From Planctomycetia bacterium (GTDB lineage Bacteria > Planctomycetota > Planctomycetia > Gemmatales > Gemmataceae): a stretch of 33,431 nucleotides of DNA. The notes below the pieces were generated by a model, which did no database searches, was not told where the DNA came from, and was given only the letters and a program-made list of their open reading frames with translations. The first letter of the stretch is position 1. Each line of letters opens with the position of its first letter. The stretch spans positions 1-33,431 of the forward strand of contig SXID01000256.1 in assembly GCA_005772955.1 (NCBI GenBank), given 5' to 3'. Positions 1-33,431 of this stretch are shown here, piece after piece. A program made the position numbers and the translations under genes.

Positions 1-143
1 AGACCGGCTTGCACCTTCGCGCCGAGCGCTTCGATGAACGCGGTCGCGGCTTTCCCCGTACCTAAACCCACCACCATGTTCGGGCCGATCAGTTCGACCG
101 CTTTCGCGGCAATGGCGTCGGTGTTGGGGGTGTTCGCGGGCAT
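1..143 (-). CDS. rpiA: Ribose-5-phosphate isomerase A, N-terminal part (runs off the left edge)
   Basis: The reverse strand from the ATG at 143 reads MPANTPNTDAIAAKAVELIG, followed by a stretch with VVGLGTGKAATAFIEALG, and stays open to the window edge. This is the start of RpiA, which interconverts ribose 5-phosphate and ribulose 5-phosphate in the pentose phosphate pathway. The GLGTG-x-A-A-T phosphate-binding loop near residues 27-35 and the following F-I-x-x-L-G are typical of the family; most RpiA proteins have GLGTGST, so the K-A-A variant is a small deviation. A GAGGA ribosome-binding site lies 6 nt before the ATG. Only about 47 residues are visible, so the catalytic part cannot be checked. 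Confidence 0.85.
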   Translation of the reverse strand, partial: MPANTPNTDAIAAKAVELIGPNMVVGLGTGKAATAFIEALGAKVQAG

Positions 144-211
144 GAGTGGTCCTCGCGGCGTGTGTGTGGGTGTCACATTAGACGCTGGCGCGTCGTGTGG
201 CATTCGCGCCG

Positions 212-265
212 TTACGCTTTCCCCAACACGAGGTCAACAACCCAGCACCCGCGAGCGTGTTCGCG
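212..265 (-). pseudogene. Orphan 3' tail of a Gemmata paralog-family gene
   Basis: The reverse strand here reads R-E-H-A-R-G-C-W-V-V-D-L-V-L-G-K-A-stop. That is the conserved C-terminal end of the paralog family also seen at 268-836 and 31345-31926. Nothing of the rest of that copy is present, so it is a remnant. It lies directly behind the stop codon of the neighbouring broken copy, and the two tails form a direct repeat. The LGKA ending matches the family better than the LGL ending of the upstream copy. I infer that two tandem copies collapsed by deletion. Confidence 0.6.
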
Positions 266-312
266 ACCTACAACCCCAACACGAGGTCAACAACCCAGCA
301 TCCACGAACGTG
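221..312. repeat. Direct repeat, 27 bp identical, 53-bp period
   Basis: Positions 221-247 and 274-300 are identical over 27 bp. The similarity continues to 259 and 312 with three mismatches in the next 12 bases. Both units encode, on the minus strand, the RGCWVVDLVLG tail of the Gemmata paralog family. The repeat is therefore a coding duplication and not a CRISPR or other array element. Confidence 0.85.
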
Positions 313-836
313 AATCTGCTTCGCGTCGCGGCAGTGAGTCAGCACGTCGGTGTTGTCGCAGCCCGCGTCTTGGAGTGCGTCCGCGAGGATCGGCATCGCG
401 GTGTCAGCGCGCCATCCAGGGGAGAAGGTGACCGGGCGAAAGGGGTTGCCGAAGATGTCGCGGAACAATGTTGCAATTGGGACGTTGTAATTATCTACGC
501 TGCTGTCAAGAAAGTCGCCAATCACAGAGTACGGGTCTGGACAGAGTTGCTCGTCATTAACGGTCGAAGCGAGGTTTGCAATCGGGTCGGTGTGCATCGA
601 GGAGTAGCCAATATCCCAGATCAGGTTTAGCGCTTGTTCGCGCGCGTCGCGCGACCATCGACGAAGTCCTCAAGGACGCATAGTAAAGCAGGTGTTTTGA
701 GGTCGCTTGTATGTAGCGGGATGTGCTGGCAAACTGCTACAACCAAAAGTTGAGTTTTCCGCGAATTGAGTGGGAGCGGGATGGTGGAAAGGACCTCGCG
801 CCAAATGTCAGAAGCGGGCCATTGCTCTTCTGTCAT
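268..836 (-). pseudogene. Gemmata paralog-family protein, frameshifted copy
   Basis: The start at 836 (MTEEQWPASD) is preceded by GGAGG at 8 nt spacing. The frame runs through VVAVCQHI and VLEDFVDGRATR, then meets a stop at 627-629. Shifting frame at the (CG)4 run at 639-646 restores the reading EQALNLIWDIGYSSMHTDP and continues to the family signature FRDIFGNPFRPVTFSPGWR, MPILADALQDAGCDN and RGCWVVDLVLG, ending at 268. One CG unit fewer would make a single ORF of about 190 residues, the size of the intact paralog at 31345-31926. Compared with that paralog it also lacks 15 codons (VRALAAQMYESRDFG) in frame. The function of the family is unknown. Either a decayed gene or a sequence error at the CG run is possible; the extra deletion favours decay. 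Confidence 0.7.
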
Positions 837-889
837 CACTTCATCCTCCAACACGAGCATACCAAACGTGCGCGGCCGGGTGTTATCCC

Positions 890-930
890 AGCCGCGTCTG
901 CTCTCCGCGTTCCCCTTTGGGTCGCGGCTA
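890..930. repeat. Degenerate palindromic element of the AGCCGCGAC type
   Basis: On the minus strand, 12 nt behind the prolyl oligopeptidase stop, lies TAGCCGCGACCCAAAGGGGA, closely similar to the element behind yicC at 12516-12547. Arms AGCCGCG (890-896) and CGCGGCT (923-929) are complementary. The core pairs only poorly. It lies in the gap between that gene and the downstream paralog-family gene. Confidence 0.5.
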
Positions 931-942
931 CGCGATGGTCGC

Positions 943-3108
943 CTACTTCCCAATCTCGGGCTTGAAGTCGAGCGTCTTCACGAGGAACGCCCACTGGTCG
1001 GCGATTTCCTCGATCACCTTCGTCGTCGGCTTGCCGGCCCCGTGACCGGCCTTCGTTTCGATGCGGATTAGCACCGGGTTCGGGCCGGTGTGGTTCGCTT
1101 GCAGCGCCGCCGCGAACTTGAAACTGTGACCCGGCACCACGCGGTCGTCCGTGTCCGCGGTTGTTACCATCGTCGGCGGGTACGCCTTCGTGCCGTTCTT
1201 CAGAAGGACGTGGTACGGGCTGAACTTGATCTGTGCCTCAAAATCCTCCTTGTTGTCGCTCGCCCCGTAGTCGTCCACCCAGAACCGGCCCGCGGTGAAC
1301 TTCTGGAATCGGAGCATGTCCATCACGCCAACTGCAGGAAGGCACGCGCCGTACAGGTCCGGGCGCTGCGTCATGCATGCACCTACGAGCAACCCGCCGT
1401 TGCTCCCGCCCTGAATCGCGAGCTTCTTCGGCGAGGTGTACTTCTCCTTCACGAGGTACTCGCCGGCCGCGATGAAGTCGTCGAACACGTTTTGCTTCTG
1501 GAGTTTCGTGCCGGCGCGGTGCCACGCGTCGCCGTACTCGCCGCCGCCGCGCAGGTTCGCCACCGCGTACACGCCGCCCATTTCCATCCACTGCAACCGC
1601 GACACCGAGAACCCCGGCGTCAGCGAGATGTTGAACCCACCATAGCCATACAAGAGCGTCGGGGCGCTGCCGTCGATCTTGATGCCCTTCTTATGCGCGA
1701 TGAACATCGGCACTTTAGTGCCGTCTTTGCTCGTGTAGAAGACCTGCTTCACTTCATACATCGCGGGGTCGAATTTTACTTTCGCCTGGCGGAACAGTTT
1801 GCTCTCGCCGGTCGCGATGTCGTAGCGGTAGGTGCTCGGCGGCGTGGCGTAACTGCTGAACGTGTAGAACGTCTCCATGTCCGTGCGCTTGCCGTTGAAG
1901 CCGCTCGCGGTGCCGATCCCGGGGAGTTGCACGTCACGCACGAACTTGCCGTCGATCTCGTGGACCTTCACCGCCGTCTTCGCGTCCTTCAGGTAGCTGC
2001 AGATGAAGCGGTTACCGACCAGATCCACGCTGTCGAGCGGTTCGTTCGCCTGCCCAATGATCGTCTTCCAGTTCTTCTTGCTGGGTTCTTTGGTATCGAT
2101 CGCGATGACCTGGTACTTCGGTGCGTTGGAGTCCGTCTGGAAGTAGAACACACCGCCATCATTGCCCAGGAAGTTGAACTTGCCCTCATGGTTGTCGATC
2201 AGGTCCACGATCTTGTTCGTCGGGTCGCTCAGGTCTTGGTAACTGATGCGAACCTTGCGGCTCGTGGTGCCGTCGCCGATGGAGATGATGAGGTACTTGC
2301 CGTCCTCGGTCACGCCGCCGCCGATCGTCCACTTCGGGTTGTCTTTGCGCTCGTAGATGAGCTTGTCTTCCGATTGCGGCGTGCCGAGTTTGTGGTAATA
2401 GAGCTTCATGTCCACGTTCAGGTTCTGGAACGCGGCGCCGGCCTGCGGTTCGGGGAACCGGCTGTAGTAGAAGCCCTTGCCGTCCTTCGTCCAAGACGTG
2501 TTGCTGAACTTTACCCACTTCAGTTCGTCGCTCAGCACCTTCCCGGTGGCGACGTCGAGCACCTTCCACACGTTCCAGTCGCTGCCGGATTCGGCGGTTC
2601 CGTAAGCGATTCGTTTCGCGTCGTCGCTCACTTCTAGACCGCTCAGCGCGACGGTGCCGTCTTTCGTCCACGCGTTCGGGTCGATCAGCATTTTCGCTTC
2701 GCCGTCGAGCGTGTCTTGCACGTACAGCACGTTCTGGTTCTGGAGGCCGTCGTTCTTGAAGAAGAAGTACCGGTTGTTGATCTTGAATGGTGCGCTGATC
2801 TTCTCGTAGTTGAAGAGGTCGGTGATGCGCTTCTTGATCGCTTCGCGCTGCGGGATGCTCTCCAGGAAAGCGTTCGTAACCTTGTTCTCGGCTTCGACCC
2901 AGTCGGCCACATCCTTTGATTTGCGCACGTCGTCTTCAAGCCACCGGTAAGGGTCCGCGACCTTCGTCCCGTGGTAGTCGTCAACGACGTTGCCCTTCTT
3001 CGTGTCGGGGTACTTCAACTTCTTCGGCTCCTCGGCTTGGGTGGTCGAAACGAGTAGTGCGGCCAGTGCGGCAACGGTTGTCGCCATTGCCCAGCGTGTC
3101 AGGCGCAT
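943..3108 (-). CDS. Secreted prolyl oligopeptidase (peptidase family S9A)
   Basis: This 721-residue protein begins with a signal peptide (MRLTRWAMATTVAALAALLVSTTQA), so it should act outside the cytoplasm. Prolyl oligopeptidases cut short peptides after proline. The N-terminal family motif DDYHGTKVADPYRWLEDD is present, followed by a beta-propeller region (roughly residues 100-440) and an alpha/beta hydrolase domain. The catalytic serine sits in GGSNGG near residue 569, the aspartate in TADTDDRVV near 655 and the histidine in KAGHGAGK near 689, so the triad is complete. Length matches the family (about 700). GGAGCG lies upstream of the ATG at 3108. It appears to be a single transcription unit with a palindromic element behind the stop. 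Whether it remains periplasmic or is released cannot be told. Confidence 0.93.
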   Translation of the reverse strand: MRLTRWAMATTVAALAALLVSTTQAEEPKKLKYPDTKKGNVVDDYHGTKVADPYRWLEDDVRKSKDVADWVEAENKVTNAFLESIPQREAIKKRITDLFNYEKISAPFKINNRYFFFKNDGLQNQNVLYVQDTLDGEAKMLIDPNAWTKDGTVALSGLEVSDDAKRIAYGTAESGSDWNVWKVLDVATGKVLSDELKWVKFSNTSWTKDGKGFYYSRFPEPQAGAAFQNLNVDMKLYYHKLGTPQSEDKLIYERKDNPKWTIGGGVTEDGKYLIISIGDGTTSRKVRISYQDLSDPTNKIVDLIDNHEGKFNFLGNDGGVFYFQTDSNAPKYQVIAIDTKEPSKKNWKTIIGQANEPLDSVDLVGNRFICSYLKDAKTAVKVHEIDGKFVRDVQLPGIGTASGFNGKRTDMETFYTFSSYATPPSTYRYDIATGESKLFRQAKVKFDPAMYEVKQVFYTSKDGTKVPMFIAHKKGIKIDGSAPTLLYGYGGFNISLTPGFSVSRLQWMEMGGVYAVANLRGGGEYGDAWHRAGTKLQKQNVFDDFIAAGEYLVKEKYTSPKKLAIQGGSNGGLLVGACMTQRPDLYGACLPAVGVMDMLRFQKFTAGRFWVDDYGASDNKEDFEAQIKFSPYHVLLKNGTKAYPPTMVTTADTDDRVVPGHSFKFAAALQANHTGPNPVLIRIETKAGHGAGKPTTKVIEEIADQWAFLVKTLDFKPEIGK

Positions 3109-3197
3109 GAGGTTCGCTCCTGGAACGGGTTGAAGGATAGGGAAGGGTCACAGGGAGATTATAGAGGCGTTTTGCGGCGGTCCGGATTCGTCGTCGC

Positions 3198-3431
3198 TCA
3201 GTCGGTTGCGCCACCCCGACCGAGTATTTCGTTGGACGCTTCGCGTAGGATCCACGCCTGGTGGGTTGGGTTGCGGAGCTGGCGAGCGGACGCGAGCGCG
3301 GTGCGGAGCACGTCCTTCACCGCGTCGGGCGTGTTGGTGTTGGTGACGAGTGAGCGGGCGGTGCAGGCGTAGACCTCGTAGCGTCCGGGGCAGGCCCATT
3401 CGCTGGTACATCTTACGCACGGCGCGCACAC
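3198..3431 (-). CDS. Small ORF of unknown function, start uncertain
   Basis: The frame from a GTG at 3431 encodes 77 residues. The part from YEVYACTARSL to REASNEILGRGGATD looks like real protein: most codons end in G or C, as in neighbouring genes. The cysteine-rich first residues (CAPCVRC) are less convincing. A start at the ATG at 3411 with one base fewer in the G-run at 3387-3390 would give MYQRMGLPGRYEVYAC, a more natural N-terminus. The frame is also continuous with the shifted receiver frame upstream, separated by its TGA at 3459-3461, so it could once have been the C-terminal part of that protein. I recognise no domain. Confidence 0.35.
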   Translation of the reverse strand: MCAPCVRCTSEWACPGRYEVYACTARSLVTNTNTPDAVKDVLRTALASARQLRNPTHQAWILREASNEILGRGGATD

Positions 3432-3458
3432 TGTGACAACACGAAGGTTGCGGGGTTG

Positions 3459-3981
3459 TCAACTGGTGTCGAGCGCGGCGTGAACCACTTCGAGCAACCG
3501 GGCCAGAGAGAAGGGCTTCTCCAGCAGTAGTCCGTCGGGCGGGAATGGTACGGGCGCGAGGCCAGGACCGCCCGGGAATGCGGATGTGAAGAAAACCGGG
3601 AGTTCTGGCCGCAACGGGCGCGGCCAGTTCCACGCCAGTTGTGAAGGGCATGATCACGTCGGTCAGCAACAAGTCGAACGAGTGCGGGTCGGCGATAAAC
3701 AGATCAGCGGCGGTGCGCCCGTATGGTACGGGGACGACTGCGAACCCGGCCTGTTCGAACACGATGTGGACGAACTCGCGTAGCGCGTAGTCCTCGGCAA
3801 CGAGGATTAGACGCCGACGCGCAGTCGGTTGCAGCGTAGGTGCGGCTTGGTGCTTCTTGGGCCGAAGGGGGTTGGCTCGGCTGGCATCGCCCACCCGAAC
3901 TACGTTGTGTTGTTGGGTCGGCGTCGTGCGTGAAAAGCAGGAGGTGGAAATTGTTGTAGCGCAAACTGCGAGCGACGACAA
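3459..3981 (-). pseudogene. Response-regulator receiver domain protein, frameshifted
   Basis: The reading RRRLILVAEDYALREFVHIVFEQAGF...FDLLLTDVIMPFTTGVELAAP is the first two thirds of a receiver (REC) domain: acidic pair E-D and phospho-acceptor aspartate in LLTDVIMP. Near the GGG at 3616-3618 the domain jumps to another frame, which reads LRPELPVFFTSAFPGG and later LLLEKPFSLARLLEVVHAALDTS, carrying the conserved T/S and the K-P of the fifth strand, with a stop at 3459. One base fewer in the run makes the domain complete. It would be a stand-alone receiver without an output domain. The start is uncertain: the first 30-45 codons from the ATG at 3981 look non-coding, and a GTG at 3894 is an alternative. 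The kinase gene just upstream makes a signalling pair possible. Confidence 0.65.
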
Positions 3982-4035
3982 CGGAACCGTCTGGGGTTTT
4001 CGCCTACAGCGACGGGTTTTCCACCGCGGACGTAC

Positions 4036-6006
4036 TCAACAGCATTTACCGAGGATCGCAGCCACAGAGCTGGCGTCTGGGTAGCGCGCGGCCGGGTTCT
4101 TGTGTAACAGTCGGAGGATCATCGAGTCGAGCCAGTCGGGCAGGGCCGGGCGCAGCCGAGCGGGCGGGATCGGCTCGCGAGAACACACCGCGTTGAGCAC
4201 GGCCGCCACGGTTCGTTCTGGAAACGGGGCGTGCCCAGTGACCATGTGATACATCACCCCGCCGAGGCCGAACAAATCCGAGCGTGCGTCGGACCCCTGG
4301 CCCTGAATTGTTTCCGGGGCCATGAAGTACGGGGTGCCAATAAGTGCGCCGTCGACGGTCATCGTCACGTCGTCGACTCCTCGCGCCAGCCCGAAGTCGC
4401 TGATCCAGACCCGTCCGGTTTCTTTCTCGAGCAGGATATTCGCGGGCTTGATGTCGCGGTGAATGACCTGCTTCGCGTGCGCGGCGGCCAGCCCGGCCGC
4501 GATCTGTCGCGAGGCACTCACGGCCATCAGCACGGGCATCGGCCCGTGTTGTTCAATCTGGGTATTCAGGCAGTTCCCGCGGATGTATTCCATTGCGAGG
4601 TAGGCCACACCCGCGGTCTCGCCGACCGCATGAATCCCGACCACGTTCTCGTGTTGGATCGAGGCCGCGACGCGAGCCTCACGCGCGAACCGCTGACGCG
4701 CTACGGGTGACGCCGCCACTTCGGGGGCCAGCATCTTGATCGCGACAAATCGGTTCAAACTCGGCTCGCATGCCTTGAATACCACGCCCATCGCGCCGCG
4801 CCCGATTAGACTGCAGAGTTCGTACGATCCGAATCGGCACCCGCCTTCCGGTAACTGTTCAGCGAACTGGAACTGGAACTCGGGTAGGCTGTTCGTGGTG
4901 CGGTGGACCGGTTGCGGGGACGCGTTCTCAGGGGACGGAATGTAGGTCGCTGACCGCGATGTTCCGGTCGAGTGCCCGGCAGCCGAGGCGGAGACGTTTC
5001 CGCTCATGCGATTACGGCTGCTCTCCACGGTCAGGTTTACGAGTTCCGCCGCGCCCGCCGCGAGTATCGACGCGTAGTCCGGGCACTGACCAATGTCCTG
5101 GTTGAGCACTGCTGCGAATGCTTCGATCTTCTCTGCGACGGCCTGGAGAAAAGCGATCAGCGCCGGCCGCGGCAGGTGGAACTGGTCTTTCGCCGTACTC
5201 AGGACTCGCGCGAGGAGTTCCGGGTTTTGTGCGACACGATCCAACTGGACGAGGTAGTTTGCGAACTCAAGCAGTTCGGCGCGATTCAGTTGCACCAGAC
5301 CACCGGCCTTTACCGCGGCCGGGTGGTGGTGGTACCGGATCGGTTCCACGATGTCGGCCGGCAACTTCCATTGCTGAAGGATTTCGGCGGTGATGTCAGC
5401 GTGGTCGATCCCGAACGACGTGAGCTCCGCGCCACAAGGGTCCTCAATCAACCCGTCCCCGTAGTATGCGACGTGCTTGGCCCAGGCATCGGGGTATGTC
5501 TGCCGCAGGAGCAACTCACCAAGGTCGCGGAGCAATCCTGCGACGAGGTCGTCGTCCGGGTTCGAGCGACGTGTGAGAACGGCCAGTTCGCGAGCGATGA
5601 TGGCCCCGCCGACGGACGACATCCAGTAGTCACGCGTGGCCTGGTCCGCGTCGCGCCCGATCTTGACGGCTGGAAGCGACAGTCCCAACGCGAGCGAGCG
5701 CACCGTACTCAATCCCAGCACGTGGACCGCGCGTGCAACGGAGGCGATTGGTTGCTGCAACCCGTAGATGCACGAGTTCACAGCCCGCAGGAGCTTTCCG
5801 CACAGGGCCGAATCGAGCGCGAGGAGCGCGACGATCTCGGCCGATTCGCAGTCTGGTTGGGAGGCTGCGTTCACGACTTGGAGTGCGATCGCAGGAGCGG
5901 TCGGGAGTCGTTTCGGGTCGAGAATGGCCGCGAGCACTTCCGCCCGCCCAGCATGGTGCCGAAGCGGATGCGGGCTTGTGGGTGGAGCGGAAATTGTTGC
6001 CGACAC
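4036..6006 (-). CDS. HDOD domain - Ser/Thr protein kinase fusion
   Basis: Counted from the GTG at 6006 (656 residues). Residues about 33-236 form an HDOD domain (RLPTAPAIALQVVNAAS, LLRAVNSCIYG, ARAVHVLGLSTVRSLALG, then DDDLVAGLLRDLGELLL). A linker rich in Ser, Pro and Asn follows, then a complete Hanks-type kinase at about 394-654: glycine loop GRGAMGVVFKA, lysine in VAIKML (424), HRDIKPAN (Asp 518), DFG (537) and GTPYFMAPE. No membrane segment is visible, so it is cytoplasmic and probably active. HDOD domains act as sensor or adaptor modules in bacterial signalling; what this one detects is unknown. AAGGA lies 7 nt before the GTG; an ATG at 6078 and one at 6198 are alternatives with weaker support. 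Confidence 0.9.
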   Translation of the reverse strand: MSATISAPPTSPHPLRHHAGRAEVLAAILDPKRLPTAPAIALQVVNAASQPDCESAEIVALLALDSALCGKLLRAVNSCIYGLQQPIASVARAVHVLGLSTVRSLALGLSLPAVKIGRDADQATRDYWMSSVGGAIIARELAVLTRRSNPDDDLVAGLLRDLGELLLRQTYPDAWAKHVAYYGDGLIEDPCGAELTSFGIDHADITAEILQQWKLPADIVEPIRYHHHPAAVKAGGLVQLNRAELLEFANYLVQLDRVAQNPELLARVLSTAKDQFHLPRPALIAFLQAVAEKIEAFAAVLNQDIGQCPDYASILAAGAAELVNLTVESSRNRMSGNVSASAAGHSTGTSRSATYIPSPENASPQPVHRTTNSLPEFQFQFAEQLPEGGCRFGSYELCSLIGRGAMGVVFKACEPSLNRFVAIKMLAPEVAASPVARQRFAREARVAASIQHENVVGIHAVGETAGVAYLAMEYIRGNCLNTQIEQHGPMPVLMAVSASRQIAAGLAAAHAKQVIHRDIKPANILLEKETGRVWISDFGLARGVDDVTMTVDGALIGTPYFMAPETIQGQGSDARSDLFGLGGVMYHMVTGHAPFPERTVAAVLNAVCSREPIPPARLRPALPDWLDSMILRLLHKNPAARYPDASSVAAILGKCC

Positions 6007-6194
6007 CTGACCATCCTTGTAACGTTTTGCCCGGGAGGAGGACTGCGAACGAAAGGATAGCACCGAAACCTGTGTCATGAACGTGATGTGGTCAAGTGGG
6101 GTAACCCAATTGCGTCTTCGCGGGTCTGCGAAGCCATCCGACAGACTCTCGAAACCGCGAGCAGTTTCCCAGGGCCGGTCTCGTCGCCGTTTCC

Positions 6195-7208
6195 TCACTT
6201 CTTCGCGGGTGGGTAGGGCGTGCCGTCGGCGTTTGTCTTGATGACCTCCTGGTAGCTCTTCCTCCGCTCTGCCGCGAGCAGGGCTCGTTTACTCCCGTCC
6301 GGCCGGATCAGGTACTCGTCCTGTTTCTCGCCGTCCTTGAATACGACTACGTGGCTCAACACCGGTGACTTTGGGGCGAATGCATCGGCTGCGAACCTGG
6401 GTGCGAAGTCGAGTATCTTCACCTCGGCCTTCACGGAATATCGCAACGCGCCTTTTCCGTTCAGGCTTGGGTACTGCCAACCGGTTGGCACCCACTGCCC
6501 GGTGTCGTCCTTGCGGTACTCCCATTCCAAGTCGTAGCCGTCGCCGTACCGCTGTCGAACTCGAACCGGAAGGAACGCGCGCTCGGGGTCGCACCATACC
6601 CAGTGCCCGTGATCGGGATTTGCGGGCGATCTCGACGCACGTAGCTCCGCGGATCTTCTCGGTGCGCCCGGACAGTTTGTACTCCTCGAAAGGAAAAGCC
6701 GAGAACGCGGCCCCGCCAAGTGGTCGGTAGAGGCGCAGAACCGGGCCGTTTATGTACGAATTGAGGCCTGTACCGAGCGGGAGCGTCCCCCCGTTCCAAT
6801 GCTCACTTGTGCCCAACCCGGGAAGATGAGCGGATCGACACGCACGCGGCAGTTGCCGTCGAAGTAGATGGCTTCGGCTGCCGGGCGCCACGTCTTCGTT
6901 ATCATCGAATAGATCGAATCCTCGATTGAAGATGCGGCCTTATCGTCGTCGGAAGCGAAACTGCACACGGCCTTGTACTCGGTGTCTTTGGGCGGGTGCG
7001 GGCCGGGGTTGTTGAGGTCCGGTACATCATCGAGAGCGCCGGCTTTCATGGTCACGGTCGCGACCCACTCGATGCGGAACGACTTCTGCTTATCCTGACG
7101 CGCCTTCCAAGCCTTCTTCACGTCGTCGATGGTCAGCTTCTCGTCGGCGCGTGCAGTGCTCGTGAACACCAGCAGTGCGACGACCAGTCCGCTCGCGTTC
7201 CGCGTCAT
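6195..7208 (-). pseudogene. Secreted protein of unknown function, interrupted by two compensating frameshifts
   Basis: The ATG at 7208 opens with a signal peptide (MTRNASGLVVALLVFTSTARA) and reads on to FPGWAQVSIGTGG, where the frame changes at the C6 run 6787-6792 (G6 on the coding strand) and the frame then closes at 6750. The shifted frame continues TLPLGTGLNSYINGPVLRLYRPLGGAAFSAFPFEEYKLSGRTEKIRGATCVEIAR. At the AAA run near 6620-6630 the protein returns to the first frame with NPDHGHWVWCDPERAFLPVR and ends PYPPAKK at 6195. One extra G at the first site and one A fewer at the second give a single protein of about 337 residues. The EWEYRKDDTGQWVPTGW stretch loosely recalls LolA-like lipoprotein-sorting folds common in planctomycetes, but I cannot assign a function. 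Decay and sequence error are both possible. Confidence 0.7.
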
Positions 7209-7296
7209 ATGCGTTGCTCTGTAGACTTCGATCGCGGTGATTGTACCCTCGTCGCGAGGCGACGCTACAGCCGAAACCGGGTTGCCGCGCCGCGCC

Positions 7297-7317
7297 GTAC
7301 CCGTACCCGTACCCGTA
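7297..7317. repeat. Hexamer tandem repeat (GTACCC)3
   Basis: Three perfect GTACCC units followed by a partial GTA lie 35 bp before the glgX start, in the gap between divergent genes. Copy number of such short repeats can vary between strains. No regulatory role is shown. Confidence 0.8.
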
Positions 7318-7351
7318 ATCGCGTTGCGATTCCTCTCTGACGGGATTTTTT

Positions 7352-9646
7352 ATGATGCCATTCCGCACCAGTCGCGGTCGCCCCTTGCCGCTCGGCCCGT
7401 CGCTCACCCCCGACGGGGCGAACTTCGCGTTGCTATGTAGGCACGGGCAACGCGTCACGCTCGTCATTCTCTCGGCTGAAGGCGGAAGCACGCCGCTCGC
7501 GGAACTGCCACTCGACGCTCGCAAGAACCGCACAGGCGACCACTGGCACATTCGTGTTCACGATCTGCCGGAAGCGTTCTGCTACGGCTGGCGCGTGGAC
7601 GGCCCGCACGGCCCGCGCACGCGGTTCGACCCGTCGCGCCTTTTGCTCGACCCGTCCGCGGTGATGCTCTCCGCGGGTGCGGACTGGGCCGGCACGTGCG
7701 AAACCGACCCGGCCCGCACCAGCCGCCGGAGCCTGTACCGGCGCGGCACGCGCTACAACTGGGAAGAGGATGCGCCCCCACTCACCGAGTACGAAAACTC
7801 GGTCATCTACGAAGTTCATGTGCGAGGCTTCACGTGCGACGCCTCCAGCGGCGTCGCGGAGAAAGGCACTTTTCGCGGACTGGTCGAGAAGATCCCCTAC
7901 CTGAAATGGCTCGGCGTGACGGCGGTCGAACTCATGCCGGTGTTCGAGTGGGACGAGTGTGACTGCCCGTTCTTCCACCCGGAGACGGGCGAGAAGATGA
8001 CCAACTTCTGGGGCTACAACCCGGTCGCGTTCGCGTCGCCGAAAGCGGCGTTCGCGGCGAGCGCCAGGCAGCACGGCCAGACGCACGAGTTCCGCGACAT
8101 GGTGAAGGCGCTGCACGCGGAAGGTATCGAGGTGATTTTGGATGTTGTGTTCAACCACACTGGTGAGGGTAACGACGGCGGGCGTACGTTCAGCTTCCGC
8201 GGACTCGACAACGAGCTTTACTACCTGATGGACGACCAGGGCAAGTACCTGAACTACTCAGGGTGCGGCAACACGGTGAACTGCAACCACCCGATCGTTC
8301 GCGACCTCATCATGACGTGTCTGCGGTACTGGGTCGGCGACATGCACGTCGATGGTTTCCGCTTCGACCTTGCATCCATTCTTGGGCGCGACCGCAAGGG
8401 CAACGTGATGGTGGAACCGCCCGTGATCGAGAGCATCACCGAGGATGGCGTGCTCGCGGACACGAAGCTCATCGCTGAACCGTGGGACGCGGGCGGGTTG
8501 TATCAGGTGGGAAGGTTCCCGTTCGGCCGCCGGTGGAGCGAGTGGAATGGCAAGTACCGCGACGACGTGCGCAGGTTCTGGAAGGGCGACCACGGCATGA
8601 CGCCGGCGATCGCGGATCGCATCTGCGGCAGTTCGGACCTTTATCAGATGAGCGGCCGGTTACCGCGGCACTCGCTGAACTTCATCACCGCGCACGACGG
8701 GTTCACGCTGAATGATCTCGTGAGTTACAACGAAAAGCACAACGACGCGAACGGCGAACAGAGCCGCGACGGTGAGAACAACAATTACTCGTGGAACTGC
8801 GGCGTCGAAGGCGCAACCGACGACCCCGAGATTCTTGCACTTCGTCACCGGCAAGCGAAGAACATGATGGCGACCCTGATGTTAAGTCAGGGTGTGCCGA
8901 TGTTGCTCGCCGGCGACGAGTTTCTCCGCACGCAGCAAGGGAACAACAACGCGTGGTGCCAGGACAACGAAATCTCGTGGGTGGACTGGAAGCTCGCCGA
9001 GAAGAATAAGGACTTCCTGCGGTTCGTGCGGGAACTGATTCATCTCCGGAAGCGGCACCCGGCGCTGCGCCGTCGCCGGTTCTTCGTCGGCGAGTTCATG
9101 CGCGGAGACCCGGCTCACGAAATCCTCGCGTTCCCCGCGATCACGCCTGCACCGGTCGGGGGAGCGGAGTCGGCTGGAGTATTCCCGCCGGCCGGGCCGG
9201 TGCGCCCTGGTGACGCCGGTCTTCCGCCGGGAAGCGACACGTCGCACGTGCTCATCGACTTAGCCCGCACCGGGCGAGACACCGGATCGAGTACGCCGCC
9301 GCTGTTGGCAGACATTCACTGGCACGGCACCGAACCGTGTCAACCGGACTGGGGGTTCACGTCGCGCACGCTTGCATTCGCACTGGACGGCCGGTTTACC
9401 GGGCGTGAGCACGACGCGGATTACCACATCGACAACGACTTCTATGTCGCGCTAAACGCCTGGTGCGAACCAGTGAAGTTCCGCATTCCGCTTGCGCCGA
9501 CGCGGCGTCGCTGGCGGCGCCTCATCGACACGGGACTACCCAGTCCGGACGACATCGTTGAAACCGAGAACGGCCCCGCGATCGCGGATGGCAGTTTCTA
9601 CACAATCGCGCCGTTCGCGACGCTGGTGCTGATCTCTGAGATGTGA
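7352..9646 (+). CDS. glgX: Glycogen debranching enzyme GlgX (GH13 isoamylase type)
   Basis: The 764-residue protein removes alpha-1,6 branches during glycogen breakdown in the cytoplasm. An N-terminal CBM48-like region (LPLGPSLTPDGANFAL) is followed by the GH13 barrel: VYEVHVRGFT near 153, DVVFNHTGEG near 264, nucleophile Asp339 in DGFRFDLAS, acid/base Glu376 in LIAEPWD, and His448-Asp449 in FITAHDGF. Length is slightly above the usual 650-720 because a Pro/Gly-rich stretch at about residues 594-651 interrupts the normal path from the FFVGEFMRGDP region to DIHWHGTEPCQPDWGF. There are two adjacent ATGs at 7352 and 7355 and no strong ribosome-binding site. No other glycogen gene is next to it. 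It is convergent with the redoxin fusion gene; the 118 bp between them show no clear hairpin. Confidence 0.95.
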   Translation: MMPFRTSRGRPLPLGPSLTPDGANFALLCRHGQRVTLVILSAEGGSTPLAELPLDARKNRTGDHWHIRVHDLPEAFCYGWRVDGPHGPRTRFDPSRLLLDPSAVMLSAGADWAGTCETDPARTSRRSLYRRGTRYNWEEDAPPLTEYENSVIYEVHVRGFTCDASSGVAEKGTFRGLVEKIPYLKWLGVTAVELMPVFEWDECDCPFFHPETGEKMTNFWGYNPVAFASPKAAFAASARQHGQTHEFRDMVKALHAEGIEVILDVVFNHTGEGNDGGRTFSFRGLDNELYYLMDDQGKYLNYSGCGNTVNCNHPIVRDLIMTCLRYWVGDMHVDGFRFDLASILGRDRKGNVMVEPPVIESITEDGVLADTKLIAEPWDAGGLYQVGRFPFGRRWSEWNGKYRDDVRRFWKGDHGMTPAIADRICGSSDLYQMSGRLPRHSLNFITAHDGFTLNDLVSYNEKHNDANGEQSRDGENNNYSWNCGVEGATDDPEILALRHRQAKNMMATLMLSQGVPMLLAGDEFLRTQQGNNNAWCQDNEISWVDWKLAEKNKDFLRFVRELIHLRKRHPALRRRRFFVGEFMRGDPAHEILAFPAITPAPVGGAESAGVFPPAGPVRPGDAGLPPGSDTSHVLIDLARTGRDTGSSTPPLLADIHWHGTEPCQPDWGFTSRTLAFALDGRFTGREHDADYHIDNDFYVALNAWCEPVKFRIPLAPTRRRWRRLIDTGLPSPDDIVETENGPAIADGSFYTIAPFATLVLISEM

Positions 9647-9764
9647 TTGTCTTGGCAGAGCGCTGGCGTCCGACCCGCAGTAGCGACCGCGAGTGAAGTT
9701 CAGAGCGTACAACGATGCGAACCGGTGTGCGTGTCTTGCGGGCGGGATGTCCGCGCGGGGCGGA

Positions 9765-11531
9765 TTACCGTTTTTCGGCCTTTGCTTCCGTGCCGGTTTT
9801 TGGATCTATGCGCAGGTTCAGTTTCTCGTTCGCGTTCGTGTAGAAGAAGAACCCAAACATCATCTCGTTGTGCGTTTGCGGGCCGTTGCGCACGGTCGCG
9901 AGGGGATTCGGGTTGTACGGGTTGAACGCCGAGTTGTCGTACCGTGCCACACACTCCAACCGCGTCCCCTTCGGGAGCGTTTTCTGGCCAGGCTCCCACC
10001 GATATGGCACCTGCCATGCGAAGTTGTAGTTCGCGATCACGAGCAGCGTGTCACGCTTCCCGTCGGGCAGGTGCGCGGTAAATGTCATGTCTTTGCCGCG
10101 CAGGTGCATGTGCGAGAAAAGTCCGACCCCAATCACGTCCGTGTCGAGGACGCGGCTTGAGGTCACTTTGTGCGCCGGTGCGCCGGGTGTGATCGCGAAT
10201 TTACTATTGGTGAGCTGAATGTTGCGGAGTTGCTGTTGCACCGCGTCACGCGGATAGCGGAGACCGACCGACAGTTTGCATTTCTCTTCCTTGCCCGTGG
10301 AGACGAAGTGAATCTGCAGCGCGAGGAATGACCCCTTCGGGATGCGAAACGCGACGCCGCGTTCCAGGTTCACGACTTCGCCGCCGGGGACGTAACCGGT
10401 GATGAAGTTCTCCTCCTTGAATCCGTTAGCAATGCTGCCGAACGCGAGGTTGGCATGGTGCAGCACCTGCGGGTTGTCCGATGTGATCTGCACGCCCGAA
10501 ACCCATGTGTCTTCGGTGAAGTTGTGTAGCAGGATCGCGTACTTGTACGGGATGTCACCTTTCGCCGGTAACTCGAACGCCGACGATTCCAGCACAAGAT
10601 CGGGCTTCTCGATCAGCCATTTCTCTTTTACCGCTATGGGCATTGGGGGCGCCTTCGTGAGATCGCCCGACGCGGCGTCCGTTCGTGCCCAATCCGTTAC
10701 CGTGGTGCGTTCCTCGTCCGACAGTCCGCGACGGTTCACGAACGGGCCGTAATCGTGGGTCGCGAACCACGGCGGCATCCGCTGATCCTTGATGACCTCC
10801 GCAATCGCGGCCGCGCGTCCGGAGGCCTGCGTGTAGGTTGTGAGCGCGAACGGCGCCGACCCGCCGGCTCGGTGGCACTCCCAGCAGTGTTTCTTGAGGA
10901 TTGGTGCGACGTGCTCGGCGAAGTTCACTTCCTTCGCCTTCGTTGCCTTCGGGAACGTGATCGGGCAGCCGCTTACTTCGGTTTCAGCAGTCGCGACTTT
11001 CTTCCCCGCGAGGATCGCGTCTATTGCGTCTTTCAGTTCGTTCGTCGTGGGCTTCTCACGCTGTCCGCGAAGAAGGTACTGATCGTCAATGCGCCCGCGA
11101 TAACGGATCATCTTATCCGCGTCGAGAACGACAACTTCGGGCGTGCGCTTCGCGCCGAGCGCGCGCGCGACACTGCCGTCGAAGTCCTTCACAAAGGGGA
11201 ACTCGGTGTCGTACTTCACCGACTGCGTGGCCATCTCGATGAGCGTATCTTCCTCGGCCGCGTTGACCGCGACGAACTGCACGCCCTTATCGCGGTATTC
11301 CTTCTCAAGCGAGTTGAGCGTGGGCAGATACCGCTGCGAGACCGGGCAACTCGTGTTGGTGAACACGAACACGAAGGTTTTCTTCGCGCCAAAGTCGTCG
11401 GTGGTACGCGGCAACGAGCGGATATCGGTGAACTTGAGTTTGCCGACGCGGTCTCCGACCTGGACTTCGTCGGCCGCGCGCACGGCGCTGTGTGAGAGGA
11501 ACGCCAACACAAGAGCGAAAAGTGGGCGCAT
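9765..11531 (-). CDS. Redoxin - cytochrome c - copper type II monooxygenase-like fusion protein
   Basis: This 588-residue protein has a signal peptide (MRPLFALVLAFLSHSAVRA), so it acts outside the cytoplasm. Residues about 22-175 are a thioredoxin-fold redoxin/AhpC-TSA domain with TSCPVSQRY (Cys62; no second Cys in a CXXC). Residues about 203-295 carry a heme c site HCWECH (Cys216, Cys219, His220). Residues about 320-570 resemble the peptidylglycine alpha-hydroxylating monooxygenase fold: HHAN (His358, His359), IHF (His408), SHMHLRGKDM (His474, His476) and NEMMFG (Met557 or Met558). That matches the HH...H and HxH...M copper-ligand pattern of the eukaryotic enzymes. The three-domain architecture occurs in planctomycetes and related bacteria; its substrate is unknown. 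It lies downstream of rpoZ, separated by a hairpin, so it is probably transcribed on its own. Confidence 0.88.
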   Translation of the reverse strand: MRPLFALVLAFLSHSAVRAADEVQVGDRVGKLKFTDIRSLPRTTDDFGAKKTFVFVFTNTSCPVSQRYLPTLNSLEKEYRDKGVQFVAVNAAEEDTLIEMATQSVKYDTEFPFVKDFDGSVARALGAKRTPEVVVLDADKMIRYRGRIDDQYLLRGQREKPTTNELKDAIDAILAGKKVATAETEVSGCPITFPKATKAKEVNFAEHVAPILKKHCWECHRAGGSAPFALTTYTQASGRAAAIAEVIKDQRMPPWFATHDYGPFVNRRGLSDEERTTVTDWARTDAASGDLTKAPPMPIAVKEKWLIEKPDLVLESSAFELPAKGDIPYKYAILLHNFTEDTWVSGVQITSDNPQVLHHANLAFGSIANGFKEENFITGYVPGGEVVNLERGVAFRIPKGSFLALQIHFVSTGKEEKCKLSVGLRYPRDAVQQQLRNIQLTNSKFAITPGAPAHKVTSSRVLDTDVIGVGLFSHMHLRGKDMTFTAHLPDGKRDTLLVIANYNFAWQVPYRWEPGQKTLPKGTRLECVARYDNSAFNPYNPNPLATVRNGPQTHNEMMFGFFFYTNANEKLNLRIDPKTGTEAKAEKR

Positions 11532-11552
11532 GGCAGAACTCGCGAAGAGAAG

Positions 11553-11602
11553 AACCTACCCCCGGCCCTCTCCCCTTTAAGGGAGGGGACCGAGGGTAGG
11601 TT
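11553..11602. repeat. Imperfect palindrome behind rpoZ
   Basis: Left half 11553-11577 and right half 11579-11602 are complementary with a few mismatches; the outer 9 bp (AACCTACCC / GGGTAGGTT) are perfect and the centre is CTTTAAGG. It begins 7 nt behind the rpoZ stop (minus strand) and ends before the redoxin gene. It is placed like a terminator, but no T-run follows. Its C/G-rich, purine/pyrimidine-biased composition resembles the elements at 14727-14833 and 28687-28772. Confidence 0.7.
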
Positions 11603-11609
11603 GCCTTTC

Positions 11610-11921
11610 TTACTCGTCGGAAGGCTTCGCCGTAGAGCCTGGCGCGGGTGGGGTGGCACCGGGCATTCCGGGGTACGCGCCGGGCAGGTTCGCCATCACC
11701 GTTTGGTTCTTCGATTGCACCTCGCCCGACGCGTCGAGGTGGATCTTATCCTGCAGGATCTCCTGAATTACGATCGCCATGCGGTCCGGCAATCCGCGTG
11801 TGTCCACCTGTGGCTTCGCGCCCGTGTTCAGCGCGACCATACGCTTTTGAATGAGCGTGGACAGCTTGAATCGCCCGCCCACCTTGTTCACGATGCCTTC
11901 TTCTTTCAATTCGTCGAGCAT
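11610..11921 (-). CDS. rpoZ: DNA-directed RNA polymerase omega subunit
   Basis: A 103-residue protein with [30 protein letters not shown], which lines up with the conserved K-[IV]-G-x-R-F-x-L core of the omega subunit, followed by a helix ending [12 protein letters not shown]. Omega helps assemble and stabilise RNA polymerase. The last 30 residues are a Pro/Gly-rich tail ([17 protein letters not shown]), not typical of proteobacterial omega. The identification is helped by position: it starts 13 nt behind gmk, the same order as gmk-rpoZ in many bacteria. AAAGGA lies 9 nt before the ATG, overlapping the end of gmk, which suggests translational coupling. Confidence 0.82.
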
Positions 11922-11934
11922 GGGTTGCGTTCCT

Positions 11935-12513
11935 TTAGTTGTTGAAGCGTTCGCGAATGACCCGTTCGAGTTCGCGGACGGCTTCGGAAAGATCGTGATT
12001 CACGATCCGGTGATGAAACGTGTCAGCCTGAGCCAGTTCGTCGCGGGCCGTCGCGAGCCGTCGGAGGACACGCTCCTCCGACATATCCTGTCGGCCGCGG
12101 AGCCGGGCTTCCAACTCGTCGAAACTCGGCGGTTCGATGAACACCGATAGGTGATCGTTGGGGAGTAACTCGCGGATGCGGACAGCGCCCTGTACGTCGA
12201 TCACCAGAATCACGCCCACGCCACGTGCGTGGAACTCGTCCACCTCAGCCCGCGGAGTGCCGTAGAAGTCGCGGCCGAACACCACGGCCCATTCTAACAT
12301 TCGCCCGTCGTCAATCGCCTTGCGGAACTCGCCCTCGTCCCAGAAGTGGTAGTCGGTTCCGTCCACTTCGCCGGGTCTCGCGTCGCGGGTCGTCGCGGTG
12401 ACCGCGCGTCGCAGACTCAAGTCCGTCGCTTCTAGCAATCGAGTCACGACGGTCGTTTTCCCGACGCCGGCAGGCCCGGATACGACAATTAGCGGCGCGT
12501 GATCGTGTGTCAT
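11935..12513 (-). CDS. gmk: Guanylate kinase
   Basis: The 192-residue enzyme phosphorylates GMP (or dGMP) with ATP to give GDP in purine nucleotide metabolism. The P-loop GPAGVGKTT is at residues 13-21. The GMP-binding segment [18 protein letters not shown] follows near residues 41-58, and [14 protein letters not shown] and [15 protein letters not shown] are the usual downstream motifs. Length is normal for the family. It sits between yicC and rpoZ on the same strand with short gaps, consistent with a yicC-gmk-rpoZ transcription unit, though a palindromic element occupies the yicC-gmk gap. Confidence 0.96.
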
Positions 12514-12515
12514 TT

Positions 12516-12547
12516 GGGGTCACGCTCCCCTTCGGGTCGCGGCTAAA
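12516..12547. repeat. TTTAGCCGCGAC-type element between yicC and gmk
   Basis: Reading the minus strand from 12547, only 4 nt behind the yicC stop, the sequence is TTTAGCCGCGACCCGAAGGG followed by a GGGG / CCCC hairpin (12527-12530 with 12516-12519). The same TTTAGCCGCGAC terminus opens the large palindrome at 27280-27363, and the segment up to GGGGA matches the element at 890-930. The distal arm of the palindrome is missing. The gmk start codon follows directly (12513), so the element overlaps the region where the gmk ribosome-binding site should be. Confidence 0.6.
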
Positions 12548-12551
12548 CGGA

Positions 12552-13442
12552 CTACTCGACGTTCTGCACCTGCTCTCGCAGTTTCTCCAAGGTCGATTTC
12601 ATCTCGAAAACGTGTCGGTTGATGGCCACGTCACCGGCCTTCGATCCTATGGTGTTCGTCTCGCGGCCCATCTCCTGAATGACGAATTCGAGCTTACGGC
12701 CTGCTTCGTCTCCTTTGCGGATCAGTTCCGCGAACTGTTCTAGATGGCTCGTGAGTCGCATAACTTCTTCGGACACGTCGGAGCGGTCCGCATAGAGCGC
12801 GACTTCGCGAACGACGGTCTCCGCATTCATCACGACCCCAGCGTCCGCGATAGCCGTTCGCACGCGATCGAGGATGCGCTGCCGGTAGTCGGTGACGACA
12901 CACGGAAGCAGCGTACGAATCCCTGCTAGTTGCTCCGCGATGCTCCCGTGGTGAGCGAGCAGTTCGTTCGCGACCGCTTTCCCTTCATCGCGGCGCATCT
13001 GGTTGAGCTTCACAAGCGCCACGTCGAGCGTCTTCTCGACCACCGGCCATTCGTCGTCGGGCGGGGTGCCCCCGTTGCGGGTTTCAGGTGCCACGCCCGG
13101 CAGGTTCAGCGCGCTGGCCGCGAGTGGAGCGACCAGTTCCGGCGTCCCGGCTTCGTGGCACGCGGCGCGAATCTGTCGGAGGTAGTCGGCGAGAATCGTG
13201 GTGTTGAGCGCGGGCGCCGCAGTCTGGCCCTGCCGTTCGACGCGGACATGCACGTGGAGTGTGCCACGCTTCACGTGCCGGCGGACGACTTTCTCCAGTT
13301 CGCTCTCGTACAGCGGGTACGGGTCGGAGCCGCGCACTGTCAGTTTGAGGTGGCGGTTGTTGACCGCCCGCACTTCGACGGAGACGCCGACCGCGTTGGT
13401 CTGGCTGCGGGACTCGCCGAACCCGGTCATGCTAAGCAACAC
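12552..13442 (-). CDS. yicC: YicC/YloC family endoribonuclease
   Basis: A 296-residue protein starting MLLSMTGFGES, the hallmark N-terminus of the YicC family, continuing VEVRAVNNRHLKLTVRG and ending with the conserved RKLEFVIQEMGRETNTIGSKAGDVAINRHVFEMKSTLEKLREQVQN. Members of this family are RNA endonucleases linked to small-RNA turnover in Escherichia coli and Bacillus. I chose the GTG at 13442 because family proteins begin a few residues before SMTGFG and GAGG lies upstream; the ATG at 13430 is the alternative. It precedes gmk on the same strand, a widespread arrangement. Confidence 0.93.
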   Translation of the reverse strand: MLLSMTGFGESRSQTNAVGVSVEVRAVNNRHLKLTVRGSDPYPLYESELEKVVRRHVKRGTLHVHVRVERQGQTAAPALNTTILADYLRQIRAACHEAGTPELVAPLAASALNLPGVAPETRNGGTPPDDEWPVVEKTLDVALVKLNQMRRDEGKAVANELLAHHGSIAEQLAGIRTLLPCVVTDYRQRILDRVRTAIADAGVVMNAETVVREVALYADRSDVSEEVMRLTSHLEQFAELIRKGDEAGRKLEFVIQEMGRETNTIGSKAGDVAINRHVFEMKSTLEKLREQVQNVE

Positions 13443-13524
13443 GCCGGTTAGCCTCGTTTGCGGTAGAGGGAATGGTCGGAAAAAGACCCTACGGTTGGCG
13501 GGCGGGCTCGCGGGCGCCTGCGGG

Positions 13525-13821
13525 TCAGTTCGTACTCGTCAGCACGGACTTGGTCTTTTCTGTCTCGGTGTCGTATTTGACCACCTTCACGTGGATCATA
13601 ATTACGAGCACCCAGACGCCCGCAAGCCAGAGCGTGATCTTCACGAACTGGTCCGCAGCGCGTGATCCGAACGGGCTGGACCCGCCCGCGCCACCGAACG
13701 CGCCGGCCAATCCGCCGCCCTTACCCCGCTGGATCAACACCAGCAGCATGAGTAGGAACCCGAGCGCGAGAACGACGGCATTCAGGGCGTGCGACGGCCA
13801 CCACGCGGCGAAAAGCTCCAC
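13525..13821 (-). CDS. secG: Preprotein translocase subunit SecG
   Basis: A 98-residue membrane protein with two hydrophobic segments (about residues 12-31 and 62-78) separated by the SecG signature LIQRGKGGGLAGAFGGAGGSSPFGSRAADQFVKIT. SecG is the auxiliary subunit of the SecYEG protein-export channel in the inner membrane. Translation starts at a GTG at 13821 with GGAGG 6 nt upstream. It follows tpiA on the same strand, the frequent tpiA-secG order. The last 20 residues are polar and probably a cytoplasmic or periplasmic tail. Confidence 0.93.
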   Translation of the reverse strand: MELFAAWWPSHALNAVVLALGFLLMLLVLIQRGKGGGLAGAFGGAGGSSPFGSRAADQFVKITLWLAGVWVLVIMIHVKVVKYDTETEKTKSVLTSTN

Positions 13822-13950
13822 GGCCGACCTCCACTATCGACAAATTCCGATTACTCTGAACTGACAGTGTAGGAACCGAGCGTGCGAGGGAAAAGGGCCA
13901 GTCGCCGTCTGCGGCTTCGCGAGCGGCTACTACCCCTTCTCAAGGAGACC

Positions 13951-14718
13951 TCACACCGCGCCCGCAGCCTTCACGATCTCGAGGAACGAGGTGGCCTTGA
14001 GGCTCGCGACGCCGACGAGGGCGCCGTCCACGTCCGACTGGCTCATCAACCCGGCAGTGTTCTCGGGCGTGACGGAACCGCCGTAGATGATTGGAGTCGC
14101 ATCAGCGATGTTATCGCCGTAAAGTTGGCGAAGTTTCAAGCGGACGAACTTGTGCGCCTCTTGCGCCTGCTCCGGTGTCGCGACCTTGCCCGTGCCGATT
14201 GCCCACACCGGCTCGTAGGCGATCACGATGCGGTGGAACTGCTCGTCTGTCAGCCCGGCGCACGCGGCGAACACCTGGCGTTGGAACACGCGTTCTTGCA
14301 GGTTGCGCTCGCGTTCCGCGAGCGTTTCGCCCATGCACAGGATGACGTGCAGCCCTTCCTCGAGTGCAGTGTGAACCTTGTGGTTGATGACCGATTCGCG
14401 CTCGCCAAGGATGTGCCGCCGCTCGCTGTGACCGATGATCGCGTAAGTGCAACCACTCTCGATGAGCATCGCAGGGCTGACTTCGCCAGTAAACGCGCCC
14501 TTCTTCTCGAAGTGGACGTTCTGCGCGCCGATCGCAACGGACGAACCCTTGAGCACCTCGGCCACGGCGGTCAGCCACGGGAACGGCGGGCACACCACAG
14601 TCGTTACGCGCTCGTCGGTGCCGACGCCCTTCGCCACCGCCGCGCCGAGCGTCTTCGCTTCGGTGAGCGTGGTGTTCATCTTCCAGTTACCGGCAACGAA
14701 CTTCTTGCGAGTCGGCAT
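13951..14718 (-). CDS. tpiA: Triosephosphate isomerase
   Basis: The 255-residue glycolytic enzyme interconverts dihydroxyacetone phosphate and glyceraldehyde 3-phosphate. The substrate lysine is Lys13 in GNWKMN, the electrophilic histidine His97 in IIGHSERR, and the catalytic base Glu169 in AYEPVWAIGTGK; the phosphate-binding YGGSVTPEN and GALVGVASLK segments are near the C-terminus. Everything needed for activity is there. CMGET replaces the more common C[IV]GE. AGGAG lies about 6 nt before the ATG. It is followed by secG and preceded by aroF with a hairpin-rich 121-bp gap. Confidence 0.97.
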   Translation of the reverse strand: MPTRKKFVAGNWKMNTTLTEAKTLGAAVAKGVGTDERVTTVVCPPFPWLTAVAEVLKGSSVAIGAQNVHFEKKGAFTGEVSPAMLIESGCTYAIIGHSERRHILGERESVINHKVHTALEEGLHVILCMGETLAERERNLQERVFQRQVFAACAGLTDEQFHRIVIAYEPVWAIGTGKVATPEQAQEAHKFVRLKLRQLYGDNIADATPIIYGGSVTPENTAGLMSQSDVDGALVGVASLKATSFLEIVKAAGAV

Positions 14719-14726
14719 TTGAACTC

Positions 14727-14833
14727 CTGAAGAACCCCTCCCCCACCCCCCCTAGAAGGGAGGGGAGTAAGAGAAGAAGGCGCGAACGCGAGGCGTTCTG
14801 TTCTTAGCCCCTTCTTTAGGTGAGGGGTTTCAG
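14727..14833. repeat. Long imperfect inverted repeat between aroF and tpiA
   Basis: The outer arms CTGAAGAACCCCTC (14727-14740) and GAGGGGTTTCAG (14822-14833) pair except for a two-base bulge. Inside, a CCTAGAAGGGAGGGG stretch on the left faces CCCCTTCTTTAGG on the right, and a GC-rich core around 14780-14795 can fold further. It begins 6 nt behind the aroF stop on the minus strand and ends just before the tpiA ribosome-binding site. The CTAAGAAGGG-like motif relates it to the element at 28687-28772. Confidence 0.65.
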
Positions 14834-14839
14834 TTCCGC

Positions 14840-15871
14840 TTACTTCTGCGGCGGCGCCCAGAACTCGCGATCCAGCGCAGACGCGAGCCTGCGGAGTTCG
14901 CCCATCAGGTCGAGGAACTGGTGCGGCAACAGCGCCTGCGGGCCGTCGGACATCGCCTTTTCCGGGCAGTTGTGAACTTCGACGTGGACACCGTCCGCAC
15001 CTGCCGCGACGCTCGCGCGACACATGCTCGGAATCAGATCAGGCCGCCCAGTTGCGTGCGACGGATCGACGATGATAGGCAGGTGACTTTGGCCCTTCAC
15101 GTTTGGCACGGCGCTCATGTCGAGCATGTTCCGTGTGCTGTCCTCGAAACTTCTAACGCCGCGCTCGCACAGCACCACGTCCTTGTTCCCCTCGGACAGC
15201 ACATACTCCGCCGACATCAACAAGTCTTTGACGGTGGCGCTCATGCCGCGTTTCAGGAGGACCGGCTTCATCGTCTTGCCGCACTCTTTAAGCAGGTCAA
15301 AGTTTTGCATGTTGCGGGCACCGATCTGGAGCATGTCGGTGTACCGGCACACGAGTTCGACCTGCCGCGGGTCCATCACCTCCGTGACAACCGGCATTTC
15401 GTATTTCTGGCCCACATCCTTGAGAATCTTCAGCCCGTCTTCGCCCATGCCCTGGAAGGCGTAGGGGCTGGTGCGAGGCTTGAACGCGCCACCGCGGAGG
15501 ATGTTAGCGCCGCCCGCCTTCACGTACTTGGCTATGGCGTCGAGAACCTCGTACCCCTCGACCGCGCACGGGCCTGCGATCATGGCGAGGCTGCCGCCAC
15601 CGATCTTCACCTTGCCGACGTAGACCGCACTGTCGGCCTTGTGGAACTCGCGGCTCGCGAGTTTGAATGGCTTCATGATGCGGAGCACTTGCTCGACACC
15701 CGCGATGGCGGAGAAATTGTCCGCGCCGGGCTTCGTTTCGTCGCCGATCACGCCGACGATGGTGCGGCTCTCGCCCCGACTCACGTGCGGGGTAAAGCCC
15801 ATCTCGCGGACCCGCTCGATCACGTGGTCGATCTGTTCCAAGGTCGCGTCGGGCCGGATAACAAGAATCAT
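14840..15871 (-). CDS. aroF: 3-deoxy-7-phosphoheptulonate synthase (DAHP synthase, type I-beta)
   Basis: The 343-residue enzyme condenses phosphoenolpyruvate and erythrose 4-phosphate, the first step of the shikimate pathway. It has an N-terminal ferredoxin-like regulatory domain ([26 protein letters not shown], residues 1-70) and a catalytic barrel with [74 protein letters not shown] and [21 protein letters not shown]. This domain layout is that of the Thermotoga-type enzyme in which the N-terminal domain mediates feedback inhibition by aromatic amino acids. It follows pheA on the same strand, 214 bp away, which suggests co-regulated aromatic amino acid synthesis. Confidence 0.95.
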
Positions 15872-15952
15872 GGGAATGGTTGGGAGTCAGGTGTTGGCGG
15901 GCGGTACAGTCATGTTACGGGGAGAAGTGGGTGCTGACAGCGCCATTGGAAT

Positions 15953-16076
15953 CCGGGGGTTGAAACCCCTGGCGATTTTCCCGTGACCCAGGCGGCGTCC
16001 GAGAGGAAGACGCCGCGTGGAAGTGTCTTTGCGACCTTGAAGGGATCACAGGGAGTAGGCAGGGGTGCCAACCCCC
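15953..16076. repeat. Three hairpins behind pheA
   Basis: In the gap behind the pheA stop (minus strand) three hairpins follow one another: GGGGT / ACCCC around 16062-16076 (9 nt behind the stop), GCGGCGTC / GACGCCGC at 15992-15999 and 16009-16016 (8 bp, 9-nt loop), and GGGGTT / AACCCC at 15956-15961 and 15964-15969, extended by outer CC/GG pairs to 15953-15972. None is followed by a clear T-run. They could end the pheA transcript or separate it from aroF. Confidence 0.55.
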
Positions 16077-16085
16077 AAAACGCAG

Positions 16086-17216
16086 TTACTCGTCTTCCGC
16101 GCGTGCCGTTGGGAACGAACCCAACACCGTGACGGATTGGCAAATAGCCTCCAACGAGAGGAGCACCTTCTTGATCTTCGCCTCGTCGCGGTGGCCATCG
16201 AAGTCTACGAAGAACACGTATTCGCCCTTCGCTTCGCGGAACGGGAACGACTCGATCCAGGTTAGGTTGATCTTGTTCGCCTTGAACGCGGTCAGCACGT
16301 CGGCCAGCGCGCCGGGCGAGTGGCTGATTTGAAACATCAGCGCCGTTTTGTCGCTCCCAGTCTTGGTGGAATCGGCTGCGCCGATCACGGCGAACCGCGT
16401 CTCGTTGAATGGCGAGTCTGCGATGTTCTGGGCGAGAATGCCCAGGTTGTACCGCACCGATGCTTCGCGGCTTGCGATGGCCGCGACGTTCGGCACCGTC
16501 TGCACGAGGTTCGCGGCGTCCGCGGTGCTCGCAACCTCGTGCAGCGACGCCTGCGGCATGTTTTTCGACAACCAGTTCCGGCACTGACTCAACGCCTGCG
16601 CCTTCGAATACACGCGGCGCACTTCCGACTGGGCGCAGTTCGAGAGCAGGTGGTGCCGTACGCGGAGCCGAATCTCGGAGCAGATCTTCACTTGATCCGG
16701 GAACCGAATGAACATTTCCAGCGTGTCAACGATGCGCCCGTCGGTCGAGTTTTCCAGCGGCACGACCCCGAAGTCCGCGTGCTTACGGACGACCTCCTCG
16801 AACACGGCCGCGATGTTCGCGGTACGGTTGTAAACGGATGCTTCGCCAAACCGCTGGATCGCGGCCAGGTGGCTGTAGCTGTACTCTGGTCCCAGGTACG
16901 CGATTTTCTGTTGCTTCTGAATCGCGCGCGACCCGCTGATGAGTTCGCGGAAGATCGCCTTCACGGTGACGCTTGCGAGCGGTCCCTGGTGCGCGGCGAG
17001 TACGTTTGTGACGACTTCCTCTTCGCGCGCGGCGGAGAACACGTCGCCGCCCTGGTCGGCTTTCACCTTTCCGATTTGGGAGGCGACCGTGGCCCGCTTG
17101 TTCAGCAGTTCCAGGATGTGTAAGTCGAGTTTGTCTATCTGACTTCGCAGCGCGAAAAGGTGCATGGCGCCTTTGTCGGGCGCGGTGTTGGAACTGGGGT
17201 CACTCTTGCGTGCCAT
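16086..17216 (-). CDS. pheA: Bifunctional chorismate mutase / prephenate dehydratase (P-protein)
   Basis: The 376-residue protein converts chorismate to prephenate and then phenylpyruvate in phenylalanine synthesis. Residues about 18-100 are an AroQ-type chorismate mutase (LRSQIDKLDLHILELLNKRATVASQIGKVK). Residues about 105-280 are the dehydratase with AYLGPEYSYSHLAA, GVVPLENSTDGRIVDTL and the catalytic Thr-Arg-Phe at 273-275 in NETRFAVIG. Residues about 290-370 are the ACT domain: GAL is kept at 302-304, but the phenylalanine-binding ESRP motif reads ESFP (322-325). A start at Met18 (17165) is possible, since the first 17 residues are not conserved in type. The gene is divergent from dnaK. 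Confidence 0.94.
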   Translation of the reverse strand: MARKSDPSSNTAPDKGAMHLFALRSQIDKLDLHILELLNKRATVASQIGKVKADQGGDVFSAAREEEVVTNVLAAHQGPLASVTVKAIFRELISGSRAIQKQQKIAYLGPEYSYSHLAAIQRFGEASVYNRTANIAAVFEEVVRKHADFGVVPLENSTDGRIVDTLEMFIRFPDQVKICSEIRLRVRHHLLSNCAQSEVRRVYSKAQALSQCRNWLSKNMPQASLHEVASTADAANLVQTVPNVAAIASREASVRYNLGILAQNIADSPFNETRFAVIGAADSTKTGSDKTALMFQISHSPGALADVLTAFKANKINLTWIESFPFREAKGEYVFFVDFDGHRDEAKIKKVLLSLEAICQSVTVLGSFPTARAEDE

Positions 17217-17661
17217 GTCCGGTCCCGTGGGAGGAAGGTCTTTCGAATTGGGGTGAATCTACCGGGGTGACCGGGGTGCGTCAACGAATGCAATACGGTC
17301 CAGGTCTATTAATCGTTCCGCGCTTGCCGGTTGGACCGGTTGAAAGGCGAGAATCTGCTCTGACGCAATCCCATCGCTGACGAGATGTTGCGGCGAGACT
17401 GCTGAATTGGCAGACGCCTCGAAGTGAGCGGCTGGTGAGGCCATAATCATTTTGCCACAAGTTGCGATTTTATCCCAGGTTGCGTGACGGTTCAAGGCGT
17501 GACGAGGCTGGTGGCATGGTGGTTGCAGGCGATGTGCGAAACTCGGAATCGTTGGGACAAGTGTCCCCTCCAAGTCTTCAGGTTACTCAAGTGTCCCCAG
17601 CGGGCCACTAACACAAAACCACTCACGAAACTACAATCAACACCTCCACAGGAGATAACAA
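17217..17661. other. Divergent intergenic region between pheA and dnaK
   Basis: This 445-bp stretch lies between two genes transcribed outward. It is less GC-rich than its surroundings in places (for example 17440-17470 and 17600-17660). I see no convincing gene: the longest minus-strand frame (17259-17573) has an unnatural amino-acid composition and no ribosome-binding site. It should carry the promoters of both genes, but no -35/-10 pair is clear enough to call. It contains a palindrome and a repeated 11-mer upstream of dnaK, listed separately. No CIRCE sequence is present. Confidence 0.7.
17554..17598 (+). promoter_or_regulatory. Candidate operator upstream of dnaK
   Basis: A perfect inverted repeat GGGACA-AG-TGTCCC occupies 17554-17567. 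Its right half is repeated as the 11-mer CAAGTGTCCCC at 17558-17568 and 17588-17598, exactly 30 bp apart, about three helical turns. The second copy lies about 63 bp before the dnaK ATG. Two copies on the same helix face next to a heat-shock gene suggest a repressor or activator site. This is inferred from spacing and symmetry only. Confidence 0.4.
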
Positions 17662-19617
17662 ATGGCTGAAGAGAAAATCATTGGGATCGACCTCGGCACC
17701 ACGAACTCGGTCGTCGCGGTCATGGACGGCACTGTTGTGAAGGTGATTCCGAACCAGGATGGCAATCCCACTACACCGAGCGTTGTCGCGTTTACTGACA
17801 AGGGCGACCGCCTCGTTGGCGAGCAGGCGAAGCGCCAGGCCGTCACGAACGCGAAACGCACGATCTACTCAATCAAGCGGTTCATGGGCCGGCGGCACAA
17901 CGAAGTGGAGAGCGAGGAGAAACTCGTTCCGTACAAGCTCGTCGGCGGGCCGAACGATCTGGTGAAGGTGGACATCGACAACAAGCAGTTTTCGCCGCCG
18001 GAAATCTCCGCGATGATTCTGCGCAAACTCAAGGAAGCGGCAGAAGCGTACCTCGGACACACGGTACGCAAGGCGGTCATCACCGTGCCCGCGTACTTCA
18101 ACGACGCGCAGCGGCAAGCCACGATTGACGCGGCGGCTGTCGCTGGCTTCGACACCGAGTACGAGATTCGCGGCAAGGACGGCAAAGTTGTCAAGCAGCG
18201 AATGCGAATCATCAACGAGCCGACCGCTGGCGCGCTCGCTTACGCGCTCGACAAGAAGAAGGACGAGAAGATCGCGGTGTTCGACCTCGGTGGCGGCACG
18301 TTCGACATTTCGATTCTGGATGTCGGTGAAGACGGCGTCTTCCAGGTGAAGAGCACAAACGGCGACACGCACCTCGGCGGCGACGACTTCGACCAGGTGT
18401 TAATGGACCACATCGCCGACGAGTTCAAGAAGCAGAACGGGATCGACCTGCGCAAAGACGCGATGGCGATGCAGCGACTCAAGGTGGCCGCGGAGCAGGC
18501 GAAGAAGGACTTGAGCCAGCAGGTGAACGTGGACATCAACCTGCCGTTCATCACGGCGGACGCGGACCGCAACCCACTGCACCTGGTGAGGAACATTAGC
18601 CGCAGTCAGTTCGAGCGGATGGTGGAACACCTCATCGACCGGTGCAAGAAGCCGGTGCTCGCGGCGCTCAAGGACGCGAAGTTCTCGCCCAACCAGATCG
18701 ACGAAGTCGTGATGGTCGGCGGTATGACCCGCATGCCGCGCGTGCAGGCGCTGGTGAAGGACATCTTCGGCAAGGAAGGGCACCGCGGCGTGAACCCGGA
18801 CGAGGTCGTCGCGATCGGCGCCGCGATCCAAGGTGCGCAATTGCTTCTCGGGGCCGCGGCCGATATCCAACTGCTCGATGTGACTCCGCTGTCGCTGGGA
18901 CTTGAAACCCTGGGCGGTGTTCTGACAGTGATGATCCCGCGGAACACGACGATCCCGAAGAAGGCGTCCGAGAAGTTCACCACCGCAGCGGACAACCAGC
19001 CGTCGGTCGAGATTCAGGTGTTCCAGGGCGAGCGCCCGATGGCGAACGACAACAAGCTGATTGGTAAGTTCCACCTGGACGGCATCCCGCCCGCGCCGCG
19101 GCAGGTGCCGCAGATCGAAGTCACCTTTGAGATCGACGCGAACGGTGTGTTGTCGGTCGGTGCCAAGGATTTGGGCACCGGCAAGGAACACCAGATTCGG
19201 ATCGAAGGCGCTTCTGGGATGAACGCGGACGAAGTCGCGAAGATGAAGCGCGATGCGGAACTGCACGCGGACGAGGACAAGAAGAAGCGCGAGTTCGCGG
19301 ACGCGAAGAACGCTGCCGAGGGCCTGATTCACCAGATCGAGAAGATGTTCACAGAGGCCGGCGACAAACTGACCGAAACGGACAAGGCTCCGATCACCGC
19401 CGCCATCGGCAAGGTGAAGGAAGCGATCGGGCGCAACGACTTGGCCGCAGTGAAGGCCGCGACTGCGGAGTTGCAGCAATCGTCGCAGGCGATGTCGCAG
19501 CACATGTACGCGAAGGCCGGCGGTGCGGGCGCTACCCCGGCCGGCGACGCTGGCCCCGCGGGCAAGAAGGATGGCCCCGACGACGTGATCGACGCCGAGT
19601 ACGAAGTGAAGAAGTAA
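17662..19617 (+). CDS. dnaK: Molecular chaperone DnaK (Hsp70)
   Basis: The 651-residue ATP-dependent chaperone binds exposed hydrophobic peptide segments with its DnaJ and GrpE partners, neither of which is in this window. The nucleotide-binding domain shows [14 protein letters not shown] (7-20), [17 protein letters not shown] (138-154), [12 protein letters not shown] (184-195) and [13 protein letters not shown] (207-219). The substrate domain follows the [17 protein letters not shown] linker near residue 405. The C-terminus [12 protein letters not shown] is the usual bacterial ending. Two oddities are an insert of about 16 residues ([16 protein letters not shown], from residue 164) before RIINEPTA, and GALAYA where most have AALAYG. 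AGGAG lies 7 nt before the ATG. A palindromic element follows 13 nt behind the stop. Confidence 0.98.
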
Positions 19618-19630
19618 CAGGCCACATCGC

Positions 19631-19702
19631 TTAGCCGCGACGTGCAGCGGAGCGAGCCACCAACACGTGTCGGTGTCTCGCTCCGCTGCGCGTCGCGGCT
19701 AA
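19631..19702. repeat. 72-bp palindrome of the TTAGCCGCGAC type behind dnaK
   Basis: Left arm 19631-19656 and right arm 19677-19702 are complementary over 26 bp with one T/C difference that would still pair as G-U in RNA. The 20-bp centre is itself nearly palindromic around ACACGTGT, so almost the whole 72 bp folds back. It begins 13 nt behind the dnaK stop. The outer TTAGCCGCGAC matches the elements at 27280-27363 and 12516-12547, while the inner arm (GTGCAGCGGAGCGAG) differs. Downstream AAACGTTTTC gives a weak T-run only. Confidence 0.85.
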
Positions 19703-19783
19703 ACGTTTTCTTCGTCGTTCTCAAACGCCCGCGGCGCGGGTATCTTAGAGCAGGTGAGGACTCGTTTCCCGCGAGGGTTCGTC

Positions 19784-20809
19784 ATGTCAACCGCGACGCC
19801 CACTCCGAACCCCAAGGACGCCCCCACACCAGGCAAAGCGCCGTTTGTCGTCGAGCGACCGCCCGAAGAGGAGTTCTGGGACCGCTACAACCGGCGGCTG
19901 GAGTTGCCACTGGCGACCGTCGCCGCCGTGCTGGTGCACGTGATCGTTGGCGTGGGATTGGTGTATGGCCTCCTCGCGCTGATGGCTGGCGGTGACAACT
20001 CCGGTCCGAAACTGGAACTGGTCGCGGTGGGTGGGATGGACGACGACGGCGACGGCTCGTCCGGTTCCGGTGGGAACCCGGACCCGGACGTCATTCGCGA
20101 CGCCAACCCGCTACAGGCCGCACAGAAGGTACTGCCGACCCCGCAGGCGCTCGCGGACGCGAAGGAGAACATCCAGAAGATCGTGCTGGAAGACCCCAAC
20201 GGGCGACTCCCGGTCGCGGCCTCGAACGCAGCCTCGTACAGCCAACTCGACGAGAGCCTGCGGAAGAAGTTGCTCGGCGTGGGTTCGCAGAAGGGTGAGG
20301 GGAACCAACCGGGGACAGGCTTCGACGGCACGCCAGGCTCCGGGCCGGGCGGGACCGGCGCGGACTCGACGCGGGCACGCGGGCTGCGGTGGGTGTTGCG
20401 GTTCAAGGTCTCCAACGGTCGCGACTACCTCGCACAGTTGGAAGCCATGGACGCGGAACTGTTGTTCCCCCTCCCCACCAGCAAGGACAGCATCATCATC
20501 AAGAAGATCAGTAACCCCAGCGCGCAGAAGGTCGCGACCGACGCCGACCTGCGCGGGCTGGCGGGCAAGATCCAGTTCAGCGACAACCGACGCGACGCGG
20601 TGCAGGGCGTGGCCGGTGCGCTGGGGATGGACTTCACACCCAAGACGTTCTTCGCGTTCTTTCCAAGGGGAGTCGAAGACACGCTCGCGCGCCTGGAAAC
20701 GAGCTACCGCAACCGCCGCGCGGAGGACATCGAAGAGACTGTGTTCCGCGTAACTATTCGCGGCGGCAGTTACGAGTTCGTGGTGGACGAGCAGGTGATC
20801 AAGAAGTGA
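19784..20809 (+). CDS. Membrane-anchored protein of unknown function
   Basis: I start at the ATG at 19784 (MSTATPTPNPKDAP), which has GAGGG 6 nt upstream, giving 341 residues; a GTG at 19754 would add ten. Residues about 1-43 are polar and cytoplasmic, with FWDRYNRRLELP before a single membrane segment (LATVAAVLVHVIVGVGLVYGLLALMAG, about 44-70). The rest is outside: a Gly/Asp/Ser-rich spacer, a helical stretch (ALADAKENIQKIVLED), a second Gly-rich spacer, and a folded domain from about residue 205 (LRWVLRFKVSNGRDYLAQLEAMDAELLFPLP ... GGSYEFVVDEQVIKK). The one-helix, Gly/Pro-linker, terminal-domain layout recalls TonB-like or secretion anchors, but I recognise no family. It follows dnaK across a palindrome. 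Confidence 0.8.
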   Translation: MSTATPTPNPKDAPTPGKAPFVVERPPEEEFWDRYNRRLELPLATVAAVLVHVIVGVGLVYGLLALMAGGDNSGPKLELVAVGGMDDDGDGSSGSGGNPDPDVIRDANPLQAAQKVLPTPQALADAKENIQKIVLEDPNGRLPVAASNAASYSQLDESLRKKLLGVGSQKGEGNQPGTGFDGTPGSGPGGTGADSTRARGLRWVLRFKVSNGRDYLAQLEAMDAELLFPLPTSKDSIIIKKISNPSAQKVATDADLRGLAGKIQFSDNRRDAVQGVAGALGMDFTPKTFFAFFPRGVEDTLARLETSYRNRRAEDIEETVFRVTIRGGSYEFVVDEQVIKK

Positions 20810-20820
20810 GCAATAGAACT

Positions 20821-20870
20821 CGCGCAGCCGCGACGCAGCGGAGCACTCTGCTGCGCGTCGCGGCTACGCG
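20821..20870. repeat. AGCCGCGAC-type palindrome between convergent genes
   Basis: Outer arms 20821-20836 and 20855-20870 are complementary over 16 bp with one mismatch; the inner part (AGCGGAGCA against TGCTGC) pairs less regularly. It starts 11 nt behind the stop of the plus-strand membrane protein and ends 6 nt behind the stop of the minus-strand DUF1501 gene, so it is well placed to end transcription from both sides. The AGCCGCGACGC core of the arm matches the element behind dnaK. Confidence 0.8.
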
Positions 20871-20876
20871 AGGTGT

Positions 20877-22304
20877 TCACCCCAATACCTTTTCGATCAC
20901 GTGCCCATGCACATCTGTTAAGCGGCGGTCGGTGCCGTCGTGCCGCACGGACAGCAGCGTGTGGTCGATGCCCATCAGGTGCAGAATCGTCGCGTGCATG
21001 TCGTAGCAGTAGGTACGGTCTTTCTCGGTTCGCCAACTCCACGGGTCACTCTCACCGTAACTGACGCCGCCTTTCACGCCCGCGCCAGCGAGCCACGCGA
21101 CCGACGTCCCCTGATTGTGATCGCGTCCGGTTGCACCTTGCGTGAACGGCTGCCGCCCGAACTCCGTGCTGAACACAACGAGCGTGTCCGAGAGCATTCC
21201 GCGATCGTGCAAGTCCTGAAGCAGCGCCGCGGCCGGTTGATCTACGGAGCGCGCGATCGGCGGCAGCTCCTTGATGATGTCGCCGTGGTTGTCCCAGTTG
21301 TTCGCCGGCCCGCCCGCTCCGCTCCACACCTGCACGAACCGCGTCCCGCGTTCGAGTAACCTTCGCGCGAGCAAACACCGCCGGCCGAAGTCTGCAGTTT
21401 GGGGTTCGTCCAGACCGTACTTGGTGTGGGTCTTCGCCGCTTCGCGCGAGAGGTCGAGCGCTTCGGGCGCGTACTTCTGCATCTTCGCGGCCAACTCGTA
21501 ACTCTCGATGCGGGCTTCCAGTCGTGAATCGTTGGGCCGCGTTTCCGCGTGTGCGCGATTCAACTTGCCCAACAACTCCAGCGCATCCTTGTCCGCGTCC
21601 GGTGTAATGAACTTCTCTTTCTGTGAAGGCGCAAGGTCTCGGATCGGCGGGGTGCCGCTCGCGGTGAGGATGGTGCCCGCGTGCGCGACTGGCAGGAAGC
21701 CCGCGCCGAAGTTACCCTTCTGGTTGTACGGCAGACCGCGCGCGTCTGGCAGCACGACAAAGGTGGGCAAGTTATCCGTTAACCGGCCCAGGCCATACGA
21801 GAGCCACGCGCCCATGCACGGGAACCCCGGGAGGATGAACCCGCTGTTCATCATGTAGCTGGCCGGGCCGTGAACGTTCGTCTTCGACGCGACCGCCATG
21901 AGAAATGCCATGCGATCGACTTGCGTCGCGAGGTGCGGGAACACGGAGCTGACCCACCGCCCGCATTGCCCGTGTTGCTTGAACGCGAACGGCGACTTCA
22001 TGAGGTTGCCGGGCGTGCTGGTGACGCCTTCGGGCTTCTCGGCTGTTCCGGGGTCGAACGGTTTGCCGTGCCCCTTTTCCAACGCGGGCTTATAGTCGAA
22101 CGTGTCCATCTGCGACACGCCGCCGTTCATGAAGAGTTGCACGACGCGTTTGACCTTCGCGACGTGGTGCAGCCCGCCGTTGAAGGCGGCCTTCGGCTTC
22201 GCGATTCCGGGCAACTCGCCCGCTTCCGCGAGCAGTTGCGCGAGTGCCAGCCCGCCCAGCCCGCCGCCGAGGGAGAAGAGGAGATCACGTCGCGAGTGTG
22301 TCAT
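20877..22304 (-). CDS. DUF1501 secreted protein (Tat-type signal)
   Basis: From the ATG at 22304 the protein has 475 residues and starts MTHSRRDLLFSLGGGLGGLALAQLLAEAG, a twin-arginine (Tat) signal, implying export after folding. The body shows the DUF1501 pattern: VVQLFMNGGVSQMDTFDYKP, PGFPCMGAWLSYGLG, RCLLARRLLERGTRFVQVWSG and WDNHGDI, STEFGRQPFTQGATGRDHN and, near the end, YDMHATILHLMGIDHTLLSVRHDGTDRRLTDVHGHVI. These proteins are abundant in planctomycetes, distantly like alkaline phosphatase/sulfatase folds; activity is not established. It follows a DUF1549/DUF1553 gene, the typical pairing. A longer frame to 22409 would put the start inside a palindrome and is rejected. Confidence 0.92.
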   Translation of the reverse strand: MTHSRRDLLFSLGGGLGGLALAQLLAEAGELPGIAKPKAAFNGGLHHVAKVKRVVQLFMNGGVSQMDTFDYKPALEKGHGKPFDPGTAEKPEGVTSTPGNLMKSPFAFKQHGQCGRWVSSVFPHLATQVDRMAFLMAVASKTNVHGPASYMMNSGFILPGFPCMGAWLSYGLGRLTDNLPTFVVLPDARGLPYNQKGNFGAGFLPVAHAGTILTASGTPPIRDLAPSQKEKFITPDADKDALELLGKLNRAHAETRPNDSRLEARIESYELAAKMQKYAPEALDLSREAAKTHTKYGLDEPQTADFGRRCLLARRLLERGTRFVQVWSGAGGPANNWDNHGDIIKELPPIARSVDQPAAALLQDLHDRGMLSDTLVVFSTEFGRQPFTQGATGRDHNQGTSVAWLAGAGVKGGVSYGESDPWSWRTEKDRTYCYDMHATILHLMGIDHTLLSVRHDGTDRRLTDVHGHVIEKVLG

Positions 22305-22320
22305 GTTAAGACTTTGCCTC

Positions 22321-22394
22321 ACGGTGGACCGTACAGCCGCCCAGCGTTTTGCGCGAAGACTCGCCGCACTCTGGGCGGCTGAACGGTCCACCGT
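22321..22394. repeat. Inverted repeat with 24-bp arms between DUF1549 and DUF1501 genes
   Basis: Left arm 22321-22344 and right arm 22371-22394 are complementary with a single mismatch. The 26-bp loop (22345-22370) is not strongly self-complementary. It begins 11 nt behind the DUF1549/DUF1553 stop on the minus strand and ends 16 nt before the DUF1501 start. The ACGGTGGACCGT outer arm is itself nearly palindromic. It does not carry the TTTAGCCGCGAC terminus, but CAGCCGCCCAG is similar in kind. Confidence 0.88.
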
Positions 22395-22405
22395 TCGCCC
22401 TCCGG

Positions 22406-25057
22406 TCAATCCGCGAAGAGGAACTCATTGGTGTTGAACAGCACGCGACACAGGTTCGCCAGCCCGTGCTTGTCGGCGTATCCGGCGAACAGCTTTGCTT
22501 CCTCCGCCGTCGGTGGGCGTCCCCACACCAACCGACAGCCGAACTCGATCTGCTTCGCACGCTCCGCGGAATGCTTCTCCAAACGCGACGCCATCGCCTT
22601 CGCGTGGACGAGCACGAACTCGTTGTTCAACAGCGCGAGCGCCTGCGGAGCGGTGACGGACTCCGAGCGCTTCGGCGTGAGCGCGCTCGCGTCGGCACCG
22701 TCGAGGCATTCGACGAGCGGGTCCGGCAGCGTGCGGAATACGAACCGGTACACGCTCCGCCGGTGGCCCTCCTTCCGGTCCCAATCGAACTTGCCGTAAT
22801 CCACCATCGGCGTCACGTGAATTCCGGGCTTCAGGTCGAACTGCCGGTCCGACGGCCCGCCCGCGGTGCTATCGAGCCGGGCGCTCACCATCAAGATGGC
22901 GTCGCGAACTTGCTCCGCGTCGAGTCGCGTGCGGTTTTGCCGCCAAAGCAGTTTGTTGTCTTCGTCGGCCTTCACGCCTTTTGCCCGTGACGTGGAAGCC
23001 TGCTTGTAGGTCGCGCTCGTCACGATGAGCCGGTGGAGGTGTTTGAGCGAACCACCCCCGAGCTTGCGGTTGGGGTTCGCCAACTCGCTTGCGAGGAAGT
23101 CGAGTAACTCAGGGTGCGTGGGCTTCATCCCCATCTTGCCGAAGTCGTTCGGCGTTCCGGCCAGACCCGTGCCGAAGTGCCACTGCCACACGCGATTCGC
23201 CATCACGCGCCACGTGAGTGGGTTGTTCGCGTCGGTTAACCACTTCGCAAGTGCCGCGCGCCGGTCGTCTTCGGTGTGGTCTTTGGGAAGGTTCAACTCG
23301 CCCGGTAGCTTCGGCAAAAGCGACAGCGTGCCCGGTTCGACCTTGTCGCCGGGCTTGCGGATGTCGCCGCGTTTCAACAGCCTGACTTCGCGCGGCATCG
23401 TGGTTGGTTTGTGGCTGCCATCTGGCGTGAAGTTCGGTGCCGCCGCGTACACCATCGAGGGCGCGGGAATCACCGCGAGTTCCGCCGTTGTTTGCTCCTT
23501 GAGGACGTGCAGGCTGAGTTCGCGCGTTTGCCGTTCGGCGCGATTGGCTGCCGGTGTCGCGAGGATTGCGCGAATCGCTGGCGGGACCGCGGTCAACCGC
23601 ACCGGCGGCGCCGCGTCGGTCAGCGAGAGCCGGAAACGGCCGATCAGGTGTCCGCCGCCGTGAAGTTGTTCCAGCGCGAACGTAAGTTCCGTTTCCGCGT
23701 CGTTCAGCGGTTCCGCGAATTCGAACACGGCTTCGTGCGGCTTGCTGACCTGCGGGTAGATACCCCACGCGGTCGTGGGTTTGCCATCGATGGCGTGCGC
23801 CGCGGTCCAGCCGGCCTGGTCGAAGTCCGCGGTCGCGCTGCGCAACTTCACTGGCTTCGGCTTCCCACTGCCGGTGATCGTAATGGTGAACTCGCTCAGG
23901 TGCAGGTTGCCGTTATCCTGTCGCCCCGGTCCGCGATGCGGCAGCGACTCATCCGTGAGCAACTCCAGTCGCACCGCTGTCAGCTTCTTACCCTTCACGC
24001 GAGCAACGAGCGTGTATGTGTCTTTCTCTGGGCGAGCGCCTTCGGAGCGAATGGAGTCATCATTCTGTCTCGTGAGCGTCGAACCGCCGGTCGCAATCTT
24101 CGTGAACTCCGGTACGGTCCAAGCGATCCCGGCCCCGGCGTTCCGCGCTTCCCATGCGGCGATTGACTTCTTCAACTCCGGTGTGGCCAGCTTCAGCGCC
24201 GGGTCATTCTTTGCAATAGCCGCGAGTCGCGTTTGCAGTTCGTTGCGCTTCCTCGACGCGTCGGCATCGAGTTCGAACGGAACGTCGCCCCGACCGACCC
24301 CGGCGAACACCGCTTGCAGTCGGAAGTATTCTTCTTGCGAGATGGGGTCGAACTTGTGGTCGTGGCACCGCGCGCACTGCACCGTTAAGCCAGCGAACGT
24401 GTTGAACACGGTGGTGACGATGTCGTCGCGGTCGAGGTAGCGGCCGGCTTCGCGGTCGATGCTGTCTTCACGGATGTCGCGCAGCGAGCTTTCGTCCCAC
24501 GGGCCAGCCGCGAGGAATCCGAGCGCGGGAATCAGCTTTGACTCGTCGCGAAACAGCACATCGGCCGCGATTTGCTCCTTCACGAAGCGGCCGTAAGGCG
24601 TGTCTGCGTTGAACGCGCCAATGAGGTAATCGCGGTAGCGCCAGGCGTTGGGGCGCACGCGATCCTGGTCGTGGCCGTGTGTCTCCGCGAAGTGAACCGT
24701 GTCCATCCACAAGCGTGCGAACCGCTCGCCATACGCGGGCAACGCGAGGAGCCTATCGACCAGCTTTTCGTAACCGTCGGGGGTCTTGTCGTTCGCGAAC
24801 GCTTCGACTTCTTCCGGTGTCGGCGGAAACCCGGTCAGGTCGAAGGTAACACGGCGAATGAGTATTCGCCGGTCCGCTTCGGGGGCGAGTGACAGTCCCT
24901 TGTCACTCATCTTCGCGCGGACGAAGTAGTCGACGGGGTTCGTGCGTTCCGGCACCTTCGGGCGTACGAGCGGCTCGAACGCCCACCACGTTTTCGGCTC
25001 GGCGCCGAACGCGACTGTGGAGAGGAGAAGCAAAACGGCGACGGAGAGGAACCGCAT
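22406..25057 (-). CDS. DUF1549 / DUF1553 secreted heme-binding protein
   Basis: The 883-residue protein has a signal peptide (MRFLSVAVLLLLSTVAFGA). Residues about 40-250 are DUF1549 (NPVDYFVRAK, ILIRRVTFDLTGFPPTPEEVEAF, YGERFARLWMDTVHFAETHG) and contain a c-type heme site QCARCHDHKFDPIS (Cys228, Cys231, His232). A central region of about 300 residues has a beta-rich, discoidin-like look. The C-terminal third is DUF1553 (NPLTWRVMANRVWQWHFGTGLAGTPNDFGKMG, THPELLDFLASELA, RLDAEQVRDAILMVSARLD, PQALALLNNEFVLVHAKAMA). Unlike many relatives it has no N-terminal planctomycete cytochrome domain. Together with the DUF1501 gene behind it, it forms the standard planctomycete pair; the substrate is unknown. 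Confidence 0.93.
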   Translation of the reverse strand: MRFLSVAVLLLLSTVAFGAEPKTWWAFEPLVRPKVPERTNPVDYFVRAKMSDKGLSLAPEADRRILIRRVTFDLTGFPPTPEEVEAFANDKTPDGYEKLVDRLLALPAYGERFARLWMDTVHFAETHGHDQDRVRPNAWRYRDYLIGAFNADTPYGRFVKEQIAADVLFRDESKLIPALGFLAAGPWDESSLRDIREDSIDREAGRYLDRDDIVTTVFNTFAGLTVQCARCHDHKFDPISQEEYFRLQAVFAGVGRGDVPFELDADASRKRNELQTRLAAIAKNDPALKLATPELKKSIAAWEARNAGAGIAWTVPEFTKIATGGSTLTRQNDDSIRSEGARPEKDTYTLVARVKGKKLTAVRLELLTDESLPHRGPGRQDNGNLHLSEFTITITGSGKPKPVKLRSATADFDQAGWTAAHAIDGKPTTAWGIYPQVSKPHEAVFEFAEPLNDAETELTFALEQLHGGGHLIGRFRLSLTDAAPPVRLTAVPPAIRAILATPAANRAERQTRELSLHVLKEQTTAELAVIPAPSMVYAAAPNFTPDGSHKPTTMPREVRLLKRGDIRKPGDKVEPGTLSLLPKLPGELNLPKDHTEDDRRAALAKWLTDANNPLTWRVMANRVWQWHFGTGLAGTPNDFGKMGMKPTHPELLDFLASELANPNRKLGGGSLKHLHRLIVTSATYKQASTSRAKGVKADEDNKLLWRQNRTRLDAEQVRDAILMVSARLDSTAGGPSDRQFDLKPGIHVTPMVDYGKFDWDRKEGHRRSVYRFVFRTLPDPLVECLDGADASALTPKRSESVTAPQALALLNNEFVLVHAKAMASRLEKHSAERAKQIEFGCRLVWGRPPTAEEAKLFAGYADKHGLANLCRVLFNTNEFLFAD

Positions 25058-25058
25058 G

Positions 25059-25133
25059 GCGAGTCCGGGGGTTGTGCCGGTTGCGGACTCGCTGGGACCG
25101 CACGAGGCGAGTCCAGCGAAGCCGCAAGCGGCT
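25059..25133. repeat. Competing short hairpins between PPC and DUF1549 genes
   Basis: GCGAGTCCG (25059-25067) pairs with CGGACTCGC (25084-25092); part of the latter, GGACTCGC (25085-25092), can instead pair with GCGAGTCC (25107-25114). A third hairpin AGCCGC-AA-GCGGCT is at 25120-25133, starting 19 nt behind the PPC-protein stop on the minus strand. The first two are mutually exclusive, as in an attenuator, but no leader peptide or ligand site is visible. Confidence 0.5.
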
Positions 25134-25152
25134 CAAGAAGCCCAATGATACC

Positions 25153-27249
25153 CTACTTCTTGACCGGAAGGACAACCAATGTGATCGGCCGTGACGGGCT
25201 TGGCACCAGCGTGTTCGGTCGCGCAGCGGCCTTCGGGTCTTTCGCGAATGGCACCTGACCCTGGCCTGTTATTGCGACCGTGTACTCGCCGGGGCGTGTG
25301 TTCGCCTGCACTTCAAACGTGACGGTTGTTTCCGACTTGTCCGCGGCGATCGATACCGTGTTCATCTTGATTGGGTTCGGGAGTGATAGCGGAATCAGCG
25401 TCATGTTGCCTTTGAAGTCCGGCCAGAGACGTTCGGCTTTCATGACAACTTCAACTTTCTTCCCGGCTTCTACTTCTATTCGCTCAACGGCCGGTGTGAG
25501 CGCGAACGGGGCTGTTTCGCTCGCGACCGCGATGAACAACTCGCGCATCGGTCGGCTGGAGTTCTGATCGGCGCTATTCCATACACGGGTGTAGGGCCGT
25601 ACTTCGCGCGTCAGCATTTCGTCGCCGCGTTTCCCGCTCGCGCTGAGTTGAATCGGCCCGGCCCAGTCCGGCGAGTCCTTGTCGGCCCAAAGCACGATGA
25701 TACCGCGTGTGTCGTTGATGGTAGTGGGGGCGATGTGCAGTCCCCTCGGTAGTCCGGTCGCGGTGATGGTGATCGGGCCGGCAAAGCCACCGACGTTGTG
25801 AACGACCACATCGAGATACGTCGCGCCGCCTTTGCGGATGGTGGTCCCGCCGGGACCGGGGTTCTGGTGGTGAATCACCGCGGGGTAGAAGTCCGGCACC
25901 GCTTTGCGGATCGTGAGGACGTACTGGTAGCGTGCTCCGCCGCGACGGTAGCGGTCCTGCACCAGCACGCGATACTTCTTCTTCGCGGTGAGGTTCACGC
26001 TGCCGCTACAGTCGCGGAGGTGGCCGTCGAACGCGTTCATACGGATGCCGAAGTCGTCCAACTCCACCACGCGACCGTCCTTCTCGTCCAGCACGACGAG
26101 GTACGGGTCGGCGCGGCCCGCGATGCGTTCGCAATACACCTCGAACGAGTAAGAACCGGTTTCCGGGGCTTCGATCTCGTACCAGTCCGCGTCGCGTTCC
26201 TTGTCAAACCGCCCCGCGAGCGCGACCGGAAGCGTGAGCTTCTGCGGCTTCAGTGGGTCGTCGTTCGGCTCCGCTTCGAGTGACACCGCGATGTCACTCA
26301 CGAGCAGAGGAACGCCGCGATGCTGATAACCGTGGAGCGTGCAGGTCGCGGCGGTGGGCAGAACGCTGTGCCCGGTCGGGTGGTCCGTGAACGTAAAGAT
26401 GCCGCGTTTCACGAGCTCCTCCGGGGCTGTTATGCTCTCCGTGAGAGCGTCGAGTGTCAACTCGTTGACACTCCACGGCGCGGGCTTCGCGTCTTTGCCG
26501 AGGTTGCGCCCGTAGACAGTGAGTTCGTTTTTCTTGCCGGCTTGCACGACACGCGGAAACACGTTCTCGACGTGCGGCGTGTCCGAGATGACGAGCCGGT
26601 ACGGGAACCCGCCGCGGAACGACAGGTCGTTGATCGTGACGAAGTAGTCGCCATCTTGCGATGCGATGAAGTCCACCAGTGGGTCTTTGCCGGCGTAGTC
26701 GCCGTTGGACGCGAGCAACTTGCCGTCGGTGTCGGTGAGCGTGAGGTTGGCATCGAGTTGCGAATCGAGCCGCTGGCTGAAGCACTCTGCCACGATCCTT
26801 TGACCCTTCTTCGCGGCGAACCGGAACACCGCTTCCTTGCCGCCCTTCGAGGTTCCATTAATGACGCAGTTGACCGGCACCGGTTGTGCGGTCGCGCGCT
26901 CTTCGTTGCCGTTCTTCTCCGCGACTTCGGTCAAGCCGCGTGATACCGCGAAGAGTCGCGGGTTGGTGACGCCGTACTTGCCGACGAGCCTGGCGTCGTA
27001 AGTTCCCGCGGGCACGTCCGCCGCGACGGTCACCGTAAACTTGCGGTCCTTGACGTGCTTCGCGATGATGCCCTTGTGGTCGAAGAGGAGAGCTGTCGCG
27101 TCTTCGATGTCGTTGCCCGCGACATCAACTTCCACGCTCGACCCGGCCGCGGCACCAAGCGGCGTGACGCGATCCAACCGCGGCGACGGCAGATCCGCAC
27201 GCGCAGCGGAACAAAGAAGCAGGAGTGCGAGGAGAGAGGTGGATCGCAT
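25153..27249 (-). CDS. Secreted PPC-domain (pre-peptidase C-terminal) protein
   Basis: From the ATG at 27249 the protein has 698 residues with signal peptide MRSTSLLALLLLCSAARA. It is built of beta-sandwich modules: an Ig/IPT-like domain at the start (VTPLGAAAGSSVEVDVAGNDIEDATALLFDH), a PPC-type domain (VFRFAAKKGQRIVAECFSQRLDSQLDANLTLTDTDGKLLASN ... GDYFVTINDLSFRGGFPYRLVIS), an IPT-like domain, and a second PPC-type domain (DADWYEIEAPETGSYSFEVYCERIAGRADPYLVVLDEKDG). The C-terminal part is again Ig-like. No enzyme motif is seen, so a binding or scaffold role outside the cell is most likely. It sits in the middle of the DUF1501/DUF1549 cluster. A longer frame to 27318 would begin inside a palindrome and is rejected. 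Confidence 0.88.
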   Translation of the reverse strand: MRSTSLLALLLLCSAARADLPSPRLDRVTPLGAAAGSSVEVDVAGNDIEDATALLFDHKGIIAKHVKDRKFTVTVAADVPAGTYDARLVGKYGVTNPRLFAVSRGLTEVAEKNGNEERATAQPVPVNCVINGTSKGGKEAVFRFAAKKGQRIVAECFSQRLDSQLDANLTLTDTDGKLLASNGDYAGKDPLVDFIASQDGDYFVTINDLSFRGGFPYRLVISDTPHVENVFPRVVQAGKKNELTVYGRNLGKDAKPAPWSVNELTLDALTESITAPEELVKRGIFTFTDHPTGHSVLPTAATCTLHGYQHRGVPLLVSDIAVSLEAEPNDDPLKPQKLTLPVALAGRFDKERDADWYEIEAPETGSYSFEVYCERIAGRADPYLVVLDEKDGRVVELDDFGIRMNAFDGHLRDCSGSVNLTAKKKYRVLVQDRYRRGGARYQYVLTIRKAVPDFYPAVIHHQNPGPGGTTIRKGGATYLDVVVHNVGGFAGPITITATGLPRGLHIAPTTINDTRGIIVLWADKDSPDWAGPIQLSASGKRGDEMLTREVRPYTRVWNSADQNSSRPMRELFIAVASETAPFALTPAVERIEVEAGKKVEVVMKAERLWPDFKGNMTLIPLSLPNPIKMNTVSIAADKSETTVTFEVQANTRPGEYTVAITGQGQVPFAKDPKAAARPNTLVPSPSRPITLVVLPVKK

Positions 27250-27279
27250 GAGGTGTCTCGAAAGGTGTCTGTCGAAGAG

Positions 27280-27363
27280 TTTAGCCGCGACCCGTAGTCC
27301 GCGGAGTGGATCGCGCAACGTCGGTTGCGCGCTCCACTCCGCGGACTACGGGTCGCGGCTAAA
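27280..27363. repeat. 84-bp palindrome with perfect 31-bp arms, TTTAGCCGCGAC type
   Basis: Left arm 27280-27310 and right arm 27333-27363 are perfectly complementary over 31 bp. Inside them GCGCAAC (27313-27319) and GTTGCGC (27324-27330) form a further 7-bp stem with a 4-base loop, so the element folds into one very long hairpin with a single internal mismatch region. It begins 11 nt behind the DUF1501 stop on the minus strand and ends 30 nt before the PPC-protein start. No T-run follows in either direction. Confidence 0.95.
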
Positions 27364-27374
27364 CGTCTCTGGGT

Positions 27375-28670
27375 TCAGCCCACAAGCTCTTTAATGGGGT
27401 CGCCTTCGCTCAGCACAGGCAGCGGGCGCTTGGCGTCGTCGTGGAAGACGTGCGTGTGATCGACCCCGAGGCAGTGGTACATCGTGCTTAACACGCAGCC
27501 CGGCGTGTACGGCTTCGAGGTCGGGTACGACGCGGTGCTGTCGGTGGTGCCGATCATCTGGCCCATCTTCAGCCCGCCGCCGGCGTACAGTACGCTCATC
27601 GCGCCCGGCCAGTGGTCGCGGCCCGCGTCCTTGTTGATCTTCGGTGTGCGCCCAAACTCGCCCATCGACATCACCAGCACGTCTTCCGAAAGCCTGCGGT
27701 CGTGGAGGTCTTGCACCAGCGCCGCGACCGCCGCGTCGTACTGCGGCAGCAGCCGGCGTTTCAGTTCCGTGAAGTTGTTCGAGTGCGTGTCCCAACCCCC
27801 ACCGGCCTGCACCGTCACGAACGTGACGCCGGACTCCACCAATCGCCGCGCCAAAAGACAGCTTTGACCGAGGTCGTTGCGACCGTAGGAGTCGCGGAGT
27901 TTCGTCGGTTCTTTGTTCACGTCGAACGCGGTTTGCGCCTTCGTATTCGTCACCATCTCCATCGCGTCGCGGTAGAAGGTGTCGAGGCCGGTGATGTCGC
28001 CCTTCGCGTCGATGTCGCGGCGGATGGTATCGATGTCGCTCACGAGCTTCTTACGTGCTTCGAGGCGCTCCGCGCTAACGCGACTTGGCAACTTCAGGTT
28101 CTTCACCTGGAAGGAGGCGTCGTTGGGGTTCGCGTCGAGTGCGAACGGGTTGAACGACGCACCCAGGTAGGCGGCACCGCCAAAACTCACTCGCTTCGGC
28201 AGGTTCACGTAAGCGGGAAGGCCCGGCTCGTTCGCGCCCTTCAGTTTCGCGACCACCGACCCTGTGGACGGGAAGATGTTGTCGTTCACTTCGATGGTGG
28301 CCTGATAGCCGGTCTGCATCCACTGCGAACCCATGCCGTGGCCCGCGTTCGTGTGGTACGCCGATCGCACCACCGAGAGCTTGTCGAACATTTTGGCTTG
28401 CAGCGGCAAGTGTTCGCCGATCTGGATACCGTTCACGTTGGTCGGTATCGGCTTGTATTCGCCGCGAACTTCGGCCGGTGCGTTCGGCTTGAGGTCGTAC
28501 ATGTCGATGTGCGACGGTCCGCCAGCGGCCCACACGAGAATTACCGACTTGCGGTTCGTGGCGGACTGGTTAGCCGCACGCGCCCGGAGCAAGTTGGGAA
28601 GTGTGAGGCCACCGATGGCCAGCGCGCCGACTTTTAGGAGTGCGCGCCGATTGAGGCTGACATCGAGCAT
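27375..28670 (-). CDS. DUF1501 secreted protein, second copy
   Basis: Starting at the ATG at 28670 the protein has 431 residues and opens MLDVSLNRRALLKVGALAIGGLTLPNLLRARAA, a Tat-type signal with the RR pair. DUF1501 features follow: KSVILVWAAGGPSHIDMYDLKPNAPAEVRGEYKPI, AYHTNAGHGMGSQWMQTGY, SCLLARRLVESGVTFVTVQAGGGWDTHSNNF, MSMGEFGRTPKINKDAGRDHW and a C-terminal CVLSTMYHCLGVDHTHVFHDDAKRPLPVLSEGDPIKELVG. It belongs to the same family as the product of 20877-22304 but is clearly diverged, so the two pairs are not a recent duplication. A longer frame to 28823 translates the palindrome into PTPPKKGGGAGF-like sequence and is rejected. Confidence 0.92.
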   Translation of the reverse strand: MLDVSLNRRALLKVGALAIGGLTLPNLLRARAANQSATNRKSVILVWAAGGPSHIDMYDLKPNAPAEVRGEYKPIPTNVNGIQIGEHLPLQAKMFDKLSVVRSAYHTNAGHGMGSQWMQTGYQATIEVNDNIFPSTGSVVAKLKGANEPGLPAYVNLPKRVSFGGAAYLGASFNPFALDANPNDASFQVKNLKLPSRVSAERLEARKKLVSDIDTIRRDIDAKGDITGLDTFYRDAMEMVTNTKAQTAFDVNKEPTKLRDSYGRNDLGQSCLLARRLVESGVTFVTVQAGGGWDTHSNNFTELKRRLLPQYDAAVAALVQDLHDRRLSEDVLVMSMGEFGRTPKINKDAGRDHWPGAMSVLYAGGGLKMGQMIGTTDSTASYPTSKPYTPGCVLSTMYHCLGVDHTHVFHDDAKRPLPVLSEGDPIKELVG

Positions 28671-28686
28671 AGGGTATCTCCAAGGA

Positions 28687-28772
28687 CCTCTCCCCCCAAC
28701 CCCCTCCCCTAAGAAGGGAGGGGGAGTAAATCCGGCTCCCCCTCCCTTCTTAGGGGGGGTTGGGAGGAGAGG
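28687..28772. repeat. 86-bp purine/pyrimidine-rich inverted repeat
   Basis: Left arm 28687-28726 (40 nt) and right arm 28736-28772 (37 nt) are complementary apart from one mismatch and a 3-nt insertion; the inner 19 bp beside the 9-bp loop are perfect. Each arm is made almost only of C/T or A/G blocks, so one strand has long C runs. It begins 8 nt behind the stop of the BIG2/DUF1549 gene on the minus strand and ends 16 nt before the DUF1501 start. CTAAGAAGGGAGGGG is shared in part with 14727-14833. Confidence 0.9.
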
Positions 28773-28780
28773 TTCTTCTC

Positions 28781-31210
28781 CTAGTGGTTGAACATAAACT
28801 CGCGCGTGTTCAGAATCGCCCACAGCACATCTTCGACCGCACGCTGCTTGTCCTTCGCCGTATCAATGTACTCGGTTAATCGCTTGCGATCAGCCAGGTT
28901 GGGCTTGCGACTCAGCGCCGTCAGGTACAACTCATCGACCATTTCACCGGCCGATTTTTTCTCTTTGAAGAACTTCGCGACCCGGCCGTTGCCGTCCACG
29001 ATCTTGCTTTCCATTTCTTCCGAGTTCGCGAGCAGCAGCACTTGGCCGAGCGTCGCGCCGGTGGAACGCTCACACTCGCACACGGTCACGCGCTTCGGGC
29101 GGTCGAACGTGTCGAGGAAGTATGAGCCGAACCCCTCGTGTGGCAGATCGACGGCGCGTGCGTTCGCGCTCACGCCGCTGAACCCGCCTTTGACGCCGCA
29201 GGAGAAGTTGACCGCGTCGAGGAACACTTCCGCGGGCATCCGGCGGGCGTAGTACCGCGCGAAGTTCTGCCGGTCGTGCTTGTTGTCGTCCGTCGGTTCG
29301 GCGCTCAGTTGGTAGACCTTGCTATTCAGAATCAGGCGGATGACGTGCTTCACGTCGTACTTCTGCTTCACGAAATCTTTCGCAAGGAAGTCGAGCAGTT
29401 CCGGGTTCGACGCGGGGTTGGTTTCGCGTAGGTCATCGACTTCGCTCACCAACCCGCGACCGAGGAAGTGTCCCCAATAACGATTGACGAGCGCCTTCGC
29501 GAAGAACGGGTTTTCAGGCTTCGTCATCCAATCGACAAGACCATGCCGCGGGTCTTCATCCGCGCTGAATTTCCCAATGGGGCCATCCAGATATTTCGGC
29601 TCAGGCGTCTTCCCTGTCGTTGGATCTTTTTCGCCGCTTGTCGGTGTCGCACTGGCAAAATACGGTGGCGGTTGGCCGAAGTTCTTGCGACCGAGGCGCG
29701 TGAAGAACCCCGCGAGGCCGTAGTAATCGGCCTGCCCCCATCGCTCGTAAGGGTGATGGTGGCACTTCGCACACTGAAGTCGCGTGCCCAAGAACACCTG
29801 TGCGACATCCGCGGTGACCTGGTGAAGTTGGTCGTCGCGATTCTGCCACAGCCAGTTGATCGCGGGCGCGTCTTGCCACTCGCCGGCCGCCGCGACCACG
29901 CCACGAACGAACTCGTCGTAGGGCCGGTTGCGGGCAATCTTGTCCTTTAGCCAGTGGTGGAACGCGACCGCGGCTTCGTCCGCGCCTGCGAGCTTCGAGT
30001 TGCGGAGGATCGCGCCCCACTTCATCGCGAAGTACGCGGCGTAGTCGGGTGAATCGAGCAAGCGGTCGATCAGCTTCGTGCGCTTGTTGTCGGCCTTGTC
30101 CTCGGTGAACGCTTTTACTTCGGCGGCGGTGGGCAACCGGCCGCACACATCCACCGTGACGCGCCGAATGAACGTCACGTCGTCGCAAGTCGGCGACGGC
30201 TTCAGCCCGAGCTTCTTCCACTTCGCGACCGCGAGTTCATCGACCTTGTTGTTCGGCTTGAATTGAGGGAGATCGCTCAGGGGAGGCCCGTGCGGAACGA
30301 TCGCCCGGAACACCGCGACGAAGCCCATATGCCGCGCCATGATCGCGGCTTCGCCAGACTCCTTGCCGGCCTTCACGCCCGCGTCGGCATCGACGGCCGC
30401 GACCACGTCGAGGTTGCTGAAGAACTCCGCCTGACGCGTGACATCGCGCGTGGTGCCGTCGGAATACTCCGCGACGACCACAAGTTGCTGCTGCTGACCC
30501 GTCTTCAACACCGCGTCGGACGGCGAGACGCGGAGCTTCGTCACCTTCGGCGTGTTGGGTGCGGACGCCGGCGCGCCCACGGCAATCCACCGCCGAATCA
30601 CCGCGTAGTCGGAGCTTTCCGCGGGGAGGCGCTTGCCGCCGCCGTGCGGAACCTTGCCCGCCGCTTTCAGCAGGAACAGCGATTGGTCCGGGTTCGCAGC
30701 GAACAGTCGTCGGCCGCGGGCTTCCTTCGCGATGGCTTCGTAATCGAACTGTGTGTCGAACCCGAACAGCGACAGCTTGAAGCCGTTCTGCCCGCTCTGC
30801 TTGCCGTGACATCCGCCCGCGTTGCACCCGTGCTTGCTCAACAGCGGCATCACTTCAGTGCGGAAGTCCACGCCGCGAGCCTGCAGACCGAAGCCCTTCA
30901 CCGTGACCGGCACTTCGAGTTTGTCCGCCCCGCGCGTAATCTGAACGGTCGCGGAGCCGTCGCCGGTCGGTGTGACATAGCCCTTCGCATCGACCTTCGC
31001 AACTTTGGGGTCGGATGTGGTGTAGGTCGCGTCGCGGGTAACGTCGGTGCCGCTATCGGAAACGAGCAACTGCTGCCCGCTAAACGCGTCCGGCAGCTCC
31101 ACGGTCTTGGCGGAACACGTGATCGCGCCGAACGCATCCGGCGCGAACGCCAGCAGCGCGATAGCGGCAACGGCGAACCCGCGACGCGGGGAAGAGTGAG
31201 CTAGGTGCAT
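28781..31210 (-). CDS. BIG2-like / DUF1549 / DUF1553 secreted heme-binding protein
   Basis: From the ATG at 31210 (MHLAHSSPRRGFAVAAIALLAFAPDAFGA, a signal peptide) the protein has 809 residues. An Ig-like BIG2 domain comes first (TYTTSDPKVAKVDAKGYVTPTGDGSATVQI), then a planctomycete heme-type region with CNAGGCHG (Cys129, Cys134, His135), a second Ig-like domain (VVAEYSDGTTRDVTRQAEFFSNLDVVAAVDADAGV), DUF1549 (FIRRVTVDVCGRLPTAAEVKAF) with a canonical heme c site CAKCHHHPYERW (Cys480, Cys483, His484), and DUF1553 (ALVNRYWGHFLGRGLV, NPELLDFLAKDF, RRMPAEVFLDAVN, LLLANSEEMESKIV). It heads the five-gene cluster and is paired with the DUF1501 gene behind it. The gap upstream (31211-31344) is shared with a divergent gene and shows no clear promoter. 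Confidence 0.92.
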   Translation of the reverse strand: MHLAHSSPRRGFAVAAIALLAFAPDAFGAITCSAKTVELPDAFSGQQLLVSDSGTDVTRDATYTTSDPKVAKVDAKGYVTPTGDGSATVQITRGADKLEVPVTVKGFGLQARGVDFRTEVMPLLSKHGCNAGGCHGKQSGQNGFKLSLFGFDTQFDYEAIAKEARGRRLFAANPDQSLFLLKAAGKVPHGGGKRLPAESSDYAVIRRWIAVGAPASAPNTPKVTKLRVSPSDAVLKTGQQQQLVVVAEYSDGTTRDVTRQAEFFSNLDVVAAVDADAGVKAGKESGEAAIMARHMGFVAVFRAIVPHGPPLSDLPQFKPNNKVDELAVAKWKKLGLKPSPTCDDVTFIRRVTVDVCGRLPTAAEVKAFTEDKADNKRTKLIDRLLDSPDYAAYFAMKWGAILRNSKLAGADEAAVAFHHWLKDKIARNRPYDEFVRGVVAAAGEWQDAPAINWLWQNRDDQLHQVTADVAQVFLGTRLQCAKCHHHPYERWGQADYYGLAGFFTRLGRKNFGQPPPYFASATPTSGEKDPTTGKTPEPKYLDGPIGKFSADEDPRHGLVDWMTKPENPFFAKALVNRYWGHFLGRGLVSEVDDLRETNPASNPELLDFLAKDFVKQKYDVKHVIRLILNSKVYQLSAEPTDDNKHDRQNFARYYARRMPAEVFLDAVNFSCGVKGGFSGVSANARAVDLPHEGFGSYFLDTFDRPKRVTVCECERSTGATLGQVLLLANSEEMESKIVDGNGRVAKFFKEKKSAGEMVDELYLTALSRKPNLADRKRLTEYIDTAKDKQRAVEDVLWAILNTREFMFNH

Positions 31211-31344
31211 GCGGAGTAGCTGTGAGGCGGGAAGTATCGCGGCCGGCAGGTAGTTAGAAGATACTACGAACATCGCGCAGCCGCAAGCGCGGGCTTGCGA
31301 CCGAACGCGAATCCGTCATGCTGAAGGGGAAGTGAGGGCGAGCG

Positions 31345-31926
31345 ATGAACGAGGCATTGTGGTGGGCGTGCGGTAATCCGAATGCGATGGTGGATGAACT
31401 CCGGCACAAGGTGAGCGATCGGAAGTTGAGGTGGTACGCCGTTGCCTGCGTTCGGCGAAATCCGCCCACCAAATTCACGAAGTTCCATTGGGATATGGTG
31501 AAAGAGGTCGAAGACGCCGCCGAGGAGGGATGGCAATTACCTGAGTGGCAATTGTGGGCAGGAGAGGCTCTTGGGGCTTTACTTCTGGTTAACGCTTTCC
31601 GCGCCGCGTGGGCGACAGCGGATCGAACGCTTGGCAAAGAAGATTCACAGAGAGACGAAAGCCGGAAGGCACAGTGCGGGCTCCTTCGCGACATCTTCGG
31701 GAACCCGTTCCACCCCGTTACCTTCGCGCCGGAGTGGCGCACCGACACCGTTCGCGCGCTCGCGGCGCAGATGTACGAATCGCGTGACTTCGGCGCGATG
31801 CCGATTCTCGCGGACGCGCTCCAAGACGCGGGCTGCGACAACACCGAAATCCTCGACCACTGCCGAGGCGAAGGTCCGCACGTTCGCGGGTGCTGGGTCG
31901 TCGATCTGCTGTTGGACAAGGCGTAA
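31345..31926 (+). CDS. Gemmata paralog-family protein, intact copy
   Basis: A 193-residue protein beginning MNEALWWACGNPNAMVDELRHKVSDRKLRWYAVACVRR and ending RDIFGNPFHPVTFAPEWRTDTVRALAAQMYESRDFGAMPILADALQDAGCDNTEILDHCRGEGPHVRGCWVVDLLLDKA. Both ends match a family that I know as highly multicopy in Gemmata-type genomes, usually annotated as hypothetical. It is likely helical; no signal peptide, membrane segment or catalytic motif is visible. GAGGGCGAGCG stands before the ATG. It serves as the reference for the broken copy at 268-836. A 36-bp-arm palindrome follows 26 nt behind its stop. Confidence 0.8.
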   Translation: MNEALWWACGNPNAMVDELRHKVSDRKLRWYAVACVRRNPPTKFTKFHWDMVKEVEDAAEEGWQLPEWQLWAGEALGALLLVNAFRAAWATADRTLGKEDSQRDESRKAQCGLLRDIFGNPFHPVTFAPEWRTDTVRALAAQMYESRDFGAMPILADALQDAGCDNTEILDHCRGEGPHVRGCWVVDLLLDKA

Positions 31927-31952
31927 CGTGCCGCGGCGATTGATTGTGAAAG

Positions 31953-32031
31953 GTGATCCACCCAGCCTGCTGACGCAGGCGGTTCGACAGGGTTGGTCGA
32001 ACCACCTGCGTCAGCAGGCTGGGTGGATCAC
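31953..32031. repeat. 79-bp palindrome with 36-bp arms
   Basis: Left arm 31953-31988 and right arm 31996-32031 are complementary over 36 bp with one C/T difference that would still pair as G-U in RNA. The loop is 7 bases (AGGGTTG, 31989-31995). It stands 26 nt behind the stop of the paralog-family gene and 99 nt before the next plus-strand gene. The sequence is unrelated to the TTTAGCCGCGAC elements. No T-run follows (CACAACACCC). Confidence 0.95.
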
Positions 32032-32130
32032 AACACCCTACGCCGCACCGCTCGCGGAATTCGCTACCTTCGCGGTTCGCCGCCGAATATCTTCTTGCCA
32101 GCACATCGTTTCCCGCTCGGAGTTGCACCC

Positions 32131-33431
32131 ATGATCTCGCGCTACCGCATTGCCCTCGGCTTGTTCGCCTTGGCGCTCGGCGTCAGTCTTCTCGTGCCCC
32201 CGTCCGCGCCGGACGTGTTCGCACAACCGAAAGGCAAGCAGAAGGACAAGGAGAAGGATCCCCCGCCGCCGAACTTCACCATGCCGGATAGCTGGGCGAA
32301 GTCCTTTACTTGGCGCAACATTGGACCCGCGAACATGGGCGGGCGCATCACCGCGATCTCCGTGTTCGAGGCCGACCCTTCCACCTATTACGTCGCCACC
32401 GCCAGCGGCGGGTTGCTGAAGACCACCAACAACGGTGTCACCTTCACCCACCAGTTCGACAAGGAAGCCACCGTTTCGATTGGCGACGTGTGCGTGGCCC
32501 CGTCGAACCGCGACATCGTGTGGGTCGGCACCGGCGAGAACAACCCGCGAAACTCCGTCTCGTTCGGCGACGGCGTGTACAAGTCCATCGATGGCGGCAA
32601 AAGCTGGAACAACATGGGCCTCAACAAGACGTTCCAGATCGGCAAGATTCTCATTCACCCGACGAATCCGGATACCGTTTACGTCGGCGCGCTCGGTCGG
32701 CTGTACGGCGCAAACCAGGAACGCGGGCTGTTCAAGACGACCGACGGCGGCAAGACGTGGGAAAAGGTCTTCTATCTCGACGACAACACGGGCGTCATCG
32801 ACGCGCGCCTGGACCCCTCGAACCCAGACGTGCTTTATGTCGCGATGTGGGAACGCCGGCGCGACGGGTACGACTCGTGGCCCGGCGGCGGCATCCCTGA
32901 CGGTTACGACTCCTACGACCCTGTGATGAAGTGGGGTAAGGGGGCCGGCATCTACAAGACCCTGAACGGCGGCAAGACGTTCAAGAAGCTGACCAACGGG
33001 CTGCCGACGAGCAACATGGGCCGCATCGGGCTGGACATCTACAAGAAAGACCCGAACGTGCTGTTCGCGGTGGTCGATTGCGAGAAGATCGGCATGGGCG
33101 AGCCAAAGAAGGGCGCGGTTGCGGCCAGCACCACGTACATGGGCTTAACCGGCGAAGACGCGGAAGGCGCCGGCGCAAAGATCACGCGCGTGGTGCCTGG
33201 TGGCCCTGCCGAGACCGCGGGGCTGAAGGTCGATGACGTGGTGAACAAAATGGGCGACAAGGCGGTGAAGACCTACGAGGAGATGCTCGCGGTCGCCGGT
33301 GCCGCGAAGCCGAACGACAAGGTGAAGTTGCAAGTGCTACGCGGCGACAAGGCCACCACAGTCGAGCTGACTTACGGCGAGCGCCCGGCCGGGAAGGGCG
33401 GGTTCGGCGGACCTGGGGGAGCATCGGCCAC
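32131..33431 (+). CDS. Secreted BNR/VPS10-like beta-propeller protein with PDZ domain (runs off the right edge)
   Basis: The frame from the ATG at 32131 is open to the window end (433 codons). A signal peptide (MISRYRIALGLFALALGVSLLVPPSAPDVFAQ) is followed by WRNIGPANMGGRITAISVFEADPSTYYVATASGGLLKTTNNGVTF. Repeats of the type GVYKSIDGGKSW, GLFKTTDGGKTW and GIYKTLNGGKTF alternate with I-x-P-x-N-x-D-x-x-Y-V strands, as in sortilin/VPS10 and BNR propellers. At about residues 345-420 a PDZ domain follows (AKITRVVPGGPAETAGLKVDDVVNKMGDKAVKTYEEMLAV). GGAG lies about 8 nt before the start. Propellers of this type are common in exported planctomycete proteins and often bind glycans or peptides; the C-terminal part is outside the window. 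Confidence 0.85.
   Translation, partial: MISRYRIALGLFALALGVSLLVPPSAPDVFAQPKGKQKDKEKDPPPPNFTMPDSWAKSFTWRNIGPANMGGRITAISVFEADPSTYYVATASGGLLKTTNNGVTFTHQFDKEATVSIGDVCVAPSNRDIVWVGTGENNPRNSVSFGDGVYKSIDGGKSWNNMGLNKTFQIGKILIHPTNPDTVYVGALGRLYGANQERGLFKTTDGGKTWEKVFYLDDNTGVIDARLDPSNPDVLYVAMWERRRDGYDSWPGGGIPDGYDSYDPVMKWGKGAGIYKTLNGGKTFKKLTNGLPTSNMGRIGLDIYKKDPNVLFAVVDCEKIGMGEPKKGAVAASTTYMGLTGEDAEGAGAKITRVVPGGPAETAGLKVDDVVNKMGDKAVKTYEEMLAVAGAAKPNDKVKLQVLRGDKATTVELTYGERPAGKGGFGGPGGASA

Follow-up and report, generated by a model that had tools for sequence, protein, structure and literature searches.

A long palindrome in a Gemmataceae genome is very probably a REPIN-like doublet of a dispersed hairpin repeat associated with a Y1 transposase

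The window analysed here, a stretch of 33,431 nucleotides from a planctomycete of the family Gemmataceae, carries near its end a palindrome located in the spacer between two genes read in the same direction (Table 1). The upstream gene belongs to a family for which no Pfam or NCBIfam match was found; the C-terminal ~85 residues of the family are strongly conserved, and one relative has 159 matches to it. Recomputation bore out the anatomy given in the preliminary description, namely 36-bp arms, a 7-base loop and a single C/T difference (C at 31980 versus A at 32004), such that the arms are 97% complementary. The accompanying statement that no other arm pair of the window is longer was not borne out, as the pairs at 27279-27364 and 19628-19705 have longer arms. 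Since the one mismatch splits the arm, the palindrome does not rank first in a scan for perfect hairpin arms, in which the top arm of the window, 21 nt, lies at a different palindrome, while eight dinucleotide shuffles of the window gave top perfect arms of 9-13 nt. Folding of 31940-32045 as RNA yields -79.3 kcal/mol, whereas shuffles average -35.0 (z -12), and folding of 31953-32031 as DNA yields -46.9 as compared to -13.3 in shuffles (z -14). No Rfam family was found in the window at gathering scores, and a plasmid collection searched with 31940-32045 gave no match.

Table 1. Genes, repeat units, direct repeats and palindromes of the window, with positions counted from its first letter
Feature	Position	Strand	Details
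Second-family palindrome	19628..19705		39-nt arms (90%); score 46, shuffled maximum 26
Second-family palindrome	20819..20872		score 48, shuffled maximum 23
Longest arm pair	27279..27364		41 nt (98%); dispersed repeat, at least 36 matches listed in the genome
Upstream gene, 193 aa	31345..31926	+	29-match family in this genome; stop 26 nt before the palindrome
Left direct repeat, CGCGG	31932..31936		5 bp, bounds the 121 bp absent in G001
Left arm	31953..31988		36 nt
Left outer extension, GTGATCC	31953..31959		complementary to 32025-32031
REP unit 1	31960..31988	-	GTCGAACCGCCTGCGTCAGCAGGCTGGGT on the - strand; exact match to the family pattern; foot toward the centre
Spacer between the two feet	31989..31995		7 nt; units head-to-head
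Right arm	31996..32031		36 nt
REP unit 2	31996..32024	+	deviates from the family pattern at one base (A at 32004)
Right outer extension, GGATCAC	32025..32031		among 104 units, found only after the two units here
Right direct repeat, CGCGG	32053..32057		second copy
Downstream gene	32131..33431	+	Sortilin-Vps10/BNR repeat and PDZ domain matches; leaves the window

Each arm is composed of one 29-nt unit, GTCGAACCGCCNGCGTNAGCNGGCYGGGT, and 7 further nt. A genome search with 31930-32045 returned at least 83 matches (40 of 69 candidates scored), and the unit pattern, allowing up to three mismatches, occurs 56 + 48 = 104 times in the whole genome, as compared to 1 + 0 for a reversed-pattern control. 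A separate count over the fetched stretches (250 kb including the window), allowing up to four mismatches, also gave 104 units, an agreement that is coincidental. The consensus, GTCG-AACC-GCCNGC-GTNA-GCNGGC-YG-GGT, folds into a 6-pair inner stem with a 4-nt loop, followed by a bulge and a short outer stem. Covariation is seen in the inner stem: 65 of the 71 distinct units have a Watson-Crick combination at the variable pair 12-21 (mean 23.7 and maximum 36 in shuffles), with GC, TA, CG and AT all represented. The GTNA loop is present in 97 of the 104 units and its C-G closing pair in 99, and the foot reads GTCG in 94, GGCG in 5, GTTG in 3 and GCCG in 2; the outermost pair 5-30 is weak, with standard pairing in 52/104. 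The window's two units, each folded singly as DNA, give -7.2 and -8.7 kcal/mol, with the position of the bulge slightly off the drawn structure. Relative to predicted genes, 97/104 units show no overlap, 5 touch only the last bases of a gene and 2 lie inside; these predictions come from a simple gene finder of our own making that missed the transposase gene of contig C236, whose end is overlapped by one further unit outside this tally. In the broad sense of the term, a 20-40 nt imperfect palindrome of high copy number, mostly intergenic and with paired changes in its stem, the unit is a REP.

Units frequently occur in company. Within the fetched stretches, neighbouring units are arranged head-to-head in 14 cases, tail-to-tail in 24 and directly in 10, and tandem arrays show periods of about 36, 41, 61 and 65 bp. 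The 29-nt cores are perfectly complementary in 10 of the 38 opposed doublets and differ by at most one mismatch in 18, and the partners of a doublet are more alike than under random pairing in each type (0/2000 shuffles). Loop sequence also follows orientation, with GTAA or GTGA loops in 0/28 units of head-to-head pairs as compared to 30/48 of tail-to-tail pairs (Fisher p 1e-8). A tail-to-tail doublet with perfect cores (L038 2099-2170, C129:14598-14669) lies inside a predicted 2877-bp gene whose frame is open throughout. At the palindrome itself the two units, 31960-31988 (-) and 31996-32024 (+), are inverted REPs within one hairpin, the arrangement by which a REPIN is defined. The suggestion that the palindrome is a singular structure calling for special formation, selection or repair hence gives way to a plainer one, as the dispersed repeat forms 38 opposed doublets in all, of which the palindrome is one, so that it is ordinary in this genome. 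Nor was the proposed connection with the multicopy gene upstream borne out, since that gene family was matched at only 2/48 other fetched REP loci, one of them over just 23 residues.

This doublet also has 7 nt of outer symmetry. Outer extensions of at least 7 nt are found in 1/14 head-to-head and 2/24 tail-to-tail doublets (7, 8 and 11 nt), with 3/182 and 0/552, respectively, in mismatched controls; the three control extensions probably stem from a subgroup with common flanks, and the head-to-head count alone is not significant. It is the private sequence, not the extension count, that points to local strand switching between the arms. The idea of a recent formation therefore finds support in part, in that GGATCAC is private to this doublet, which is what local inverted copying or correction between the arms should yield.

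A search for an empty site using the upstream gene gave mostly paralogues, whereas the downstream gene led to the nearest relative found, G001, with 92% identity in the downstream protein. This relative lacks 31937-32057, i.e. 121 bp including the palindrome, and the missing piece is bounded by the CGCGG direct repeat. In a pairwise reading, the leader of the downstream gene in G001 joins 20 bases, 19 of which match the bases preceding the palindrome here; a three-way MAFFT alignment instead places those 20 bases against the right flank, with an identity that is poorer by eye. A further relative, G012, aligns weakly from 32041 (70% over 169 columns) and covers bases that G001 lacks up to 32052. 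Because of this alignment to right-flank bases missing from G001, a deletion in G001 is the more likely course of events, and it looks like a slippage deletion. The converse, that the 121 bp were inserted in the present lineage, would agree with the continuous leader of G001 and its few units (10), but we regard it as somewhat unlikely, because the absent segment extends into non-palindromic flanks and lies between 5-bp direct repeats in the manner of a slippage deletion, and G012 aligns, however weakly, where G001 has no sequence. The instability that the preliminary description ascribed to such a palindrome thus receives some support from a loss between CGCGG repeats. A missing repair system is not backed by gene content, as the genome encodes SbcD above the family cut-off and, beside it, an open frame with an SbcC-like ATPase (ATP-binding) N-terminus, named by eye. 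Passages of PMC3733652 suggest that mismatched dimers are protected from SbcCD; the 10/38 doublets with perfect 29-nt cores sit badly with such protection, unless cleavage is weak in this genome. The site, with a long palindrome in an SbcD-encoding genome and none in the sister, offers a natural comparison.

The position of the palindrome also raises the question of a role in RNA, i.e. that it is kept as a terminator or a 3' decay barrier for the upstream gene and has no present role for a transposase. Such a role would accord with its start 26 nt past the upstream stop codon, with the very strong RNA fold and with the general location of REPs at 3' ends according to passages of PMC3733652. 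However, no intrinsic terminator (stem and T run) was called at 31953-32031 on either strand, the downstream gene of G001 has a nearly identical near leader without the palindrome, the loop is GTNA almost throughout the family, and many units face starts of genes rather than ends. We therefore consider an RNA role unlikely as the reason for its presence, and return to the reading of the palindrome as a REP doublet.

Some units do contribute to neighbouring genes in another way, in that the REP loop also gives the stop codon. Among 39 units with a GTAA or GTGA loop, 16 have at least 100 open codons in the frame leading to V-E-P-P-A-stop, as compared to 5 and 11 in the other two frames; the excess is modest, and several of the 16 look non-coding. 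At L053, L035, L025, L052 and L022 the loop supplies the stop together with a (V/G)EPPA tail, the proteins concerned being an NhaA antiporter, a MetH (activation) domain protein, a possible esterase, an unnamed protein and the transposase described below. The transposase, the NhaA antiporter and the MetH activation domain are clear genes, while the possible esterase scores under its Pfam threshold and no family could be assigned to one protein. GTAG REPs can likewise provide a TAG stop to neighbouring genes (PMC3733652, in the passages concerned). Long frames ended by a tail-first TGA (GTCA loops) were considered and rejected, as only 4/55 units had at least 100 open codons and none more than 139.

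The genome contains 8 matches to PF01797, and one of these transposase genes stands among units of this family. The gene at C236:99-650 has units at 49-77 (+), 633-661 (+) and 677-705 (-), so that it is flanked by inverted REPs, as RAYT genes are by definition, and it ends within a unit, its last codons reading V-E-P-P-A and its TAA being part of the GTAA loop. A second copy at C183:8776, 96% identical over 94 residues, begins 11 bp past a three-unit array and is cut by the contig end, with its far flank off the contig; a third relative in the genome shows 36% identity. Further Y1 transposase genes, each flanked by its own different repeats, were observed at L045, L049 and L050 (contigs C148, C52 and C89). 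The C236 protein scores 22.7 against PF01797 (cut-off 23) and 23.2, just above it, in the genome search, and reaches 41.8 bits against NF047646 (REP-associated tyrosine transposase), below the curated cut-off of 80. The HUH and tyrosine core of the Y1 fold is present: H97, H99, Y159 and Q163 are invariant in an alignment of 14 sequences and invariant or nearly so in one of 53. The residues at the tyrosine read Y-T-R-D-Q and thereby lack the Y---NP motif of class 2. A model of an 80%-identical homologue (L143; pLDDT 90.6, alignment of 53 sequences) has as its top Foldseek match 4er8, the REP-bound transposase of E. coli (E 4.7e-5), followed by IS200/IS605 transposases, and by VIA-align it gives Z 10.6 over 129 residues with 4er8 and Z 11.8-13.7 with IS200/IS605-type enzymes. 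At the sequence level, phmmer against PDB sequences returned for the transposase only the weak IS200-type match 2fyx (E 0.22); two SAKe proteins with better scores are repetitive and were discarded as unlikely hits.

Beyond its own genome the unit pattern was found in 15/58 relative genomes, namely in 14 of the 18 congeneric genomes and in G034, which belongs to the same family, with a control pattern in 0/58. The units of G007, G009 and G012 are only three-mismatch variants with a GGCGAACG foot, and the single-contig genome G002 carries 40 units, including head-to-head doublets of a variant unit. A transposase homologue at E <= 0.001 occurs in 29/58 relative genomes, and the two are not distributed one-to-one. 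G018 has both, and its 80% homologue also ends in VEPPA within such a unit, with two units at the gene end; G003 combines 167 units with only distant homologues. Evidence against a pairing of unit and transposase comes from G002 (40 units), G005 (74 units) and G001 (10 units), in which no homologue was found at E <= 0.001.

The association of homologues with flanking hairpins extends further. A scan of named genomes retained 80 of 82 homologues, by title 75 from planctomycetes (one being Gemmata sp. IIL30), 3 from 'Chloroflexi bacterium' and 2 from 'bacterium'. Where enough flank was available, a 14-mer recurs in the two flanks of one and the same homologue in 65/75 cases, as compared to 154/5550 mismatched flank pairs; in an earlier set, 22/29 homologues had repeats common to both flanks, as compared to 2/62 and 3/149 control windows from other loci. 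Among the 65, stems of at least 5 pairs are found in 52, of which 45 have a 4-nt loop and 25 of these GTNA on either strand, counts that are not independent since the homologues are related. A scan that presupposes the motif, a CGA[AG] or TGA[AG] foot together with a GTNA loop, gave such hairpins close to 37/80 homologues versus 51/1600 shuffled sets; the commonest foot is GGCGA[AG] (28/37 loci), and GCCGAG, which fits CnGA, is found at 2/37. All 53 aligned homologues have the glutamine, spaced from the tyrosine as Y---Q in 46 of them and as Y----Q in 7.

These features of the transposase lead to a further alternative, that the units do not constitute a REP family but are the termini, or degenerate relics, of a MITE or of an IS200/IS605-like element. 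The class-1-like Y---Q motif and the best Z alignments of the model, which are with IS200/IS605 transposases, speak for it. Against it, 104 units are found for two close gene copies (and one at 36% identity), the intact copy stands among a single unit and a doublet and the other behind an array, so that no pair of one left and one right end is seen, and most units have no gene between them; we hold this alternative to be quite improbable. An assembly fold-back, which the preliminary description had named as an outcome that would undo its observation, is very unlikely, for although this is a draft of 278 contigs with many units close to contig ends, the flanks are not mirrored beyond the arms, the arms differ by one base, and the element recurs widely, with variant doublets in single-contig G002. 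At least 24/104 units are found no more than 250 bp from a contig end, on 14 contigs including C105, C109, C132, C136, C151, C152, C163 and C265, and therefore REP arrays probably break the assembly.

Other palindromes of the window allow a like explanation. The two second-family palindromes, with TAGCCGCGAC or CAGCCGCGAC, match repeats that flank a different Y1 transposase gene, on contig C143 (L047), at either end. The longest arm pair, 27279-27364, may tentatively be linked to the same gene by sequence similarity (score 28, shuffled maximum 23), and the palindromes at 22321-22394 and 28703-28759 gave no match to the transposase loci above shuffles. An origin of the kind proposed for 31953-32031 thus fits at least two further palindromes of the window.

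Taken jointly, these observations make us confident that the palindrome is a REPIN-like REP doublet belonging to a dispersed hairpin family with an HUH/Y1 transposase, by which it was probably mobilised in trans. This reading is favoured because the unit flanks one HUH/Y1 gene and adjoins its second copy, and because the model of a homologue matches 4er8. What had appeared as an oddity would hence be one copy of a transposase-linked repeat family. In the mechanism we propose, each unit would fold as a DNA hairpin when the lagging-strand template is single-stranded, the transposase would bind this hairpin via foot, bulge and loop, and it would cut and rejoin one strand, such that units or doublets spread in trans while the transposase gene itself stays put. 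As for the present doublet, whose 7-nt outer symmetry is private to it, local strand switching from arm to arm probably gave rise to it or corrected it. Located in the spacer, it presumably does little harm, and the RNA may form a long hairpin just past the upstream stop. It is an evenly balanced proposal that Planctomycetota have their own large REP superfamily, with the tag (N)CGA[AG] and a C-GTNA-G loop, each family being paired with one member of a Y1 transposase clade between IS200/IS605 and canonical RAYTs. If so, the fit of the GTNA loop to d(cGNNAg), which Nakano et al. reportedly described as a class of unusually stable DNA tetraloops, would mean that selection acts on the unit as single-stranded DNA in its folded state.

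Searches of open PMC papers found none on these repeats in Gemmataceae, and few on REPs in Planctomycetota. Among known systems, the anatomy is like that of REP/BIME/REPIN repeats with their RAYT (TnpA_REP) enzymes, e.g. the E. coli REPtron, which in passages of PMC2817692, PMC8266576 and PMC6006769 share the bulged hairpin, the unpaired 5' foot and a mostly intergenic location, as well as inverted doublets, arrays, units around a Y1 HUH gene and, here, a top Foldseek match to 4er8. Yet two canonical features are absent: the foot is GTCG (in relatives mostly GGCGA[AG]) and not the 5' GT[AG]G of GTAG REPs, next to a GTNA tetraloop, and the transposase has Y---Q, not the Y---NP of class 2. Against identity as a RAYT also stand the score below the NF047646 cut-off and the VIA-align values, which are nearer IS200/IS605 than 4er8. 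To IS200/IS605 elements (IS608, ISDra2) the likeness lies in the fold and the Y---Q motif, but here no left and right end pair surrounds a moving gene, and units far outnumber genes. CGTC-tagged REPs resemble the present ones in being tagged hairpins with opposed dimers and 4-5 nt loops; however, in passages of PMC3733652 they are reported without a transposase and with the tag CGTC, whereas the unit here has the tag GTCG and flanks a Y1 transposase gene. TIRtrons with their TIRYT, according to the same passages, share a Y1 transposase and non-GTAG flanking repeats, some self-complementary and dispersed, but their repeats are long terminal inverted repeats, some with GGGGWSAS, as compared to a 29-nt tagged hairpin here. 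TnpA_Y1 class 3 is, in passages of PMC6006769, principally found in Planctomycetes, Acidobacteria and Proteobacteria, with high-copy atypical hairpins adjoining the gene, and shares with the present enzyme the glutamine after the tyrosine, 7/53 homologues having the printed Y----Q; the differences are that the protein here and 46/53 homologues have Y---Q, and that the printed foot is CnGA as compared to TCGA here and mostly GCGA in homologues. If the class profile fits, the system would be a new member of class 3. With its non-GT[AG]G foot and near-invariant loop, such a REP system would make the rules by which foot, bulge and loop are read testable outside Proteobacteria.
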